In this document: positions 1 to 64,000 of the stretch, piece after piece
How positions within the stretch are numbered: position 1 is the first letter of the stretch
Layout of the letters: the number at the start of each line of letters is the position of its first letter
NCBI RefSeq assembly: GCF_001701045.1
Contig: NZ_CP016757.1
Location: 62,001 to 126,000 of the forward strand
Direction: 5' to 3'
DNA: 64,000 bases
Source of the DNA: Cloacibacillus porcorum
Lineage (GTDB): Bacteria > Synergistota > Synergistia > Synergistales > Synergistaceae
Notes under the pieces: model-generated
Database searches by the model: none
What the model was told of the DNA's origin: nothing
What the model saw: the letters and a program-made list of their open reading frames with translations, nothing else
Position numbers and translations under genes: made by a program

Positions 1-513
1 AAAGTCGATAGCGCTGTATTGCGCGTGGCTCTCGCAGACGCGCACGCAGCGGCCGCAGAGCACACATTTGTCGGTATCGCGGATGAAGAATTGATTTGAT
101 TCGTCGACGGGATGCGGCGTCGGCGAACGGTCCGCGCGCCCGGGGAAGGAATCTCTTTTGATCCCGAGATTATAGACGAGCCTCTGCAGCTCACAGCGGC
201 CGTTCGCGTGGCAGTAAAGGCATTCGAACGGATGGCGCAGCAGCATCAATTCCACGATGGCGCGGCGCGTATCGCGGATAAGAGGGCTCTCCGTGGTGAT
301 TTCCATGCCCTCCGAAATGGGGGTCGTGCAGGCCGGAAGGAGTTTGGAAAAGCCCTTCGCCTCTACCAGGCAGATACGGCAGCCGCCGAATGTCTCAAGC
401 GCCGGATGGTAACAGAGCGTCGGGATCGTTATCCCGGCGCGCGCCGCCGCCTCTAATATTGTCATTTCCGGCTCAAAGGAGACCCTTTTGCCGTTTATTA
501 CCGCCTCCGGCAT
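1..513 (-). CDS. NuoG-like iron-sulfur protein, N-terminal part (formate dehydrogenase alpha or hydrogenase-like), cut by window edge
   Basis: Reading the minus strand from ATG at 513 gives 171 codons still open at the window edge. The start follows a GGAGGAA ribosome site at 520-526. Domain order is a [2Fe-2S] ferredoxin domain (CYHPALETFGGCRICLVEA near residues 35-53), a His-Cys3 NuoG-type motif (HPFECLYCHANGRCEL near 99-114), then the start of a 4Fe-4S pair (CVLCGRCVRVCES). This arrangement opens NAD-linked formate dehydrogenase alpha subunits, NuoG and [FeFe]-hydrogenases; the deciding C-terminal domain is outside the window. It diverges from the hydrogenase operon and closely resembles the N-terminus of HydA at 3730, so it probably carries electrons in a related redox complex. 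Which enzyme it is cannot be settled here. Confidence 0.85.
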   Translation of the reverse strand, partial: MPEAVINGKRVSFEPEMTILEAAARAGITIPTLCYHPALETFGGCRICLVEAKGFSKLLPACTTPISEGMEITTESPLIRDTRRAIVELMLLRHPFECLYCHANGRCELQRLVYNLGIKRDSFPGRADRSPTPHPVDESNQFFIRDTDKCVLCGRCVRVCESHAQYSAIDF

Positions 514-796
514 TTATAAATTCCTCCTACGGCGTCATTTTTTATATTTGGTGGCCATTATACGTTTTTATTGATTTTTAATAAAGAGAAAGAATACTCT
601 CACCGTATGGATCATATATTTGAATTTGGCGCAGATTTGTTAAACGAAGCGAAAAAAACCTAAAAATTCTGTGTTTGACGGTAAGAAAAAACGGAATTTT
701 CGGAAATACAAGGTGTTTTTATGACATAAATCGTGAACAAAAATGGACAAAAAAGCATAAATATAATTTTATTTGTCTGAAAAAAGAGATTTTCGG

Positions 797-826
797 TTGC
801 AGTTATTCTCATAGAGGGGCTATAAT
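797..826 (+). promoter_or_regulatory. Probable promoter of the hydrogenase operon
   Basis: TTGCAG at 797-802 and a perfect TATAAT at 821-826 are separated by 18 bases. Transcription would start near 833, leaving a leader of about 175 nt before hydC. The -35 is only a half match, so activation by another factor is possible. Confidence 0.55.
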
Positions 827-839
827 AAACATGCTTTGT

Positions 840-979
840 GTACTTTTTCGCAAGTGCTGTCTCGCACAGTACGTCTGCCAATATAGAGTGTCTCATTACG
901 AGCGTTTTTGAGGCGTGCGGATTACCTGTAACTTTTCTATTGGGGTTACATCTTCATCTTTTCAGGCGGGAGGGCCTGA
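840..979 (+). other. Structured leader of the hydrogenase operon
   Basis: Three short hairpins follow the predicted start. A nested one has GTACT 840-844 with AGTAC 868-872, and inner GTGC 854-857 with GCAC 864-867. The second is TGTAAC 927-932 with GTTACA 945-950. The third is TCAGGC 962-967 with GCCTGA 974-979, just before the ribosome site at 994-1000. I recognise no riboswitch class; the pairing is visible, the function is not. Confidence 0.4.
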
Positions 980-1009
980 GAAGGAGACAACTTAAGGAGG
1001 GTGCGTTTT

Positions 1010-1486
1010 ATGGTGGAGAAAGCGTCGGAAAAGCAGTGGGAGCAGCTTGCTGAGCTCCTCGGCAAATACCGCGGCACTAAGGGAAGCGTCATTCCCGTGC
1101 TTCAACAGGCACAGGAAATCTTCGGCTATCTGCCGAAAGAGGTCCTGATCGAAATCAGTAATCAGCTTGATGTCCCCGTCAGCCAGATATTCGGCGTGGT
1201 GACATTCTATGCTCAGTTCCATCTTGAGCCGCGCGGAAAGAACATCGTCAGATCATGTCAGGGTACGGCCTGCCATGTTCGCGGAGCGAAGGGCGTTCTC
1301 AACGCCATCCGCGAAAAGCTCGGCCTCAAAGAGGGCCAGGTCACAACCCCCGACCTCAAGTTCACGCTTGAGACGGTGGCCTGCATCGGCGCATGCGGCC
1401 TCGCCCCGGTGTTCATGGTCAACGACGAGACGCACGGCAGACTTACGCCCGAGTCGGTCGGTCCGATACTGGACAAGTACGCTTAG
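1010..1486 (+). CDS. hydC: NADH-dependent [FeFe]-hydrogenase subunit C (NuoE-like)
   Basis: 158 residues. A thioredoxin-like [2Fe-2S] protein that sits between the flavin subunit and the hydrogenase in soluble, NAD-linked and often electron-bifurcating [FeFe] hydrogenases. Cluster ligands are visible as C83-x4-C88 (SCQGTACHV) and C125-x3-C129 (CIGACGLAPV), the standard NuoE pattern, after an N-terminal helical bundle. The length matches the family. ATG 1010 is chosen because AAGGAGG at 994-1000 is 9 bases upstream; the in-frame GTG at 1001 touches the ribosome site and is unlikely. It is the first gene of a four-gene operon with short gaps of about 20-30 bases. Confidence 0.95.
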   Translation: MVEKASEKQWEQLAELLGKYRGTKGSVIPVLQQAQEIFGYLPKEVLIEISNQLDVPVSQIFGVVTFYAQFHLEPRGKNIVRSCQGTACHVRGAKGVLNAIREKLGLKEGQVTTPDLKFTLETVACIGACGLAPVFMVNDETHGRLTPESVGPILDKYA

Positions 1487-1506
1487 GAATAAGGGAGGAA
1501 CTTTAA

Positions 1507-1887
1507 ATGGCAATCAAGAGTCTTGAAGATCTTCGTAAGATAAAGGCTGAATCCAAAAAACAGACTGAAACTAGAAAGCTCAACGACAGACAGATCATCA
1601 TCGGCATGGGCACCTGCGGCATCGCCGCCGGCGCGCGCGCGGTAATGACGGCGGTCCTCGAGGAGCTTGCCAAGCGCAACATACACGACGTGGCGGTTCT
1701 CCAGACCGGATGCATCGGTATGTGCCAGAAAGAACCCCTTCTCGACATAGTGCGCCCCGGCGAAGACAGAGTCACCTACGGCCCTGTCAGCCCGACGGAT
1801 GTCCCGCGCATCATCGCGGATCATCTCATCAACGGCGTCGTCGTCGAGGATCTTGTGGTAGCCAAGATCCCCAACAAAGAAGCATAG
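1507..1887 (+). CDS. Small [2Fe-2S] ferredoxin-domain protein of the hydrogenase operon
   Basis: 126 residues. A thioredoxin-like ferredoxin domain similar to the N-terminal part of HydB/NuoF: a central GMGTCGIAAG and a TGCIGMC turn. Only three cysteines stand in cluster-ligand positions (C37, C69, C73); HydB in the same operon has four in the matching domain. The first 25 residues are charged and probably helical. It lies between hydC and hydB, with a GGAGG ribosome site and tight spacing, so it is most likely a stable extra subunit or assembly partner of the hydrogenase complex. Whether it binds a [2Fe-2S] cluster with three cysteines is open. Confidence 0.85.
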   Translation: MAIKSLEDLRKIKAESKKQTETRKLNDRQIIIGMGTCGIAAGARAVMTAVLEELAKRNIHDVAVLQTGCIGMCQKEPLLDIVRPGEDRVTYGPVSPTDVPRIIADHLINGVVVEDLVVAKIPNKEA

Positions 1888-1907
1888 GTCGAAGGGAGGA
1901 ATTTTAA

Positions 1908-3698
1908 ATGGCTCTCGTAAGAGCTCACGTACTGGTCTGCACCGGAACGGGCTGCGTCTCCTCCGGTTCAAAAAAGGTAATCGCAAAGCTTGAAGAGGAA
2001 CTCAAGGCCAACAGCCTTGATAAAGAGGTAAAGATAGTCGAAACCGGCTGTCAGGGATTCTGCGAACAGGGTCCCCTCGTCATCATCTATCCCGAAGGAA
2101 CCTTCTACACGCACGTTCAGGAATCTGACGTTCCCGAGATAGTCTCGGAGCATCTCATCAAGGGACGCATCGTCGGCCGCCTCCTCTTCAAGGAGCCGCT
2201 CACGGCGCAGAGCGTTCCCGACTATGCCGACATTGATTTCTACAAGAAGCAGCACCGTCTCGTGCTTAAGAACTGCGGCCACATCAACCCCGATTCGCTC
2301 GAGGAATACATCGGCGCCGACGGTTACGAAGGACTGGCGAAGGTCCTTCTCACGATGACGCCGGAGCAGGTCGTCGAAGAGATGAAGAAGACCGGCCTCC
2401 GCGGCCGCGGCGGCGGCGGGTTCCCCACCGGCATGAAGTGGGGCTTCTGCCAGAAGTCGCCCGGACCCAAGAAGTACATCATCTGTAACGCGGACGAGGG
2501 CGACCCCGGCGCGTTCATGGACCGCTCGCTGCTTGAGGGCGACCCGCACGCGATACTCGAAGGCATGATCATCGGCGCCTACGCGATCGGAGCCGACGAA
2601 GGCTATATCTACTGCCGCGCCGAATATCCGCTCGCGATCAAGCGTCTGAAGCAGGCTATCGCCCAGGCCGAAGAGGCGGGACTGCTCGGCGAGAATATCC
2701 TCGGTACGGATTTTAACTGCACCATCCATATCAAAGAGGGCGCCGGAGCGTTCGTCTGCGGCGAAGAGACGGCCCTGATGGCCTCCATCGAAGGCAAGCG
2801 CGGCATGCCGCGTCCCCGCCCGCCGTTCCCCGCGGTGAAGGGGCTCTGGGAAAAGCCTTCGAACATAAACAACGTTGAAACATTTGCCAACGTCCCCTAC
2901 ATCTTCCGCGTCGGAGCGGAGGAATACGCGAAGCTGGGAACCGAGAAGTCCAAGGGAACCAAGGTATTCGCGCTGACCGGTAAGATCAACAACACCGGAC
3001 TCGCGGAGGTCCCGATGGGTATCACGATGCGCGAGATCATCTTTGACATCGGCGGCGGCATCATCGGCGGCAAGAAGTTCAAGGCCGTCCAGATCGGCGG
3101 TCCCTCCGGCGGATGTATCCCCGAGCAGCTTCTCGACACCCCGGTCGACTATGATTCGCTCATCGCCGCGGGCGCGATGATGGGCTCCGGCGGACTCGTC
3201 GTCATGGACGAAGAGACCTGCATGGTCGACGTCGCTAAGTTCTTCCTCAACTTCACACAGTCGGAATCCTGCGGTAAGTGCACGCCCTGCCGCGAGGGTA
3301 CCAAACGCATGCTTGAAATGCTCGAAAAGATCACGGACGGCAAAGGCGAAGACGGAGATATCGAGAAGCTGGAAAAGCTTGCCTCCTCCATCAAGGCCGG
3401 TGCGCTCTGCGCCCTCGGCCAGACGGCCCCGAACCCCATCCTCTCCACGCTGCGCTACTTCAGAGACGAATATGAGGCGCACATCAAGGAGAAGAGATGC
3501 CCGGCCGGCGCCTGCCACCATCTGCTGACCTACAAGATCACCGACGCATGCAAAGGCTGCAGCCTCTGCGCGAAGAACTGCCCGGTCAATGCGATCAGCG
3601 GCGAACCGAAACAGAAGTATGTCATCGATGCGGCCAAGTGCATCAAGTGCGGCGCATGCCTGACGAAGTGCCCGTTCAAAGCGATCGTGCGCGGCTAA
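1908..3698 (+). CDS. hydB: NADH-dependent [FeFe]-hydrogenase flavin subunit B (NuoF-like)
   Basis: 596 residues. This subunit carries FMN and exchanges electrons with NAD(H) and ferredoxin. Domain order: an N-terminal thioredoxin-like [2Fe-2S] domain (CTGTGC and GCQGFC, residues about 5-90); the NuoF FMN/NADH fold with GRGGGGFPTG, NADEGDPGA and VCGEETAL; an SLBB region; a 4Fe-4S site at SCGKCTPCREG; and a C-terminal 2x[4Fe-4S] ferredoxin (CKGCSLCAKNCP and CIKCGACLTKCP, last 60 residues). The N- and C-terminal additions are what distinguish HydB from respiratory NuoF. The ribosome site GGGAGGA precedes ATG 1908. Electron bifurcation is known for homologues (Thermotoga, Acetobacterium) and inferred here. 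Confidence 0.95.
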   Translation: MALVRAHVLVCTGTGCVSSGSKKVIAKLEEELKANSLDKEVKIVETGCQGFCEQGPLVIIYPEGTFYTHVQESDVPEIVSEHLIKGRIVGRLLFKEPLTAQSVPDYADIDFYKKQHRLVLKNCGHINPDSLEEYIGADGYEGLAKVLLTMTPEQVVEEMKKTGLRGRGGGGFPTGMKWGFCQKSPGPKKYIICNADEGDPGAFMDRSLLEGDPHAILEGMIIGAYAIGADEGYIYCRAEYPLAIKRLKQAIAQAEEAGLLGENILGTDFNCTIHIKEGAGAFVCGEETALMASIEGKRGMPRPRPPFPAVKGLWEKPSNINNVETFANVPYIFRVGAEEYAKLGTEKSKGTKVFALTGKINNTGLAEVPMGITMREIIFDIGGGIIGGKKFKAVQIGGPSGGCIPEQLLDTPVDYDSLIAAGAMMGSGGLVVMDEETCMVDVAKFFLNFTQSESCGKCTPCREGTKRMLEMLEKITDGKGEDGDIEKLEKLASSIKAGALCALGQTAPNPILSTLRYFRDEYEAHIKEKRCPAGACHHLLTYKITDACKGCSLCAKNCPVNAISGEPKQKYVIDAAKCIKCGACLTKCPFKAIVRG

Positions 3699-3729
3699 TT
3701 TCGGCTAATGGAAGGGGAGTAAAAAGAAT

Positions 3730-5475
3730 ATGGAACTTGTTAAGGTTACTATAGACGGCATAACAGTAGAGGTGCCATCCGATTTTACAGTGATCGAAGC
3801 CGCTGCCAAAGCCGGAATCCGCATTCCTCAGCTCTGCTATCACCCGGAGCTTTCCAAAGAGGGCGCCTGCCGCGTCTGTGTAGTTGAGATAGTCGGCGGC
3901 CGCGGACTCGGCGCAGCCTGTGTCTATCCCGTAGCGGACGGTATGGTAGTATATACGAACACTCCGAAGGTACGCGAGACCCGCAAAGCGGTCGTCGAGC
4001 TCCTTCTTGCGAACCATCCGCAGGACTGCCTCTTCTGCCAGAAGAACCAGGACTGCGAACTTCAGCAGACGGCCGCCGACCTCGGCATCCGCGAAGTGCC
4101 CTATACCGGCGCTACGCGCTCCGCTGAAAAAGATGAGAGCAACCCGAGCCTTGTGCGCGACCCCAATAAGTGCATCCTCTGCGGCCGCTGCATCAGAGCC
4201 TGCCACGAGCGTCAGGGCCTTGACGTCTACGCCTTCGTGAACCGTGGCTTCAAGACCATCGTCGAACCGGCCTTTGGGCTCGGACTCGACCAGGTCGCCT
4301 GTACCTACTGCGGACAGTGCGCCGCGGTCTGCCCGACGGCCGCCATCTGTGAGCGCGACGACACCGAAAAGGTATTCGCCGCCCTCGCCGATCCCAAGAA
4401 ATATACGATCGTCCAGACTGCTCCCGCGACGCGCGTCGCCCTCGGCGAAGCGCTGGGGCTGCCGGCCGGCGAAGTCGTCACCGGCAAAATGGTCGCCGCG
4501 CTGCGCAGGCTGGGATTCGACAAGGTATTTGACACCGACTTCTCCGCCGACCTTACGATCATGGAAGAGGGACACGAGTTCCTCGACCGCGTCGTCAACG
4601 GCGGCGTGCTGCCGATGATCACCTCCTGCTCGCCCGGCTGGATAAACTTCATCGAGATCAAATATCCCGACCTTCTGCCGCACCTCTCGACGGCGAAATC
4701 GCCGCAGGGAATGTTCGGCGCTCTGGCCAAGACCTACTGGCCCGAGACGCAGGGTATCGCTGTTGAAGACATCTACAGCGTCTCGATCATGCCCTGCACC
4801 GCGAAGAAGGCCGAGTGCGTGCGCCCGCAGCTCCAGAGTAATCCCGGAATCCCCGATGTCGACACAGTTCTTACGACCCGCGAACTCGCGCGTATGATCA
4901 AGAACGCCGGCATCGACTTCAAGAACCTCCCCGAAGAGGAATATGACAGCCCGCTCGGCTCTTCGACCGGCGCCGCCGCCATCTTCGGCGTCACTGGAGG
5001 CGTTATGGAGGCGGCTCTGCGTACCGTCTATTCGGTGCTCAACAGCGGCGCGGATATCCCCGGGATCATCTTCCAGCCCGTGCGCGGCATGGAGGGCATC
5101 AAAGAGGCGACGATCGAAGTGCCGGTCAACGGTGAAAAGGTCAACGTCAAACTCGCGGTCGCCCATACGCTGAAGAACGCGAAGATCCTCATGGACAAGG
5201 TCCGCGCCGGCAAGGCCGACTACCACTTCATCGAAGTCATGGCCTGCCCCGGCGGCTGCATCGGCGGCGGCGGACAGCCCCAGCCGGTCAACGCGGAGAT
5301 CCGCGCCGCGCGTACGGCGGCTCTTTACAGCGTCGACGAAGCCAAAACGCTGCGCCAGTCGCACAAGAACCCCGACATCGCCGCCCTTTACGAGAAGTGG
5401 CTCGGCAAACCGCTCGGAGAGAAGGCGCACCACCTTCTCCACACGCACTACAACGCGCAGCCGAGAGAGCTTTAA
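3730..5475 (+). CDS. hydA: [FeFe]-hydrogenase catalytic subunit
   Basis: 581 residues, cytoplasmic. Domains in order: [2Fe-2S] (CYHPELSKEGACRVCVVEI), NuoG-type His-Cys3 (HPQDCLFCQKNQDC), 2x[4Fe-4S] (CILCGRCIRACHE, CTYCGQCAAVCP), and the H-cluster domain. H-cluster cysteines are all present: C300 in TSCSPGW (L1), C356 in MPCTAKK (L2), C506 and C510 in MACPGGCIGGGGQP (L3). This makes a complete, probably active proton-reducing enzyme of the NADH/ferredoxin-linked group. The HydEFG maturases are not in this window. It is the last gene of the operon and is followed by a strong terminator at 5501. Confidence 0.97.
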   Translation: MELVKVTIDGITVEVPSDFTVIEAAAKAGIRIPQLCYHPELSKEGACRVCVVEIVGGRGLGAACVYPVADGMVVYTNTPKVRETRKAVVELLLANHPQDCLFCQKNQDCELQQTAADLGIREVPYTGATRSAEKDESNPSLVRDPNKCILCGRCIRACHERQGLDVYAFVNRGFKTIVEPAFGLGLDQVACTYCGQCAAVCPTAAICERDDTEKVFAALADPKKYTIVQTAPATRVALGEALGLPAGEVVTGKMVAALRRLGFDKVFDTDFSADLTIMEEGHEFLDRVVNGGVLPMITSCSPGWINFIEIKYPDLLPHLSTAKSPQGMFGALAKTYWPETQGIAVEDIYSVSIMPCTAKKAECVRPQLQSNPGIPDVDTVLTTRELARMIKNAGIDFKNLPEEEYDSPLGSSTGAAAIFGVTGGVMEAALRTVYSVLNSGADIPGIIFQPVRGMEGIKEATIEVPVNGEKVNVKLAVAHTLKNAKILMDKVRAGKADYHFIEVMACPGGCIGGGGQPQPVNAEIRAARTAALYSVDEAKTLRQSHKNPDIAALYEKWLGKPLGEKAHHLLHTHYNAQPREL

Positions 5476-5500
5476 CTTCTCTCAAAGAAGCTATAATCAA

Positions 5501-5525
5501 GGAGAGGCTTCGGCCTCTCCTTTTT
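5501..5525 (+). terminator. Rho-independent terminator after hydA
   Basis: An 8-bp GGAGAGGC/GCCTCTCC stem closed by a TTCG tetraloop (5501-5520) and followed by five T. This is a canonical intrinsic terminator ending the hydrogenase operon. Confidence 0.92.
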
Positions 5526-5638
5526 GTATCACCAGCTGTCTTAAAGCAGAAATTACAGTATAATGTCGCCAGAAGACCAGATTCGGACAAAGACGGGAAT
5601 GTTTTTATCATCTCACGGGACGGAGCGCGGATAAGGCA

Positions 5639-7180
5639 ATGAAGGCAAATGACATAATGTCGTGCTATCTCAAAGAATTTTTGAGGAATACCCCGGACTT
5701 TATCTGCGTTAAAGATAAAGACTCCGTATACGCCGGCGCCTCGCAGACCTTTGCGGAGCTGGTCGGCTGCTCCTCCCCCGCGGAGCTGGTCGGCAGGAGC
5801 GACCGGGACCTCTTCGGTCCTGAGCTGGCGGAACATTACATCGCCGACGACAAAAAGCTGCTCGCCTCGGGCGTCCCCGTTCTCGACTATATCGAACCGC
5901 TGCCGGGGAGCGGGGGCCGCAAGAGATATTCTTCGACCTCAAAATACCCGATCAGGGACGCCGCCGGAGAGGTGATCGGCATCTGCGCAGTAGGCCGCGA
6001 CATCACGGCGCAGATCGAGCTTGAGAACGAGGCGGGGAGCGCTCAGCGGGCAAAGAGCGATTTTCTTGCGCGTATGAGCCACGACATGCGCACGCCGATG
6101 AACGGCATTGTCGGCTTTACAAAGCTCTCCCTTGATTCGGATGATATCGGACAGATAAAGGAGTATCTGCATAAGATAGACGACTCCTGCAAATATCTGC
6201 TGAGCCTTATAAACGACACCCTCGATATGAGCAAGATCGAGAGCGACAAGATAACCCTGAAGCCGGAGGTAGTTAACTCCAAAGAGCTCTTCGACTCGCT
6301 CGTGGAACTTATGGAGCCTACGCTGAGCGAAAAAAATATCACGCTGGCGGCGGACTTCGAGGGCGTTGAATTTGGCGCCATCATGATTGACCGGGTCCGC
6401 GTGCAGCAGGTACTCGTCAACCTCCTCTCAAACGCCGCGAAATTCACGCCCTACGGCGGGCGGATAGAGTTTATCGTCAGACGTCTCTTCACCTCGGATA
6501 AGATTTCCCGGGACCGGATCACGATCCGTGACAACGGCATCGGCATGAGCGAGGAGTTTCTCGCGAGGATATTTGAACCATTTGCGCAGGAATACAACGA
6601 CGTTAACGCCGCGACCGTCGGCACAGGGCTGGGAATGGCCATCGTTAAACGGATACTTGACCTGATGGGAGCTACCATAGAGGTGAAGAGCCGCCGCGGC
6701 GAGGGTACGGAGATAACGATAGAGATAGACTTTGAGCATGCCGGCGGGGACGGCGCCTCTGGCTGCGCGCCGTCAAATATTGACCTCAGCGGCAGAAGGG
6801 TGCTGCTCTGCGAGGACCATCCGCTCAACGTCCAGATAACGAAGATCCTCCTTGAAAAAAAGGGGGTGGCGGTAGACGTCGCCCTGAACGGCAGAGAGGG
6901 AGTGGAAAAATTCTCCGCCTCGCAAGAGGGCGGATACGACGCCGTCCTGATGGACGTGAGGATGCCGGTGCTCGACGGCCTCGCGGCGGCGGAAGAGATA
7001 CGGCGTCTCACCCGCGCGGACGCGCGGAATGTGCCGATAATCGCGATAACGGCCAACGCCTTCAGCGATGACGTGGAGAAATCCAAGGCCGCGGGGATGG
7101 ACGACCATCTTACAAAACCGCTTGAGCCGAGACAGCTCTATGAGGCGCTGTACAGACATATACAAAAGGTGAAAGAGTGA
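5639..7180 (+). CDS. Soluble PAS hybrid histidine kinase with receiver domain
   Basis: 513 residues, no membrane segment or signal peptide. A PAS domain (about 15-125) is followed by a HisKA domain with SHDMRTPMNG (phosphoacceptor H148), an HATPase domain (NLLSNAAKF, DNGIGM, GTGLGMAIV), and a C-terminal receiver with CEDHPLNVQ, phospho-acceptor D439 in MDVRMPV, and the conserved lysine in TKPL. It should sense a cytoplasmic signal and phosphorylate its own receiver; no HPt or DNA-binding output is encoded next to it. Its stop overlaps the GTG start of the APC permease (GTGA), so the two are probably translated together. The ribosome site before ATG 5639 is weak. Confidence 0.93.
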   Translation: MKANDIMSCYLKEFLRNTPDFICVKDKDSVYAGASQTFAELVGCSSPAELVGRSDRDLFGPELAEHYIADDKKLLASGVPVLDYIEPLPGSGGRKRYSSTSKYPIRDAAGEVIGICAVGRDITAQIELENEAGSAQRAKSDFLARMSHDMRTPMNGIVGFTKLSLDSDDIGQIKEYLHKIDDSCKYLLSLINDTLDMSKIESDKITLKPEVVNSKELFDSLVELMEPTLSEKNITLAADFEGVEFGAIMIDRVRVQQVLVNLLSNAAKFTPYGGRIEFIVRRLFTSDKISRDRITIRDNGIGMSEEFLARIFEPFAQEYNDVNAATVGTGLGMAIVKRILDLMGATIEVKSRRGEGTEITIEIDFEHAGGDGASGCAPSNIDLSGRRVLLCEDHPLNVQITKILLEKKGVAVDVALNGREGVEKFSASQEGGYDAVLMDVRMPVLDGLAAAEEIRRLTRADARNVPIIAITANAFSDDVEKSKAAGMDDHLTKPLEPRQLYEALYRHIQKVKE

Positions 7181-8439
7181 GGGGAGAAATGGCGAGCAGC
7201 GGAGAGCTCAAAAAAAGTATAACCTGGCTTCATGGGACGGCGATGACCATCGGCGCCGTCATCGGCGCGGGAATACTCGTCCTTCCGGCGATTGCCGCGG
7301 ATATAGCGGGTCCCGCCTCGCTCGCGAGCTGGCTGCTGATGGGGCTCATCTCCCTGCCGATGCTTGCCGCGATCGCTCAGATGTCTTCGCGCTACCCCAA
7401 CTCGGGCGGGATCGCCGCCTATGCGCAGCAGGCCTTCGGTCCCGGCATGGGAAGGCTGGCGGGCTTTCTCATCTTCTCCGCGATGCCGATAGGGCTGCCG
7501 CCGACGGCGCTCATCGGGGCAAACTACCTCTGCAGCCTCTTTGGCTGGGGCACTGGCGCGGCCCATATCGCGGCCGGCGCGCTGATCCTGACGGCGGTCG
7601 CTCTGAACCTGCGCGGGATAGAGCTCTCAGGCAAGAGCCAGCTCTTCATCGTCAGCGCGATACTCTTGATACTTATATTTGTCGTCCTCTCTTCGCTCGC
7701 GGAGATCCGTCCGGCGAACTTTACGCCTTTTTTGCCGCACGGGCTTGACGCCGTCGGCCACACGATGTCCCTGCTCTTCTTCGCCTTCCTCGGCTGGGAG
7801 ATGATCGGCCACCTTGCGGAGGAATTTAAAGACCCGCGCCGCGACATCCCGCTCAGTCTGGGAGCGGCCTATGTGATCGTCAATATCGTCTATCTCGCGA
7901 TCGCGCTCGTGGTGGTCGGCAGCGGCGTCTACAAAAGCGGCAACCCCAATATCGCGATGGTCTCTCTGATAAAACTGCGCTGGGGAGAGCCCGCCGCGGT
8001 GCTTGTCGGACTGCTCGGCTTCGTCGTCTGCTACTGCCCCGTCCATACCTATATCGCGGGCTTTTCGCGCCTCTTTTACGCACAGGCGCGAGAGGGGTAT
8101 TTTCCGAAATGCTTCGGGGAGCTTCACCCTCTGTATGGAACGCCCTTTCGTGCGCTGCAGCTCTTCGTTCCCCTCAACCTCTCGCTGCTCTTCCTGAGCT
8201 GGGCGCTCTCCTGGGACCTCAAGCCGCTGCTAGGCATCCCCAGCGCCACCTTTCTGCTCGTCTACACGATTGGGATGTTCTCCGCGGCGAAGGTATTGCC
8301 GGTAAGGAGCGGCCGTATCTGCGGCCTGCTCTCGGGAACGCTATCGCTTGCCGTCTTTGCCTTCTCCGGCTGGTATATGCTCTTCCCGCTCGCGGTGGCG
8401 CTGTACTTTGTTGTGAGATATAAAAAGGAATTTTTCTGA
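7177..8439 (+). CDS. APC-superfamily amino acid permease
   Basis: 420 residues with about 12 hydrophobic segments. The N-terminus has the family's first helix signature (GTAMTIGAVIGAGILVLP), where the GAGI turn binds the substrate backbone, so a role in amino acid or amine uptake or exchange is expected; substrate not readable. GTG 7177 overlaps the upstream kinase stop by 4 bases and has AAGGTGA about 5 bases upstream; ATG 7189 is an alternative, but its G-rich site is only 2 bases away. Translational coupling to the hybrid kinase suggests the kinase senses the transported compound or its metabolism. A GC hairpin without a T-run lies at about 8451-8470. Confidence 0.88.
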   Translation: MRGEMASSGELKKSITWLHGTAMTIGAVIGAGILVLPAIAADIAGPASLASWLLMGLISLPMLAAIAQMSSRYPNSGGIAAYAQQAFGPGMGRLAGFLIFSAMPIGLPPTALIGANYLCSLFGWGTGAAHIAAGALILTAVALNLRGIELSGKSQLFIVSAILLILIFVVLSSLAEIRPANFTPFLPHGLDAVGHTMSLLFFAFLGWEMIGHLAEEFKDPRRDIPLSLGAAYVIVNIVYLAIALVVVGSGVYKSGNPNIAMVSLIKLRWGEPAAVLVGLLGFVVCYCPVHTYIAGFSRLFYAQAREGYFPKCFGELHPLYGTPFRALQLFVPLNLSLLFLSWALSWDLKPLLGIPSATFLLVYTIGMFSAAKVLPVRSGRICGLLSGTLSLAVFAFSGWYMLFPLAVALYFVVRYKKEFF

Positions 8440-8608
8440 CGGCATCTTTCCGCCCCCGCGGCGGGGGGCGTATCGTTGACAGCGGCAAGGGAGCGCCCCC
8501 TTCTTATGCGGTGTGGAATAGAGATGGAGGCTGGACTTCCGGCGGGCTTTCCGCTAGACTTTTGATATCGTAGCGTTTGTGAATGATGGAAACAGTATCG
8601 GCTGTCTG

Positions 8609-8636
8609 TTGACTTTTTAAGTGGCTTTGATAGACT
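8609..8636 (+). promoter_or_regulatory. Probable promoter of the XRE-cupin regulator gene
   Basis: TTGACT (8609-8614), a 16-base spacer and TAGACT (8631-8636). Start would be near 8643, giving a leader of about 50 bases to ATG 8693. Confidence 0.45.
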
Positions 8637-8692
8637 ATGTTTGTTTTCCTTTAATGAAAAATTTTCATAAATGGAAAATGGGGGAATTGCAG

Positions 8693-9244
8693 ATGAGGCT
8701 TGGCGATACGATAAAATTTCATCGTAAGAAAAAAGGCTGGACTTTGACAGAGCTCTCCGCTCAGTGCCAGCTGTCTGTGGCACAGCTGTCGAAGCTGGAG
8801 AACGGCAAATCAAATCCAAGTATCGACAGTCTGAGAAAGTTGGCGGGGGCCTTTGAGATACCAGTCTCTACCCTGACGCTTACGGAGGAGATCCCCTCGA
8901 TAAGTCCGGTGCTTGACGGAGAGGGCTTCGTCGTAAGGTGGTGCGCAAGAGGGGATGATTACGTCACCGTGCGCTATTTGACCTTAAACAGACTGGCAAA
9001 GATGCAGCCGATAGTGCTGACCGTGCCGGCGGGCATGAGCACGGGAAATTCAAAATCCCATCCCGGTGATGAGTTTTTCTATGTCCTTGAGGGCTGCGTG
9101 CGTTTCTTCTACGGGGACGACGAGGTCTTCGACATGAGGGACGGGGACTTCTTATACTACGACGGGACGGTCGCCCACCACTGGGAGAATATGAGCGCGA
9201 AAGAGGCACGTCTTTTGACCTGCAATACTCCTCCGGTAATGTGA
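8693..9244 (+). CDS. XRE-family HTH regulator with C-terminal cupin sensor
   Basis: 183 residues from ATG 8693, chosen because GGGGGA lies 7 bases upstream; in-frame ATGs at 8671 and 8678 are possible but badly placed. Residues about 1-60 form an XRE helix-turn-helix (LTELSAQCQLSVAQLSKLE). The C-terminal half is a cupin_2 barrel with HPGDEFFYVLEG and a terminal VAHHWEN turn, which place the usual metal- or ligand-binding histidines and glutamate. Proteins of this build regulate amino acid, polyamine or stress genes, and here the permease upstream and the MATE exporter downstream are candidates. A terminator follows. Confidence 0.9.
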   Translation: MRLGDTIKFHRKKKGWTLTELSAQCQLSVAQLSKLENGKSNPSIDSLRKLAGAFEIPVSTLTLTEEIPSISPVLDGEGFVVRWCARGDDYVTVRYLTLNRLAKMQPIVLTVPAGMSTGNSKSHPGDEFFYVLEGCVRFFYGDDEVFDMRDGDFLYYDGTVAHHWENMSAKEARLLTCNTPPVM

Positions 9245-9300
9245 TCGGATTATTGAGAACGGCTCTTGAATCATCTGCTGAGCCGCGGAGCGGACAAGGA

Positions 9301-9330
9301 CCGGTCCCCGGAGAGGGAGCCGGCCTTTTT
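9301..9330 (+). terminator. Rho-independent terminator after the XRE-cupin gene
   Basis: CCGGTCCC (9301-9308) pairs with GGGAGCCGG (9315-9323) with one bulged base, and a run of five T ends at 9330. Confidence 0.6.
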
Positions 9331-9378
9331 CATCCGGTCGGCGTCCCTTACGCGGCTGTGATAAGATAAGATTTAGCC

Positions 9379-9478
9379 TTAACTAGTATAGTTTGGTGCG
9401 GATATATTATATAAACAGCCCTTTGGCGGAGGGAAATGTCCGCCGCCGCAGGGCGTTATGCGGAAGAGCTGGTAACGC
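9379..9478 (+). promoter_or_regulatory. Promoter and structured leader of the MATE gene
   Basis: A weak promoter (TTAACT 9379-9384, 18 bases, TATATT 9403-9408) is followed by two hairpins. The first is nested: GCCCT 9418-9422 with AGGGC 9450-9454, and inside it GGCGGA 9425-9430 with TCCGCC 9439-9444. The second, GCGTTA 9453-9458 with TAACGC 9473-9478, ends 3 bases before ATG 9482 and shares 2 bases with the first. It does not match the mini-ykkC (guanidine-II) pattern, because no ACGR loops are present. Confidence 0.4.
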
Positions 9479-9481
9479 AGA

Positions 9482-10840
9482 ATGGCAAAAAAAGAGATAA
9501 ATATGACCGAGGGGAATCCCCTTCGCCGGATGCTGGTCTTCGGCGCGCCGGTAATGGCGGGCGGCATCCTCCAGCAGATGTATAACATGGCCGACGCGGT
9601 GATCGCCGGACGTTTTATCGGCAGCGAGGCGCTTGCCTCGGTCTCGAACTGTTTTTATGTGGTTTTTCTTGTAACGATCATGTTTCTCGGTATCGGTCAG
9701 GGCGCTTCGATCGTCATATCCCAGCTCTATGGCTCCGGGGAGACGAAGCGGGTCAGGAGCGCCGTTGATACGGTCACCGTCCTCCTCGCGGGCGGCGGGC
9801 TGATATGCACGCTGCTCGGCGCCGCCTTTTCTGAGCCGATCCTCCGGCTGATGTCGACGCCGCCCGCGCTCATGGCGGACTCCGCCGCCTACCTGCGCAT
9901 AATATTTATGGGCTCCATACCGTCGCTCGGGTATACGATACTGGCCGCGCTGCTGAACGCCGTCGGCAACTCGCGGACGCCGCTCGTCCTGCTCGGCGTC
10001 TCCTCGCTCATCAACATCTTGCTCGACCTGCTCTTCGTTCCCCTCTTCGGCATGGGCATAGAGGGGCTGGCGCTGGCCACGGTGATCGCCCAGAGCGTCT
10101 CGCTGGCGGGCTGCGTCGTCTATCTGAGCCGCTGTGGCAGCCTGATATCGCTGCGGCTGCGCGGGCTTCGTTTCAGCGGAAAGATGTTTATGCTCATAAT
10201 CAAGCTCGGCGTACCCACGGGGCTTCAGAACTCGCTGATGATAATATCGATGATGGTGCTGCAGAGGCAGATCAATGAATTCGGCGTCGCGGTCATGGCC
10301 GGGCGCGGTATAGAATCTAAGATAGAGAGCTTCATGCTCATCCCGCTGAGCAGCATCGCCACCGCGGTCACGACCTTTGTCGGGCAGAATACGGGGGCCC
10401 GCAAAGATGAGCGCGTGCTGCAGGGACTTAAAAGCGGCCTCTTGATGGCCGCCGCCGTCTCTTTCATCTTCTGGTTCGTGCTCTTCTTTTTCTCCGGCCC
10501 CATTCTGGGCATCTTCTCCTCCAACGAGGAGGCTCTCTTTGAGGCGCGGCGGTGCATGGATATAATCGCCCCGACCTTTATCTTTTACAGCCTTGCCACC
10601 GCCTGGCAGAGCTTTTTCCGCGGCGTCGGCGATACGGTCTTTCCCCTTGTCGTCTCAATCTTCACGCAGTTCGCCTACCGCATAGCGGCGATCGGCCTAT
10701 TTCTCGATATCTGGCCAACGCCCTCCGGCATCTGGTATCTCTATGTCTCAAGCTGGATGCTGATGTTCCTGCTGAACTGTATCTATTACAAGACCGGTTA
10801 CTGGAAAAAATACGCCGCGGCAATCAGGGCGGCGGTATGA
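9482..10840 (+). CDS. MATE-family multidrug/metabolite exporter
   Basis: 452 residues, about 12 membrane segments in two similar halves. The N-terminal helix (MLVFGAPVMAGGILQQMYNM) and the following DAVIAGRFIG are typical of the DinF/NorM group, which exchanges cationic compounds for H+ or Na+. No strong ribosome site stands before ATG 9482; the region just upstream is instead occupied by the second leader hairpin, which could make translation conditional. It is transcribed towards the minus-strand csp gene and may share the hairpin at 10875-10900 as a terminator. Confidence 0.93.
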   Translation: MAKKEINMTEGNPLRRMLVFGAPVMAGGILQQMYNMADAVIAGRFIGSEALASVSNCFYVVFLVTIMFLGIGQGASIVISQLYGSGETKRVRSAVDTVTVLLAGGGLICTLLGAAFSEPILRLMSTPPALMADSAAYLRIIFMGSIPSLGYTILAALLNAVGNSRTPLVLLGVSSLINILLDLLFVPLFGMGIEGLALATVIAQSVSLAGCVVYLSRCGSLISLRLRGLRFSGKMFMLIIKLGVPTGLQNSLMIISMMVLQRQINEFGVAVMAGRGIESKIESFMLIPLSSIATAVTTFVGQNTGARKDERVLQGLKSGLLMAAAVSFIFWFVLFFFSGPILGIFSSNEEALFEARRCMDIIAPTFIFYSLATAWQSFFRGVGDTVFPLVVSIFTQFAYRIAAIGLFLDIWPTPSGIWYLYVSSWMLMFLLNCIYYKTGYWKKYAAAIRAAV

Positions 10841-10869
10841 GCCGGAGGCTCCGCAATAGACGGCGGAAC

Positions 10870-10900
10870 AAAAAACGCCCTCCCTGTGCAGGGAGGGCGT
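10870..10900 (-). terminator. Rho-independent terminator of the cold-shock gene
   Basis: A perfect 10-bp stem, ACGCCCTCCC (10875-10884) with GGGAGGGCGT (10891-10900), has six A on its left, which read as a T-run on the minus strand. The plus side is only weakly T-rich, so it may also slow transcription from the MATE gene. Confidence 0.85.
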
Positions 10901-10920
10901 AAAGTTTTAACTTTTATTCT

Positions 10921-11133
10921 TTATGCAACGCAGACGTTGACGGCGCGCATTCTCTTGCTGTTTTTGGGGTCGGCCTCCACCTCGAAGGTGACCTTCTGTC
11001 CCTCGTTAAGGGACTTGAAGCCCTCAGCCGTGATGGCTGAGAAGTGCACAAAAACGTCCTCGCCGCCGTTGTCGTTCGAGATAAATCCAAAGCCTTTTTC
11101 CGGGTTAAACCATTTCACAGTACCGCTATTCAT
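10921..11133 (-). CDS. Cold-shock protein (CspA family)
   Basis: 70 residues: one complete cold-shock domain with RNP1 (KGFGFI) and RNP2 (VFVHF) and the usual start [10 protein letters not shown]. These small OB-fold proteins bind single-stranded RNA and DNA and melt RNA hairpins. ATG 11133 is chosen over upstream in-frame starts because GGAGGT (11141-11146) sits 7 bases before it. The gene is monocistronic, with its own promoter (11260-11288), a leader of about 120 nt containing a long terminator-like hairpin, and its own terminator. Confidence 0.95.
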
Positions 11134-11168
11134 AATCAGTACCTCCATCAAATATATTGTTCGGGATA

Positions 11169-11234
11169 AAAAAATTTCACATGCTTTTTGTAACTCATTT
11201 AGCGGGCAAATGACTTACAAAAAACATGTGAAAT
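11169..11234 (-). promoter_or_regulatory. Long hairpin with T-run in the csp leader (candidate attenuator or thermosensor)
   Basis: Between the csp promoter and its ribosome site, 11175-11201 pairs with 11209-11234 almost completely: about 25 base pairs with one bulged C and one mismatch, and a 7-base loop (AGCGGGC on the plus strand). On the minus strand the hairpin ends in a run of seven T, so it has the shape of an intrinsic terminator placed upstream of the gene. It could be an attenuator, a thermosensitive leader, or the terminator of a short leader RNA. Confidence 0.6.
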
Positions 11235-11259
11235 CAAATGTTCATCCTGACTGAAGCAT

Positions 11260-11288
11260 ACTATATGCGAAAAGAGAGTGTTTGTCAA
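11260..11288 (-). promoter_or_regulatory. Strong sigma70-type promoter of the cold-shock gene
   Basis: On the minus strand a consensus TTGACA (11288-11283), a 17-base spacer and TATAGT (11265-11260). Transcription should start near 11253, about 20 bases before the leader hairpin. Confidence 0.85.
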
Positions 11289-11305
11289 GTACTTTGGCAG
11301 ATACG

Positions 11306-11334
11306 AAAGGGGAAGTTGTTTGACCTCCCCCTTT
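11306..11334 (-). terminator. Probable terminator after the PFOR gene
   Basis: AAAGGGGAAG (11306-11315) pairs with CCTCCCCCTTT (11324-11334). The T-run on the minus side is short, so termination is plausible but not certain. It lies between the PFOR stop and the csp promoter. Confidence 0.45.
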
Positions 11335-11349
11335 TCGCCGTATTTTTGT

Positions 11350-14300
11350 TTACCCTTCCATCTTCATATCAGCCATATGCCTGTAGAAGCGCCACCTGTC
11401 TTTAATGGACTTTTCCTCTTCTTTGAGGAGTATGGCGGCCTCTTCCGGATTGGCTGCTTTGAGGCTCTTGTATCTCACTTCGTTGTAGATGTAGTCTTCA
11501 AGCGGCAGCGTCGGGTCTTTGCTGTCTATTATGAGCGGGTTTTTGCCCTCTTTCGCAAGGTCGGGGTTGTAGCGCATTAGCATCCAGTGGCCCGACTCAA
11601 CGGCCTTTTTCTGCTGGTCCAGTCCCTTGACCATGTCTATGCCGTGCGCTATGCAGTGGCAGTAGGCGATGATTATGGACGGACCTTCGTAGGCCTCAGC
11701 CTCTTCAAATACTTTGACGGTGTGCGCGTCGTTGGCTCCCAGCGCCACTTTGCCGACGTAGACGTTGCCGTAGCTCATGGCCATCATGGCAAGGTCTTTT
11801 TTGCCCATGCGTTTGCCGGCCGCCGCGAATTTGGCCACCGCACCGCGAGGCGTGGATTTGGAGGCCTGTCCTCCGGTGTTGGAGTAGACTTCGGTGTCAA
11901 GCACAAGGATGTTGACGTTTTTGCCGGAGGCGATGACGTGGTCGAGTCCGCCGTAGCCGATGTCGTAGGCCCAGCCGTCTCCTCCCACGCACCAGACTGA
12001 TTTTTTGGCCAGGTTGTCTATTACGGACTCTAGTTCTTCTGCCTCTTCGGTCCCCATGTAGTGGAGCTGTTCTTTGAGGGTCTCTATTTTGTCCATGACG
12101 GCTTTGATTTCTGTGCCGTTGGTCTGGGGCGCCTCAAGTATTTGTTTGACTGTCTCTTCTCCGATGACGGGGGTCATTTTCCGGAGGAGTTCTTCGGCGT
12201 ATTGTTTGTGTTTGTCTATGGTGAGGCGGAAGCCGAGGCCGAATTCTGCCGCGTCTTCAAAGAGGGAGTTGCTCCACGCAGGGCCTCTGCCGTCGTCGTT
12301 GACGCACCACGGGGTGGTGGGCAGGTTGCCTCCGTAGATGGAGGAGCAGCCGGTGGCGTTGGCTATCAGAGCGCGGTCTCCGAAGAGCTGGGAGAGGAGT
12401 TTGAGGTAGGGGGTTTCTCCGCAGCCCGCGCAGGCTCCCGAGAATTCAAAGAGCGGACGCAGGAGCTGGACGTCTTTGACTGTCGCGGTGTTGAGTTTGG
12501 TTTTGTCCGCCTCGGGCAGTTCGAGGAAGTAGTTCCAGTTTTTGCGCTCTTGTTCGCGCAGGGGCATCTGGGGCTGCATGATGAGCGGACGGTGCGGATC
12601 TTCTGGCTTGGTTTTGTTTATGGGGCAGTTGTGCGCGCAGAGCCCGCAGCCGGTGCAGTCTTCGGGGGCTATCTGGACGGTGAAGTCACAGCCTTTGAAG
12701 TTGGGGAATTTGGCTTCCGCGTGTTTGAATGCCGCGGGGGCCTCTTTGAGGCATTCTTTGTCGTAGACTTTGGAGCGTATGGCCGCATGGGGGCAGACGA
12801 GGACGCATTTGCCGCACTGGATGCAGAGTGAGGGGTCCCATACGGGGATGTCTATGGCGATGTTTCTTTTTTCGTATTGTGTGGTGGCGCTGGGGAAGGT
12901 GCCGTCTTCGGGCAGGGCGGAGACGGGAAGGCTGTCTCCCTCCATGACCATCATGGGGCCGAGGACCTGTTTGACGAATTCGGGGGCGTCGTCGGCGACG
13001 GGCGGCAGGATGTCGAAGGCCGCGGTGGCTTTTTCGGGCACTTTGACTTCGTAGAGGTTGGCGAGGGTCTCGTCGACGGCTTTGATGTTTTTGTCTACTA
13101 TGGCCTGTCCTTTTTTGGTGTAGCTTTTGACGATGGAGTTTTTGATGGCCTCTATCGCTTTGTCCTGGGGCAGGATGCCGCTGATGGCGAAGAAGCAGGT
13201 CTGCATGATGGTGTTGGTGCGCGAGCCCATGCCGGTCTGTTTCGCTATTTTTACGGCGTCTATGACGTAGAATTTGAGTTTTTTGTCGATTATCTGACGC
13301 TGGTAGGTGTAGGGCAGCTTGTCCCAGATCTCTTCGGGGCCGAAGGGGCTGTTGAGGAGGAAGGTGCCGCCGTCTGCCGCGTTTTTGAGGATGTCGAGTT
13401 TTTCGAGGAAGCTGTATACGTGGCAGGCGAGGAAGTTGGCTTTGTTTATGAGGTAGCTCGCGTATATGGGGTCGGGACCGAAGCGCAGGTGGCTTACGGT
13501 TATGCCGCCGGATTTTTTGGAGTCGTAGCTGTAGTAGCCCTGGGCGTAGAGGTCGGTCTCCTGGCCGATGATTTTGATGGAGTTTTTGTTGGCGCCCACG
13601 GTGCCGTCGGAGCCGAGGCCGTAGAAGAGGCAGCGGACTGTTTTGGGGTTTTCGGTGTCGAAGGCGGGGTCGTAGGCGAGGCTGGTGAAGGTGACGTCGT
13701 CTTCTATGCCGATGGTGAAGCTGTCTTTGGGGGCGAGTTTTTTGAGTTCGTCGTAGACTCCTTTGACCATGGCCGGGGTGAAGTCTTTGGAGGAGAGTCC
13801 GTAGCGGCCTCCGACGACGGTGATGTCTCTGCCTTTTAGGGCCTCTCTTACGTCGGCGCAGAGCGGCTCGCAGATGGCCGCCGGGTCTTTGCAGCGGTCA
13901 AGGACGGCTATTCTCTTCACGGTGCCGGGAAGCGCTCCCAGGAAGCGTTTGACGTCGAAGGGACGGAAGAGGCGCACGATGAGCAGGCCGACTTTTTCTC
14001 CCTGTTTGACGAGGTGTTCGACGGTCTCACGCGCCACGGCGGCGCCGGAGCCCATGATGACGATGACGCGCTCGGCCTCTTCGGCTCCGTAGTAGTCGAA
14101 GAGGTGGTACTGGCGGCCCGTCTCTCTGGCGAATTTGTCCATCGCGCTCTGGAAGATGTCGGGCATGTCGGCGTAGTAGCGGTTGGCTCCCTCTCTGGAC
14201 TGGAAGAAGACGTCGGGGTTCTGCGCCGTGCCGCGCACGAATGGCGCGTCGGGCGAGAGGCGGCTGTATCTGTGCTCGCGCACAAGCTCGTCGTCTATGC

Positions 14301-14883
14301 AGGCGCGCATGGTGTCGTAGGAGACCTCTTCTATCTTCATCTCCTCATGGCTGGTGCGGAAGCCGTCGAAGAAGTGAAGTACGGGGACTTTGCCCTCGAG
14401 GGTCGCCATCTGCGCGATGAGGGCGTTGTCCATAGACTCCTGGACGGTCGCCGAGCAGAGCATCGCCCAGCCGGTGTTGCGCACCGCCATAACGTCGGAG
14501 TGGTCTCCGAAGATGGAGAGCGCGTGGGTCGCCACGCTTCTGGCCGTCACGTGCATTACCGTGCTCGTCAGTTCGCCCGCGATCTTGTACATGTTGGGGA
14601 TCATGAGAAGCAGCCCCTGCGAGGCGGTGAAGGTGGTGCCAAGGGCTCCCGCCTGCAGCGCTCCGTGGTAGGCTCCCGAGGCTCCCGCCTCGCTCTGCAT
14701 CTCCTCCACCAGCGGCACCGTGCCCCAGATGTTCGGACGCTCCTCCGCGGACCACTGATCCGACCATTCGCCCATAGGCGACGACGGCGTGATTGGATAG
14801 ATGGAGATTACTTCGTTAAGGGCGTGCGCGCAGTGTGCCGCTCCCTCGTTACCATCCAGCGTTACCATCTTTTTCTCTGACAT
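11350..14883 (-). CDS. nifJ: Pyruvate:ferredoxin (flavodoxin) oxidoreductase
   Basis: 1177 residues, the normal length of a single-chain PFOR. It oxidises pyruvate and CoA to acetyl-CoA, CO2 and reduced ferredoxin. Visible in order: the pyrimidine-binding N-terminus with YPITPSSPMGEWSD; the gamma domain; a 2x[4Fe-4S] ferredoxin insert (CIQCGKCVLVCPHA and CTGCGLCAHNCPIN); a cysteine pair in GACAGCGETP; and the TPP-pyrophosphate domain with GDGWAYDIGYGG and YSNTGGQASKST. ATG 14883 follows GGGAGGAAAG and fits better than an earlier in-frame ATG. Reduced ferredoxin from this enzyme is the expected partner of the Hyd complex at 1010-5475. AT-rich TATAAT-like boxes lie about 60-75 bases upstream. 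Confidence 0.97.
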   Translation of the reverse strand: MSEKKMVTLDGNEGAAHCAHALNEVISIYPITPSSPMGEWSDQWSAEERPNIWGTVPLVEEMQSEAGASGAYHGALQAGALGTTFTASQGLLLMIPNMYKIAGELTSTVMHVTARSVATHALSIFGDHSDVMAVRNTGWAMLCSATVQESMDNALIAQMATLEGKVPVLHFFDGFRTSHEEMKIEEVSYDTMRACIDDELVREHRYSRLSPDAPFVRGTAQNPDVFFQSREGANRYYADMPDIFQSAMDKFARETGRQYHLFDYYGAEEAERVIVIMGSGAAVARETVEHLVKQGEKVGLLIVRLFRPFDVKRFLGALPGTVKRIAVLDRCKDPAAICEPLCADVREALKGRDITVVGGRYGLSSKDFTPAMVKGVYDELKKLAPKDSFTIGIEDDVTFTSLAYDPAFDTENPKTVRCLFYGLGSDGTVGANKNSIKIIGQETDLYAQGYYSYDSKKSGGITVSHLRFGPDPIYASYLINKANFLACHVYSFLEKLDILKNAADGGTFLLNSPFGPEEIWDKLPYTYQRQIIDKKLKFYVIDAVKIAKQTGMGSRTNTIMQTCFFAISGILPQDKAIEAIKNSIVKSYTKKGQAIVDKNIKAVDETLANLYEVKVPEKATAAFDILPPVADDAPEFVKQVLGPMMVMEGDSLPVSALPEDGTFPSATTQYEKRNIAIDIPVWDPSLCIQCGKCVLVCPHAAIRSKVYDKECLKEAPAAFKHAEAKFPNFKGCDFTVQIAPEDCTGCGLCAHNCPINKTKPEDPHRPLIMQPQMPLREQERKNWNYFLELPEADKTKLNTATVKDVQLLRPLFEFSGACAGCGETPYLKLLSQLFGDRALIANATGCSSIYGGNLPTTPWCVNDDGRGPAWSNSLFEDAAEFGLGFRLTIDKHKQYAEELLRKMTPVIGEETVKQILEAPQTNGTEIKAVMDKIETLKEQLHYMGTEEAEELESVIDNLAKKSVWCVGGDGWAYDIGYGGLDHVIASGKNVNILVLDTEVYSNTGGQASKSTPRGAVAKFAAAGKRMGKKDLAMMAMSYGNVYVGKVALGANDAHTVKVFEEAEAYEGPSIIIAYCHCIAHGIDMVKGLDQQKKAVESGHWMLMRYNPDLAKEGKNPLIIDSKDPTLPLEDYIYNEVRYKSLKAANPEEAAILLKEEEKSIKDRWRFYRHMADMKMEG

Positions 14884-14992
14884 GATCTCTTTCCTCCCAT
14901 ATTTTACAAACATTCAGACGATTCGTGTTGAGGCTATTATACAGCTATTATAAAAATTTTACATGTCGCCTTAATTTTTTTTAGATATAAAG

Positions 14993-15029
14993 ATCCGGCG
15001 GCCGCAGTGATACTGATGGGCCGCCGGAT
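14993..15029 (-). terminator. Terminator after the DapA-family gene
   Basis: A perfect 11-bp stem, ATCCGGCGGCC (14993-15003) with GGCCGCCGGAT (15019-15029). On the minus strand it is followed by CTTTATAT, a weak T-rich tail. Confidence 0.6.
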
Positions 15030-15073
15030 TTTAGTGATGCTCTATCTCCTGTGTGGGTAGGAGGCGGTAAGCC

Positions 15074-15967
15074 TTATTTGTACCAGTCCAGAAGTTTTTT
15101 AAGCTCGACTTTGAGCGAATCGACGATCTGCGGCTGTGGCTTTACGAGCGGCAGGAGGGGGTCTCCGCAGTCGATGCCGATCATCTTCATCGCCTCTTTG
15201 AGGGGGCCTGGGTTCGACTCGGCGAAGATAAGGCGCAGCACCGGCGTCGCTTTGATGACGATCTCGGAGGCCTTTTTGAGCTCTCCCGCCTCAATGAGGT
15301 CGAAGAGGTCGGCCCAGAGCTTCGGCAGCAGGTTTGAGGTGGCGAGGATGCCGCCCTGTGCGCCGCAGGATATTTCCTGATAGAAGAGGAACTCTTCGCC
15401 GGTGAGGACGGAGGTGCGCTCGCGGACCTTGGAGAGCAGTTCAAGGACCTGTCCCATGTTCGGGCAGCATTCTTTCATGGCGACGATCTGATGTCTCTCG
15501 TCGCTGTCAAGCAGACGCTCCACCGTTTCGGGGAGCATGTTCACGCCCGTGCGGTAGGGGATGTTGTAGAGCACGAGGGGCAGGTCGACGTTTTTCATCA
15601 CCTGGCGGTAGTAGTCGTAGATTCCCTGCTGGTTGGCGACGACATAGTAGGGGGTGACGACCATGATCGCGTCGGCGCCGAGCTCCTTGCATTTGTTGCC
15701 CATTTCGATCGCTTCGGGAAGGCCGGGGCCGATGATGCCGGCGACGACGGGTACACGTCCTTTGTTGGCCGCGATCGTCATTTTGACGGCGTCGATACGC
15801 TGTTCGTTGGTGAGGGCGCAGTATTCGCCGGTACCGCCGAGGGCGACGAGTCCCGCGGTCCTGTTTTCGATGACGAAGTTTACAAGTTTGTCCATCGCCG
15901 CCTCATTGACCTTGCCGTCCATGACGGGGGTGCAGAGCGCTGTGTAGATACCTCTTACCTTTTCCAT
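15074..15967 (-). CDS. DapA/N-acetylneuraminate-lyase family aldolase
   Basis: 297 residues, the standard (beta/alpha)8 Schiff-base lyase. Conserved positions are GTGEYCALT in place of the usual GTTGE/GS turn, the tyrosine in YNIPYRTG, and the Schiff-base lysine in IVAMKECCP. The family includes dihydrodipicolinate synthase, KDG and 4-hydroxy-2-oxoglutarate aldolases and sialate lyase. Placement just downstream of a TRAP/dehydrogenase operon on the same strand favours a catabolic aldolase splitting a 2-keto acid rather than lysine synthesis; substrate not assigned. ATG 15967 has AAGGAG 11 bases upstream; the GTG at 15979 is too close to it. Confidence 0.88.
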   Translation of the reverse strand: MEKVRGIYTALCTPVMDGKVNEAAMDKLVNFVIENRTAGLVALGGTGEYCALTNEQRIDAVKMTIAANKGRVPVVAGIIGPGLPEAIEMGNKCKELGADAIMVVTPYYVVANQQGIYDYYRQVMKNVDLPLVLYNIPYRTGVNMLPETVERLLDSDERHQIVAMKECCPNMGQVLELLSKVRERTSVLTGEEFLFYQEISCGAQGGILATSNLLPKLWADLFDLIEAGELKKASEIVIKATPVLRLIFAESNPGPLKEAMKMIGIDCGDPLLPLVKPQPQIVDSLKVELKKLLDWYK

Positions 15968-16078
15968 TTCAAGACACACTCCTTATGTGTAAGATTTGAT
16001 TTTTCCCGACTTTCTGTCCGTTACAGCCGGTTCGGGGCCGGTGGTTTCTGCTTTGTGTACGGGCAAAGTGCCAACAGT

Positions 16079-16126
16079 AATCCTTCCGGAGAACGGAGAC
16101 TTTTGCGCCGTCTCCGAAAGGATTTT
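16079..16126 (-). other. Two-part hairpin between the TRAP operon and the DapA-family gene
   Basis: AATCCTT at 16079-16085 pairs with AAGGATT near 16118-16124, and inside it CGGAGAC pairs with GTCTCCG. It lacks a T-run on the minus strand, so it may be a processing or partial termination point separating dctM from the lyase. The rest of the 260-base gap shows no gene. Confidence 0.4.
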
Positions 16127-16228
16127 GTTTCGTTATTTTTTAAGTTTTTGCCGCGCGCCGCTCCCTCTGTCTCAGCGGAGGTTAAATATTTTTACAGGGG
16201 GCGGCTGCTGCAGATATGTCTGCCCTCC

Positions 16229-17503
16229 CTATCTGCCGAGCAGGGCGAGGGAGAACCAGGGGATATAGGTGAACAGCTGGAGGCAGACGATCATCGCGAG
16301 GATGAAGGGTACCAGTCTCTTGGCGATCGCCCCGACGCTCTGTTTGGATATGGTCGCCGAAATGAAGAGGTTGCAGCCGTATGGCGGCGTCGAGAAACCG
16401 ATCGCGAGCGCGATGGAGATCATCATGCCGAACTGGATCGGGTCCATGCCAAGCTGTTTCACGATCGGCAGGAAGATCGGCGTGAGGATGATCGTCGAAG
16501 AGATGTTGTCGACGAAGCAGCCGATGATGAGGAAGATGATGTTCATGAAGAGCAGCACGAGGAATTTACTGTGCGCGTATCCTAAGATGAATCCGCCGAT
16601 TCTGATCGGTATCCTCTCCATCGCCAGATAGGAGGCGAAAGAGGTTGCGAGGCCGACCATGAAGAGCGTTGCGCCAATGACGAGGACGGCGTCTTTAAAG
16701 GCGGTCATCGTCACCTCGTAGTTGAGCTCTTTATAGATAAACTTGCCGACGAAGAGCGCGTAGACCGTCGCGACGACGGCCGATTCCGTCGGTGTGAAGA
16801 TGCCGCCGTAGATGCCGCCGAGGATTATTATCGGGACAAAGAGCGCCCAGATGGAGCCGGCGAAGGTTTTTACGACATGCTTGAATGTCGGCAGGCCGGA
16901 CATGCGCGGGTAGCCCTCTTTTTTGCTGATGACATATGCGACGGCCATCAGCGCGAGCCCGATCGTCACGCCGGGGATGACGCCGGCGATAAAGAGGTCG
17001 CTGACGGAGGTGCCGGTGAGGACGCCGTAGACGACGAAGGGGATGCTCGGCGGGATGATGCAGCCGATCGTGCCGGAGGAGGAGATGACCGCCGCCGCGA
17101 AGTCAGGCTTGTATTTTTTTTCGACCATCATTGGCACCATGAAGGAGCCGATGGCCGAGACGGTCGCCGCCGCGGAGCCCGATATCGCGCCGAAGAACAT
17201 ACAGGCGACGATCGTGACCATCGCGAGGCCGCCCGTGATGAAGCCGACGAAGCACTCCGCCATGTCGACGATGCGGCGCGAGATGCCGCCGTAGGTCATC
17301 AGCGAGCCCGCAAGCATGAAGAAGGGTATCGCGAGCATCGGGAAGGAGTCCATGCCGGTAAAGGCGTTCTGCGCGATCAATACAAGCGGCAGGTGGCTGC
17401 AGGTTAGAATGGTCACGGCGGTCGCTATTCCCAGAGATATCCCGATGGGGACGGAGAGCGCCAGCAGGACGAACAGCAGTCCGAAAAGAATCGCTATATC
17501 CAT
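16229..17503 (-). CDS. TRAP transporter large membrane subunit (DctM family)
   Basis: 424 residues, 12 or so hydrophobic segments. Typical DctM stretches are visible: FTGMDSFPMLAIPFFMLAG near the N-terminus, GAISGSAAATVSAIGS, IPPSIPFVVYGVLTG and GGIYGGIFTPTESA. Together with the small subunit it forms the Na+-driven membrane part of a TRAP carrier for an organic acid. Its ATG follows the stop of the small-subunit gene by only 2 bases, so the two are translationally coupled. Last gene of the FAD/Ldh2/TRAP operon, apart from the possible DapA-family gene. Confidence 0.95.
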   Translation of the reverse strand: MDIAILFGLLFVLLALSVPIGISLGIATAVTILTCSHLPLVLIAQNAFTGMDSFPMLAIPFFMLAGSLMTYGGISRRIVDMAECFVGFITGGLAMVTIVACMFFGAISGSAAATVSAIGSFMVPMMVEKKYKPDFAAAVISSSGTIGCIIPPSIPFVVYGVLTGTSVSDLFIAGVIPGVTIGLALMAVAYVISKKEGYPRMSGLPTFKHVVKTFAGSIWALFVPIIILGGIYGGIFTPTESAVVATVYALFVGKFIYKELNYEVTMTAFKDAVLVIGATLFMVGLATSFASYLAMERIPIRIGGFILGYAHSKFLVLLFMNIIFLIIGCFVDNISSTIILTPIFLPIVKQLGMDPIQFGMMISIALAIGFSTPPYGCNLFISATISKQSVGAIAKRLVPFILAMIVCLQLFTYIPWFSLALLGR

Positions 17504-17505
17504 GG

Positions 17506-18036
17506 TTACATCGTCACTCCTTTCTTAGCTTCTTCGATCATCTCTTCCTCTTCGCTGAGCACCGGTTTTTCTATCTCGCCGGTGCGGAAAATGTTGATGA
17601 TGTCAAAAACGAGACGTATGGCCATAAATATCCCTGAGAGGGGGATACATAGATAGGCCCAGCCCATACTGATCTGCATCGCCGTTGAAAGCTGCTGCTG
17701 TTCGACGACTACGCGTACGAGCTTGACTCCCTGGTAGCCGAGAAAGATACAGAAGCCGCACCATATCGTCATTACAAAGAGCTCCAGGCCGAGACGGGCC
17801 CTTCCGTGGAGCTTTGCCGAGATGATGTCTATGCGCAGGTGTTTTCTGTTCGCCAGCGTATAATCGGCTCCGATCCAGATGAGCCAGATGAACATATAGC
17901 GCGCCGCCTCGTCTACCCATGAGAGCGAGGCGCTGAACACATATCTGAGCACTACGTTCATGAAGACTATAAGGGTGGAGATGAGCAGATTTAAAACGAG
18001 GAATTTTTCTTCGATGTTGTTTAGAAATTTCAGCAT
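17506..18036 (-). CDS. TRAP transporter small membrane subunit (DctQ family)
   Basis: 176 residues with four predicted membrane helices and the DctQ pattern: a tryptophan/glutamate-containing first loop (LSWVDEAARYMFIWLIWIGA) and a lysine-ended third segment. C-terminal 30 residues are acidic and cytoplasmic. Ribosome site AGGAG is 7 bases before ATG 18036. It partners the DctM-type protein directly downstream. Confidence 0.93.
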   Translation of the reverse strand: MLKFLNNIEEKFLVLNLLISTLIVFMNVVLRYVFSASLSWVDEAARYMFIWLIWIGADYTLANRKHLRIDIISAKLHGRARLGLELFVMTIWCGFCIFLGYQGVKLVRVVVEQQQLSTAMQISMGWAYLCIPLSGIFMAIRLVFDIINIFRTGEIEKPVLSEEEEMIEEAKKGVTM

Positions 18037-18068
18037 CGTACAGCTCCTTTCAGGCCTTCGGTAAAACC

Positions 18069-18100
18069 GGAGAAGGGAGGGGGAAAAGCCCCCCTTCTCC
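18069..18100 (-). other. GC-rich intercistronic hairpin between TRAP P and Q genes
   Basis: GGAGAAGGG (from 18069) pairs with the CCCTTCTCC end at 18100, with extra G-C pairs after a bulge and an AAAAG loop. There is no T-run on the minus strand. Such hairpins stabilise the upstream mRNA and let the binding protein be made in excess over the membrane subunits; that role is inferred. Confidence 0.5.
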
Positions 18101-18120
18101 CATTATTTGGCGTTACAAAA

Positions 18121-19122
18121 TTATTTCTTGTTCGCCTCGCGGGCCATGTCGATCAGCTCTTTGCCAAGAACCGGTTCCATCGTCTTGTAGACGGACTGAG
18201 CCGCATCGCGGAACTGCTTCATCTCAGCGTCTGTCGGAGAGTAGACTTTGAGGCCGTTTTTCTCCACCATTTCCTTAAGCAGACGATCGCCCTCCTTCTG
18301 CTGGTTAGCGCGGGAGGCGTCGCGGAATTTCTTCGCGCCGTCCATGACGATCTTCTGGAGGTCGGCGGGGAGCCTCTTATAGAAGGCTTCGCTCATGAAA
18401 ACCGCCGATGGGGCGTAGACGTGATTGCTCATGGTGAGGTATTTCTGCACCTCGTAGAGCTTTGAGCTGTAGATGAGGGTTATGGAGTTTTCCTGCGCGT
18501 CGACGGTCTTCTGAAGCAGGGCGGTGTAGAGTTCGCCGAAGTCGACGGGGGTCGGATTGGCGCCGAAGGCCTTGAAGAGCTCCAGGTGGGCGGGAATCGG
18601 CTGGACGCGGACCTTGACTCCCTTAAGATCGGCGGGGCTCTTTATGGGAGCCTTATTGTTTGTGATCTGGCGGAAACCGTTCTCAGGGAAGCAGAGGAGA
18701 CGGACGCCCTTCGGCAGTATCTGATCGTTGAGGGTCTGTCCAAGTTTGCCGTCCAGCGCCTTATAGGCGGCGGCCCTGTCGTTGAAGAGATAGGGCAGGT
18801 CGATGACCTGGAACTTAGGCGCGATATTCGCGGCGATACCGGGCGAGAGCATCGCCATTTCGATCGTGCCGAGGGTCATTCCTTCAAGCATCTGGCGTTC
18901 GCCGCCAAGCTGGGCGTTTGCGTAAACGTCGACGGCGATACGTCCGCCGGAAGCCTCTTCCACATACTTTTCGAAGGTATTGTAGAAGGTGATGATGTTA
19001 GCCTCTTTGTCCGAGGCGCTGTAACCGAACTTTATACGGTACTCTTCCTTTGCGAAGGCCGTGCCGAATGCGAATGTTACGAGAATAACGGAAATGAGAA
19101 TTGCGCTGATACTCTTTTTCAT
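18121..19122 (-). CDS. TRAP transporter solute-binding protein (DctP family)
   Basis: 333 residues with a cleavable signal peptide (MKKSISAILISVILVTFAFG, then AFA just before the mature KEEYRI). It is the periplasmic receptor delivering a carboxylated substrate to the DctQM pair. Family positions include GGERQMLEGMTLGTIEM, the arginine-containing VKVRVQPIPAHLELFKA strand that usually contacts the carboxylate, and a QENS segment in DAQENSITLI. ATG 19122 is set by GGAGG 8 bases upstream. The substrate is probably the hydroxy or keto acid handled by the Ldh2-type and FAD enzymes encoded upstream. Confidence 0.95.
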   Translation of the reverse strand: MKKSISAILISVILVTFAFGTAFAKEEYRIKFGYSASDKEANIITFYNTFEKYVEEASGGRIAVDVYANAQLGGERQMLEGMTLGTIEMAMLSPGIAANIAPKFQVIDLPYLFNDRAAAYKALDGKLGQTLNDQILPKGVRLLCFPENGFRQITNNKAPIKSPADLKGVKVRVQPIPAHLELFKAFGANPTPVDFGELYTALLQKTVDAQENSITLIYSSKLYEVQKYLTMSNHVYAPSAVFMSEAFYKRLPADLQKIVMDGAKKFRDASRANQQKEGDRLLKEMVEKNGLKVYSPTDAEMKQFRDAAQSVYKTMEPVLGKELIDMAREANKK

Positions 19123-19250
19123 ATTACCAACCTCCAAGTTTTATTTACAGTCTTTTGTTGTGCCCCACACAAATAAAAAACTTTGCCGCGGTCCTCCTTT
19201 CATTAAAAGCAAGTGTTTTTAATTTATTAACCCTTAAAAACTTTTAGATG

Positions 19251-20384
19251 TTAATCATGTTTTAAGATAGATTCAAGCTCCGCCTCTTTTTTCGTTATTC
19301 CGGCTACTTCTCTCAAAATATCGATAATTTCGGGGCTCAGTTCGATGCCGTCCCTCATCGCCTTGGCGCGGGCCGCGCGGGACTTGTCGCCGGGCATGAT
19401 CACAGGCATATTCGGATCAAGCGCCGCCGTCTTTCTGTATTCATTGATGATGTATTTGATATGTTCGCGGACCTCTTTCGGGTCGCCGAAGAGCGCCGGG
19501 TCAATTGCCATGAAGAAGAAGCAGATGCCCTCGTGCGCGAGCGGGATGAATTTACTGGGCGTGCCGCCCGCAAGGCCGCCCGTGAGAAGCTCGACGAGCA
19601 TCGCGAGGCCGTAACCCTTATGTCCGCTCAAGATCTCCGTGACCCCTCCCAGGGGAACGAGACCGCCGGTGTTTGGCTTCGGCGCGTCGCTTCTGTCGTC
19701 TCCGTGATGGAGGATTTCAAGGGCCTCTTTAAAGTCCGTTACCACTTCACCCTTGCCGTCGATAATCACCTCGCGGGGAAGCACGCCGCTTTCCGCAAAT
19801 ACCTGGCTGCGGACGAGTTTGCCGTGCGCCATGACGCAGGTCGCCATATCGAGGTTGAACATCGGTTCGTCCCCGGCGGTTGGGAAGGCGAACGTCATCG
19901 GGTTTGTGCCGAGATTGCGCTCCGCGCTTCTTGTCGGGCAGACGCAGCGGACGGTGTTTGTCGCGGAGATGCCGATGAGCCCCTCCTGGGCCATCATCTC
20001 CGTCCAGTGGGCCGCGAAGCCGTAGTGGTTCGCCTGGCGGACCGTCGTGATGCAGACGCCGCTCTTTTTGGCCTTTTCAATCGTCTTTTTGACGGCAAAG
20101 TCGGCTATGCAGTAGCCCACGCCCGAATGTCCGTCAAGGACGAGAGAGAGCGGAGTTTCAAAGACCGTCGTCGGTTCCGGAGCGTCCAGGTGGAGGTTCC
20201 CCGCCTTAAGATGGCTGACATAGGTCATCATCGCGGCGACGCCGTGCGAATGTTTGTGGCGCAGGTCCGCCTCCACCAGACAGTTGGTGACGGTCGAAGC
20301 CTGGAGATCGGAATATCCGAGCCCCATGAACATTTCCTTTGTGACCCTGCAAAGATCCTCATACTTCACTACATAATCCCTCAT
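19251..20384 (-). CDS. Ldh2-family malate/L-lactate/ureidoglycolate-type dehydrogenase
   Basis: 377 residues. The family uses NAD(P) in a non-Rossmann fold and oxidises 2-hydroxy acids such as malate, sulfolactate, ureidoglycolate or diketogulonate derivatives. Motifs: HKHSHGVAAM (catalytic histidine region), LVLDGHSGVGY, RQANHYGFA and GGVTEILSGHKGYGLAM. Ribosome site GGAGG lies 8 bases before ATG 20384. It sits between a DUF1667 gene and the TRAP genes on one strand, so it most likely acts on the imported substrate; which one is not readable. Confidence 0.92.
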   Translation of the reverse strand: MRDYVVKYEDLCRVTKEMFMGLGYSDLQASTVTNCLVEADLRHKHSHGVAAMMTYVSHLKAGNLHLDAPEPTTVFETPLSLVLDGHSGVGYCIADFAVKKTIEKAKKSGVCITTVRQANHYGFAAHWTEMMAQEGLIGISATNTVRCVCPTRSAERNLGTNPMTFAFPTAGDEPMFNLDMATCVMAHGKLVRSQVFAESGVLPREVIIDGKGEVVTDFKEALEILHHGDDRSDAPKPNTGGLVPLGGVTEILSGHKGYGLAMLVELLTGGLAGGTPSKFIPLAHEGICFFFMAIDPALFGDPKEVREHIKYIINEYRKTAALDPNMPVIMPGDKSRAARAKAMRDGIELSPEIIDILREVAGITKKEAELESILKHD

Positions 20385-20419
20385 AATAGCATCCTCCCTT
20401 GATTTATGGAACAAATTAT

Positions 20420-20800
20420 CTATTTTGCCTTTAACGGCACGTTTCTTGTCACGATTACCTCTGTCTTCGTTCCCGCGGGGTCGGTGAGGATCACATCGCC
20501 GATAGAGAGCGGGGCCCGGAGCCTTATCTTCTTTATCTCCTCCATCACCGCGAATACTTTGGCGAGCGGCACGGGCTTTGTGAGGCGGACGCTGGCCTCA
20601 AGGAAATCCCCGTCCTCGACGAGGACGCTTGACGAGAAGGTGCGCATCGGGTTCTCTATCTCCTGCTGCGCCCAGCTCCTGCCGCGCGGGCAGCGCGCGC
20701 CCTCTGCGGCGGTCAGCTTAGGCGGGTTGCCCTCTTCGTAGCGGACCTTTATCGAACAGCCGTTAGGGCAGACGACACAGATAAATTCCTTTTCGATCAT
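20420..20800 (-). CDS. DUF1667 protein (partner of FAD oxidoreductases)
   Basis: 126 residues. The N-terminal CVVCPNGC and the later CPRG give four cysteines able to bind a metal or an iron-sulfur centre; the rest is a small beta-rich domain. DUF1667 proteins are regularly encoded right after two FAD oxidoreductases, as here, and likely form a three-part oxidoreductase with them. The ATG overlaps the stop of the upstream FAD gene (ATGA), which implies coupled synthesis. Biochemical role unknown. Confidence 0.9.
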   Translation of the reverse strand: MIEKEFICVVCPNGCSIKVRYEEGNPPKLTAAEGARCPRGRSWAQQEIENPMRTFSSSVLVEDGDFLEASVRLTKPVPLAKVFAVMEEIKKIRLRAPLSIGDVILTDPAGTKTEVIVTRNVPLKAK

Positions 20801-22041
20801 CTCACGCGCACCTCCAGAGAGTTGATATCCTCAAGATCCATCTTTCCCATCTCGACCCACACCATCTCCGCCGGGTGCAGGCGCGTCTCCTCTTTTGTCT
20901 TCAGCACGCGCTCTCCGTCGCGGACCTCGATCACCCTTCCGCTTGAGGGGGTTGTGACGCGGAAGGCGAGCGAGACGTCTTCACCGCGGCTGATACGCTG
21001 CGGGACGACGTAACGGACGCCCTCGCCGGCCTTTACCGCGACCTCTTTATTTTGTCCGGCAAGCCTGCCTGCGGCGTAAAGCGCCGCGTTCCGCCCAGCA
21101 CGCGCGGCCTCCATTGAGACGAAGTCGACGAGGTCGTGGACATGGAGCACGTTGCCGCAGGCGAAGATACCCGGTATCTTTGTCATGCAGCTGTCGTCAA
21201 CGTCTGCGCCCTGAGTTACGCTGTCGATCAGTACCTCGGCCTCGCGGGTCAGCTCGTTTTCCGGGATGAGGCCGACGGAGAGAAGCAGAGTATCGCAGGG
21301 GACGAAACGCTCCGTCCCTTTAACGGGGCGGCGCCGTTCGTCGACCTCCGCCACCGTCACTCCCTCAAGACGCCCGTTCGGACCGTAGATATCTATCACT
21401 GTCGTCGCGAGGTAGAGGGGAATGCCGTAATCGTCGAGACACTGGCGGATATTCCTCTGAAGTCCGCTGGAATAGGGAAGCACCTCAAAGACAGCCTCCA
21501 CCTTTGCCCCCTCAAGCGTCATACGGCGCGCCATGATGAGGCCGATGTCTCCCGAGCCGAGGATGACGACATGCTTTCCAGGCATGATGTTTTCCAGATT
21601 GACGAGATTTTGTACCGTACCCGCCGTGTAGACGCCGGCGGGCCGGTGTCCGGGGATTGAAAGTGCGCCGCGCGTGCGTTCGCGGCATCCCATCGCCAGC
21701 ACGACTGCCTTGGCCTCGATCTCCTTGATCTCGCCCTCGCGGCTCACGCGCAGCACCTTGTCCTTTGACAGGTCAAGGACGATAGTCTTCTCCATCACGG
21801 GGATGTCGAGCTCGCGTACCCTCTTTATGAAACGGTCGGCATATTCCGGTCCCGAGAGGGCCTCTTTGAAGGCGTGGAGCCCGAAGCCGTCGTGGATGCA
21901 CTGATTCAGGATCCCGCCGAGCACGCGGTCCCTTTCTATCAGCAGCAGATCGCCGCATCCGGCCTCTTTGGCCGCCGCCGCCGCCGCAAGCCCCGCGGGG
22001 CCGCCGCCGATAATCACCAGGTCATGTCTTTCACGCACCAT
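20797..22041 (-). CDS. FAD/NAD(P)-dependent pyridine nucleotide oxidoreductase
   Basis: 414 residues. N-terminal FAD site IIGGGPAGLAAAAAA, a GGILNQCIHDGFG stretch and CRERTRG typical of the HcnB/GlpB-associated group, then the NAD-binding site VILGSGDIGLIMARR and an FAD-closing IFACGNVLHVHD. The C-terminal 60 residues form a small beta domain. It should pass electrons between NAD(P) and the DAO-type partner upstream. Starts TAATG-fashion on the stop of that gene and overlaps DUF1667 at its end, so the three are made as a unit. Confidence 0.92.
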   Translation of the reverse strand: MVRERHDLVIIGGGPAGLAAAAAAKEAGCGDLLLIERDRVLGGILNQCIHDGFGLHAFKEALSGPEYADRFIKRVRELDIPVMEKTIVLDLSKDKVLRVSREGEIKEIEAKAVVLAMGCRERTRGALSIPGHRPAGVYTAGTVQNLVNLENIMPGKHVVILGSGDIGLIMARRMTLEGAKVEAVFEVLPYSSGLQRNIRQCLDDYGIPLYLATTVIDIYGPNGRLEGVTVAEVDERRRPVKGTERFVPCDTLLLSVGLIPENELTREAEVLIDSVTQGADVDDSCMTKIPGIFACGNVLHVHDLVDFVSMEAARAGRNAALYAAGRLAGQNKEVAVKAGEGVRYVVPQRISRGEDVSLAFRVTTPSSGRVIEVRDGERVLKTKEETRLHPAEMVWVEMGKMDLEDINSLEVRVR

Positions 22042-23543
22042 TATCTGTCCTCTCCTTCCCGTACATTGCCGGTAAAGAGATTGGAGCCGGCCTCTCTGAA
22101 AAGGTAATCTTCGGGGGTAAAGCCGTACTCGTCGCGCAGCATACGGACGATCCTCGGCGTGCAGAAGCCGCCCTGACAGCGCCCCATGCCGTTCCTCGCG
22201 CGGTACTTGATGCTTACAAGGGTCCTTGCTCCGAGCGTGTTCTCGATCGCGTCGCGGACCTCTTTCTTCGTTATCTTTTCGCAGCGGCAGATGATCTCGC
22301 CGTACTCCGGGTTTTCCTTAACGAGACGCTCCTGCTCCTCGTTGGGAAGATCGCAGAAATGCCCGGCGAATCCTGGACGCTCCGCGATAAAAAGTTCCTT
22401 TTCCTTAAGGGCCATATGATTGGCGACGATATCACGCACCATTTCGGCGATCGCCGGCGCGCTGGTGAGCCCCGGGCTTTCGATGCCGACGATGTTTATA
22501 AAGCCGCCGAGGCCGTTAGCCTCTTCGATGATAAAGTCTCCGTTTCCCCCCTCGGCGGGCGAGGTGCGCTTGGGTCGGTTGCCGGCGAAATTACGGATAA
22601 AGTCGCTCATCTTAATATCTGACAGGAGTTTCTGCCCCTCTCTCCTGAGATCTTCGAGAACGGGAGCGGTGACGCAGTAATCCTCAGGGATCTCTTCTGG
22701 GATGTAGTCGGCGCTCGGCCCGATCAGGATGTTGCCGTCAACCGTCGGCGTGAGGTGAATGCCGAGCCCCGCGTCCTTCGCGCCGGGGACGGGATATATG
22801 AGGGTCTTGAGCGTACCGTCAAGACGTTTGTCCAGCACGTAATACTCGCCGCGGCAGGGCCAGATCCTGAGGCTTTCGCCGTTATTGCCCGCCGCAACGC
22901 CGGCCAGCGCGCTGATCCTGCCGCTGGAGAGTCCGGCCGCGTTGATCACGATATCCGCGGTAAAAGTCTCCCCGCAGGCTGTTTTAACGGTGAATTTCCC
23001 GTCGTTTTCCTTTGCGATGGAGGTAACCTCGCGTCCAAGGAAAAATTCAACGCCGTTCGCGTGCGCGTTTTCCGCAAGCGCTATCGTGAGGCCGTAAGGT
23101 GATATTATCGCGCTTGTAGGGCTCCATACCGCCGCGATGCCTTCTACGCCGGGCTGGATCTTCCGCATCTCCGCGTTCTCAAGAACCTTAAGCCCCGGCA
23201 CGCCGTTAGCCGTACCCTGGTCCATAAGCCGCTTGATCCCCGGCAGCTCGTCTTCGTCAAGGGCGGTCGTGAGCTTGCCGATTCTTTTTATCTTTACCTT
23301 CAGGTCGCCGCAGAGCCTGTCCATCATTGAGTTTCCGCGAACGGCGAGCTTAGCGCGCAGCGTCCCTGGTTTGTAGTTTATGCCTGAGTGCAGAACGCCG
23401 CTGTTACGGCAGCTTGTCTCCATCCCGACGTCAGGTTCTTTTTCTAAGAGCGCCGCCGTCAACTGAAAACGAGAGAGTTCCCTGGCTATTGCGTTGCCGA
23501 CTACCCCGCCTCCGATGATAATGACGCTGAACGAATGTTCCAA
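22041..23543 (-). CDS. DAO-family FAD oxidoreductase with C-terminal BFD [2Fe-2S] domain (GlpA/LhgO-like)
   Basis: 500 residues. An N-terminal FAD site (VIIIGGGVVGNAIARELS) opens a DAO fold like L-2-hydroxyglutarate or glycerol-3-phosphate dehydrogenases. The last 110 residues hold a bacterioferredoxin-type [2Fe-2S] domain (CRCEKIT and CQGGFC). The start is taken as TTG 23543: GGAGGT at 23551-23556 lies 7 bases upstream and the protein then begins right before the FAD strand, whereas the in-frame start at 23582 has no ribosome site. First gene of the operon; a promoter and two operator-like sites precede it. Likely oxidises a 2-hydroxy acid or sugar-acid phosphate, unproven. Confidence 0.9.
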   Translation of the reverse strand: MEHSFSVIIIGGGVVGNAIARELSRFQLTAALLEKEPDVGMETSCRNSGVLHSGINYKPGTLRAKLAVRGNSMMDRLCGDLKVKIKRIGKLTTALDEDELPGIKRLMDQGTANGVPGLKVLENAEMRKIQPGVEGIAAVWSPTSAIISPYGLTIALAENAHANGVEFFLGREVTSIAKENDGKFTVKTACGETFTADIVINAAGLSSGRISALAGVAAGNNGESLRIWPCRGEYYVLDKRLDGTLKTLIYPVPGAKDAGLGIHLTPTVDGNILIGPSADYIPEEIPEDYCVTAPVLEDLRREGQKLLSDIKMSDFIRNFAGNRPKRTSPAEGGNGDFIIEEANGLGGFINIVGIESPGLTSAPAIAEMVRDIVANHMALKEKELFIAERPGFAGHFCDLPNEEQERLVKENPEYGEIICRCEKITKKEVRDAIENTLGARTLVSIKYRARNGMGRCQGGFCTPRIVRMLRDEYGFTPEDYLFREAGSNLFTGNVREGEDR

Positions 23544-23570
23544 AAATAAAACCTCCCTGAAAAATCCTTG

Positions 23571-23659
23571 TTGGTCTACCATGGCATACTAGATTTTTTT
23601 GCTTAGAGGCATTATAATGCCATTGTTACAGAAATGCAAGGTACGCCTTGGTAGATCAA
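23571..23659 (-). promoter_or_regulatory. Operon promoter with operator-like repeats
   Basis: On the minus strand TTGCAT (23639-23634), 17 bases, and a perfect TATAAT (23616-23611). The -10 lies inside a perfect 14-base palindrome GGCATTATAATGCC (23609-23622). Two TGGT/ACCA-type sites flank the promoter: TTGGTCTACCAT at 23571-23582, downstream of the start, and TTGGTAGATCAA at 23648-23659, just above the -35. They resemble the T-GGT-N-ACCA style of FadR-group operators and may bind the divergent regulator. Confidence 0.55.
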
Positions 23660-24010
23660 TATAAATGAAATCACAAAGGAGATAATAATAAAATCCGGAT
23701 ATAATCAAAATATTAAAGATTTTCACAAATTAGTGGAATTAATAATGAAAAAAATATTTATTAAAAAGAATGCTGAATTTACAGCGCAAACGAAGCAAAA
23801 CTTGCCGCTGAAAACGTATAAAAGGAGGTAATTAAAATCTAGCATATAAAATAAAAAAGTTCTCATGTTCAGTTTTTTGCGAGTAATAGTTATAATATAG
23901 TAAGATTTTTCACAAAAGCAAGAATCTTATGTTAGTGTATATTCAAGGTATATATGGCAAAAACTGACGATTATGGAGAACAATGCGAAATAACAGTGGG
24001 AGGATTTATC
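23660..24010. other. AT-rich intergenic stretch upstream of the FadR-type gene
   Basis: No gene is supported. Two ribosome-site-like AAGGAG(G) stretches (about 23677 and 23820) have no open frame behind them. A TATAAT at about 23890-23895 could serve the regulator gene. An inverted pair TAAGATT (23901-23907) and AATCTTA (23923-23929) just after it is a possible operator. Confidence 0.45.
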
Positions 24011-24772
24011 ATGAACGAAAAAAGAAGGCTTGTTATAGAAAAACTGCTGGAAAAGATCCACAGCGGTGAGATTGTTGTCGGCGATAAACTCCTCCCGGAG
24101 AGACAGCTGGCCGAAGCTGTTGGCGAGACGCGTCCGGTAATGCGCGAGGGGCTCATTGCCTTGGACGCGATGGGTGTGATCGATATTCGTGACAGGCAGG
24201 GAATATTCCTCTCCTCAAACGAAGAAAACGAAGCCAGAATGATGCTCCACCGGGTACGGGGCTGGCCGGCCGATATCCTCTCAAGGGTGATGGAGGTCCG
24301 CCAGATCATTGAACCGCTGGCTACGGGACTTGCGGCCGCCAGACGCGGTGAGAAGGATCTTATAAAGATTCAGGAATGTCTGAAACATATGGAAGAGCTT
24401 GCCGGGCAGGCCGGAGAAGAGGCGGCCAAAGAGGGCGCTTACTGGAATACCTCGTTTCATACGGTGATCGTGGAATCGGCGGACAACGCTTATCTGTCTC
24501 GCATCTACGAGGGGGTCTACTCTATCATTGAGCAGGGCATGTCGATGATGAGGATCAATACCTCTCCCGGGGCACATGGCGGCCGGTTGGTCGCCTATCA
24601 GGACCATGTCCGGCTCTACGAGCTGATCGAGGCAAAAGATTCCGCCGGGGCCGAGCTCTTTGCGGAGGAGCATCTGCGGCGCACTATAGTCGCCATGGTC
24701 CGGCTTGGACAGATCGTACCGACGTCGGACCTCTTTGAACAGGGATTTGTGGGAAAAGCACGTCTGCGCTGA
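24011..24772 (+). CDS. FadR-type GntR transcriptional regulator (FCD domain)
   Basis: 253 residues from ATG 24011, fixed by GGAGG 7 bases upstream. An N-terminal winged helix with LPPERQLAE replaced by LLPERQLAEAVGETRPVMRE (recognition helix), then an all-helical FCD ligand domain with the metal-type histidines expected in SFHTVIVE, DHVRLYELI and EEHLRRTI. FadR-group members respond to organic acids (lactate, glycolate, gluconate). It is divergent from the FAD/Ldh2/TRAP operon and upstream of the LarA-like gene, so it could control either or both. Confidence 0.93.
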   Translation: MNEKRRLVIEKLLEKIHSGEIVVGDKLLPERQLAEAVGETRPVMREGLIALDAMGVIDIRDRQGIFLSSNEENEARMMLHRVRGWPADILSRVMEVRQIIEPLATGLAAARRGEKDLIKIQECLKHMEELAGQAGEEAAKEGAYWNTSFHTVIVESADNAYLSRIYEGVYSIIEQGMSMMRINTSPGAHGGRLVAYQDHVRLYELIEAKDSAGAELFAEEHLRRTIVAMVRLGQIVPTSDLFEQGFVGKARLR

Positions 24773-24810
24773 TCTTATCGGCGCGGCGTCAGGAAAGGAC
24801 TTTGATAGCC

Positions 24811-26109
24811 GTGTTTTTTGATAAAGAGATCAACTATAAATTGATAAAGACCAATTTTACAGGCTTTTCCAAAATGTTAAGGATCAAACAGAAGTTTTCG
24901 GATGAGCATGTCATGGATATTGACGGCGCCGTGCATGAAGAGATATCTAAGCTGCCGCTGCCAGATTTAAAGGGAAAGCGCGTCGCCGTCACGGCCGGCA
25001 GCCGGGGTATTCCTAATTTTATGGAGTGCTGCCGTGCGATCGGCCGTGAACTCCGTGCCAGGGGCGCCGAGCCCTTCGTCGTTCCGGCGATGGGCAGCCA
25101 CGGCGGCGGTACCGCGGAGGGGCAGATAGAGGTGCTGGCCTCGCTCGGTATGACGGATGAGAGCCTTGAGATGCCCATCGCCGCCGCGATGGATACCGTC
25201 GTACTCGGGAGGTCTCCCGAGGGCGTGGAGGTGAATTGCGACGTGAACGCCTACGGCGCCGATTATATCGTCGTCTGCGGCCGAGTGAAGCCGCACACCG
25301 ATTTCCGCGGCCCCGTTGAAAGCGGCCTCTGCAAGATGATGGTCGTGGGACTCGGCAAGCACCGCGGCGCCGTATCCTTCCATAAAACCGGGGGGATTTT
25401 CGGCATGAGCGAAAGGCTCCAGAGTTCGGCGAAGATTTTTCTCGAAAAGACGCGGGTCCTCTTCGCGATGGCGCTGATAGACAACGCCTATCATCAGACT
25501 AAACGTCTTGAGGCCGTCATGCCGGAGGATGTGCTCGCACGCGAGCCGGAGCTGCTTAAAGAGGCGGCTGCGGCGATGCCTAAGATCGCCTTTGAGGATA
25601 TCGACACGCTCGTCGTCGACCAGTACGGCAAGGAGATAAGCGGCGCGGGCATGGACCCGAATATTACCGGACGTTTTCTGTTCGCGCCGGAAAAACATAT
25701 GGAAGGATATCCGCATACGAAAAAAATCGCCATTCTGCGTATGACGGAGATGAGCCACGGCAACGCCGCGGGACTTGGAATAGCGGACTTCGTCTGCCGT
25801 AAATTCGCGCAGGAGCTCGACCTTGGCGCGACCTATACAAACAGCCTCTCCTCCCCTCTCTGCATGGCGAAGATCCCGATGGTGATGAACAACGATCTTG
25901 ATACGATCTACGCCGCCGCCTCGGCCTGCGGCAAGACGGAGATAAAAGACGTACGCATCGTGAGGATTCATAACACCCTCGAACTCGACCATATCTGGGT
26001 CTCCGAGAATTACCTGCCGGAGGTAGAAAAGAATCCGGCCCTTGAAATAGTAACCGGCCCCGCCGAGATGGAATTTGGCGCGGACGGCAATCTTATAGAT
26101 CTGGCCTGA
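24811..26109 (+). CDS. LarA-like nickel-pincer-type isomerase homologue (DUF2088)
   Basis: About 432 residues. Similar to LarA, the lactate racemase family: an N-terminal DUF2088 domain with AGSRGIPNF, MGSHGGGTAEGQ and VKPHTDFRGPVESG, a lysine in GLCKMMVVGLGKHRG that could hold the cofactor, and a C-terminal domain. True LarA needs the LarB, LarC and LarE cofactor enzymes, none of which is in this window. The start is uncertain: GTG 24811 with AAGGA 11 bases upstream, or TTG 24802 only 2-3 bases from it. It may racemise or epimerise a 2-hydroxy acid fed to the neighbouring dehydrogenases. Terminator-like hairpin follows. Confidence 0.8.
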   Translation: MFFDKEINYKLIKTNFTGFSKMLRIKQKFSDEHVMDIDGAVHEEISKLPLPDLKGKRVAVTAGSRGIPNFMECCRAIGRELRARGAEPFVVPAMGSHGGGTAEGQIEVLASLGMTDESLEMPIAAAMDTVVLGRSPEGVEVNCDVNAYGADYIVVCGRVKPHTDFRGPVESGLCKMMVVGLGKHRGAVSFHKTGGIFGMSERLQSSAKIFLEKTRVLFAMALIDNAYHQTKRLEAVMPEDVLAREPELLKEAAAAMPKIAFEDIDTLVVDQYGKEISGAGMDPNITGRFLFAPEKHMEGYPHTKKIAILRMTEMSHGNAAGLGIADFVCRKFAQELDLGATYTNSLSSPLCMAKIPMVMNNDLDTIYAAASACGKTEIKDVRIVRIHNTLELDHIWVSENYLPEVEKNPALEIVTGPAEMEFGADGNLIDLA

Positions 26110-26136
26110 CCTTCCGCCGCTAAATATACGATTAAT

Positions 26137-26169
26137 CCGCCGCCGTCTCCGAACAGGAGGCGGCGGTTT
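26137..26169 (+). terminator. Probable terminator after the LarA-like gene
   Basis: CCGCCGCC (26137-26144) pairs with GGCGGCGG (26159-26166), followed by TTTGT. Strong stem, short T-run. Just downstream, TTGCTT (26208-26213), 17 bases and AATAAT (26231-26236) form a weak possible promoter for the next gene. Confidence 0.5.
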
Positions 26170-26300
26170 GTATGTCTCTGTAAGTAACTCCCAATTATAT
26201 TTATAAGTTGCTTCCATATACAAAAATTAAAATAATATTTAATATCTCATAAATAATCGGCAGCCTTGTAAGAATTGCCGCTTGGAGGCGACGTGGATAG

Positions 26301-27443
26301 ATGGAATATTCCGCAAGGACTTTGATGATACTGCAAAATCTGATACGCATCCGCTCTTGTTTGCCGGAGGGCGACGAATTGGATGTCGTTAAGTATATCG
26401 CTTCGATTTTTGAGCCCTACGGGGTGCCGGTCAATATCGTCCGTCACGGGAATAACAGGGCTTCAATGGTTCTTTCGCTGAGAGGCGGCGGAAGTGGCGT
26501 AAAGAGGGCTTTGATGGCTCATCTGGATACGGTGAATCCGCTTGAGCCGCGGCGGTGGCTACATGCCCCGTTTGCAGCCGATTTTGACGGGGAGAAGGTT
26601 TACGGCTGCGGCGCCTCCAGCTCTAAGGGCGGCGTGGCCGCGATTTGCGCCGCGGCGCTCTCTCTGCTGGAAGCGGGACGCCTGCCCTCCGGGGAGACGC
26701 GGCTCTGTTTCACGGCGGGCGGCGATGACGACGGGATGGGGGCTAAGTCGCTTCTTGAGGGCGGGTTCCTTGAAGGTATTTCAGAGGTTATCTTTGCCGA
26801 TCCTACCGGGCTTGGCATCGCTACCGCGCAGAAGGGCGCCGTGTGGATGAAGGCCGAGGTCCTCGGCCGGCGCGTGCATGTGCTGGAGGCGGAAAAGGGG
26901 GTTGACGCGCTTTATTGGCTGCTGGAGTTTGTCCGCCGTATCAAAGGACTGCTGAAGGAGGCGCGGCCGCACTCTCTGCTGGGCGGCTCCACCGTGTATC
27001 TGACGGGGGTTTTTACAAGCGAAAGGGAGATATGTATCCTGCCGGAATCAGCGTGCGGGAATATCGATATAAGGCTGATACCGAGCGTCGACCTTGCGGT
27101 CTTTATTCAGAATATCGACCGTCTGATTGCCGCGATGACGAAAGAGGTCCCAGGCCTTTCGATAAATTACAGCATTTTGAACGCGCGTCCGCCGGTCGGT
27201 GTGAGCGCGGATTCGCCTCTCGTCAGGCGGATCGAATCTATCTGCCGGCGTGAGCGGATCGAAAACGCCAGGTCCGGACTCGGCTATTTCTCCGACTCTT
27301 CGGTCGTCGTCAAGGAGCTCGGCGTTCCATTTGTGATCCTCGGTCCCGGGGAACGGGTATTTGACGACAAAATGGACGAATATGTTTATATGAACAAGGT
27401 CTGTGCCGCTCAAAAGATATATGAAAAGTATATGTTGGAATAA
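26301..27443 (+). CDS. Degenerate M20-family peptidase/amidohydrolase homologue
   Basis: 380 residues with the full M20 two-domain layout, but several metal or catalytic positions differ. The first ligand motif is intact (H74 in HLDTV). The bridging aspartate of the usual GAxDxKGG is Ser107 (GASSSKGG). The catalytic Glu-Glu pair is replaced by Asp (GGDDDGMG, 142-144). The last His before the DEYV-like tail is Asp (FDDKMDEYV, 355-356). The dimerisation-domain histidine region (GRRVHVL) remains. It probably does not hydrolyse peptides like a normal di-zinc enzyme; it may bind ligand, use a single metal, or serve as a chaperone subunit. It opens the SSS/creatininase gene group. Confidence 0.82.
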   Translation: MEYSARTLMILQNLIRIRSCLPEGDELDVVKYIASIFEPYGVPVNIVRHGNNRASMVLSLRGGGSGVKRALMAHLDTVNPLEPRRWLHAPFAADFDGEKVYGCGASSSKGGVAAICAAALSLLEAGRLPSGETRLCFTAGGDDDGMGAKSLLEGGFLEGISEVIFADPTGLGIATAQKGAVWMKAEVLGRRVHVLEAEKGVDALYWLLEFVRRIKGLLKEARPHSLLGGSTVYLTGVFTSEREICILPESACGNIDIRLIPSVDLAVFIQNIDRLIAAMTKEVPGLSINYSILNARPPVGVSADSPLVRRIESICRRERIENARSGLGYFSDSSVVVKELGVPFVILGPGERVFDDKMDEYVYMNKVCAAQKIYEKYMLE

Positions 27444-27480
27444 TTTTTAAATTTTTACGGGCGAAGGAGGTGGAAAATGT

Positions 27481-27618
27481 ATGAGCGGAAATGAAATTTT
27501 CTGGCAGTCGGGAACCTGGATGCTCTTTGCCGGACAGGCGCTGGTGCTGGTGTTGGTCGTCGCGCTTTATTTTTACATGGGAAAAAAGGAAAAAGAGGCC
27601 GAGAAGAGAGTCGGCTAG
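27481..27618 (+). CDS. 45-residue single-helix accessory protein of the SSS symporter
   Basis: A small gene: ATG 27481 to TAG 27618, with AAGGAGG about 12 bases upstream. The peptide has a short polar start, one strongly hydrophobic segment of about 23 residues (from FAGQALVL to ALYFYMG) and a lysine/glutamate-rich tail (KKEKEAEKRVG). Its place directly before an SSS gene with a 28-base gap matches small symporter accessory proteins known next to SSS carriers. An ATG 4 bases earlier reads only five codons, so it may be a decoy or coupling start. Confidence 0.75.
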   Translation: MSGNEIFWQSGTWMLFAGQALVLVLVVALYFYMGKKEKEAEKRVG

Positions 27619-27646
27619 ATGATTACAGAGTTTAGGGGGTAGTTTT

Positions 27647-29218
27647 ATGAACTGGGCGCTTATTTCGTTTTTTATTTATCTGCTGGTGATATGTCTCATT
27701 GGCGTCGTTACGATGAGGATCGGGAATACCTATGAGGATTTTCTCATCGGCGGAAGAAGGATCGGTCCGTGGGTCTCGTCTTTTGCTCTGATAACCTCTT
27801 ATATGAGCGGATATACGTACACGGCGGCCCCCGGCCTTGGGTATGCGGGCGGGTATTCCGTGCTTTGGTGGGCTACGGGGGATGCTCCGGGCAACGCCCT
27901 GAGCTTCGGCATTCTCGGACGCCGCCTGCGGAAATATTCCGAATTGCTCGGCGCGATAACCCTGCCGGAGTATTACGAGAAACGTTTTAATTCGCCGGCG
28001 CTGCGCGTCATCGCCGCGCTTGTGATCCTGCTTACGGTCAGTATGCACCTGGTGGCGCAGTGGACTGCCTCCGGCAAGCTGCTGAGCGTGGTATTCGGTA
28101 CGGAGTATTTCACCGGCATGCTGATCGGCTGCGCCGTCGTCCTTCTTTATACGATAATGGGCGGTTATCTGGCGGTGGTTTATACGGACTTTATTCAGGG
28201 GCTGCTGATGTTCGGCGGGACGCAGGTGCTTTTCTGGGTGGCCCTTTTCAAGGTTGGGGGCTTTGCCGCGCTGAACGACAAGCTGGGCGCGGTAAATCCC
28301 GCGCTCGTCACGCCTTGGGGGCCAGACATGGCCTATTATGGTCTGCTGGCGGCGGCCACGCCGATAATTCTCATCATTATGGGCAGCTTCGGGATGCCGC
28401 ATATAACGATCAAGCATTTCTCCATGCGCAACCCGAGTACGGCGCGCCAGGCGATGCTCATAACCGGGGTATTCGTCGTACTTTTCAGCTTTGTCTATTA
28501 TATGACGGGCAGTCTCGCGAGGGTGATCCTCGGCGAGGGACTCGCCGATGTGGAGCAGGCTGGCGTGAAGCTCTGGTTCTCGGTGCTTCCGCCCTTCTGG
28601 GCCGGTCTTTTGAGCTCCGCCGCCGTCGCCTCGCTGATGTCGACCGCCGACTCTTTCCTACTGCTTCTCGTCTCAACGATCGCGCATGATCTGCTTAACC
28701 GTTTTTCAAAGCGCGAAATACCGGAAAAAAAGCGGCTTTTCATCTCACGGGTGCTTGTTCTTATCGTCGCCGTGCTCTCTTTTATTGTCGCCATGAATCC
28801 GCCCGCGCTTGTATTTACGATCGTGATTTTTGTATTCGGCGGGATGGCGCTTGCCTTCGGAGTGCCCAATCTTTTCTCGGTATTCTGGAAGCGCGCGACC
28901 GCCGCCGGGGTTATCGCCAGTATGGTATGTTCCCTCTTTATCTATGTCGGAGCGACGCTGGGCAGCTGGAACCTGCTGGGGCTGCATCCCTTCATCGCGG
29001 GACTGGTAGTCGCCGTGGCCGTGCTGGTCGTCGTTTCGCTGTTTACGGAGCCGCCGCATAAAAGAACGCTTGCGCTCTTTGAGACTGCCGCCGAATATGG
29101 GGATATTCCCAAAGCGGTCGCCGCCGGCGCATCGGCAGCCGTGAGCTGCGAGGCGCGCGCCGCCGCGGACGAACGGAGGGAGTTTTTTGATAAGGTGTTG
29201 GCGCCGGCGGGTAACTGA
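27647..29218 (+). CDS. Sodium:solute symporter (SSS family)
   Basis: 523 residues with about 13 membrane helices. N-terminal ALISFFIYLLVICLIGVVT, then DFLIGGRRIGPWVSSFAL and the TM2 area SGYTYTAAPGLGYAGGYSVL are typical of the SSS (PanF/PutP) fold; the TM8 area AAVASLMSTADSFLLLL carries the conserved Ser-Thr-Ala-Asp-Ser sodium site. Substrate unknown; neighbours suggest a cyclic amide, amino acid or hydroxy acid. Cytoplasmic tail of about 50 residues is Ala/Glu-rich and overlaps the next gene by 32 bases. Confidence 0.93.
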   Translation: MNWALISFFIYLLVICLIGVVTMRIGNTYEDFLIGGRRIGPWVSSFALITSYMSGYTYTAAPGLGYAGGYSVLWWATGDAPGNALSFGILGRRLRKYSELLGAITLPEYYEKRFNSPALRVIAALVILLTVSMHLVAQWTASGKLLSVVFGTEYFTGMLIGCAVVLLYTIMGGYLAVVYTDFIQGLLMFGGTQVLFWVALFKVGGFAALNDKLGAVNPALVTPWGPDMAYYGLLAAATPIILIIMGSFGMPHITIKHFSMRNPSTARQAMLITGVFVVLFSFVYYMTGSLARVILGEGLADVEQAGVKLWFSVLPPFWAGLLSSAAVASLMSTADSFLLLLVSTIAHDLLNRFSKREIPEKKRLFISRVLVLIVAVLSFIVAMNPPALVFTIVIFVFGGMALAFGVPNLFSVFWKRATAAGVIASMVCSLFIYVGATLGSWNLLGLHPFIAGLVVAVAVLVVVSLFTEPPHKRTLALFETAAEYGDIPKAVAAGASAAVSCEARAAADERREFFDKVLAPAGN

Positions 29219-29687
29219 GCTTCCCGCGGAGGTCGCGGATAATCTCTCCGAGGCCGGTCGGTGCGGACGCTATTTTTACCCGTACTGGCTTCTCGATTTA
29301 GAGGTCTCGGTAAAGTTTCCCTTTATCGCTCCGCGCCGGGAGCGTCTGCTTCTGGCGGTCGACGCGGTGAATTCGGGGGCGGGTTTCCCGCCTCCGGAGG
29401 GCGTCTATGAAACGGAGGCCGCCGCTGAAGAGGTGGTAACTCCGAGGATATCCAAAGAGGAGCTCGACGGCGCGCGCATACCCCAGATGATAAGGTTCGG
29501 CATGAGGAAGAGGGCGCGCGCCTGGTCTGATATAGGTTACGCGGTCAGCGATATCGGACTTGTGTATAAGGAGAATCTGCTTTGGCGGGTACGTTTTTTG
29601 AACGGCACTGAGAGCGGTGTTTCGCTTGATACGCTTACCGGCGAGTATGGAATAATTCCCATTAGAGAGGGTATCAAAGAAAGGTGA
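29187..29687 (+). CDS. Unrecognised protein coupled to the SSS symporter
   Basis: 166 residues. TTG 29187 is the likely start: GGAGGG at 29175-29180 lies 6 bases upstream and the gene overlaps the symporter by 32 bases and the next gene by 4. No signal peptide or membrane segment. The N-terminal half contains YFYPYWLLDLEVSVKFPF and a basic RRER patch, the second half an aromatic GMRKRARAWSDIGYAVSDI. Composition and ribosome sites look like a real gene, but I do not recognise a family. It could be a regulatory or assembly factor for the symporter. Confidence 0.65.
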   Translation: MIRCWRRRVTELPAEVADNLSEAGRCGRYFYPYWLLDLEVSVKFPFIAPRRERLLLAVDAVNSGAGFPPPEGVYETEAAAEEVVTPRISKEELDGARIPQMIRFGMRKRARAWSDIGYAVSDIGLVYKENLLWRVRFLNGTESGVSLDTLTGEYGIIPIREGIKER

Positions 29688-29692
29688 TTTTT

Positions 29693-30454
29693 TTGTGTGA
29701 TCGTTTACGGCGTTGGACGGATATGACCTGGAAGGATATTGAGGCGGAGCGCGGAGAGATGGTCGCTCTGATCGTGAGCGGTTCGGTCGAACAACATGGT
29801 CCGCATCTTCCGACCGGCACCGATCTTTATATAGCGATGGGAATAGCCGACCGCATCGCTTCGCTCCCGGAAGCCGGTGATATCGCGGCGCGGCTCGTGC
29901 TGCTGCCGCCCTTTTTTCATACGTACGCGAAGGAAAGCGACGGCTGGCGCGGCACGCTTAATCTCGACGGGAATACCCTTACGCTTGTAGCTCGTGATAT
30001 TATAAAGGGTCTCTTCCGGCAGGGTATCAAGAGGGCCGTTCTGTTGAACGGACATCTGGAGAGCTATTCGTTCCTTCTTGAGGGAATAGAACTTGCGACG
30101 GAGGGATGCGGCGACGTTCAGGTGATATCGGTCAACTGGTGGGATTTTATCGGCGACGGACTTATCGGCGAACTCTTTGCCGATCGGTGGCCCGGCTGGG
30201 TCGCTGAGCATGCGGCGCTTACGGAGACCTCCATAATGCTCGCCCTCCATCCCGAACTGGTGAGGGAAGAGCTGGCCGAGGCGGGCTTTATCCCGCAGCC
30301 GCTGCCCTATAAGATTTTTCCGCAGCCGCAGGAGGTGCGCCCGCCGTCCGGTATGTACGCTCCGGCGGAGGGGGCGTCCGCGGAGATCGGTGAACGCTTG
30401 ATCTCTGAGGTTTTGAGGAATCTTGTTCCTATAATAAGAGAACGGTTTCGTTAG
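29693..30454 (+). CDS. Creatininase-family amidohydrolase
   Basis: 253 residues from TTG 29693 (AAGGTGA 5 bases upstream); GTG 29684, overlapping the previous stop, is an alternative. The binuclear-metal ligands of the family are visible: Glu and His of SVEQHGPHLP, the Asp of TGTDLY, and His-x-Glu of NGHLES, plus the later HAALTETS. The family opens cyclic amides (creatinine) or cleaves formamides. NGHLES keeps the H-x-E pair of creatininase rather than the NGHGGN of many other members. With a PucR-type regulator and SSS carrier it suggests use of an imported cyclic or N-substituted amide. Confidence 0.87.
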   Translation: MCDRLRRWTDMTWKDIEAERGEMVALIVSGSVEQHGPHLPTGTDLYIAMGIADRIASLPEAGDIAARLVLLPPFFHTYAKESDGWRGTLNLDGNTLTLVARDIIKGLFRQGIKRAVLLNGHLESYSFLLEGIELATEGCGDVQVISVNWWDFIGDGLIGELFADRWPGWVAEHAALTETSIMLALHPELVREELAEAGFIPQPLPYKIFPQPQEVRPPSGMYAPAEGASAEIGERLISEVLRNLVPIIRERFR

Positions 30455-30479
30455 ATATAGTACAGGAGAGTGAGGGGCC

Positions 30480-31670
30480 TTGCCGGAGAAAAATCGTGAC
30501 CGCTTTTTGCAGGAGATAATGCGCACTGCGCTTGAGAGCGGCGACGCCCAGCGTATCCTCTCGCTTTTTCGTGATTGGGGCGGCGTCGATTTTGCCTATA
30601 TCGACGCGCGCACCAAGGCTATCTGCTGTACGCGGGGCGAGCAGCAGTTCTGCGAAGAGCTTCAGCTATACCCGATTATGGAGCTGCTGCGCATATATTC
30701 GGCCTGGGAGGTGACGAGGCAGTCATGCCGGCTCGGGTGGCTTGTCGCCGCGTCGCCAAAGGGTGTGGAATGCGGCTTTTGGGCTGAGACACCCTTTGTG
30801 GTAGACGCGCTGGCGGTCTGTCATCTTGGCGCGTTCGCGCGCGTACTGGCCGCAGCCGAGGAGGAGGACTCCTTTACGGCGAAGCTTTTTGCCGCCAGGG
30901 AGGAAGACGAGGCGTATTGCCTCGGGATACTCAAAGAGGGCGGCGTGGAGCTTGCAAAGGGTTTTTACGTGTTGTCTTTCTTTTCTGAACTTGGTGTTTT
31001 AGAGGAGAGCAAATTGCTGGAGCGTTTCCGCGGACTGGCGGATGGCGCCGGCGTTAAATTTTTCGTCTCTGAAAACGAGGGGATAAAAAGTTTTATCCTC
31101 TTCCATAATGGACGCGGGATGCGGCAGACGGTTGTTACAAACCTTATCACCGTATGGGAGCATTCCGCGCGCGAGGGACAGATATCTTCCGAAGGCAGGC
31201 TGTGCTGGGGATGGAGCGGCGAGGGGCGGTCATACGCCGACATTCCACGCTGCCTGTCGCAGGCGCTTTTTGTGATGAAACATGGTCTCATACGTAAGGC
31301 GATTCCCCCCATTTTAATGTGGGAGGAGCTTGGCCTGTGGCGGATGTTTGCCGCACTTTCGGAGTCCGGCGAATTTCACGACTACGCCGCCGATTTCCTG
31401 AAAGAAATAATAAAGTATGACGAAACCCATCAGAGCCGTCTGATGATGACGCTGTATACTTTTGTGCGCCATAGCTGGAATCTTACCGCAGTGTCGAAAG
31501 AGCTTTGGCTGCACTATAATTCTATGAAATATCGCTATAACAAAATAGCGGCGCTGCTTGGGGAAAACCTTGACGATCCAGAGGTACGTTTTAAGGTGAC
31601 CGTCATTCTCTATCTTTACGCTTACTCGCTTACACCGGCGGAGTATCTGGATACCTCCCGCAGTATGTAG
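30480..31670 (+). CDS. PucR/CdaR-type transcriptional regulator
   Basis: 396 residues, TTG start with AGGAG and GAGGGG just upstream. The N-terminal and middle parts are of the sensor type found in PucR-like proteins (no clear family motif), and the last 70 residues form the PucR C-terminal helix-turn-helix (SRLMMTLYTFVRHSWNLTA then LWLHYNSMKYRYNKI). Such regulators activate purine, amide or sugar-acid catabolism. As last gene of the group it likely controls its own operon. Followed by a bidirectional terminator. Confidence 0.85.
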   Translation: MPEKNRDRFLQEIMRTALESGDAQRILSLFRDWGGVDFAYIDARTKAICCTRGEQQFCEELQLYPIMELLRIYSAWEVTRQSCRLGWLVAASPKGVECGFWAETPFVVDALAVCHLGAFARVLAAAEEEDSFTAKLFAAREEDEAYCLGILKEGGVELAKGFYVLSFFSELGVLEESKLLERFRGLADGAGVKFFVSENEGIKSFILFHNGRGMRQTVVTNLITVWEHSAREGQISSEGRLCWGWSGEGRSYADIPRCLSQALFVMKHGLIRKAIPPILMWEELGLWRMFAALSESGEFHDYAADFLKEIIKYDETHQSRLMMTLYTFVRHSWNLTAVSKELWLHYNSMKYRYNKIAALLGENLDDPEVRFKVTVILYLYAYSLTPAEYLDTSRSM

Positions 31671-31678
31671 AATAGAAG

Positions 31679-31709
31679 ATATCGGCGGCGTCTCTTACGC
31701 CGCCGATAT
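31679..31709. terminator. Bidirectional terminator between the PucR-type and GGDEF genes
   Basis: A perfect 13-bp stem, ATATCGGCGGCGT (31679-31691) with ACGCCGCCGATAT (31697-31709), loop CTCTT, with TTT on the plus side. It overlaps the last codons and stop of the minus-strand GGDEF gene, so it is fixed in both roles. Confidence 0.8.
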
Positions 31710-33827
31710 TTTGCCTTTGCCTGATTTTTTCGCGGCGTACAGGGCGGAGTCGGCCGCTCTGTAGAGGTCGTTGAATGTTCTGCCGTCCTCCGGGCAGAGG
31801 GAGATGCCGATCGAGCAGGAGGAGGGGGCTCTGCCGCCGATGTCTTTGATGAAAGAAGCTTTCAGCGCCTCCGCTAGGGCCAGTACCTCCTGATATGATT
31901 TTATCCTGGGGAGAAACGCCGCGAACTCGTCGCCGCCCATGCGGCAGAGCAGGTTATCCGTGCCGAATACCTCGCGCATCTTTGCGGCGAAGAGGATCAG
32001 CACATGGTCTCCGTAGAGATGGCCCAGGGTGTCGTTGATCATTTTGAAGTCGTCGAGGTCGATCATCAGGAACGCGGCTTCGTGATTTTCCTCTGCTCCG
32101 AGCCGCGCGGAGACCTCCGATTCAAAATAGGATCTGTTATAGAGGCCGGTCATGGTATCTCTCTGGGATGCCTGCTCTGCCCGCTGGACCTCAATGTTCT
32201 TGCGGCGGTTGTTTCTTATGATCACATAAATGGCCAGCACCGATACGATGACGGCGACAGATATTCCCGCCACGCTGAGGGAGATCATCGGGTAGCGCAT
32301 GATGATCTCGCCCGCGGACATCGTATGGCGGGTGACCATCGTATTTACCGCGATTATGGCGCTGGTCTTGTTTTTACCGATGGCAGAGATGCCCTTGTCA
32401 AGCACCGACATCAGCAGCATTTCCTGCCGCCCTCCATGCGGAAGGGACAGAGATAGCCCGTGCGAGTAGTTGATTACCGAGGCGTAGAGGTTTTTGTATT
32501 TGTAGTTTTGGAGATATGTTCCCGCGACGTAGGAGTTGACGAAACAGATATCCGCTTCGCCGTTTCGGACGGCGTCGACACACTCCTCTTCGCTGTTGTA
32601 CCAGGCTATCTCTTCTTCACGGTAATTTTTCTGGACATAGTTCTGCGAGAATAGGTAGCCCTTTACGGCGGCAGCCTTGGGGTTGCCGCTGTTCTGTATG
32701 TAATCTATGCGGGTGATCGCCGCATAGTCAAGATCAAGGTACGGGCGGGAGAGCAGCAGCCCGTTCTTTTCCGCCCAGCCATAGTCGTAATAGATATTGG
32801 AAAGTATGTCGGCGCTCCCCGTGCTGACCATCTTGACCGCCTCAAGCTGGTTTAGGGCCTCGATATATTCAAAACGCACGCCCAGCTTGGCCTCAAGTTC
32901 TTTCAGGATATCGATGGCGATGCCCCGGTACTCGCCGTTCTCCTTATACATCATCGGTTTTCGGAAGGAGGGCAGGGTGACGCGAAGCGTGGGTGTTTCC
33001 TTTAGAAAACGCGCCTCCTCTTCCGTGAACGCGAGGATTATGCCGTCGCTGTCTTCGAGATATTTTTTCTCCAGCTGGGCCTTAAAATCGGGTTTGAAGC
33101 GGCGGATCTGTTCCATGGCAAAGATAAGGGCGTTTTTCATATCTCCGCCGCCGAGCCGTGTGACGAAATAGCGCTTACTGGGGGCGAACTGGGCGATTAT
33201 TTTAGTGTTTGAGGGAATTATATCCGCCTCTCCCATAAGGATCGCGTCGACATCGCCGCCTTTCAGCGCCCTCTCCAGCTCGTCGATGCTTTTGTAATCG
33301 GCGGTGGTAAACAGGATGCCTCTCTCCGCGGCGTAATCGTGTAGTTTGTACAGGTGGTTTTTCCAGACGGGGATCACGCCTATCCGCATGCCGTCAAAGC
33401 CTTCCCAGCCGTCCATCGTGTAGCGCCCGTCTTTGGCGTTCACCGCGAGGATCGTGTATGTCTCGTCAGTCTCGTACTTTACGAAATCGAAGCTGCGGGC
33501 TGCCGTCTCGGTGTAAAAGAGGCCGCCGACGACGTCGACCAGGCCCTCCTGCAGCATTTTCAGGCACTCTTCACGGCTTCCGCTCACATATTCATAACGC
33601 CAGCCGCCATATCTGGCCATTTCCTGAAGGTATTCATATTCATAGCCGCGCCGGTAGCCGTTGGGATCCATCTCCTGAAAATTTTTATTTTTATACCAGC
33701 CGACCCTTATCACCTTTGGCAGTGAAGTTTTCGACATCTCCTCAGCAAAAACTGCGCCGGCCGCCGCCAGGAAGATTAGGACGCAAAAAATCATTATGAC
33801 CATACGATCTGTCTTTTTAAGAGCCAT
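31695..33827 (-). CDS. Diguanylate cyclase with two periplasmic SBP_bac_3 sensor domains
   Basis: 710 residues. A signal/anchor helix (VIMIFCVLIFLAAAGAVFA) is followed by two amino-acid-binding-protein-like domains (about 40-270 and 280-510, the second starting near TLRVTLPSFRKP), a membrane helix (MISLSVAGISVAVIVSVLAI), and a C-terminal GGDEF domain with LIDLDDFKMINDTLGHLYGD and an intact MGGDEF active site. No clear RxxD inhibitory site precedes it. The protein should make cyclic-di-GMP in response to an amino acid or similar ligand outside the membrane. ATG 33827 is set by GGAGG 10 bases upstream. The 296 bases upstream are AT-rich and show no gene. Confidence 0.93.
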   Translation of the reverse strand: MALKKTDRMVIMIFCVLIFLAAAGAVFAEEMSKTSLPKVIRVGWYKNKNFQEMDPNGYRRGYEYEYLQEMARYGGWRYEYVSGSREECLKMLQEGLVDVVGGLFYTETAARSFDFVKYETDETYTILAVNAKDGRYTMDGWEGFDGMRIGVIPVWKNHLYKLHDYAAERGILFTTADYKSIDELERALKGGDVDAILMGEADIIPSNTKIIAQFAPSKRYFVTRLGGGDMKNALIFAMEQIRRFKPDFKAQLEKKYLEDSDGIILAFTEEEARFLKETPTLRVTLPSFRKPMMYKENGEYRGIAIDILKELEAKLGVRFEYIEALNQLEAVKMVSTGSADILSNIYYDYGWAEKNGLLLSRPYLDLDYAAITRIDYIQNSGNPKAAAVKGYLFSQNYVQKNYREEEIAWYNSEEECVDAVRNGEADICFVNSYVAGTYLQNYKYKNLYASVINYSHGLSLSLPHGGRQEMLLMSVLDKGISAIGKNKTSAIIAVNTMVTRHTMSAGEIIMRYPMISLSVAGISVAVIVSVLAIYVIIRNNRRKNIEVQRAEQASQRDTMTGLYNRSYFESEVSARLGAEENHEAAFLMIDLDDFKMINDTLGHLYGDHVLILFAAKMREVFGTDNLLCRMGGDEFAAFLPRIKSYQEVLALAEALKASFIKDIGGRAPSSCSIGISLCPEDGRTFNDLYRAADSALYAAKKSGKGKISAA

Positions 33828-34102
33828 ATATGTACTACCTCCGTTATACACGCCAGAACGATGGTGCTTATATTTAACCCGCGGTCAACAAATCAGCGTT
33901 AACCCAAGCCGGCAATATCTGTATTTTACAATAAATTTGTAAATATATGTGTGCAGATATCTGCTAAGCGATTTTATCATCGCCGCCAATAAAAGATACC
34001 GGGAAAAGCACGTATATGATGCCGTCCAAGATCAAAATAATTCTATTTAATAATATCGCGCATAGTGGATGGCTGTCGGGCTGCCGGTGGCGGCTGGTTT
34101 GC

Positions 34103-34118
34103 GAACATACGTATGTTC
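34103..34118. repeat. Perfect 16-base palindrome after the aminotransferase gene
   Basis: GAACATAC (34103-34110) followed directly by its complement GTATGTTC (34111-34118). It ends 5 bases before the stop of the minus-strand aminotransferase. It looks like a protein-binding site rather than a terminator. The GAAC/GTTC ends recall LexA-type boxes, but the spacing (8) is wider than the usual 4. Confidence 0.5.
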
Positions 34119-34123
34119 TCTCA

Positions 34124-35248
34124 CTATCCCTCCTGCTTTGCCAGGTAGCCGCCGAGAGCCTTTAGCCCCTCCGTCAGCAGCTGCCGGTCGCCGAAGCCGT
34201 AGCCGAGGCGGAAGGATTTTTCCTCTTCAAAGCAGCCGCCGTGGCATAGCAGCACGCCCGTCTCTTTGTAGAGGCCGTCGCAGAGGGGCAGCGCCGCGAT
34301 GTCGTAGTCGTAGTGCACGAGCATTGTCGTCGTGAGGCTTTCACCGTATACGGAGAGTCGCGGCTGTTCCGCGAGCCACTCGTCGACGATTTTTTTATGC
34401 GGGCGGACGATGCCGCGCGCCCGGGCGAGCATTTTTTCGTTATTTTCCAGCGCGATGGCGGCGATGAGTTCGTCAAAGACGCCGTTGCAGATCGTATCGT
34501 AGGAGCGGCGGTTTTCAAGGATGTCATAGGCCTCCGGCTCTCTGACGATCGCCCAGCCGACTCTGGTGCCGGCCATCGAGTAGACCTTGGACATGCTGCC
34601 GGTGGCGATCCCCTTTTCGTAGAGGTCTACGATCGAGGGCATGTATTCGTCGGCGAGGCCGCGGTATATTTCGTCGCAGAGTATGTAGGCGCCGTTTTGC
34701 CGCGCGATCTCGACGACGGGCGCGAGTTCGTCCGCGTCCATGTAGGCTCCGGTGGGGTTGTTGGGGTTTGTCAGCGTGATGAGTTTGGTCTTTTTATCAA
34801 CAAGCTTCGTCAGCCGCCCCGGGTTGATTTTGTAGCCCTCCTCTTTTTTGAGGTGCAGCAGCCGCACTTCGCTGCCGAGCGCTTCGGGGATGGCATAGTG
34901 CTGCTGGTAGTTGGGCGTGACGGCGACGACGTTGTCGCCGGTCTCAAGCATGCCGGTGATGACGGTGGAGTTCGCGCCGGTGCCGCCGTGCATGGTGAGC
35001 ACCATCGCGGCGGAGGCCTCCCTGCAGGTGGCGGCGATCGCCTCTTTCAGACGCGGCAGGCCGAAGAAGGCGCCGTAATGGAGGTGCGTTTCAAAAAAGT
35101 GTCTGTTGAGCTCTTCTCTGTCTTCGCCGCTCAGTTCAAGGAGCTCGTCAAGGGATATCGCCTTGACGCAGCTCGCGCCGAGGTTGTATTTGCAGTCCGC
35201 GTCGCGTGGGTTGAGCCATTTTTCAACTTTGAAATCTTTGATCCTCAT
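34124..35248 (-). CDS. Class I/II PLP-dependent aminotransferase
   Basis: 374 residues. PLP-fold landmarks: GGTGANSTVITGML (phosphate turn), TNPNNPTGAYM, LCDEIYRG (Asp to the pyridine nitrogen), the Schiff-base lysine K221 in GSMSKVYSMAGTRVGW, and a C-terminal arginine in FRLGYGFG for the substrate carboxylate. Likely transaminates or beta-eliminates an amino acid; specificity not readable. Ribosome site GGAGGAG precedes ATG 35248. Stands alone between a terminator at 35338 and the palindrome at 34103. Confidence 0.92.
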   Translation of the reverse strand: MRIKDFKVEKWLNPRDADCKYNLGASCVKAISLDELLELSGEDREELNRHFFETHLHYGAFFGLPRLKEAIAATCREASAAMVLTMHGGTGANSTVITGMLETGDNVVAVTPNYQQHYAIPEALGSEVRLLHLKKEEGYKINPGRLTKLVDKKTKLITLTNPNNPTGAYMDADELAPVVEIARQNGAYILCDEIYRGLADEYMPSIVDLYEKGIATGSMSKVYSMAGTRVGWAIVREPEAYDILENRRSYDTICNGVFDELIAAIALENNEKMLARARGIVRPHKKIVDEWLAEQPRLSVYGESLTTTMLVHYDYDIAALPLCDGLYKETGVLLCHGGCFEEEKSFRLGYGFGDRQLLTEGLKALGGYLAKQEG

Positions 35249-35337
35249 GCCGCTCTCCTCCTCTGTTTTGCCGTCATGATACCGGTTATTGTACAGGAAA
35301 GGCGAGCGGCGCGGTATATGCGGCGGGTAAATAAATA

Positions 35338-35382
35338 ACGGCCCCTGCCGCGCTCCTTTTTTCTGGGCTTCGGCGGGGCCGT
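35338..35382 (-). terminator. Terminator after the tandem PEP-synthase-like genes
   Basis: ACGGCCCCTGCCG (35338-35350) pairs with CGGCGGGGCCGT (35371-35382) with one bulge; on the minus strand it is followed by TATTTATTTA. It ends the 38896-35413 unit. Confidence 0.7.
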
Positions 35383-35412
35383 CACTGAAATTTTTTACCG
35401 CCAGCCGGCGCG

Positions 35413-37164
35413 TCAGTCTGTCTCTCCCATGTCCTTATCGATGATTACGCCGCGGTTGCTCTCGCCGTCCATGTAGGCGGCAAAGCTGCCGCGGTAGACG
35501 CGTATCGCGGGGTTGTCACACCAGGGCTCCCATTTTTTGCTCTCGAACCAGTCGGCGTTGAAGATGTTGCGGTCCTCTCCAGCGAAGACTGGCATGTAGA
35601 GGACGCCGTCGACTTCGAGGTCGGAGAAGAAGTGCGTGCCGTAGGAGAGTTCCGGCATGAAGCCGAGGCGCGGGATGCCGAGCTCCACCATGCCGCGGCA
35701 GTTCGTCAGCTCGCTGTACTGCACGGGAACGCCGAGCTCCGGATTGCTGGAGCCGATGCGTCCCGGGGCGACGAGGATGTAGGGCTCGCCGTCGGAGGCT
35801 TTGTTGAGTTCGCCGATGAGCCGCGCTGTCCCGTAGAAGTCACGCTGCGCGTAGTAGCGGTTAAAATCGACGTAGACGATCTTGGTTATCTGCGGGATCG
35901 CGCCGTGGGTCACCATGCGGTCGGCCTGCAGCAGGATCTGGCGCTGCGAGAGTTCGGGAATACCTCCCTCAAGGTGGTTGTTCGACCAGAAGGGGCGCGA
36001 CTGGATGAGGCAGAAGGAGTCCTCCGTCGGCTCGAAGGCGAATTCAATGTCGGCCGGGACGCCCATCTTGTTCTCAAGCAGCTTCAGCGTCTTTTTGACG
36101 CGCTTGTAAAAGTCGGGGTAGATGCGGGGGAAGCTGTCGAAGGTGAAGCAGACCTTTGTCCCCGGCGAGAGGGAGGCCATGTTCTTCATGATCTGGAAGA
36201 AACAGCCCTCACCGTCGTCGCAGCGGTAGATCTGCGCGTAGGCGGCGAAGTCGGGATGGTAGGTAAGCAGCTGTTTCCACTCTTTTTTGATGTCTAACGT
36301 AGTTATCTGGTTGGGGCGTTCCTCGTCGATGACGTGAAATGATTCCTGGGCGATAGCCGAGATCTTCTCCGGCGAGAAACCCTCGGGACGCAGTATCGGA
36401 TTGGTCAGCGAGACGGTGCGCGCGTAACCGCGCTTGGTGCTCATGGTGCCCATGCCGAAGACCATGCGCACGAGGCCGTCGTCCTGCTTCACGCGCGTCG
36501 TCCAGCGGCGGAAGTTCTGCGAATATCCGACGCCGGCCATCGTCGGATAGTAGTAGCGCCCTCGCCAGCGTCCCGCCATGCGGATGATGATGATCCCCAT
36601 GTCGTCGCCTCCGAGGTGGTGGCGTTCCCGATAATCGGCCGCGGCCGGGAAGAAGGTGCGCGAATAGATGCGCCGTACCTCGTTTTCCACGGCGACGGAC
36701 CGCTCCTCAAGGCCGCCGCAGTTGTTGCTGAGGAAGTTTGTCAGGTATTTTCCGGCGAAGGAGTGTTTTACGTCGTCCTCCAGCCGGCTGGAGCTGCGGA
36801 TGACGACGGGGTCGCGCATATCCGCAAGGAAGGTGCGGATGTACATGCCGGCCGCCTGCGGCAGCGGCGTTTCAAGAAAGACCCGCTCGATCTCCTGTGG
36901 GTCGTTGTTTGCGAGCAGCGTGTCGAGGTGAGGTACCCGCTCGAGAAACTGATGGAATATCTCGATGCTGAGGTAGATTGACCGCGGCACCTTCGTCCTG
37001 CTCATCTGTTCGTCGCCGCTGTCGCGCAGCTGCCGCAGCGCGAAGAGCAGCGAACGTCCCTTTCCCCCTATAGTGCCGCGCCCGCAGATCAGCGGTGCGA
37101 ACTCAGGATCGTCATGCGGCTGCCATTCAAAGTAGAGTTCTCTTGCTCGGTCTGCAGAGGTCAT
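35413..37164 (-). CDS. PEP-synthase/PPDK N-terminal-domain-like protein, second copy
   Basis: 583 residues. The first 250 residues resemble the ATP-grasp nucleotide-binding part of PEP synthase and pyruvate phosphate dikinase: GGKGRSLL, VIRSSSRLEDD, FAGKYLTNF. The swivelling phospho-histidine domain and the PEP/pyruvate barrel are absent. Instead the C-terminal third has a conserved block (ILVAPGRIGSSNPELGVPVQ, LSYGTHFFSDLE) shared with the gene upstream. It cannot be a complete PEP synthase. It may be an ATP-dependent kinase or regulator; function unknown. Only 4 bases separate it from the copy at 37169. Confidence 0.82.
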   Translation of the reverse strand: MTSADRARELYFEWQPHDDPEFAPLICGRGTIGGKGRSLLFALRQLRDSGDEQMSRTKVPRSIYLSIEIFHQFLERVPHLDTLLANNDPQEIERVFLETPLPQAAGMYIRTFLADMRDPVVIRSSSRLEDDVKHSFAGKYLTNFLSNNCGGLEERSVAVENEVRRIYSRTFFPAAADYRERHHLGGDDMGIIIIRMAGRWRGRYYYPTMAGVGYSQNFRRWTTRVKQDDGLVRMVFGMGTMSTKRGYARTVSLTNPILRPEGFSPEKISAIAQESFHVIDEERPNQITTLDIKKEWKQLLTYHPDFAAYAQIYRCDDGEGCFFQIMKNMASLSPGTKVCFTFDSFPRIYPDFYKRVKKTLKLLENKMGVPADIEFAFEPTEDSFCLIQSRPFWSNNHLEGGIPELSQRQILLQADRMVTHGAIPQITKIVYVDFNRYYAQRDFYGTARLIGELNKASDGEPYILVAPGRIGSSNPELGVPVQYSELTNCRGMVELGIPRLGFMPELSYGTHFFSDLEVDGVLYMPVFAGEDRNIFNADWFESKKWEPWCDNPAIRVYRGSFAAYMDGESNRGVIIDKDMGETD

Positions 37165-37168
37165 ATTA

Positions 37169-38896
37169 TCACTTGCCTTCCGGGGTTTTGTCGATAACGA
37201 TTCCGGTCTCCGAGTCTCCGTCGAGCAGCACGTCGAAGCATCCCTCGTAGTGTCTTACGGCGGGGTGGGATATCGTCTGCCACGGATGACTCTCGAACCA
37301 TTCTCTGTTATATATGTTATTCTTTTCGCCGTCAAATACCGGCAGATAGAGGATGTTGTCCCCGTCCAGGTCGAGGAAAAAGTGCGTCCCATAGGAGAGC
37401 TCGGGAGCCATCCCCTTCTGCGGTATGCCCAGCTCCACGAGGCAGCCGGAGTTTGACAGCTCGTTGTAGCGCACCGGCACGCCGAGCAGCGGGTTCGAGC
37501 TGCCCCAGCGTCCGGGGCCGACGAGGATGTAGCGCTCGCCGTCGAGCCGGTCGTTTATCTCTCCCACGGCGCGCGCGACGTCGGCGAAGTCCGCCTGCTT
37601 GCCGTATATTTCAGGGTCTACAAAGACGATGTGTCTGACGCCCTCCAGCCTGCCGTTGGCGACCATGCGGTCGCCGCGCAGGATGGTCTTTTCACGCGGC
37701 GTATCGGGGATCTCCACGCGCCCTTTGTCGTCGTAGACGGAGAGCGGCCGCAGCTGCACGAGGGTGAAGCGGTCGTCGCTGACCTCGTAGGCGAACTCCA
37801 TGTCCACGGGGAGCTGAAGCTCCTTTTCAAAGAGCGAAAGAAGCTTCTTGAGCCGCGTGAAGAGCTTCGGGCAGCGGCCCGGCAGCTCGGAGAAGGTGAA
37901 TACCGGACGCGGTACGTTCATATTGCTTGGGTCGGTGTGTATCCAGTGGAAGGCGTTGTCGTCGAACCACTGCAGATAGGTGGGCGCCATCTTGTGTTTT
38001 TTCAGGATATCCTTGATGGTGACGGCGATATGCTGCGAGGTAAACTTGCGGTGCTCCGTATCAACGTAGTCGTAGTGCTCCTGTGAATGCGTCACAATTT
38101 CGTGGGGTTTCGTCCCCTCTGGGCGGAGGTTGGGGTTTGTGAGGTAAAAGGTCCTCGCATAGGCCCTGTCGACGGTACGGGTGCCAAGACCGAAGCAGAT
38201 CCTCACGACGCCGTCCTCTTTCCTGATGCGCGGCGAGGGGCGGCGGAAGACCTTCGAGAAGGCCGCGCCCGCAAGCTCCGGGTAAAACATGTTCCCGTAC
38301 CGGCGGCCCTCGATGGGCTGGATGAGCACGGCCATGCGCTCTCCGCCCCACTGTATGCCGTGTTTGCGCTTATATTCGCGCGCCGCGGGGTTATAGGTGG
38401 AGGCGTAGACGGTCTTTATCGCGCTTTCGAGCTCCGCGCGGCGCTCCCCGCGCGTTCCGGCATTGGAGGAAAAGCGCGTCGCGTACTTTCCCGCGAAGGA
38501 GAGGTTGACGTCGTCCTCAAGCGTCGAGGAGGAGCGCACGGAGATGGGATCCTCTATAAGGTCAAGTATCTTTTCAAGAGGTTCGTCGAGCGACGGCGGC
38601 AGGTGGGCCGCCGCGCAGATCTTGTACAGCTCGGGGGCATCCGAATGCGCGCGCAGATTCATCAGCCGCTCCCAGAGGTTGTTGTACTCCATGAATTCGT
38701 CGAAGACCGAAGTCGTGATGACGAAGGAATATTTGGGCAGATGCACGTCCTCCAGCAGACCGTTCTTTTCAAGGATATGGTGCGCGAAGGAGAGTCCCTT
38801 TGACTTCCCTCCGATACGTCCGTCGCCGATGAGCCATCCGCGCTCCTCATAAAAGGGGACAGGGTCGAAGCTCCTATAAAAATCACCGTAATTCAT
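37169..38896 (-). CDS. PEP-synthase/PPDK N-terminal-domain-like protein, first copy
   Basis: 575 residues from ATG 38896 (GGAGGG upstream). Same build as its downstream neighbour: GGKSKGLSF, ISVRSSSTLEDDV, FAGKYATRF in the ATP-grasp part and ILVGPGRWGSSNPLLGVPVR with LSYGTHFFLDLD in the C-terminal part, with no phospho-histidine or barrel domain. The two share layout and motifs over their whole length but are clearly diverged, so the duplication is old. Tandem retention suggests they form a hetero-complex or act on different partners. The gene is divergent from ppk1. Confidence 0.82.
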   Translation of the reverse strand: MNYGDFYRSFDPVPFYEERGWLIGDGRIGGKSKGLSFAHHILEKNGLLEDVHLPKYSFVITTSVFDEFMEYNNLWERLMNLRAHSDAPELYKICAAAHLPPSLDEPLEKILDLIEDPISVRSSSTLEDDVNLSFAGKYATRFSSNAGTRGERRAELESAIKTVYASTYNPAAREYKRKHGIQWGGERMAVLIQPIEGRRYGNMFYPELAGAAFSKVFRRPSPRIRKEDGVVRICFGLGTRTVDRAYARTFYLTNPNLRPEGTKPHEIVTHSQEHYDYVDTEHRKFTSQHIAVTIKDILKKHKMAPTYLQWFDDNAFHWIHTDPSNMNVPRPVFTFSELPGRCPKLFTRLKKLLSLFEKELQLPVDMEFAYEVSDDRFTLVQLRPLSVYDDKGRVEIPDTPREKTILRGDRMVANGRLEGVRHIVFVDPEIYGKQADFADVARAVGEINDRLDGERYILVGPGRWGSSNPLLGVPVRYNELSNSGCLVELGIPQKGMAPELSYGTHFFLDLDGDNILYLPVFDGEKNNIYNREWFESHPWQTISHPAVRHYEGCFDVLLDGDSETGIVIDKTPEGK

Positions 38897-39157
38897 AACG
38901 TCCCTCCTAACAGGTTCCATCCAATTCGATGACTAAAAATTCTATCATTATAACTAATTATTATAGACTATATTTTCGTCTCTTTAAAGCAGAAATTTAA
39001 TATGATGAATTGTATTTTCTGCGCAAAATTGCGTAAGTTACAGAGGTGTAACGATATTTTAACGTTTTTTTTACTATGCACTTTGCGGCGGGGTTTAAGA
39101 TAATAACGGTGATAAGATGTGTCAAGTAAGAGGCTCCAAACGGAGGATGATTTTACG

Positions 39158-41218
39158 ATGATTATGAATAACCGGGAACTGAGCTGGCTGGTATTCAACG
39201 ACCGCGTGCTGCAGGAGGCGCAGGATAGGAGCGTGCCGCTGATGCAGCGGCTCAAGTTCCTCGGCATTTTTTCAAACAACCAGGATGAATTTTTAAAGGT
39301 GCGCGTCGCGAAGCTGATCCGCCTGAGCCGCATGAAGGGGCTCAAGGGGGCGCAGGCCGCCAAGGCGCGTGCCGCGGCGGAGGTGCTGCCGCAGCTCTAC
39401 GCGCGTATGTCCGAGTCGCAGGAAAAATTTGACGAGATCTATTACGGCATCCTCTCCGAGATGGCGGCGATCGGGATAAACGTGGTGAACGAACGGCAGC
39501 TTACGGAGGAACAGGAACGGTTCTGCGTCGACTATTACTCCTCCGTCGTCAGCGAGCGTATTGTGCCGCTGCTGATCCGCAAAGCGACGAAGCTCCCCTT
39601 TATCAGCGACGGCGATATCTACCTCGGCGTCAAAATGACGGGGGCCAAAGCCAAGAACGTGCGTTACGCCTTTATCCAGATCCCCGTCAGCAGCGCCTGC
39701 CCGCGTTTCGTCGAACTGCCGTCGGCGGAGGGACGCCGGGACATAATCTTTCTCGACGATATTATCCGCCTCTGTCTGCGGGAGATATTTTTCATGTTCA
39801 GCTGCGAGACGGTCAGCGCCCATACCTTCCGTATTGTGCGCGACGCGCAGATCGAGATGGACGGCGACATCTCCAAGAGCCTGATGGAGAAGATGGAGGA
39901 GGGCATTGAGAACCGGTACCGCGGCAAACCTGTGCGGCTCATCTATGACAGGGAGATGCCGGAAGATTTGCTCTCGCTGATCGTCTCCAAGCTCTCGCTG
40001 AAGGCGGGTCCCTCGCTCGACCCGGGCGGGCGCTACCACCTAAAGCGCGACCTGATGAAGTTCCCGCGCGTCTGCCCGCAGCTGGAGGAGAAGCTGCCCG
40101 CGCCGATGCGCAACCTGGCGATCGCCCCCTTCTCCAGTATTCTGAAGGTCGTGGCGAAGCGCGACGTGATGCTCCATTTTCCATACCATACATTCAACCA
40201 TGTGATAGACTTCCTGCGCGAGGCGGCAATCGATCCCAAGGTGGAGAATATCTTTATCACCCTCTACCGGACGGCGGAACATTCAAAGGTGATCAACGCC
40301 CTCATAGGAGCGGCTAAAAACGGTAAGAGCGTCACCGTCATCATGGAGTTCCTCGCGCGTTTCGACGAGGGACAGAACATCGAATACGCCGACATTCTCC
40401 AGCGCGCCGGCGTGCGCGTAATCGACGGCGTGGCGGGGCTGAAGGTACACTGCAAGCTGATCCTCGTCGAGCGCCGCGAACGTACCGGCCTCAAGGGTTA
40501 TGCCTATATCGGCACCGGAAACTTCAACGAATCGACGGCGAAGATTTACTCCGACTTCGGCCTGCTCACCTGCCGCCGCGAGATCGTCTGTGAGACGCGC
40601 TCCGTCTTCGATTCCGTCACCGCGCACCAGCCGCTCGCCTGCCGGCATCTTCTCGTTGCGCCATATAACATGCGCGCGCGCTTCGAGGCGCTTGTGGAAG
40701 AGGAGATCAAACATGCCAAGAGAGGCAAGAAGGCCTATATCAAGGCGAAATTCAACAGCCTTACCGACCCCGAGATGATAAATCTGCTGTACAAGGCGAG
40801 CCGCGCCGGCGTTAAGATAAGCCTCATCGTGAGGGGCGCCTGCTGTCTCCAGCCGGGAGTCGAAGGGCTCAGTGAAAACATCCGGGTGATAAGCATCATC
40901 GACATCTACCTCGAACACGCGCGGATGGCCATCTTCTGCGGCGGCGGCGAGGAAAAAATATTCATCCTCAGCGCTGACTGGATGACGCGCAACCTTAACC
41001 GCCGCATCGAGGTCGGCACGCCGATTTATGATCCCGCCATCCGCAGGCAGCTGAAAAAGGTATTTGAAATGCAGTGGAACGATAACGTCAAGGCCCGGGA
41101 TATGGCGGTATTCGGGGCCAATGAATACGTGGCCGGCGGCGAGGGAAAGCGGTGCCGTTCGCAGCTGGCGCTCCATGAATTCTACAAAAAGGCCGCTGAA
41201 AAGAGGAATGAAGAATAA
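39158..41218 (+). CDS. ppk1: Polyphosphate kinase 1
   Basis: 686 residues, normal PPK1 length. It reversibly moves the terminal phosphate of ATP onto long-chain polyphosphate. N-terminal NNRELSWLVFNDRVLQEA is the family signature; the first HKD-like site with autophosphorylated histidine H431 is in VHCKLILVERRE, the second region near EHARMAIFCGGG; GTGNFNESTAKIYSDFGLL is also present. ATG 39158 has GGAGG 11 bases upstream; the GTG at 39119 lacks a site. Its stop overlaps the ATG of ppx/gppA (TAATG). Confidence 0.96.
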   Translation: MIMNNRELSWLVFNDRVLQEAQDRSVPLMQRLKFLGIFSNNQDEFLKVRVAKLIRLSRMKGLKGAQAAKARAAAEVLPQLYARMSESQEKFDEIYYGILSEMAAIGINVVNERQLTEEQERFCVDYYSSVVSERIVPLLIRKATKLPFISDGDIYLGVKMTGAKAKNVRYAFIQIPVSSACPRFVELPSAEGRRDIIFLDDIIRLCLREIFFMFSCETVSAHTFRIVRDAQIEMDGDISKSLMEKMEEGIENRYRGKPVRLIYDREMPEDLLSLIVSKLSLKAGPSLDPGGRYHLKRDLMKFPRVCPQLEEKLPAPMRNLAIAPFSSILKVVAKRDVMLHFPYHTFNHVIDFLREAAIDPKVENIFITLYRTAEHSKVINALIGAAKNGKSVTVIMEFLARFDEGQNIEYADILQRAGVRVIDGVAGLKVHCKLILVERRERTGLKGYAYIGTGNFNESTAKIYSDFGLLTCRREIVCETRSVFDSVTAHQPLACRHLLVAPYNMRARFEALVEEEIKHAKRGKKAYIKAKFNSLTDPEMINLLYKASRAGVKISLIVRGACCLQPGVEGLSENIRVISIIDIYLEHARMAIFCGGGEEKIFILSADWMTRNLNRRIEVGTPIYDPAIRRQLKKVFEMQWNDNVKARDMAVFGANEYVAGGEGKRCRSQLALHEFYKKAAEKRNEE

Positions 41219-42111
41219 TGAGAGATATGAACACGATCGCGGCGCTGGATATCGGCAGCAACGCCGTCCGTTTTCTGATCTGCAGCATAGAGGAATCCAG
41301 CGACACGAAAAAATGCCGTAAAGTCGCCTTTCTCCGCGTGCCGGTGCGTCTCGGGGAGGACGTCTTCACCGAGGGCGAGATAAGCGCGCGCCGGAGAATG
41401 CTGCTCTGCGAGGCGATGCAGGGCTTTTCCCATCTGATGAAGACCTTCGGCGTGAGCGAATACCGCGCCTGCGCCACCAGCTCGATGCGCGAGGCAAAAA
41501 ACGGCGCCGAAGTTCTCGACGAGATCAGGGAAAAGAGCGGCATCCAGGTCGAGGTAATATCGGGGCTGGAAGAGGCCGAGATAATATACGCGGCGGGCGT
41601 CTCTTCCGCCGGCAGTGAAAATTGGAAAGACTCCCTCCACGTCGACGTCGGCGGCGGCAGCACGGAGGTCGTTATCTACGCCGGCGGCCGCGTCGCCGAA
41701 TCGCGCTCATTCCGGCTCGGGACGGTGCGCATCCTGAAAGACGCGGTCGAAAAGGGGGACAAAGAGCTCTTTAAAAAAGAGCTGAAAAAAATCGGGGAAA
41801 AATACCGCGGCCTGCGCATCATCGGCTCTGGCGGCAACATAAATAAGGCGCAGAAGCTGCTCAACAAACGGGTTGGCGAGCCGATAAGCGCCGTCGAGCT
41901 GAGGATGCTCTACGACACGCTGAAGAAGATGACCTTTGAAGAGAGGATCAACAACTTCAAGCTCAATCCCTACCGCGCCGACGTCATCATCCCCGCGCTG
42001 AAAATATTCCTCCTCGTCAGCAAACTTTGCTGCGCGCCGACGATCATCGTGCCGCAGGTAGGGCTGGTGGACGGGATCATCGCCATGCTCCACGCGAAAA
42101 TGTCCTCATAG
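41218..42111 (+). CDS. Ppx/GppA exopolyphosphatase
   Basis: 297 residues, the short form carrying only the two ASKHA domains. Phosphate-binding motifs: LDIGSNAVRF, DVGGGSTEV (phosphate 2) and RLGTVRI, with the catalytic glutamate region in CATSSMREAKN. It degrades polyphosphate or pppGpp. Coupled to ppk1 by a TAATG overlap, a common make-and-break pair. The last native gene before the foreign island: acquired sequence begins right behind its stop codon. Confidence 0.93.
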   Translation: MRDMNTIAALDIGSNAVRFLICSIEESSDTKKCRKVAFLRVPVRLGEDVFTEGEISARRRMLLCEAMQGFSHLMKTFGVSEYRACATSSMREAKNGAEVLDEIREKSGIQVEVISGLEEAEIIYAAGVSSAGSENWKDSLHVDVGGGSTEVVIYAGGRVAESRSFRLGTVRILKDAVEKGDKELFKKELKKIGEKYRGLRIIGSGGNINKAQKLLNKRVGEPISAVELRMLYDTLKKMTFEERINNFKLNPYRADVIIPALKIFLLVSKLCCAPTIIVPQVGLVDGIIAMLHAKMSS

Positions 42112-42276
42112 GACAGCCCGGACAGTGACCCAGAACAAGCGGCGTTGGCGTTTATCTGTAAGCGGCTTCGGCTGAATTTGGGAAAGCTGTCTGCGGAAGA
42201 AACAAAATGGCTGAAAAAGATGGCAGAAAAATCGGACTTGTTGAAAAATCCAAACCCACAGTGGGGATGGAAGTAA
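42112..42276 (+). pseudogene. C-terminal tail of a foreign mobile-element gene
   Basis: An open frame of 54 codons with no start, lying in frame directly behind the ppx/gppA stop and ending at TAA 42274-42276. It reads DSDPEQAALAFICKRL, later KLSAEETKWLKKMAEK and ends PNPQWGWK, a lysine-rich C-terminus with codon use unlike the neighbours and like low-GC Firmicutes elements. I read it as a truncated relic carried in with the chloramphenicol gene; the parent protein is not identified. Confidence 0.55.
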
Positions 42277-42305
42277 GCAAAGAAGAAAACTAAGGAGCAA
42301 CCAAA

Positions 42306-42929
42306 ATGACATTTGAGAAAATTGATAGGGACACATGGGTACGAAAAGAATATTTTGAACATTATTTCTCAAATATTCCCTGTACTTATAGCATGACTGT
42401 TAGGTTAGATATTACACAGATAGTGAAGCAACAGGTAAAATTATATCCAGCTATGCTTTACTATCTTACGACTGTTGTAAACCGTCATTCTGAGTTTAGA
42501 ACTGCTTTCAATGAGAACAATGAATTGGGTATTTATAGTGAAATGATACCTTGCTATACAGTTTTTCATAAAGACACCGAAGCATTTTCTAATATCTGGA
42601 CGAACTACACGCCGAATTTTGAAGAATTTTGTAATGCTTATGAGAATGATATATTACAGTACGTAAATGAAAAAGGAATGACAGCAAAGCCAAATGTTCC
42701 CAGCAATTACTTCAATGTTTCAATGATACCGTGGGCAACATTTGAGGGCTTTAACTTGAACTTGCAGAAAGGATATGATTATTTGAAGCCTATTTTTACA
42801 ATAGGGAAATATTATCAAGAAACTGGACGAACTCTAATTCCTTTGGCAACTCAAGTTCATCATGCTGTATGTGATGGATTTCATGTTTGCCGTTTAATAG
42901 ACGAATTGCAGGAATTGATAAATAATTAA
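42306..42929 (+). CDS. cat: Chloramphenicol O-acetyltransferase, CatP-like type A
   Basis: 207 residues, full length. Matches the clostridial/Campylobacter CatP group: IDRDTWVRKEYFEHYF start, MIPWATFEGFNLNL and the catalytic HHAVCDGFHVCR near the C-terminus. It acetylates chloramphenicol using acetyl-CoA. Ribosome site AAGGAG is 8 bases before ATG 42306. GC content is far below the surrounding genes. Length and active-site residues suggest a working resistance gene, but no clear promoter was identified, so expression may depend on read-through from ppk1-ppx. Confidence 0.95.
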   Translation: MTFEKIDRDTWVRKEYFEHYFSNIPCTYSMTVRLDITQIVKQQVKLYPAMLYYLTTVVNRHSEFRTAFNENNELGIYSEMIPCYTVFHKDTEAFSNIWTNYTPNFEEFCNAYENDILQYVNEKGMTAKPNVPSNYFNVSMIPWATFEGFNLNLQKGYDYLKPIFTIGKYYQETGRTLIPLATQVHHAVCDGFHVCRLIDELQELINN

Positions 42930-42968
42930 ATTGCATATATCGAAAAAATAGCAAAGCCAGCCGAACCA

Positions 42969-43012
42969 GTCAACGGTCAAGATGAACGGCGCATAAATGC
43001 GCCGCCGTTGAC
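42969..43012 (+). repeat. Nested inverted repeat downstream of cat
   Basis: GTCAACGG (42969-42976) with CCGTTGAC (43005-43012) encloses GGCGCAT (42988-42994) with ATGCGCC (42997-43003). No T-run follows; it could be an element-end structure or weak terminator. Confidence 0.55.
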
Positions 43013-43324
43013 AGTCCTGCCTGTCTTTGGTGATGGGTAATCAAGGCGAGAAAGCCCTAAAATCGCTTCCCCCATTTCAATTTTTACTGGAGTGTGGCTA
43101 CAAGTTTGGGACAATTTATCCCGAAGCCTGGCGTAGAACGAGGGACGGGGTTCCATATACTCCCTGTCTGCTGATGAAACCAGTCCTGTGCTTACGACTC
43201 CACGCCATGCAATTACAGTCCTGTTTTCCTGTCGCTTCAAATGCTCTTGCCCTCCCCCGGCGGCAACGGCATTTTTACGGCAACGCCGACAGAGCGTATA
43301 ACACACTACACTTTGCAAGAAAAG

Positions 43325-43363
43325 GCGATACGCCACACCTCCACGGGGCGCATATCGCTTTTT
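43325..43363 (+). terminator. Terminator-like stem-loop in the island
   Basis: GCGATA-CGCC (43325-43334) pairs with GGCG (43347-43350) and TATCGC (43353-43358), with two bulged bases, then five T. Confidence 0.5.
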
Positions 43364-43454
43364 CTTGTTATCCAGCCCTCCGGCTGTATTTGTCGAGCAA
43401 AAGCAAGCGGGGTTGTGGTGTGGTATCTTTAATTTTGGGAAACTCCGACGCCAC

Positions 43455-43486
43455 ACCGGGAGGCGGCCGCTTCCCGGTATTTTTTT
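43455..43486 (+). terminator. Strong terminator-like stem-loop in the island
   Basis: ACCGGGA (43455-43461) with TCCCGGT (43472-43478) around a GC-rich loop, then A and seven T (43480-43486). No upstream gene on this strand is closer than cat. Confidence 0.65.
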
Positions 43487-43570
43487 GCCTTCTCTCACCT
43501 TCACCCTACATACGGCGGTTTCGGCGGGGCGCTATCGCGATAATGGCATAGCGCCATGTAAAAGTGAATA

Positions 43571-43634
43571 TTGACACAATCGGTACGAAAGATTTAAATA
43601 TGACTTGTTGATATCGATAATATATAATCGATAT
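43571..43634 (+). promoter_or_regulatory. Promoter and palindromic operator of gldA
   Basis: A consensus TTGACA (43571-43576), 17 bases, then TTAAAT (43594-43599). Just downstream a perfect inverted repeat ATATCGAT (43611-43618) / ATCGATAT (43627-43634), separated by AATATATA, could bind a repressor. A second TATAAT lies in the repeat (43623-43628). Confidence 0.5.
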
Positions 43635-43723
43635 GAGAAGAGGGACGAAGGGACGAGAGGCAGCGCCTCCTCTCCCATACAAATAAACAAATAAAGACGG
43701 CAACTAGAGGAAGGATGATTCTT

Positions 43724-44809
43724 ATGTCAAACATCATTATCGCTCCCGGCAAATATGTACAGGGCAAAGGCGAACTATCAAAGTTGGGCGGCTATGTGGA
43801 AAAACTCGGCGCGAAGCCCTTTATCCTCGTAAGCCCCTCCGGTATGAAGCGGGTAAAAGAGCCCATCACGCGGAGCTTCGGCGCGACGCCGCTGGTTTTT
43901 GAAGAGTTCTGCGGCGAGTGCAGCAAAAAAGAGATAAACCGCCTCATTGAAAAGATGGGCGGCTGCGACGTCGTCATCGGCGTCGGCGGCGGCAAGATAC
44001 TAGACACCGTGAAGGCCGTCGCCTACTACGCGAAAAAACCCGTCGTCATCGTACCGACGATCGCCTCGACAGACGCGCCGTGCAGCGCGCTCTCTGTCAT
44101 CTACACCGACGAAGGCGTCTTTGAGGAATACCTCTTCCTGCCCGCGAATCCCAACCTTGTGCTCGTCGACACCGACGTCGTCGCGGCGGCGCCCGCGCGC
44201 CTGCTTGTCAGCGGCATGGGCGACGCGCTCGCAACCTATTTCGAGGCCCGCGCTGTAAAGGCCTCCGATTCCGGCACCTGCGCCGGCGGCAAGGCGACAA
44301 ACGCCGCCATCTCGCTCGCGAAGCTCTGCTACGATACGCTGATCGAAAACGGCCTCCGCGCCAAGCTCGCCGTTGAGCGCCACGTCTGCACCAAAGCGGT
44401 CGAAAACATCATCGAAGCCAACACCTTCCTCAGCGGCATCGGCTTTGAAAGCGGCGGCCTCGCCGCGGCGCACGCCGTGTATAACGGCCTGACCGTACTT
44501 GAGGCGAGCCACCAGTTCTATCACGGCGAGAAGGTCGCCTTTGGAACGCTTGTGCAGCTTGTGCTCGAAGACGCGCCGACGGAAGAGATCGAAGAGGTCG
44601 TCGACTTCTGCCTCGACGTCGATCTGCCCGTATGCCTTGAGGATATCGGCATCATCGATCCGAAGCCCGAGGATATCATGGCGGTGGCCGAGGCGACCTG
44701 CGTGCCCTCCGAGACGATCCACTCCATGCCCTTCGAGGTGACGGCGGACAAGGTCTATGCCGCGATTATGGGCGCGGACGCCCTCGGACGCTTCTACAAG
44801 GGCAAATAA
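43724..44809 (+). CDS. gldA: Glycerol dehydrogenase (GldA family)
   Basis: 361 residues. NAD-dependent, metal-containing polyol dehydrogenase interconverting glycerol and dihydroxyacetone. NAD site VVIGVGGGKILDTVKA, the TIASTDAPCSALSVIYTD stretch, first metal ligand in VSGMGDALATYFEAR, and metal histidines in GLAAAHAVYNGLT and YHGEKVAFG. ATG 43724 is 9 bases after GAGGAAGG; the ATG at 43715 touches the site. Single gene with its own promoter-like region and a strong terminator. Confidence 0.95.
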   Translation: MSNIIIAPGKYVQGKGELSKLGGYVEKLGAKPFILVSPSGMKRVKEPITRSFGATPLVFEEFCGECSKKEINRLIEKMGGCDVVIGVGGGKILDTVKAVAYYAKKPVVIVPTIASTDAPCSALSVIYTDEGVFEEYLFLPANPNLVLVDTDVVAAAPARLLVSGMGDALATYFEARAVKASDSGTCAGGKATNAAISLAKLCYDTLIENGLRAKLAVERHVCTKAVENIIEANTFLSGIGFESGGLAAAHAVYNGLTVLEASHQFYHGEKVAFGTLVQLVLEDAPTEEIEEVVDFCLDVDLPVCLEDIGIIDPKPEDIMAVAEATCVPSETIHSMPFEVTADKVYAAIMGADALGRFYKGK

Positions 44810-44829
44810 ATTTTTGCATCTGCCGTACC

Positions 44830-44862
44830 AAAGGCCTTCGGCGTCCGCCGGGGGCCTTTTTT
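44830..44862 (+). terminator. Rho-independent terminator after gldA
   Basis: AAAGGCC (44830-44836) with GGCCTTT (44853-44859), continued inwards by G-T and CGGCG/CGCCG pairing, and a T-run to 44862. Confidence 0.85.
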
Positions 44863-44972
44863 ACATTTGGCGGCGGTGATTTTTACGGCCGCCATAAAAA
44901 ACACACAACGTGATGATAAAATGGAGCAGTATAAAGAATAAAAGCGGACGCGAAGTTCTGAAGGGGCAAATA

Positions 44973-45599
44973 ATGATGGCTGAAAAAAAACGCATATACC
45001 TGATGAGGCACGCGAAGCCCGATCTGCCGATGAACGGCCGGGTATATTACGGACAGACCGACTACCCGCTGGCCCCTCAGGGCACCGCGGCGGCGGAAGA
45101 GACCGGCGAATACCTTAAGGGTAAAATTACCTTTGATTATCTGTACGCAAGCGATATGATACGCGCGCAGCAGACGGCGAAACTCGCGGCCCCCTACCTT
45201 CCGATAACTACGGTCCCCGCGCTGCGCGAGGTGAACCTCGGCGAGTGGGAGGGGCGCGGCTACGACGAGGTACGGGAGCAGTTCCGCGAGATATATGAGG
45301 CGCGCGGCGTGAAATTCGCAGAGGTCGCTCCTCCCGGCGGCGAGACCTTCCGTGAGCTGCAGCGGCGTACGGTGCCCGCCTTTGAAGAGATAGAGTCCGC
45401 CCATAAGAGCGGCAATATCCTCATCGTGGCGCACGGCGCCGCAATCTGGAGTATCATGGCGCGCTGCTTTGGTTTTGACCTCAACGACATGTTCTTCTTC
45501 CCGCAGGACTACTGCGGCATACACGTCGTTGAGCCGGCAGGCGGACGAATGCGGCTCTGTCAATATAACTGGCAGCCGCTGCTCAAAGCGGCGGGGTAA
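44973..45599 (+). CDS. Histidine phosphatase family protein
   Basis: 208 residues from ATG 44973 (AAGGGG 6 bases upstream). Catalytic RHG motif appears as LMRHAKPD, with the partner histidine in IVAHGAAIW and the glutamate in REVNLGEWEGR. This branch includes alpha-ribazole phosphatases (CobC), phosphoglycerate mutase-like enzymes and broad phosphatases. No cobalamin genes are adjacent, so the substrate is open. Followed at about 40 bases by a run of envelope protein genes. Confidence 0.9.
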   Translation: MMAEKKRIYLMRHAKPDLPMNGRVYYGQTDYPLAPQGTAAAEETGEYLKGKITFDYLYASDMIRAQQTAKLAAPYLPITTVPALREVNLGEWEGRGYDEVREQFREIYEARGVKFAEVAPPGGETFRELQRRTVPAFEEIESAHKSGNILIVAHGAAIWSIMARCFGFDLNDMFFFPQDYCGIHVVEPAGGRMRLCQYNWQPLLKAAG

Positions 45600-45640
45600 A
45601 ACATCCGGGGCCTTTACGGTCTTCAGAAGGTGGCAGGAAG

Positions 45641-46186
45641 ATGAGGAGAAATAGGGGCGGTATAACAACGGTCCTGGTGATAATAATAGCTGTCGCGATG
45701 CTTGCCGCGACGGCTTGGCTCGTGCTGGAGACTCTGAAAAAACGCAGCGCCGAACAGGGGCTGGCCTATCTGCGGAGCGGTGACTACACCCAGGCGGCGC
45801 TCTGCCTGGAGAGGGCGGCGCGCTATTCTCTGCGCCCCGACGCGGCGGTACTATTCCACCTTGCCGAGGCACGGCTTAAACTTGGCGGCCTCGCGGAGGC
45901 GAAGAGCGGCTTTGAACGGGTGATCTCTCTTGAGCCGCAGAACGCCGCCGCAAGATATGAGCTCGGGAAAATATATATCGGAGAAAAAAACTTTGGGGCG
46001 GCGAGGTCTGAGATTACGGCGCTCGAGGAGATCGGTACGGAAGAGGCTAAGGAATACGCCGACGAACTTAAGGGCGCGATCCAGACCGGGGCTGTTAAAG
46101 GGTTCTTCAACGAACTCCTGAAAAAGATACTCCCCGGCGGCATTCCCGACGCGTTGAACAACACCGTGCCGGAGACCGAAGAATAA
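45641..46186 (+). CDS. Membrane-anchored TPR protein
   Basis: 181 residues. A basic N-terminus and one membrane helix (TTVLVIIIAVAMLAATAWLV) are followed by tetratricopeptide-like helical repeats (SGDYTQAALCLERAARYS, LAEAKSGFERVISLEPQN, NFGAARSEITALEEIG). It should hold a protein-protein contact surface outside the membrane. Its stop is 28 bases before the next secreted-protein gene, which suggests joint expression with it. Confidence 0.8.
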   Translation: MRRNRGGITTVLVIIIAVAMLAATAWLVLETLKKRSAEQGLAYLRSGDYTQAALCLERAARYSLRPDAAVLFHLAEARLKLGGLAEAKSGFERVISLEPQNAAARYELGKIYIGEKNFGAARSEITALEEIGTEEAKEYADELKGAIQTGAVKGFFNELLKKILPGGIPDALNNTVPETEE

Positions 46187-46213
46187 CGGCTGCCCCGCGA
46201 AAGGAAAAGTGCG

Positions 46214-47185
46214 ATGAGGATAAAATACAAAGCGCTCTCGGCGGCGCTTTTGCTGCTTGGATTTACTGCGCTTCCGGCCTTCAGCGCGGAGACTCCGAAG
46301 GTGATCGAAGTCGCGAAGAGCCCGCTTCATAAAAACTACTTTGAGATCCCCGTCGCCGTCGTGCCGCGCGCGGGCTACAACTTTAAAAAAACAGAGTCCG
46401 GCGCCGCCGATAACGCCAAAAAAGTCTCTCTTGACGCCGTGCTGCTCCACATGCCCTATACGCGGCTGCTGGAAGAGATAGCGAACGACTGCCTCAAAAA
46501 AGAAAACATGGAGGTCAAATCACGCTCCTCCTTTATCTGGAACGGCAGCGCGGCGGAGCTTCTCAAAATCTTCCAGCCGAGCGGCAAAACCGTGATCGGT
46601 AAATGGGTACTCATCGTCGACCGCGGGGCCGATACCTGCTGGATGATAAGCGGGGCCTACAGCGCCAAAGACGCGGCGGCGGCCCAGGCCGTGCTTGATA
46701 CCCTAAAAAGCGCCTGGTGGCCCTCCGATGATACGGCGCAGCAGGCAGTCTCGGGCACGCTCCTCGCGAACGTAAAAACAGAGGAGACGCCTTTCCGTAT
46801 CGCGGGATTTCGCCAGGACTCGCTGATATACACGAAGGACGGACGAATCCCGACGCAGGACCCGGACCAGGCGCTTTACGTGATATCGCACGTCTCCGGA
46901 GCATACATTCCCTCAGAAAAACGCGAATCCTTCGCGGCGGAACATATCGCCGAAGTCGAGCGGGGGGCGAAGCTTGAGATAATATCCCAGACGCAGGAAT
47001 CGATAAACGGCCTTCCAGCGATCGTGACGGTGGCCTACACCGAAGGCGAGCCACAGTCCCTCATCTATCAGGCGGCGGTCTTCAAGGCCTCGCGGGTGAC
47101 CATGCTGGTCGGCATTGCGCGCCGGAACATCCCGCAAAACCTGGAAAGTTTCCACAAGCTTACGGCCTCCTACAGCGAAAGTTGA
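46214..47185 (+). CDS. Secreted protein of unknown function
   Basis: 323 residues with a clear signal peptide (MRIKYKALSAALLLLGFTAL, cut after AFSA). The mature part is a mixed alpha/beta protein with no family I recognise; it has two loosely similar halves, each centred on a lysine/tryptophan-rich strand region. No membrane anchor. Lies in a short plus-strand run of envelope genes (45641-48220), so a role in the periplasm is likely. Confidence 0.75.
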   Translation: MRIKYKALSAALLLLGFTALPAFSAETPKVIEVAKSPLHKNYFEIPVAVVPRAGYNFKKTESGAADNAKKVSLDAVLLHMPYTRLLEEIANDCLKKENMEVKSRSSFIWNGSAAELLKIFQPSGKTVIGKWVLIVDRGADTCWMISGAYSAKDAAAAQAVLDTLKSAWWPSDDTAQQAVSGTLLANVKTEETPFRIAGFRQDSLIYTKDGRIPTQDPDQALYVISHVSGAYIPSEKRESFAAEHIAEVERGAKLEIISQTQESINGLPAIVTVAYTEGEPQSLIYQAAVFKASRVTMLVGIARRNIPQNLESFHKLTASYSES

Positions 47186-47233
47186 AATAAAAAACCTAAT
47201 CGGCAAGAGACGGAAAGGAGAGGATCTTTAAAG

Positions 47234-48220
47234 ATGAAAAAACTGATATCGGCGCTGTTGATGGTACTTCTCATCGCCACAGCCGCCGCCGCGCACCATC
47301 CGGGACCGCCGCCCCAGCACCACGGTGGCCCTGGACCCGGTCCGAGACCGGGGCCGCCCCCCGGGCCAAGGCCTGGCGTGAGGCCAATGCCGCGCCCGCT
47401 GCCGCCGGGGCCGCCGCCCGGCCCCATGCACGGGCCGCATCCCGGCTGGAGGCCGGGACCGCCGCCTCCCCCGCCGCGCCATTACCACGGCGGCTTCTGC
47501 TGGGACTCCGGATGGTTTGGCGGCGGTCTGGGGATCGGCGTACTGCTTGGTACGATGATGAACAACCAGTACCAGTCGCAGGCGGAGGCGAATGCCATCG
47601 CGCGCCAGCAGGCCTATGAGCGCAAAGTGAACGAAGTCAGAAACGCGGCGCGCGACATCGCCGCGGCGCAGAGCAGCCATGTGATGCAGATAATCTCACA
47701 GGTCGGCCCCGAATACGCTCTGCAGGACCTCAACAGCTATTGGCAGGCACAGGGACAGGCGACCTTTCTTGACGCCCGTACTCCCAGCGTGCTCAAAGTC
47801 GCGGGCTTCCAGCAGGAGCTGACGATACTCTACACGGTGGACCCGTCGCGGCAGAGCGTCACCGTGACGGTAAACGCTCCCCAGTACGACATCTCGGAGA
47901 GCAGCACCGCACAGTATACGCCGCCGGCTCCGGCCGCGCCGGTGAAAGCCGCCGCCAAAGTGATGGGCTTCACCGTAGCGGACGACGCCCGCAGCCCCGA
48001 GGGCTTCCTGCTCGTGCGCGACGTGACTCCGGCGACGGCGGCCGCCTATGTGGGGCTGAAAAACGGAGCCGTGCTCTATCAGGTCGACGGCTACAGCACC
48101 GCTCAAGTCGGTGTTGAGCAGATGAACGCCTATATTGAGGGGCGCGCCGCCGCCGACGCGGTGGTGGAGATCACCTTCTCCGACGGCGGGAAACAAAAGA
48201 CGGCCCAGATCAAACTGTAG
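47234..48220 (+). CDS. Secreted Pro/Gly/His-rich protein with PDZ-like C-terminus
   Basis: 328 residues: signal peptide (first 20), then about 65 residues extremely rich in proline, glycine and histidine (GPPPGPRPG-type), a glycine-rich hydrophobic segment (FGGGLGIGVLLGTMM) that may sit in a membrane, a coiled stretch, and a C-terminal PDZ-like fold (GFLLVRDVTPATAAAYVGLK, then GAVLYQVDGYS). His-Pro-rich regions can bind metals; the PDZ-like end would bind protein C-termini or regulate a protease. Ribosome site AAAGGAGAGG fits ATG 47234. Confidence 0.78.
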   Translation: MKKLISALLMVLLIATAAAAHHPGPPPQHHGGPGPGPRPGPPPGPRPGVRPMPRPLPPGPPPGPMHGPHPGWRPGPPPPPPRHYHGGFCWDSGWFGGGLGIGVLLGTMMNNQYQSQAEANAIARQQAYERKVNEVRNAARDIAAAQSSHVMQIISQVGPEYALQDLNSYWQAQGQATFLDARTPSVLKVAGFQQELTILYTVDPSRQSVTVTVNAPQYDISESSTAQYTPPAPAAPVKAAAKVMGFTVADDARSPEGFLLVRDVTPATAAAYVGLKNGAVLYQVDGYSTAQVGVEQMNAYIEGRAAADAVVEITFSDGGKQKTAQIKL

Positions 48221-48289
48221 GCGGCAGAGATAAGTCTCCGCCTGTGAGCGGAGGGGAAACGGCGCCGCGCAAAATTTTGTAAAAAAGTA

Positions 48290-48319
48290 TTGCGCCAACC
48301 GTGGAAGTCGTGATAGACT
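48290..48319 (+). promoter_or_regulatory. Probable promoter of the tRNA-Arg gene
   Basis: TTGCGC (48290-48295), an 18-base spacer and TAGACT (48314-48319), about 15 bases before the mature tRNA. Confidence 0.5.
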
Positions 48320-48334
48320 AACATTCGTGCAAGC

Positions 48335-48411
<77 letters not shown>

Positions 48412-48423
48412 ATTTAAAGAATA

Positions 48424-48458
48424 AAAACGGCTTTCAAGTATATATTGGAAGCCGTTTT
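48424..48458 (+). terminator. Terminator after tRNA-Arg
   Basis: AAAACGGCTT (48424-48433) pairs with AAGCCGTTTT (48449-48458), extended by one TC/GG step, with the T-run built into the right arm. Confidence 0.85.
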
Positions 48459-48612
48459 GTTATTATGGCGGTTTCATAGTTTGGGGAAATTGGCCGGACT
48501 TACTGTAAAATATATGGCGGTTAATATTTTCTCCATGAAGTAATGTAATAGTATTATTTTTATGCCATATACGACGCCCCGCGCGGGATGCGCGGCGGAA
48601 AGGATGTCTGAA

Positions 48613-51600
48613 ATGAAACTTAATTTATGGAAGATTACGGCCGCCGTGCTGGCGGCGCTGCTTTTAGCGGTTCCGGTTCGCCTGTCGGCCGATGTGGTGA
48701 AAGGCGAATATGCGGAGGGGCGTATACTCGTAAAAATTGTCTCCGCGCCTCAAGGTGCTTTGAAGGGACGTTCCCTGTCGTCAGCCTCATCGACGGAGAT
48801 CGCCGGAATGAAGATAGAAAAAAGCTGGGATTTTGCGGCAAGTAAGACGAGCGCTGAAAATGGCGGAAGAACTCTCTCCGCAGGCGGAACAGAGGGCGGC
48901 GAAAGGATAGCCCTGCTCTCTTCAGGGACTATGAGTACGGCACAGATGCTTGCGGCGGCGGAGAAAGAACCGAGCATAACCTACGCCGAACCGGACTATA
49001 AAATATATCCGGCGTCACTGCCGAATGATCCCGCGGTAACCGAACAGTGGGCTTACAGCAATAAAATTAAAAGCCCAGCCGGCGGAGCAGCTACCGTCAA
49101 TATACAGAGTGCGTGGGGCAGAGCGGAGGCCTCTCACAATGCTGAGGTGGCGGTCGCGGTTGTGGACATGGGTGTGGATTATGAACATCCGGATCTGAAA
49201 GACAATATGTGGGACGGCAGCGAATACGGCTACCCAAAGCATGGTTGGGACAGCGCGCTTGATACGAACGACCCGATGGACAGAGATGGACATGGTACGC
49301 ACGTCGCCGGGATTGTCGCCGCCAGCTCAAACAACGGAATCGGGATTGCGGGGGCGGCGCGCGGCACTAAGATAATCGCCGTCAAAGTTTTCGGCCGCAG
49401 CGACGGGTTTTCCTCCTCTGTAGTAGACGCCTATAGCAAACTGCTGGCGTTGAAGGCAAGCGGCGTTAAGCTTGTGGCGACCAATAACTCCTGGACAGCC
49501 CCTATACTCTCAAAGACGGCGGCGGAGGCGATGGAGGCGCTCGGCAGGGCGGGGGTTGTCAACGTTGTCGCTGCTGCAAACGATCACGCGGACAACGATA
49601 CGACGATGGGGTTTCCCTTTAACTTTCCCTCCGATTATTCCGTGGTCGTCGCGGCCTCCACGCCATGGGACGAGATTGCGGAATTTTCCAACTACGGAAA
49701 ACGCTCCGTGCACCTTGCCGCGCCCGGCGCTTGGATACTGAGCACATATAGCCGGAAAGCTGAAAAAGAAGAATCTATACTGAAAAATTCCTTTGCAAAG
49801 CCGCTCATATCCGACGATAAGCTGGTCTACTACAGAGATTTCGTCTCCGCCGAGGGGCTTACCCTTTCAGGTTCGGAGAACGGCACGCAGAGCATATCGA
49901 CTGATGACGGCTATCTGGAGTGGAAAATTTCGGCGCAGAGGGCCGGTACCTTTGCCTTCACGATAGATAAAGAATTCGACCTGCGCGCCGTCAGCGCGGA
50001 CAGCTATGCCCTTCATCTCAGCACGGCCTCAGTCAGCGACAAAGCGTTGAATATATCTCTCTGTGCCTCAGATGATAAAAACGGGACCAACCGGGACACG
50101 CATAAAATACCCCAGAACGCAAGCGACGTGGGTAACTCCTGGTCCGGGAGCGTCAGACCGATAAGCGCTCCCAACGAGGAAGAAGAAGAGTGGTGGGACG
50201 AAATTACTCCGGCGAGACAGGTTTGGTACAGCCAGGAGGTACATGTGGAATTGTCCATAGAGATGGCTGCGGGTGAAGAGCGGACGATAAAAATCAAGGA
50301 AATTGCAATCACGAAGGGAAAACCGTACGACGCCGACGCTCCCTACCGCCATATGGACGGCACCTCGATGGCGGCCCCCACGGTTGCCGGATGCGCGGCG
50401 CTGCTCGCCGTGACATATCCAGGGATGACGCCGGCCGAGCTGCGCGCGCGGCTCATCGGCGGAGCGGTGAAGATACCGTCAATGAAAGATAAATTGCTGA
50501 GCGGCGGCCGGTTTGATGTTGAGAAGGCGACTGTCTCTCCCTCGCCGGTAGTAAATACCGCCTTGGCTGCGGGCGGTGTGCTGACGCTTGAGGGCTGGTT
50601 TTTCGGCAAAGCCGGAACGCTTGCGCTGAATGCCGGAGGAACAGAACAACAGCTTAAAATTCTCTCATGGGAGGACGGAAGAATCACGGCGGCGCTCCCC
50701 GAGCCTCCCGTCGGCTGGAGCGAAATCACCGTGAGACGCGCGGATGGCGACTGGGGGCGAAAGATCACTGAGCTTTCACATGCCGCTGCGCAGTGGGAGA
50801 GCCTTGCCGCTCTGCCGGTTTATATGCATAAAGCGCGGCTTGCCGCGGATGAGGAAAAAGGGCTGATATACCTCGCGGGCTGTTTCTCTCAAGAGAAGAT
50901 GACATCACTCTTTGCCTGCTACGACATCGCGGAGGACCGCTGGTGGGAACTTGCGTCCCTTCCTAAAGAGATATACGCCGATTTGGACGGTTACGGCAAC
51001 TCGATAAGCGCCAGCCTTGGCGCGGCGCTTACCCTCTACAAGGGGGCTCCCGTAGTAATACGCAACTACGACGGGGTGGCTATCATCGCGGCGACGTATC
51101 GTGACGGCGCGTGGAAGAGCGTAAAAATCGAAAGCTTCACGGAAAAGCCGACTTGGTATGATAAGGCGGTTTTCGCCACACCGGCAAAAGACGGAAAGTC
51201 GATCCTGCTGCTTCTCAGCAGCGGTACTTTGTGGCGTGTGGACCCGGACGGAGGAAAAGCCGAAAAGATGGCCGCGGTGCCGGAACTCAGCGGCAGGGAC
51301 CTTGACGGAGCGGCGATAACGGCCTCGAACGGCGTGATAGCGATAGCTGGCGGCGCCGGTGACGCCGCGGCGGTTCCCCTCTTCTGCGACGGTGAGAGAT
51401 CCTGGACGGGAACGCCGTGCCCGCTGCCAGAGTCCGGTAAGTTTACCTGGAAATACGCGGCCTGCGGTATCTATAACGGATTTCTTCTCCTGCTTGAAGG
51501 CACATGGAACACGCCGCCCGCGATAGGCAGCGGCGCCTATTATGATATGGACGGGAAAAGATGGCTTCCAGCGCCTACGGGGCGTACGGCGTCAAGGAAC

Positions 51601-51810
51601 TGCGGAGCCTCCGTGGTCGTCGGCGATCACCTCTACCGAGCGGCGATAACGGATTTCTTCGGCGGCGTTGAGGACGCCTTCGAACGTCTGGATCTGCGCG
51701 ATGATGCGCCGGAACCGCGGCCCTCAGGCAGTGGCGGCTGCGCGGGCGGTATCGCCGCAGCAGCGCTGCTGGCCGGTGTCCCGTTGATTTTTGTAAGAAA
51801 GAAAAGGTAA
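48613..51810 (+). CDS. Subtilisin-like serine protease with Synergist-type C-terminal anchor
   Basis: 1065 residues from ATG 48613 (AAAGGA 9 bases upstream). Signal peptide (to about 30), an inhibitor-like propeptide, then an S8 domain: Asp185 in VVDMGVDYEHPDL (Met where Thr is usual), His227 in DGHGTHVAGI, oxyanion Asn in AAANDHADN, Ser585 in DGTSMAAPTVAG. His-to-Ser distance is about 360, so some 200 extra residues (a beta-rich insert, about 375-560) sit before the serine. C-terminal half has Ig-like and kelch-like stretches. The tail GSGGCAGG plus a hydrophobic run and RKKR matches the Synergist C-terminal sorting signal. Probably surface-anchored. Confidence 0.93.
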   Translation: MKLNLWKITAAVLAALLLAVPVRLSADVVKGEYAEGRILVKIVSAPQGALKGRSLSSASSTEIAGMKIEKSWDFAASKTSAENGGRTLSAGGTEGGERIALLSSGTMSTAQMLAAAEKEPSITYAEPDYKIYPASLPNDPAVTEQWAYSNKIKSPAGGAATVNIQSAWGRAEASHNAEVAVAVVDMGVDYEHPDLKDNMWDGSEYGYPKHGWDSALDTNDPMDRDGHGTHVAGIVAASSNNGIGIAGAARGTKIIAVKVFGRSDGFSSSVVDAYSKLLALKASGVKLVATNNSWTAPILSKTAAEAMEALGRAGVVNVVAAANDHADNDTTMGFPFNFPSDYSVVVAASTPWDEIAEFSNYGKRSVHLAAPGAWILSTYSRKAEKEESILKNSFAKPLISDDKLVYYRDFVSAEGLTLSGSENGTQSISTDDGYLEWKISAQRAGTFAFTIDKEFDLRAVSADSYALHLSTASVSDKALNISLCASDDKNGTNRDTHKIPQNASDVGNSWSGSVRPISAPNEEEEEWWDEITPARQVWYSQEVHVELSIEMAAGEERTIKIKEIAITKGKPYDADAPYRHMDGTSMAAPTVAGCAALLAVTYPGMTPAELRARLIGGAVKIPSMKDKLLSGGRFDVEKATVSPSPVVNTALAAGGVLTLEGWFFGKAGTLALNAGGTEQQLKILSWEDGRITAALPEPPVGWSEITVRRADGDWGRKITELSHAAAQWESLAALPVYMHKARLAADEEKGLIYLAGCFSQEKMTSLFACYDIAEDRWWELASLPKEIYADLDGYGNSISASLGAALTLYKGAPVVIRNYDGVAIIAATYRDGAWKSVKIESFTEKPTWYDKAVFATPAKDGKSILLLLSSGTLWRVDPDGGKAEKMAAVPELSGRDLDGAAITASNGVIAIAGGAGDAAAVPLFCDGERSWTGTPCPLPESGKFTWKYAACGIYNGFLLLLEGTWNTPPAIGSGAYYDMDGKRWLPAPTGRTASRNCGASVVVGDHLYRAAITDFFGGVEDAFERLDLRDDAPEPRPSGSGGCAGGIAAAALLAGVPLIFVRKKR

Positions 51811-51899
51811 AAAGAAGCAATCTTTTCCATATTTCATATAGGTCGTTGATAGATGTAACCTGATAGCGGCATAAGTGTTTTTAACGGAACCGCAGCCGT

Positions 51900-52790
51900 T
51901 CAGCAGGCGCGTTTTCCCACCTCTTCGGCGATCTTTTTGAAGGTCATGACCACCGGGCTGACGTTTTCTTTCCGGTAAACGGTGCCGAGGGTGAAGCAGG
52001 GTTTGGGGCCCTCCAGCGGGCGGTAGACGACGTGCGGATGCTGGAACTGCTGCTGCTTGGAGGCGATGAAGCCGATGCCGAGGCTGGAGCCGGCGAAGGC
52101 GATGATGGCCTGCGCCGGCGAGACTTCGATGATGTTTTTGGGGCTGAACCCCGCCTGCAGGCAGAGCGAAATTATATTGTCATACTGAAGCGGCCCCATC
52201 CGCCGCGGGAAGAGGATAAAGGTCTCGTCCTTTAGGTCCTTCATCGTCAGCCCCTCTTTGCCCGCGAGGGGATTTTCCCTGGACATCACCACCTCGAAGG
52301 GAATTTTGGCGATGTTGCTGGATCCGAGCGTTTCGTCCTCGAAGGGCGGGTGGCCGAGGCCGATGTCTATATGGTTCTTCCGCAGCTCCTCTTCCTGCGC
52401 GGCGGTATCCATCTTGTGAACGATCACCTTGATGTTGGGCAGCGTCTTTTTCATCTCGGAGATGATGTCGGCGAGCAGGATGTATATCGCCGGTATGGTG
52501 GCGCCTATCGTGATGCTGCCGCTTATCCCCTTTTCGATCTGACGGACGAGATTGCCCGTCTCCCGCATTCTTTCAACGATCTCACGCGCCCTGACGAGAA
52601 ACAGCTCGCCCGCAGGCGTAAGCCGTACCTGCCGGTTGGTGCGGAAGAGCAGCGTCGCCTGGAGCTCCGCCTCAATCTGTCTCAGCTGCTGGCTCAGCGC
52701 CGGCTGCGTCAGCATCGATCTCTCCGCCGCCCTGCGAAAATTCAGCTCTTCCGCGAGGGCGATAAAGCACTCCATCTGTCTTGTATTCAT
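51900..52790 (-). CDS. LysR-family transcriptional regulator
   Basis: 296 residues. N-terminal winged helix (MECFIALAEELNFRRAAER, then TQPALSQQLRQIE) and a two-lobed effector domain. ATG 52790 begins the conserved core; an earlier ATG would add a poorly supported tail. Divergent from the enolase-superfamily operon at 52948, which it most likely activates on binding a sugar-acid-type inducer. AT-rich inverted repeat at 52817-52837 in the shared region is a candidate binding site. Confidence 0.92.
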   Translation of the reverse strand: MNTRQMECFIALAEELNFRRAAERSMLTQPALSQQLRQIEAELQATLLFRTNRQVRLTPAGELFLVRAREIVERMRETGNLVRQIEKGISGSITIGATIPAIYILLADIISEMKKTLPNIKVIVHKMDTAAQEEELRKNHIDIGLGHPPFEDETLGSSNIAKIPFEVVMSRENPLAGKEGLTMKDLKDETFILFPRRMGPLQYDNIISLCLQAGFSPKNIIEVSPAQAIIAFAGSSLGIGFIASKQQQFQHPHVVYRPLEGPKPCFTLGTVYRKENVSPVVMTFKKIAEEVGKRAC

Positions 52791-52816
52791 CCTGCCATAC
52801 CTCGTCAGTCTCTCTA

Positions 52817-52837
52817 ATAATAAGTTTTTTTTATTAT
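52817..52837. promoter_or_regulatory. Inverted repeat in the LysR/enolase divergent promoter
   Basis: ATAATAA (52817-52823) and TTATTAT (52831-52837), 7 bases apart, 27 bases upstream of the LysR start: the size and place of an LTTR autoregulatory box. Confidence 0.4.
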
Positions 52838-52947
52838 ACAATGCAAAACAATAATTGGACATACTCGTTTGAAGATTTTATCCTTAATACGCTGATCAGC
52901 AACGTTAAAAAAGACACAAAGTCGCGCAATAAAGGGGAGAAGAAAAA

Positions 52948-54153
52948 ATGGCCTCCAACTTCGGGAACAGAGAATCCCTGAAAATCACAAAGATAGAGAC
53001 GATCGTCGTCAACGCAGAGATGCGCAACTGGATCTTCGTAAAGGTCTGTACGGATCAGGACGGTTTATACGGCTGGGGCGAGGCGAGCCTCAACTGGAAG
53101 ACGAAGACCGTCGTCAGCGCCGTGGACGATCTCTCGAGAATGGTCGTGGGCAAGGACCCGCGGGATATCGAATATTGTCTGGAGTGCATGAAAAAGCAGA
53201 GTTACTACCGCCTGGGCATCATCGGTGTTACGGCGATGAGCGGCATCGAGCAGGCGCTGTGGGATATCTGCGGCAAGTATTACGGCGTTCCCGTCTGGCG
53301 TCTGCTGGGCGGCAAGGTCCGCGACAGGGTCCGCGTCTATACGCACCTTGGCCTCGGCGACATGCGCTCCGTCTACGAGACCTTTGAAACGGCGCGCCTG
53401 GTGGAGAAGGCGCAGGCCGTAATAGAGAAGGGATATGACGCCCTGAAGGTGGTATTCATTCCCTACAGCGGCTATCTGGCCGGGAACGCGGAGAGAAAGC
53501 AGGTTGGCCGCCTGATGGAGGCCCTGCGCGGCGCCGTCGGGGATTCCATAGATATTATGATAGATTTTCACGGACGCCCGGAATCAACCGCCTGCGCCCT
53601 CGACTATATCAGGGAGCTTGTCCCTTATGCCCCGATGTTCTGCGAGGAACCGGTGCAGCCCGGCGATACGGAGTCGCTTCGTTTCGTAACGGAACATGCC
53701 GGATGCGCGATCGCCTCGGGCGAACGTCTCATCGGTTTTGAGGAATTTGTCCCCGTCTTTACGGCGCGCGCCCTCCATGTGGCGCAGCCCGATTTGAGCC
53801 ACACGGGAGGTTTCCTTGAGGGTAAGAGGATCGCCGCGCTTGCGGACGCCCATATGATCGGCATCGCCCCGCACAATCCCAACGGCCCCATCGCGGGCGC
53901 GGTCGCCCTCCATTATGACGTATCGGTGCCCAATTTCGTGATACAGGAAGAGATGAGCAAGGCCGTTCCCTGGTATGACGACGTCGTCACCGCCTCTCCG
54001 ATAAAGAGGGAGGGCTCCTTCTGGAGCCTCCCGACCGAGCCGGGGCTGGGCATCGAGGTTGATGAGAAAGAGGCCGCGAAACATCCCTACAAGGACGACG
54101 TGCTCCATTCCGCCTCCGCGCTTCTGGGCGACGGAACGGTAACTAACTGGTAA
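52948..54153 (+). CDS. Enolase-superfamily sugar-acid dehydratase (galactonate dehydratase-like)
   Basis: 401 residues. N-terminal capping domain and (beta/alpha)7beta barrel of the mandelate racemase group: metal ligands in MIDFHGRP (Asp), FCEEPV (Glu) and ASGERLIG (Glu), with a histidine in GIAPHNPNGPI as general base. The DFHGR strand is typical of galactonate, mannonate or related dehydratases that turn aldonic acids into 2-keto-3-deoxy acids. First gene of a plus-strand operon with two dehydrogenases and a TRAP carrier. Ribosome site GGGGAGAAG precedes ATG. Confidence 0.92.
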   Translation: MASNFGNRESLKITKIETIVVNAEMRNWIFVKVCTDQDGLYGWGEASLNWKTKTVVSAVDDLSRMVVGKDPRDIEYCLECMKKQSYYRLGIIGVTAMSGIEQALWDICGKYYGVPVWRLLGGKVRDRVRVYTHLGLGDMRSVYETFETARLVEKAQAVIEKGYDALKVVFIPYSGYLAGNAERKQVGRLMEALRGAVGDSIDIMIDFHGRPESTACALDYIRELVPYAPMFCEEPVQPGDTESLRFVTEHAGCAIASGERLIGFEEFVPVFTARALHVAQPDLSHTGGFLEGKRIAALADAHMIGIAPHNPNGPIAGAVALHYDVSVPNFVIQEEMSKAVPWYDDVVTASPIKREGSFWSLPTEPGLGIEVDEKEAAKHPYKDDVLHSASALLGDGTVTNW

Positions 54154-54170
54154 ATGAGGGTGAACGGAAG

Positions 54171-55253
54171 ATGATTTCATTCAAATGTCCCGGAGGGGTC
54201 TATAACGCGATACCGGGCCGCATCCTCTTCGGAAGGGGATCGCTGAAAGATGTCGCCGGTGAGGTCGAACATCTCGGCGGCAAAAGGGCGCTGGTAATTT
54301 CAACGCCGGGCAGAAAGCCTCTGGCGGAGAGAACGGCGGCGCTTATCGGCGGCAGCTGCGTCGGCATCCTGCCGGAAGCGGTGTCGCAGGTCCCGATAGA
54401 GCTGGCCATAGAGGGAAGGAAAAAGGTAAGAGAGATGGGGGCGGACTGCCTCGTCGCCGTCGGCGGCGGCGCCGCGGTTGGATTGGCCAAAGGCATTGCC
54501 TACGAGGTAAAACTTCCCATCATAAATATCGCGACGACATATTCAGGCTCCGAGGTGACCGGTTTCTGCGGCATGACGATCGACGGCGTGAAGCAGATGC
54601 ACATCAGCCTCAACATGCTTGCGAGCACGCTGATATACGATCCCGAGCTTACGCTTTCGCTGCCGGTGAAGGTGAGCGCCGCGAGCGCGATGAACGCTCT
54701 CGCGCACTGCGTTGACGCCGTCTATGTCTCCACCGTGAACCCCGTCGTGGCGATCGCCGCGGCGGAGGGGGCGAAACATGTTTTTGAGGCGGCTCCGGCG
54801 GTGGCGGCGGCTCCCGATGATATAGAGGCGCGGGAGAGGCTTCTGTTAGGTTCGTATCTCGCGGGTATAGCCCTCACCGGCGGCTTCGCGCTGCAGCACG
54901 GGCTGGCCCATGTGCTTGGCGGCACCTTCCATATTGAACACGGGCTGGCGCACGCCCTTGTGCTGCCCTATGTCGCGGCCTTCCACGCGCGCCGTGTCCC
55001 CGACGCCCTTGTCCCGATCGCGGCGGCGCTGAAAACGGATGTCTCCGACCTCGGCGGCGCGATCTACGATATGCGCGCGAAGCTCGGCCTCCCCAGCAGC
55101 CTCCGGGAGACGGGCTTTGCCGAAAAGGACCTTGATAAGCTCGTGCGTATCACTATCGAGACGGATAACGGCTATAACCCGGTACCGGTCACGGAAGAGG
55201 CCGTATCGGAAATCGTCGCTCAGATGTGGGGCGGGGAGCGCCCGCGGCGTTGA
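54171..55253 (+). CDS. Iron-type alcohol dehydrogenase (maleylacetate-reductase-like)
   Basis: 360 residues. NAD(P) site VAVGGGAAVGLAKGIA, followed by TTYSGSEVTGFCGM; metal histidines in AHCVDAVYV, LQHGLAHVLGG and HIEHGLAHALV. Group III Fe-ADHs include maleylacetate, lactaldehyde and sugar-alcohol dehydrogenases. Starts 17 bases after the dehydratase gene, so it should process a product or relative of the same sugar acid. Confidence 0.92.
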   Translation: MISFKCPGGVYNAIPGRILFGRGSLKDVAGEVEHLGGKRALVISTPGRKPLAERTAALIGGSCVGILPEAVSQVPIELAIEGRKKVREMGADCLVAVGGGAAVGLAKGIAYEVKLPIINIATTYSGSEVTGFCGMTIDGVKQMHISLNMLASTLIYDPELTLSLPVKVSAASAMNALAHCVDAVYVSTVNPVVAIAAAEGAKHVFEAAPAVAAAPDDIEARERLLLGSYLAGIALTGGFALQHGLAHVLGGTFHIEHGLAHALVLPYVAAFHARRVPDALVPIAAALKTDVSDLGGAIYDMRAKLGLPSSLRETGFAEKDLDKLVRITIETDNGYNPVPVTEEAVSEIVAQMWGGERPRR

Positions 55254-55276
55254 CCGCGTTTAATGGGGACGGGATC

Positions 55277-56260
55277 ATGTCTGCGATGAAGATATCCATG
55301 ATAGGCGAAGCCTGTAAACATAAAGAGGAGCTTATAAAGCAGTGCGCGGCGGAGCTTGAGATAAGAGAGCTTCCAGCGGAGGCTGCCTACTCCGCGGAGT
55401 ATGACCCCCAGATAGCGGGCAGCGACGTCGTCATCACACTTAAATACCGGCGTCCGGCGGGCGAAGGCCCTGATTTCCGGGTGCTCCAGGTTCCCGGCGC
55501 GGGGCTGGACGGGATAGAGACGAACTCTCTTCCCGCCGGTTCCCTGCTCTGCAACGTCTACGAGCACCAGATCCCCATCGCGGAATATGTCATGACGGCG
55601 ATGCTGGAGTGCGAGCTTCGTTTCTCGGAGATGCGCCGCCGCTTTGACCCGCGCCGGTGGGCGTCGCTCTACTATTCACGGGTGCCGCACGGGGAGCTTT
55701 ACACAAAGACGCTGGCCCTGATCGGTTTCGGCGGGATCGCGCGCGAGATCGCCAAGCGGGCGAGGGCCTTCGGGATGAGGATAACGGCGGTCGATAAATA
55801 TGCTAAGGACCCGGACGGCTTAGCCGATCTTCTGACGGACAACGGCGGGATGGACCGCGTTCTGAAAGAGGCGGACTATCTGGTGCTGGCCTGCCCGCTC
55901 ACGGCGGAGACCGAGGGGATGATAAACGCCGAACGCCTCGCCGTCATGAAGGATAGCGCCGTGCTGATCAACGTCTCCCGCGGGCCGCTGATCGTTGAGG
56001 CGGATCTGTATGAGGCGCTCCGGGAAAACCGCCTCGGCGGGGCCGTGCTTGACGTGTGGTGGCGTTATCCCAGGAACCGGAACGACGAGATATCGCCCGC
56101 GGAGCTTCCCTTCGAATCGCTGGACAACGTCATCTGCACGCCGCATTCTTCCGCCTGGACTAGAGAGCTGATGTGGAGAAGGTACGGCGTCATCGCGAAG
56201 AATATTGAGAATCTCTCCGCTGGCAGACCGTTAAGAAATATTATCGATTACAAAGGCTAG
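55277..56260 (+). CDS. D-2-hydroxyacid dehydrogenase
   Basis: 327 residues from ATG 55277 (GGGGACGGG before it; ATG 55286 also possible). Rossmann NAD site IGFGGIAREIAKRARAFG, catalytic Arg in NVSRGPL, and His in TPHSSAWT. An acidic residue after the second strand (AVDKYAK) points to NAD. Its substrate-domain start is divergent from common phosphoglycerate or lactate enzymes. Likely reduces or oxidises a 2-keto or 2-hydroxy acid of the operon's pathway. Confidence 0.92.
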   Translation: MSAMKISMIGEACKHKEELIKQCAAELEIRELPAEAAYSAEYDPQIAGSDVVITLKYRRPAGEGPDFRVLQVPGAGLDGIETNSLPAGSLLCNVYEHQIPIAEYVMTAMLECELRFSEMRRRFDPRRWASLYYSRVPHGELYTKTLALIGFGGIAREIAKRARAFGMRITAVDKYAKDPDGLADLLTDNGGMDRVLKEADYLVLACPLTAETEGMINAERLAVMKDSAVLINVSRGPLIVEADLYEALRENRLGGAVLDVWWRYPRNRNDEISPAELPFESLDNVICTPHSSAWTRELMWRRYGVIAKNIENLSAGRPLRNIIDYKG

Positions 56261-56281
56261 ATGTTTATATACCATAAACAT
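56261..56281 (+). repeat. Inverted repeat between the hydroxyacid dehydrogenase and TRAP genes
   Basis: ATGTTTAT (56261-56268) and ATAAACAT (56274-56281) around ATACC; AT-rich, directly behind the stop codon. Could be an intercistronic hairpin or operator. Confidence 0.45.
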
Positions 56282-56317
56282 GCAAATGCAATATAATTAA
56301 AACAGGAGGTAATGAGT

Positions 56318-57412
56318 ATGTTCAAGAAAATCAGTCTAGCGTCAATGGTGGTCATGCTGTTATTGTTCGCAGTCTCCGCCTCTTTCGCGGCGGGGCAGTT
56401 CAAGCCGGAATATAAGATGAGCACGAACGTCTCGGAGATAACGCCTCCCGGCAAGGCCGTGGCATATTTCGCCGAACAGGTGAAGAAACGCACCGACGGA
56501 AAGGTGAACATCAAAATATACTGGAACGGACAGCTCTTCGCGGGAAAGGCTTCGAACGAGTTCATGCTGATGAAGAACGGCGTCGGCGACTTCTCGATCT
56601 CGACCTTCATGAACTGGGCTCCGCAGTTCCCCGCGGGCAACCTCTTCCTCCTGCCCTGGTTCGTCTCCTCCGAGCCGAATAAATACAAGGCGCTCGACGC
56701 GATAGAGAACGGAAAGGCCGGCGCGGAGCTCAAACAGCGCCTCAGCAAGATGGGCGTCGAGGTGATCGGCTGGGGTGAACAGGGAGCGCGCGAGCTTACG
56801 AACAACGTCCGTCCCGTAAAGACCCCCGACGACCTCAAAAATATGAAGATCCGCGTCGTGGGAAGCCCGCTGCTCATGGACGTATTCAAGGCGATGGGCG
56901 CCAATCCGGTCAACATCAACTGGAATGAGACCGTCACCTCGCTGCAGCAGAACGTCGTCGACGGCCATGAAAATCCATATTCGTACATCATCTCCTACAA
57001 AGTCTATGAGTTCCAGAAGTATGTCACCGAATGGAGTTATTGGATAGACCCGCTCGTCTACGTGGCGAATAAAAAGGTCTGGAACTCCTTCCCCGCCGAT
57101 ATTCAGAAGATAATCGCCGAATGCGCCGTCGAGGCTGGCATGTACAATAAATGCCTCAGCAGACTGAACCTTGACGACGGCACCTCCGAGCGCTGGCTCA
57201 AGGCCAAGGGGCTGATGCCCGCCGACAATAAGACGGGAGCCGTCGACCCCAGAGCCTATCTCAAGGACCACGGGACCGCGGTGAACGTGCTCACCCCCGA
57301 CCAGATCAAACAGTTCCGGAATAAGACGGAGAGCGTTTACGACAAATGGACGAAGATCATCGGCGCGGATCTCATCGACCTCGCCAAAAAGGATATGGCC
57401 TCTGTCCGTTAA
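56318..57412 (+). CDS. TRAP transporter solute-binding protein (DctP family)
   Basis: 364 residues with signal peptide (to about 24, ending SASFAAG). Periplasmic receptor: a carboxylate-binding arginine in KIRVVGSPLLMDVFKAMGA and the QQNVVDGHENP stretch where most have QENP. ATG 56318 is 7 bases after AGGAGGT; ATG 56312 is too close. Part of the enolase-superfamily operon, so the ligand is probably a sugar acid. Confidence 0.95.
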   Translation: MFKKISLASMVVMLLLFAVSASFAAGQFKPEYKMSTNVSEITPPGKAVAYFAEQVKKRTDGKVNIKIYWNGQLFAGKASNEFMLMKNGVGDFSISTFMNWAPQFPAGNLFLLPWFVSSEPNKYKALDAIENGKAGAELKQRLSKMGVEVIGWGEQGARELTNNVRPVKTPDDLKNMKIRVVGSPLLMDVFKAMGANPVNINWNETVTSLQQNVVDGHENPYSYIISYKVYEFQKYVTEWSYWIDPLVYVANKKVWNSFPADIQKIIAECAVEAGMYNKCLSRLNLDDGTSERWLKAKGLMPADNKTGAVDPRAYLKDHGTAVNVLTPDQIKQFRNKTESVYDKWTKIIGADLIDLAKKDMASVR

Positions 57413-57483
57413 CGGCCGTTTCTGCGTAAAATCCTGGCGGCGCGGACAGTCGGGCGCCGCCGGGATTTATGGGAGGATTTGCA

Positions 57484-57951
57484 ATGAAAAAGATACTAGA
57501 TAACTTAGAAGAGATACTCGGCGCGTTCTTTCTCGCGCTCATGGTCTCAATAAGTTTTTTCAACGTGATAACCAGGTACTTCTTTCACTTCTCCATGGCC
57601 TTTACCGAGGAGCTGACGCTCTACATGTTTGTCTGGGCGACGATGCTGGGCGTATCGCTGGCCTTCAAGCATGGGGCGAACATGGATGTGTCCCTGTTGT
57701 ATGACCGCTTTCCGAAGGCCGTCAGAAAGTATCTCTATATATTTCTGATGCTCATGAGCATAATCTTTTTCCTCACCCTGATGTACTGGGGTTATGTGGA
57801 GGTCTGCGACGAGATGCAGATGGGGGTAATAACCGAGGCGATGGGGCTGCCGGTCTGCTATTTCACCGTCTCGATGCCGATACTTTCCATTCTCACCGTC
57901 GTGCGCATCTCCGTCCGCCTGGTTTCTGACCTCAGAAACGGAAATTATTAG
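57484..57951 (+). CDS. TRAP transporter small membrane subunit (DctQ family)
   Basis: 155 residues, four helices; SMAFTEELTLYMFVWATMLG is the conserved first loop and second helix. GGGAGG stands 7 bases before ATG 57484. Translated with the DctM gene 14 bases downstream. Confidence 0.92.
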   Translation: MKKILDNLEEILGAFFLALMVSISFFNVITRYFFHFSMAFTEELTLYMFVWATMLGVSLAFKHGANMDVSLLYDRFPKAVRKYLYIFLMLMSIIFFLTLMYWGYVEVCDEMQMGVITEAMGLPVCYFTVSMPILSILTVVRISVRLVSDLRNGNY

Positions 57952-57965
57952 AGAGGAGTTTCTTC

Positions 57966-59264
57966 ATGGATGTTTTATATGATCCGGCCCTATGGACGGT
58001 CCTGATCTTTCTGTTCCTGCTGCTGATCAAAGTCCCCATCGCGATATCGATCGGGATCGCTTCGCTGGCGGTGGCGTGGCAGTGCGATCTCGGCCTGCCG
58101 ATGACGAGCTATAACTTCTTCGCTAATATCGCTAAATTCCCGCTTCTGGCAATCCCCTACTTCATCCTTGCGGGCAACATCATGAGCCGGGCCGGGATCG
58201 CGACGAGGATCATAAACCTCATACGGATATCCTTCGGCAAGCTCACCGGCGGACTGGCGATAGCGACCGTCATCGTCGCCGCCTTCTGGGGCGCCGTAAG
58301 CGGCTCGCCCGCCGCTACGGTGGCCGCGCTCGGCGTCATCCTCATTCCCGGAATGGTCGACGCCGGATACAGCAGGCCCTTTGCGACGGCGGTAGTCTCC
58401 GTCTCCTCCGGCCTCTCCTCGGTCATACCGCCGAGCATCGCCTTCATCATGTACGGCGTGATCACGGGCGTCTCTATCGGCGCCATCTTCGCCGCGGGCT
58501 TCATCCCCGGCTTCATCATCGCCTTCTGCATGATCGTCTCGGTCTACCTATCTTCCCGCAGGCACGGATACCGCGGGGACAACATCGAAAGAAAACCGGG
58601 CGACCTCAGGGCGGCCTTCAAGGAGGCCATATTCGCCCTCCTCATCCCCGTGATAATCCTCGGCGGGATATACGGCGGGATCTTTACCCCGACGGAGGCG
58701 GCGGCCGTCGCTTGCTTCTACGGACTCTTTGTCGGGGTGTTCGTATACCGCTCCCTTACAATAAAGGTGATCTATGAGGTGCTGGTTGATACCCTCATCG
58801 GCTCCGCGATAGTGATGTTCATCAGCGCCTGCGCGGGCCTCTATTCGTGGGTCAGCGCCAGCGTCGGGCTGGTGGAAAAGACCTCGGCGCTGCTCATCGG
58901 CATCTCCGGCAACGAATATGTGACGCTGCTGATGATATACATAATACTCTTCATCGGCGGCATGTTGCTGGACGCCGTCTCCCTGATGTACGTATTCATG
59001 CCGCTCATCATGCCGGTGATGGCCAACTTTGGCTGGGACCCGGTGTGGTTTGGCGTGATGCTCGCGATAATGGTGGCGATCGGCTGTGTGACGCCGCCGG
59101 TAGCGGTCAGCCTCTTTGTCGGCTGCCGAATAAGCGGGCTGACGATAGAAGAATTGACGCCGCCGGTCCTGCCGCTGCTCTTCTCGATGCTCTGCGGCAT
59201 GGCGGTCCTTTCCATATTCCCTCAGATCACGATGTTCCTTCCCAAGCTGATGGGGTTTATGTAA
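57966..59264 (+). CDS. TRAP transporter large membrane subunit (DctM family)
   Basis: 432 residues, about 12 helices. KFPLLAIPYFILAGNIMS, GAVSGSPAATVAALG, IPPSIAFIMYGVITG and GGIYGGIFTPTEAAA are canonical DctM blocks. Completes the P-Q-M carrier of the sugar-acid-type operon. A strong bidirectional terminator follows. Confidence 0.95.
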   Translation: MDVLYDPALWTVLIFLFLLLIKVPIAISIGIASLAVAWQCDLGLPMTSYNFFANIAKFPLLAIPYFILAGNIMSRAGIATRIINLIRISFGKLTGGLAIATVIVAAFWGAVSGSPAATVAALGVILIPGMVDAGYSRPFATAVVSVSSGLSSVIPPSIAFIMYGVITGVSIGAIFAAGFIPGFIIAFCMIVSVYLSSRRHGYRGDNIERKPGDLRAAFKEAIFALLIPVIILGGIYGGIFTPTEAAAVACFYGLFVGVFVYRSLTIKVIYEVLVDTLIGSAIVMFISACAGLYSWVSASVGLVEKTSALLIGISGNEYVTLLMIYIILFIGGMLLDAVSLMYVFMPLIMPVMANFGWDPVWFGVMLAIMVAIGCVTPPVAVSLFVGCRISGLTIEELTPPVLPLLFSMLCGMAVLSIFPQITMFLPKLMGFM

Positions 59265-59281
59265 CCGGCCCTGCACCGCAA

Positions 59282-59324
59282 AATACCGCCGGCCTCCGAT
59301 TTAACCGGGGCCGGCGGTATTTTT
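59282..59324. terminator. Bidirectional terminator between the TRAP and RraA-family genes
   Basis: Perfect 13-bp stem AATACCGCCGGCC (59282-59294) / GGCCGGCGGTATT (59309-59321) with T-runs on both outer sides. Confidence 0.88.
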
Positions 59325-59431
59325 GTTTAGACCGTGTACAGGCGGCCTGTAATGGTTGGGAGCATTACGAACCGCCGCTAAACGGCCGCCGCCAAAAAAT
59401 AAGATTTTTCTGTGGCGGCTGTCTTAGTACA

Positions 59432-60106
59432 CTAGTCTATGATCTCGCATCCTTTGCTCTTCAAAGCGTCATAGAGCCACTCTCTGTTGACATTACCGTT
59501 GGCGTAAGCCGCAAGTTTTTCCTGCTCCAGAGAATGGAGTTTTCTGGACTCAAGAGCGATGCGCTCCGCGTCATCCTTGGGAACGACGATGATGCCGTCG
59601 GCGTCTCCGACGATAATATCCCCCGGCATTACGACCTGTTTGCCCAATGCGACCGGCCCCCCTATCTCCCCGGGGCCGTTTTTGTAGGGACCGTTCCCGG
59701 TCAGGCCGCGCGCATAACACGAAAAATCAGTCATATTTAAAATATCGTCGTTGTCTCTGATGTACCCGTCAATGACGAAGCCCCTGATGCCCTTCTGGCG
59801 CGCCGTTTCCATCATCAGGCCGCCGCATAGGGCCCGTTCAGCGCCGAATCCGTTTACGACGATGACGTCGCCCGGCTGTGCCAGCTCGATCGCCTTATGG
59901 AACATTAAATTGTCGCCGCCCGCCACTTTAACGGTAAAGGCCGTCCCGAGAAGCGGTACTTTGTTAAAAGGGCGGATCTCAGATTCAACGCAATATAATC
60001 TCCCCATGTTGTCCGCAATATTTGCGACAGGCAGGCCTTGAAATAACGAAACTATTTCCTTCGCCGGGCGAGTGATCGATTGAAAAATCCTAAAGCCAAC
60101 AGACAT
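59432..60106 (-). CDS. RraA-family protein (HMG/CHA aldolase-like)
   Basis: 224 residues. The family's phosphate/metal loop appears as CGGLMMETARQKGIRG and VIDGYIRDND, with the Arg-Asp pair that binds Mg and the substrate. Members either cleave 4-hydroxy-4-methyl- or 4-carboxy-4-hydroxy-2-oxo acids to pyruvate plus a keto acid, or decarboxylate oxaloacetate, or inhibit RNase E. The context between TRAP and dehydrogenase genes suggests an aldolase. GGAGG is 6 bases before ATG 60106. Confidence 0.9.
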   Translation of the reverse strand: MSVGFRIFQSITRPAKEIVSLFQGLPVANIADNMGRLYCVESEIRPFNKVPLLGTAFTVKVAGGDNLMFHKAIELAQPGDVIVVNGFGAERALCGGLMMETARQKGIRGFVIDGYIRDNDDILNMTDFSCYARGLTGNGPYKNGPGEIGGPVALGKQVVMPGDIIVGDADGIIVVPKDDAERIALESRKLHSLEQEKLAAYANGNVNREWLYDALKSKGCEIID

Positions 60107-60632
60107 ATGAATCCTCCATTCTTTATGTAAAATACGATATGGAATAAATATTACTAATATATATATGAAGATAACATAAATTCTTTTTTTGTCAATAACG
60201 TTGGCTAAAATACAAAAATATCCAATATATTTTACTCTGGCAGGTTATCCTAAGATAGCGTATTATTCAAAGTCTACGTGCGGTTATTTCGCTATAGTCA
60301 GCTTTTGGCGTGCCTTTATCGAATGCGGACCGGTTTGTAAACTGGAATAAATAAATCGAAGCTTGACAAAAAAATAAATTTATTATATTCTCGTATCAAC
60401 ATGAAATATTTATTTTATATACTGAATGAATAGGAGATGGTGAGCACATTACATGCAATGAAATTTCCTCTGATGAGCTGCACGAAAGATGTCTGGTCAT
60501 GCAGCCGCAGCCATCGCCATACGCCAAACAGAGATGTTCCGCGCCAAATTCCTCTATCCGATATCTGACAATGTGAGATCTATCAACTACAAACCGAGTC
60601 CATTTTATTTAAAAAGAAAGGGTGAGATATGC
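60107..60632. other. Divergent intergenic region upstream of the third TRAP operon
   Basis: AT-rich, no gene. Contains the promoter at 60363-60391 and a leader with the hairpin GCTGCA (60477-60482) / TGCAGC (60500-60505). An open frame runs in from 60489 into the DctQ gene, but its first 48 codons lack a ribosome site and membrane-protein character. Confidence 0.55.
60363..60391 (+). promoter_or_regulatory. Promoter of the third TRAP operon
   Basis: A consensus TTGACA (60363-60368), a 17-base A/T spacer and TATTCT (60386-60391). Leader of about 235 nt to the TTG start at 60633. Confidence 0.65.
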
Positions 60633-61190
60633 TTGTTGACAACGATTGAAAGAATTAATGAGGTGTTGTCGAAAATCGCTTATTGGATTTTAGTCATTAT
60701 GATGGCTATGATGTCGATCATCTGTTTCTCGCAGGTCATAGCGCGCGGTGTTTTTCATTTTGTGCCGTCATGGATGGAGGAGGCCTGCCGGTTCCTCTTG
60801 ATATGGTGCTCTTTTCTGGGCGCGGCCGTTACCCTCCGCAAGGGCGGACACGCCTGCGTTACGGTCTTGGTAAATTTCTTTCCGTTTCAGATCAAACGAT
60901 ATGTCGCTATCGCCGTGGATATATGTATGCTCGTTTTCTACGGCGTGCTCACATACCAGAGCGTGGTATTGGTTGAACGATATATATATCGTGTGGCGGA
61001 GACGATGGACATCTCCATGGCATATGTCTTTCTGGCCTTCCCCGTTTCCTTCGGTCTTATGGTGTTTTACTCTGTCGAGGAAATTGTTCGCCTGTTTGTA
61101 GCGCCTGAGGGTGTGTTAAGGCTGCAGGTCCGAATCGATAACGTAGAGATGCTGCCGCCGGCTGAATTGGGAAAGAGCAGTAAGAGTTAA
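60633..61190 (+). CDS. TRAP transporter small membrane subunit (DctQ family)
   Basis: 185 residues if started at TTG 60633 (next codon is also TTG), which has AAAGGGTGAG about 7 bases upstream and begins right before the amphipathic ERINEVLSKIAYW helix usual for DctQ. The upstream ATG 60489 would add 48 atypical residues. Four helices; SWMEEACRFLLIWCSFLGAA marks the family. First gene of a Q-M-P operon, an order different from the two other TRAP sets in the window. Confidence 0.88.
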   Translation: MLTTIERINEVLSKIAYWILVIMMAMMSIICFSQVIARGVFHFVPSWMEEACRFLLIWCSFLGAAVTLRKGGHACVTVLVNFFPFQIKRYVAIAVDICMLVFYGVLTYQSVVLVERYIYRVAETMDISMAYVFLAFPVSFGLMVFYSVEEIVRLFVAPEGVLRLQVRIDNVEMLPPAELGKSSKS

Positions 61191-61216
61191 GTGTGAAAAG
61201 AAGGAGTTGAAGAGAG

Positions 61217-62485
61217 ATGTGGATTTTGATCGCGGTTGTGCTGATGGCTTTTGGAGCGCCGATTGCCTGCTGCTTAGGTGCGAGCGCGCTGTATTATTAT
61301 GCTTTTGTCGGAAATATAAACATGTCGGCGTTTCCGACTACGCTCTATTCTTCCATTAACAGCTTTACTTTCTTGGCTATCCCGTTTTTTATCCTCGCCG
61401 GTAACCTCATGAACGCCAGCGGCGTGACTGATAAACTCATCAATCTTTCAAAGGCGATGGTCGGCGGCCTGCAGGGCGGCCTGGGACATGTTTCGGTCAT
61501 TGCGAATATGTTCTTTGCCACCATCTCCGGTTCGGCCGTAGCAAGCTGCGCGGCGATCGGCAGCATCATGATCCCTTCCCTGGAAGAAGATGGGTATGAT
61601 AAGGCGCAGGCGACGGGAATATGCGTGGCGAGTTCCTGCATCGGGCCGATGATCCCGCCCAGCATTCCGATGATCGTATATTCCATTACCGCCGGTACCT
61701 CAATAGCGGCCATGTTTTTGGCGGGCGCCGTGCCCGGCGTCATCCTGGGGCTGATGCTGATGCTTTACTGCACCTATCTGGCCAAGAAAAATAATATCGT
61801 CGCGACACGGAAATTCAGTTTCAGGGTGCTTTGGAAGACTTTCCTCGACAGTCTGGTCGCCTTGGTTATGCCGGTCATAATTCTCGGCGGTATTTACGGC
61901 GGCATGTACACGCCCACGGAGGCTGCGACGATCGCCGTATTTTACGCCATCGTAGTCGGGCTGTTCGTAACAAAAAAGCTGAAGCTGAAACATATGCCAA
62001 AGATCCTCTTTGATTCGGCGGTGGCCTCTTCCGTCCTCATGCTCGTCGTCGGGATGGCAACGGCCCTTTCCAGAATTCTGACCATTTTGCAGATCCCCCA
62101 GGCGATCGCTAATGAATTGACCGCCATGACCTCCAATAAGATCATCATCCTTCTGCTGCTCAATCTCCTCTTGTTGTTCGTAGGCTGTCTGATGGATCTT
62201 GGCGCGGCGGTCGTCATGTTCGTACCGTGTCTTTTGCCCCTAGCCGAACAGTTGGGCTTAAATCTCGTCCATTTCGGCGCGATGGTCACGATCAACCTGA
62301 TAATCGGTTTCTTCACTCCCCCCGTCGGCGTATGCCTCTATGTGGGGACCAGTGTCGGCAATGTAACGATAGAGGAGTTATGTAAGGTCATAATGCCCTT
62401 TGTGGTGATTGGGATAGCGCTCGCTTTGATCGTCACCTTCGTTCCCGCCGTAACTCTCTGGCTGCCGACGATGATGGGATATTGA
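61217..62485 (+). CDS. TRAP transporter large membrane subunit (DctM family)
   Basis: 422 residues, about 12 helices, with SFTFLAIPFFILAGNLMN, ATISGSAVASCAAIGS, IPPSIPMIVYSITAG and GGIYGGMYTPTEAA. AAGGAG precedes ATG 61217 by 10 bases. Functions with the flanking small subunit and binding protein. Confidence 0.95.
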   Translation: MWILIAVVLMAFGAPIACCLGASALYYYAFVGNINMSAFPTTLYSSINSFTFLAIPFFILAGNLMNASGVTDKLINLSKAMVGGLQGGLGHVSVIANMFFATISGSAVASCAAIGSIMIPSLEEDGYDKAQATGICVASSCIGPMIPPSIPMIVYSITAGTSIAAMFLAGAVPGVILGLMLMLYCTYLAKKNNIVATRKFSFRVLWKTFLDSLVALVMPVIILGGIYGGMYTPTEAATIAVFYAIVVGLFVTKKLKLKHMPKILFDSAVASSVLMLVVGMATALSRILTILQIPQAIANELTAMTSNKIIILLLLNLLLLFVGCLMDLGAAVVMFVPCLLPLAEQLGLNLVHFGAMVTINLIIGFFTPPVGVCLYVGTSVGNVTIEELCKVIMPFVVIGIALALIVTFVPAVTLWLPTMMGY

Positions 62486-62557
62486 AGTTATTATCTTTGC
62501 GCACTCTATGTTACAAAAAATATAGTGAAAAACAAAAACGCTAGGAGGGAAATTGTA

Positions 62558-63616
62558 ATGAAAAAAGGAAGAGGTCTATTCATTATCGCGCAGATGTTGG
62601 TTGTTATCCTGCTGTTTGTCTCGTGTGCCGCGGCGGCTCCCGCGAAACCGGAATATGAATGGAAATACGGAGAGGCTTTGGGGCCCAAACATCCGCTGAC
62701 GATCGGCGCCCGGGCCTTCGCGGACAAACTCGGCGAATTGACGAACGGACGTGTGAAACTGACGGTTTATGACAGCGGCTCGCTCGGTACGATCCAGGAA
62801 CTGATCGAAGGCGTCGACATCGGCTCCATTGAGTTCATAGACGTGTCTATGGCGCCGCTCTCTACTTTCTCGTCAAAATTTTACGCCTTCAATCTGCCCT
62901 ATCTATTCAACAATGTAGACGTCGCCTATGCTTTCGAGGACGGGCCGATGGGGCAGGAGCTTAAGGGGCCGGTCGGCAAAAGCGGCATAAGCGTCATTGG
63001 CTTTATGGAAAACGGGATGCGCTCTCTTACCAGCAATGTGCGCATAGTAGAGCCAAAGGATGTTGTCGGCCGGAAGATCAGGACAATGTCAAACAAAGTC
63101 CATATGACGGCCTTCGAGAAGGCGGGCGCCTCCGCGGTGCCGATGGTCTTCAGCGAACTATTTACGGCTCTTCAGCAGAATGTCATTGACGGACAGGAAA
63201 ATCCGCTGCTTAACATTCAGGATATGAGTTTCTACGAAGTCCAGAAGTATCTGACGCTGACGGAACATTTCTACGACATTACAGTTTTCTGTGTAAATAC
63301 GAAACTTTACAACTCCGTGCCCGCGGACATCCGCGCCGCGATTGACGAGGCTGCCGCCTACATGACGGAGGTCCACCGCCGGGAGTGCATAAAACAAAAC
63401 GATAACGTCCTGGATTTCTTCAAACAGAAAAGCAAGATGGAAATCATACGTTTGACCCCGGAACAGAAAGCGGCCTGGAAAAAGGCGATGATGCCGACAT
63501 ACGACATTTATAGAAAAGAGATCGGCGCCGAATACCTGGATAAAGTTATCGCCGAGGTCGCCCGTCTGCAGGCGCAATATGACGCCGGCAAGCTTGACAC
63601 CTCCCGCTGGAGGTAA
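62558..63616 (+). CDS. TRAP transporter solute-binding protein (DctP family)
   Basis: 352 residues from ATG 62558 (AGGAGG 9 bases upstream). The signal sequence ends LLFVSCAAAAPA, which could be a lipoprotein cysteine or a normal signal-peptidase site. DctP blocks: LGTIQELIEGVDIGSIEF, the arginine strand VVGRKIRTMSNKVHMTAF and QQNVIDGQENP. It precedes a glycyl-radical enzyme gene, so the ligand may be the substrate of that enzyme. Confidence 0.94.
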   Translation: MKKGRGLFIIAQMLVVILLFVSCAAAAPAKPEYEWKYGEALGPKHPLTIGARAFADKLGELTNGRVKLTVYDSGSLGTIQELIEGVDIGSIEFIDVSMAPLSTFSSKFYAFNLPYLFNNVDVAYAFEDGPMGQELKGPVGKSGISVIGFMENGMRSLTSNVRIVEPKDVVGRKIRTMSNKVHMTAFEKAGASAVPMVFSELFTALQQNVIDGQENPLLNIQDMSFYEVQKYLTLTEHFYDITVFCVNTKLYNSVPADIRAAIDEAAAYMTEVHRRECIKQNDNVLDFFKQKSKMEIIRLTPEQKAAWKKAMMPTYDIYRKEIGAEYLDKVIAEVARLQAQYDAGKLDTSRWR

Positions 63617-63704
63617 GGCGGCCGCCGTTTGAAGGACGATACGCCTGACGGCGGCGGGCAGATCAAAGCGGTTGTCCCGTGTGCTGAGAGGGCGGCTGAT
63701 GCGG

Positions 63705-63732
63705 GATACTCTCTGATTTCGCAGAGAGTATC
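63705..63732 (+). other. Intercistronic hairpin before the glycyl-radical enzyme gene
   Basis: Perfect 11-bp stem GATACTCTCTG (63705-63715) / CAGAGAGTATC (63722-63732), 6-base loop, no T-run. Sits 40 bases before the next start codon; possible processing or attenuation site. Confidence 0.55.
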
Positions 63733-63772
63733 TCCATCTTACAAAAAACAGGCTGGAAAGCGAGGTATAGAG

Positions 63773-64000
63773 ATGTCTCAGACTGTTACACAGAAAAAGA
63801 CGGGCGGTGCGCTGGGGCTTGATATCCGTTCCGGAAAAGTGGCAAAAACTGGAAGTACAAAACGTATACAAGAGTTAAACGGGCTCCTGCACGCTACCCG
63901 TCCGAGCATTGATATACAGCGCGCCAGAGCGTTTACAAAGGTCTACCGGGAGACTGAAGGGGAGCCGGAGCTGCTTCGCCGGTATAAGGCCAGCGCGGAG
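63773..64000 (+). CDS. Glycyl-radical enzyme (pyruvate formate-lyase family), N-terminal part, cut by window edge
   Basis: 76 codons from ATG 63773 (GAGG 7 bases upstream), open at the window end. After a variable start, PSIDIQRARAFTKVYRETEG and LLRRYKASAE match the opening helices of PFL-domain glycyl-radical enzymes. The group includes isethionate sulfite-lyase, hydroxyproline, propanediol and glycerol dehydratases and choline lyase. The active-site Cys and the glycine radical site lie beyond the window, so the substrate cannot be named. It follows a TRAP Q-M-P set, an arrangement also known for isethionate use. Confidence 0.85.
   Translation, partial: MSQTVTQKKTGGALGLDIRSGKVAKTGSTKRIQELNGLLHATRPSIDIQRARAFTKVYRETEGEPELLRRYKASAE

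Follow-up and report, generated by a model that had tools for sequence, protein, structure and literature searches.

What do two adjacent PEP-synthase-like genes do if neither of their products carries a PEP/pyruvate domain? We asked this of a gene pair, A and B, on the 3.59 Mb chromosome of Cloacibacillus porcorum (Synergistota), within a stretch of 64,000 nucleotides that was analysed as a whole (the window). The original prediction described two proteins of 575 and 583 residues whose genes are separated by 4 bases, and both genes are present on the minus strand: gene A at 37169..38896 (575 aa) and its paralogue, gene B, at 35413..37164 (583 aa). The gap that separates the stop of A from the start of B (37165..37168, minus strand) was read directly from the sequence. 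Based on ORF calling and Pfam, and for A also on AlphaFold (AF2), the two share one architecture, an N-terminal ATP-grasp domain (PPDK_N) followed by a C-terminal swivel-like block. The ORF caller places A at 37169-38920 (583 aa), and an internal ATG at 38896 gives the 575 aa form. Since an AGGAGG ribosome-binding site, likewise read from the sequence, lies just upstream of this ATG (38903..38908, minus strand), and since the alignment of most close relatives of A begins at residue 8-9 of the 583-aa ORF, the ATG at 38896 is the better start. Unless another numbering is given, residues are numbered as in alignment A2, which lacks the initiator Met of the 583-aa A ORF.

A and B are 41% identical over 559 aligned columns (402 bits, BLASTP), and their alignment bears out the claim of a common C-terminal block containing the motifs PGRxGSSNP and LSYGTHFF. 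PPDK_N (PF01326) is the sole Pfam domain in A and B (98 and 138 bits; cut-off 27). As predicted, the PEP/pyruvate domain is gone: the Pfam scan detected no PEP/pyruvate TIM barrel in either protein, and both stop right after the block. Elsewhere the genome encodes a complete PPDK (878 aa, G000:C1:1501795-1504431), so A and B are not the PEP-forming enzyme of the cell. Databases label members of this family 'phosphoenolpyruvate synthase' or 'PEP/pyruvate-binding', names that are misleading given the missing PEP domain.

The ATP-grasp domains keep the ATP-site residues

The ATP-grasp domain found by Pfam spans residues ~35-410 of A in the numbering of the 583-aa ORF (37691..38818, minus strand) and residues ~31-395 of B (35980..37074, minus strand). 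In PPDK, K22, R92, D321, E323, Q335 and R337 act in catalysis. Both proteins retain equivalents of all six, at A2 positions 38, 128, 372, 374, 388 and 390, so that the PPDK_N matches and the ATP-site residues agree with the prediction that ATP-grasp motifs survive in both proteins. These residues were placed by profile alignment to PEP synthase (hhalign E 8.9e-18); at full length this alignment is reliable through the ATP-grasp domain only, and it leaves the His unplaced. Across the family, the equivalents of K22, R92, E323, Q335 and R337 are conserved in 93-96 of 96 alignment rows, and the D321 equivalent is D or E. The RSSSxLED motif formed part of one of the two search patterns with which relatives were collected, and its conservation thus stems partly from selection.

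The C-terminal block resembles a swivel domain in predicted structure

The block occupies 37172..37726 in A and, as located by sequence searches, 35416..35973 in B (both minus strand), and A and B are its only carriers in the genome. A search of the 50 genomes surveyed returned 98 copies, all in frames of ATP-grasp size except one partial match of 114 aa, and no free-standing block protein was seen in that search. Profile searches with the block alone had been suggested as a way to identify it, and at the level of sequence they gave no match; the resemblance to a phosphocarrier emerges only in predicted structure. Genome-wide, PEP-utilizers (PF00391) matched neither A nor B, the only matches being the PPDK and one protein in a 630-aa open frame, probably PTS enzyme I. 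Comparison of the block by hhalign with the His domains of PPDK, PEPS and pyruvate kinase yielded no sequence signal (PEP-utilizers E 0.15), a PDB profile search returned chance matches only, and Foldseek with the block alone found nothing at E < 0.001. The block also drew weak matches with longin-type proteins and with arginine dihydrolase AgrE (E 0.02-0.1); these were inconsistent between runs and were discarded as chance.

The AlphaFold models are of high confidence, both for A (m8105d04c179d; pLDDT 92.4, pTM 0.92) and for its block modeled alone (pLDDT 93.8). VIA-align matches the full A model, across its two domains, with PEP synthase 2ols (Z 25.2, 358 residues, model residues 15-578) and with PPDK 1dik (Z 18.9, 350 residues). 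For the block alone, the best 12 VIA-align rows are all (12/12) phospho-His swivel domains, at Z 5.8-7.2, a range in which, according to the tool's own note, a Z of about 7 can be reached by unrelated folds. These alignments cover 104-120 residues at 2.9-3.7 Å, and the matched structures include RPH 756-867, the C-terminal domain of pyruvate kinase, the central domain of PPDK and the isolated PPDK domain solved by NMR (2fm4). In the prediction, for which the Foldseek search was non-significant, the swivel-like fold directly follows the ATP-grasp domain.

These models strongly suggest that the block is a divergent phospho-His swivel domain, probably by homology. The moderate Z and the lack of a Foldseek match keep this a strong suggestion short of proof, and a swivel is the best reading because the top rows all belong to one superfamily and because domain order and His position agree. 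The original claim that A and B had replaced the swivelling His domain is therefore probably wrong, given the confident model of the block, the 12 swivel domains among its best rows and its conserved His.

One histidine is invariant across the family

The candidate phospho-acceptor His falls within the GTHFF motif of each protein. Its codon in A, located from a 96-row alignment and the AF2 models, is at 37382..37384 (minus strand), corresponding to residue 513 of the 583-aa ORF, 505 of the 575-aa form and 512 in A2; in B, alignments place it at 35632..35634 (minus strand, residue 511). All 96 rows, drawn from bacteria and archaea, have His in column 512, the sole column with more than 50% His across the 580-residue family. 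H512 is the first helix residue after the fourth main strand (helix H115-122 in the block model), which would correspond to the place of the catalytic His in PPDK, the start of the helix behind the fourth strand. The match between H512 and PPDK H455 comes from the order of secondary structure elements alone. We infer that H512 may be phosphorylated and treat it as a candidate site.

The surroundings of this His differ from those of canonical swivel domains. The commonest letters are S-[YFQ]-G-[TS]-H-F-F, compared to the canonical GGxT[S/C]HAA, and the 96-row alignment contains no GGxT[S/C]H signature around the conserved His. Other positions of the block are also invariant: R470, G472, G479, E495, S508, G510 and F513. 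The block is a distinct subtype under its own constraints. A known phosphotransfer domain in the block had been expected to turn A and B into ordinary dikinases; the predicted fold is indeed that of a phosphocarrier, but A and B are not ordinary dikinases since both the canonical signature and an acceptor domain are missing.

The same residues could be read in another way, with the block as a distinct domain that resembles a swivel without being a phosphocarrier and has an Arg/Glu/Ser/His site of its own, A and B then being ATP-grasp ligases or ATP-driven sensors. R470, G472, E495, S508 and G510 match H512 in their invariance, which is not the case in ordinary swivel domains, and the empty sequence comparison, the non-significant Foldseek search and the missing GGxTSH all fit such a domain. 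We nonetheless consider it unlikely, because the best structural rows fall into a single superfamily, with the domains in the same order behind the same ATP-grasp, and because the only invariant His heads the equivalent helix.

A and B are gained and lost together

The two genes had been described as old, adjacent copies. Consistent with this description, A and B form two separate clades in the tree, and orthologues of each are found throughout the Synergistales, A as a rule preceding B. Clear calls were obtained for 58 Synergistales genomes: both an A- and a B-type gene are present in 40, neither in 15 and just one of them in 3; these are raw counts of phylogenetically correlated presence and absence. 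In several genomes (G003, G006, G023) both genes are kept though far apart, and some Synergistales families lack both. We infer from this joint gain and loss that A and B probably act together. The proposed two-subunit machine fits this co-inheritance.

Absence of the pair from 15 of the 58 genomes might alternatively indicate that one or both proteins are inactive relics or pseudo-enzymes, adjacent by chance. This seems extremely improbable: both A and B have intact ATP-site residues and an intact His, the paralogues are 41% identical, with each orthologue group maintained in several families of the order, and the genes are jointly present or jointly absent rather than decaying singly.

Members of the family occur in 18 or more bacterial and archaeal phyla; they are present in many anaerobes, gut Bacteroidota and archaea, often as 2-3 tandem paralogues. 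More than one copy was present in 23 of 80 loci across phyla. The multi-copy loci of other phyla fall into different clades of the tree, so that pairing has recurred within the family. An apparent 1175-aa 'B' fusion in locus L061 contains a single PPDK_N and was rejected as an overlapping open frame. A scan of IMG/VR with the family alignment confirmed no relatives, and the PADLOC anti-phage defence models gave no match for A or B. A homologue was also noted on two unannotated faecal scaffolds labeled 'Bacteriophage sp.', whose phage origin is unverified.

Family members cluster with glutamate dehydrogenase genes

Genome context associates the family with glutamate dehydrogenase (GDH). Two independent genome-wide profile searches, one for the block and one for GDH, were run over 50 genomes that had been picked for their similarity to A and without regard to GDH, and that are phylogenetically non-independent. 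Of 90 GDH genes, 42 are no more than 5 kb from a block, compared to 0.59 expected under random placement, which is about 70 times the chance level, and this proximity was seen in 28 of the 50 genomes. Across the 80 loci, some of which end at contig edges, GDH is within 3 kb of a family member in 34, representing at least 14 named phyla, and forms the largest cluster of non-self neighbours (45 genes, 33 loci).

A second clade of the family is found near genes for glutamate synthase and glutamine amidotransferase (L074, L093, L112, L117 and L122), and genes for asparagine handling are also among the neighbours. A calcineurin-like phosphoesterase is encoded near a family member in 11 of the 80 loci. 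Larger relatives carry extra domains, with a nucleotidyltransferase in 11, a receiver in 7 and DUF5752 in 6 of 46. No aromatic-degradation genes were identified among the scanned neighbours.

In the genome of the window, a clear GDH match lies ~200 kb from A and B, around the origin if the chromosome is circular, and direct linkage in the sampled Synergistales is limited to two families (f7 and f8) and three further loci (L062, L063 and L067). Given this distance, any link of A and B to GDH is by way of their family. Their immediate neighbours, on the plus strand and divergent from the pair, are instead the polyphosphate kinase gene ppk1 (39119..41218) and, as identified by sequence searches, the exopolyphosphatase gene ppx (41218..42111), and the pair might conceivably serve polyphosphate metabolism with them. 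However, ppk1 and ppx adjoin A in only three sampled genera, that of the window and two others, and were not found beside the pair in the remaining sampled genera; the neighbour that recurs across phyla is GDH. Because the ppk-ppx neighbourhood is so confined, we rank a polyphosphate role low and regard it as very unlikely.

We tentatively propose that the physiological setting of the family, as suggested by genome context in at least 14 phyla, is glutamate and ammonia metabolism centred on GDH, the model as a whole having slightly less than an even chance of being correct. It is a guess that the A and B studied here share the process served by their GDH-adjacent relatives.

A possible route of phosphotransfer

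As a working model, in which we place not quite even confidence, A and B would be co-inherited two-domain phosphotransferases of the PEP-synthase/PPDK superfamily that pass a phosphoryl group from ATP through a phospho-His to an external acceptor and work in glutamate metabolism; the chemistry is deduced from the predicted domains. ATP would be held by the ATP-grasp domain, from which a phosphoryl group could move to the invariant His of the C-terminal swivel. With no acceptor domain within A or B, the swivel would hand this group to an acceptor outside, be it the partner subunit, a separate protein or a freely bound metabolite, and any choice among these is guesswork.

The most likely role of such a transfer would be reversible control of GDH or its pathway, and the calcineurin-like phosphatase near some relatives could act as an eraser. 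Together with the add-on domains of the relatives, this nearby phosphatase leads us to favour regulation over simple catalysis. More speculatively, and on balance improbably, the family may constitute a pan-prokaryotic system of one to three ATP-grasp/swivel paralogues, some carrying a receiver or nucleotidyltransferase part, that controls GDH or glutamate synthesis covalently and reversibly. Such a system would be a counterpart to the control of glutamine synthetase by GlnD and GlnE, with A and B as its compact Synergistota version, a parallel that we consider equally doubtful.

The most serious rival to this proposal is a pair of small-molecule dikinases similar to RPH or to HpeHI and PpsAB, phosphorylating a metabolite that is perhaps an amino-acid or 2-oxoacid intermediate. 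Among solved structures, RPH, PEPS and HpeI come closest, HpeHI provides a two-component precedent in the same superfamily (PMC12167813), and neighbours such as GDH, glutamate synthase and asparagine-handling genes would suit a pathway enzyme equally well. Against this, the 575-583 aa forms lack any counterpart to the substrate-binding domain of RPH or HpeH, and the receiver, nucleotidyltransferase and DUF5752 parts of the larger relatives look regulatory. On this evidence we judge a small-molecule dikinase somewhat unlikely, though deserving of weight, and prefer the working model above.

In the open-licence literature we found no studies of the family's activity, its hidden swivel domain or its linkage to GDH; the domain superfamily is already known, and the family itself is apparently unstudied. 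For such a family, the GDH neighbourhood offers a concrete hypothesis of function, and if GDH were the target, the family would represent a widespread control point where carbon and nitrogen metabolism meet.

Comparison with known dikinases

A and B resemble PEP synthase (PpsA) and PPDK in their ATP-grasp domain, whose ATP-site residues are the same, and, in predicted structure, in a block that aligns to the swivel. They differ in lacking the PEP/pyruvate TIM barrel and the GGxT[S/C]HAA signature and in being about two thirds as long. RPH is the best structural match to the ATP-grasp domain (Z 25.5), and its His domain is also the top match of the block (Z 7.2), whereas in A and B the block follows the ATP-grasp without an intervening rifampin-binding domain and carries a different His signature.

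Like the two-component aromatic dikinases HpeHI, PpsAB and CreHI, the pair is encoded by two genes, belongs to the same superfamily and combines the parts for ATP-grasp and swivel chemistry. HpeHI has been shown experimentally to be a two-component dikinase of the PEP-synthase/PPDK superfamily, for which the swivel His is essential (PMC12167813). In these systems, however, the ATP-grasp and swivel reside on different subunits, while A and B each combine an ATP-grasp with a swivel-like part; the acceptor domain of HpeH has no equivalent in A or B. The same architecture, block and invariant His are found in a Parabacteroides protein annotated as 'PEP/pyruvate-binding domain-containing protein' (WP_041525632.1), whose gene adjoins gdhA. 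This Bacteroidota form is ~985 aa long with an N-terminal receiver-like region, in contrast to the Synergistota A and B, which are short and paired.

Genes adjoining the family in other genomes

Among the sampled loci of relatives of the tandem paralogues A and B, a gene for a PP-loop ATPase of ~250 aa lies immediately upstream of an A- or B-type gene in the Synergistota loci L061, L045, L053, L056 and L068, and overlaps it in some of them. Directly upstream of the A-type genes in four other Synergistota loci (L062, L063, L055 and L057) is a gene for a class II tRNA synthetase of the Asp/Lys/Asn type, probably AsnRS. At L101 (407-11184), three tandem family paralogues of 576, 1056 and 1009 aa, in that order, are preceded by one glutamate dehydrogenase gene and followed by a second, of a different type.

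Genes surrounding A, B and ppk-ppx

The next gene after the polyphosphate pair ppk-ppx is a chromosomal type A chloramphenicol O-acetyltransferase gene (42306-42929, + strand), whose product scores 307.8 bits with the NCBIfam model NF000491 (cut-off 270). On the far side of B are genes on the - strand for a diguanylate cyclase that carries two periplasmic sensor domains of the SBP_bac_3 type (31695-33851) and, downstream of and beside B, a PLP aminotransferase (34124-35248). The latter gene, which is not kept at that place in the sister genome (L038), encodes a protein resembling PRK07324 and also guanitoxin and capreomycidine enzymes.
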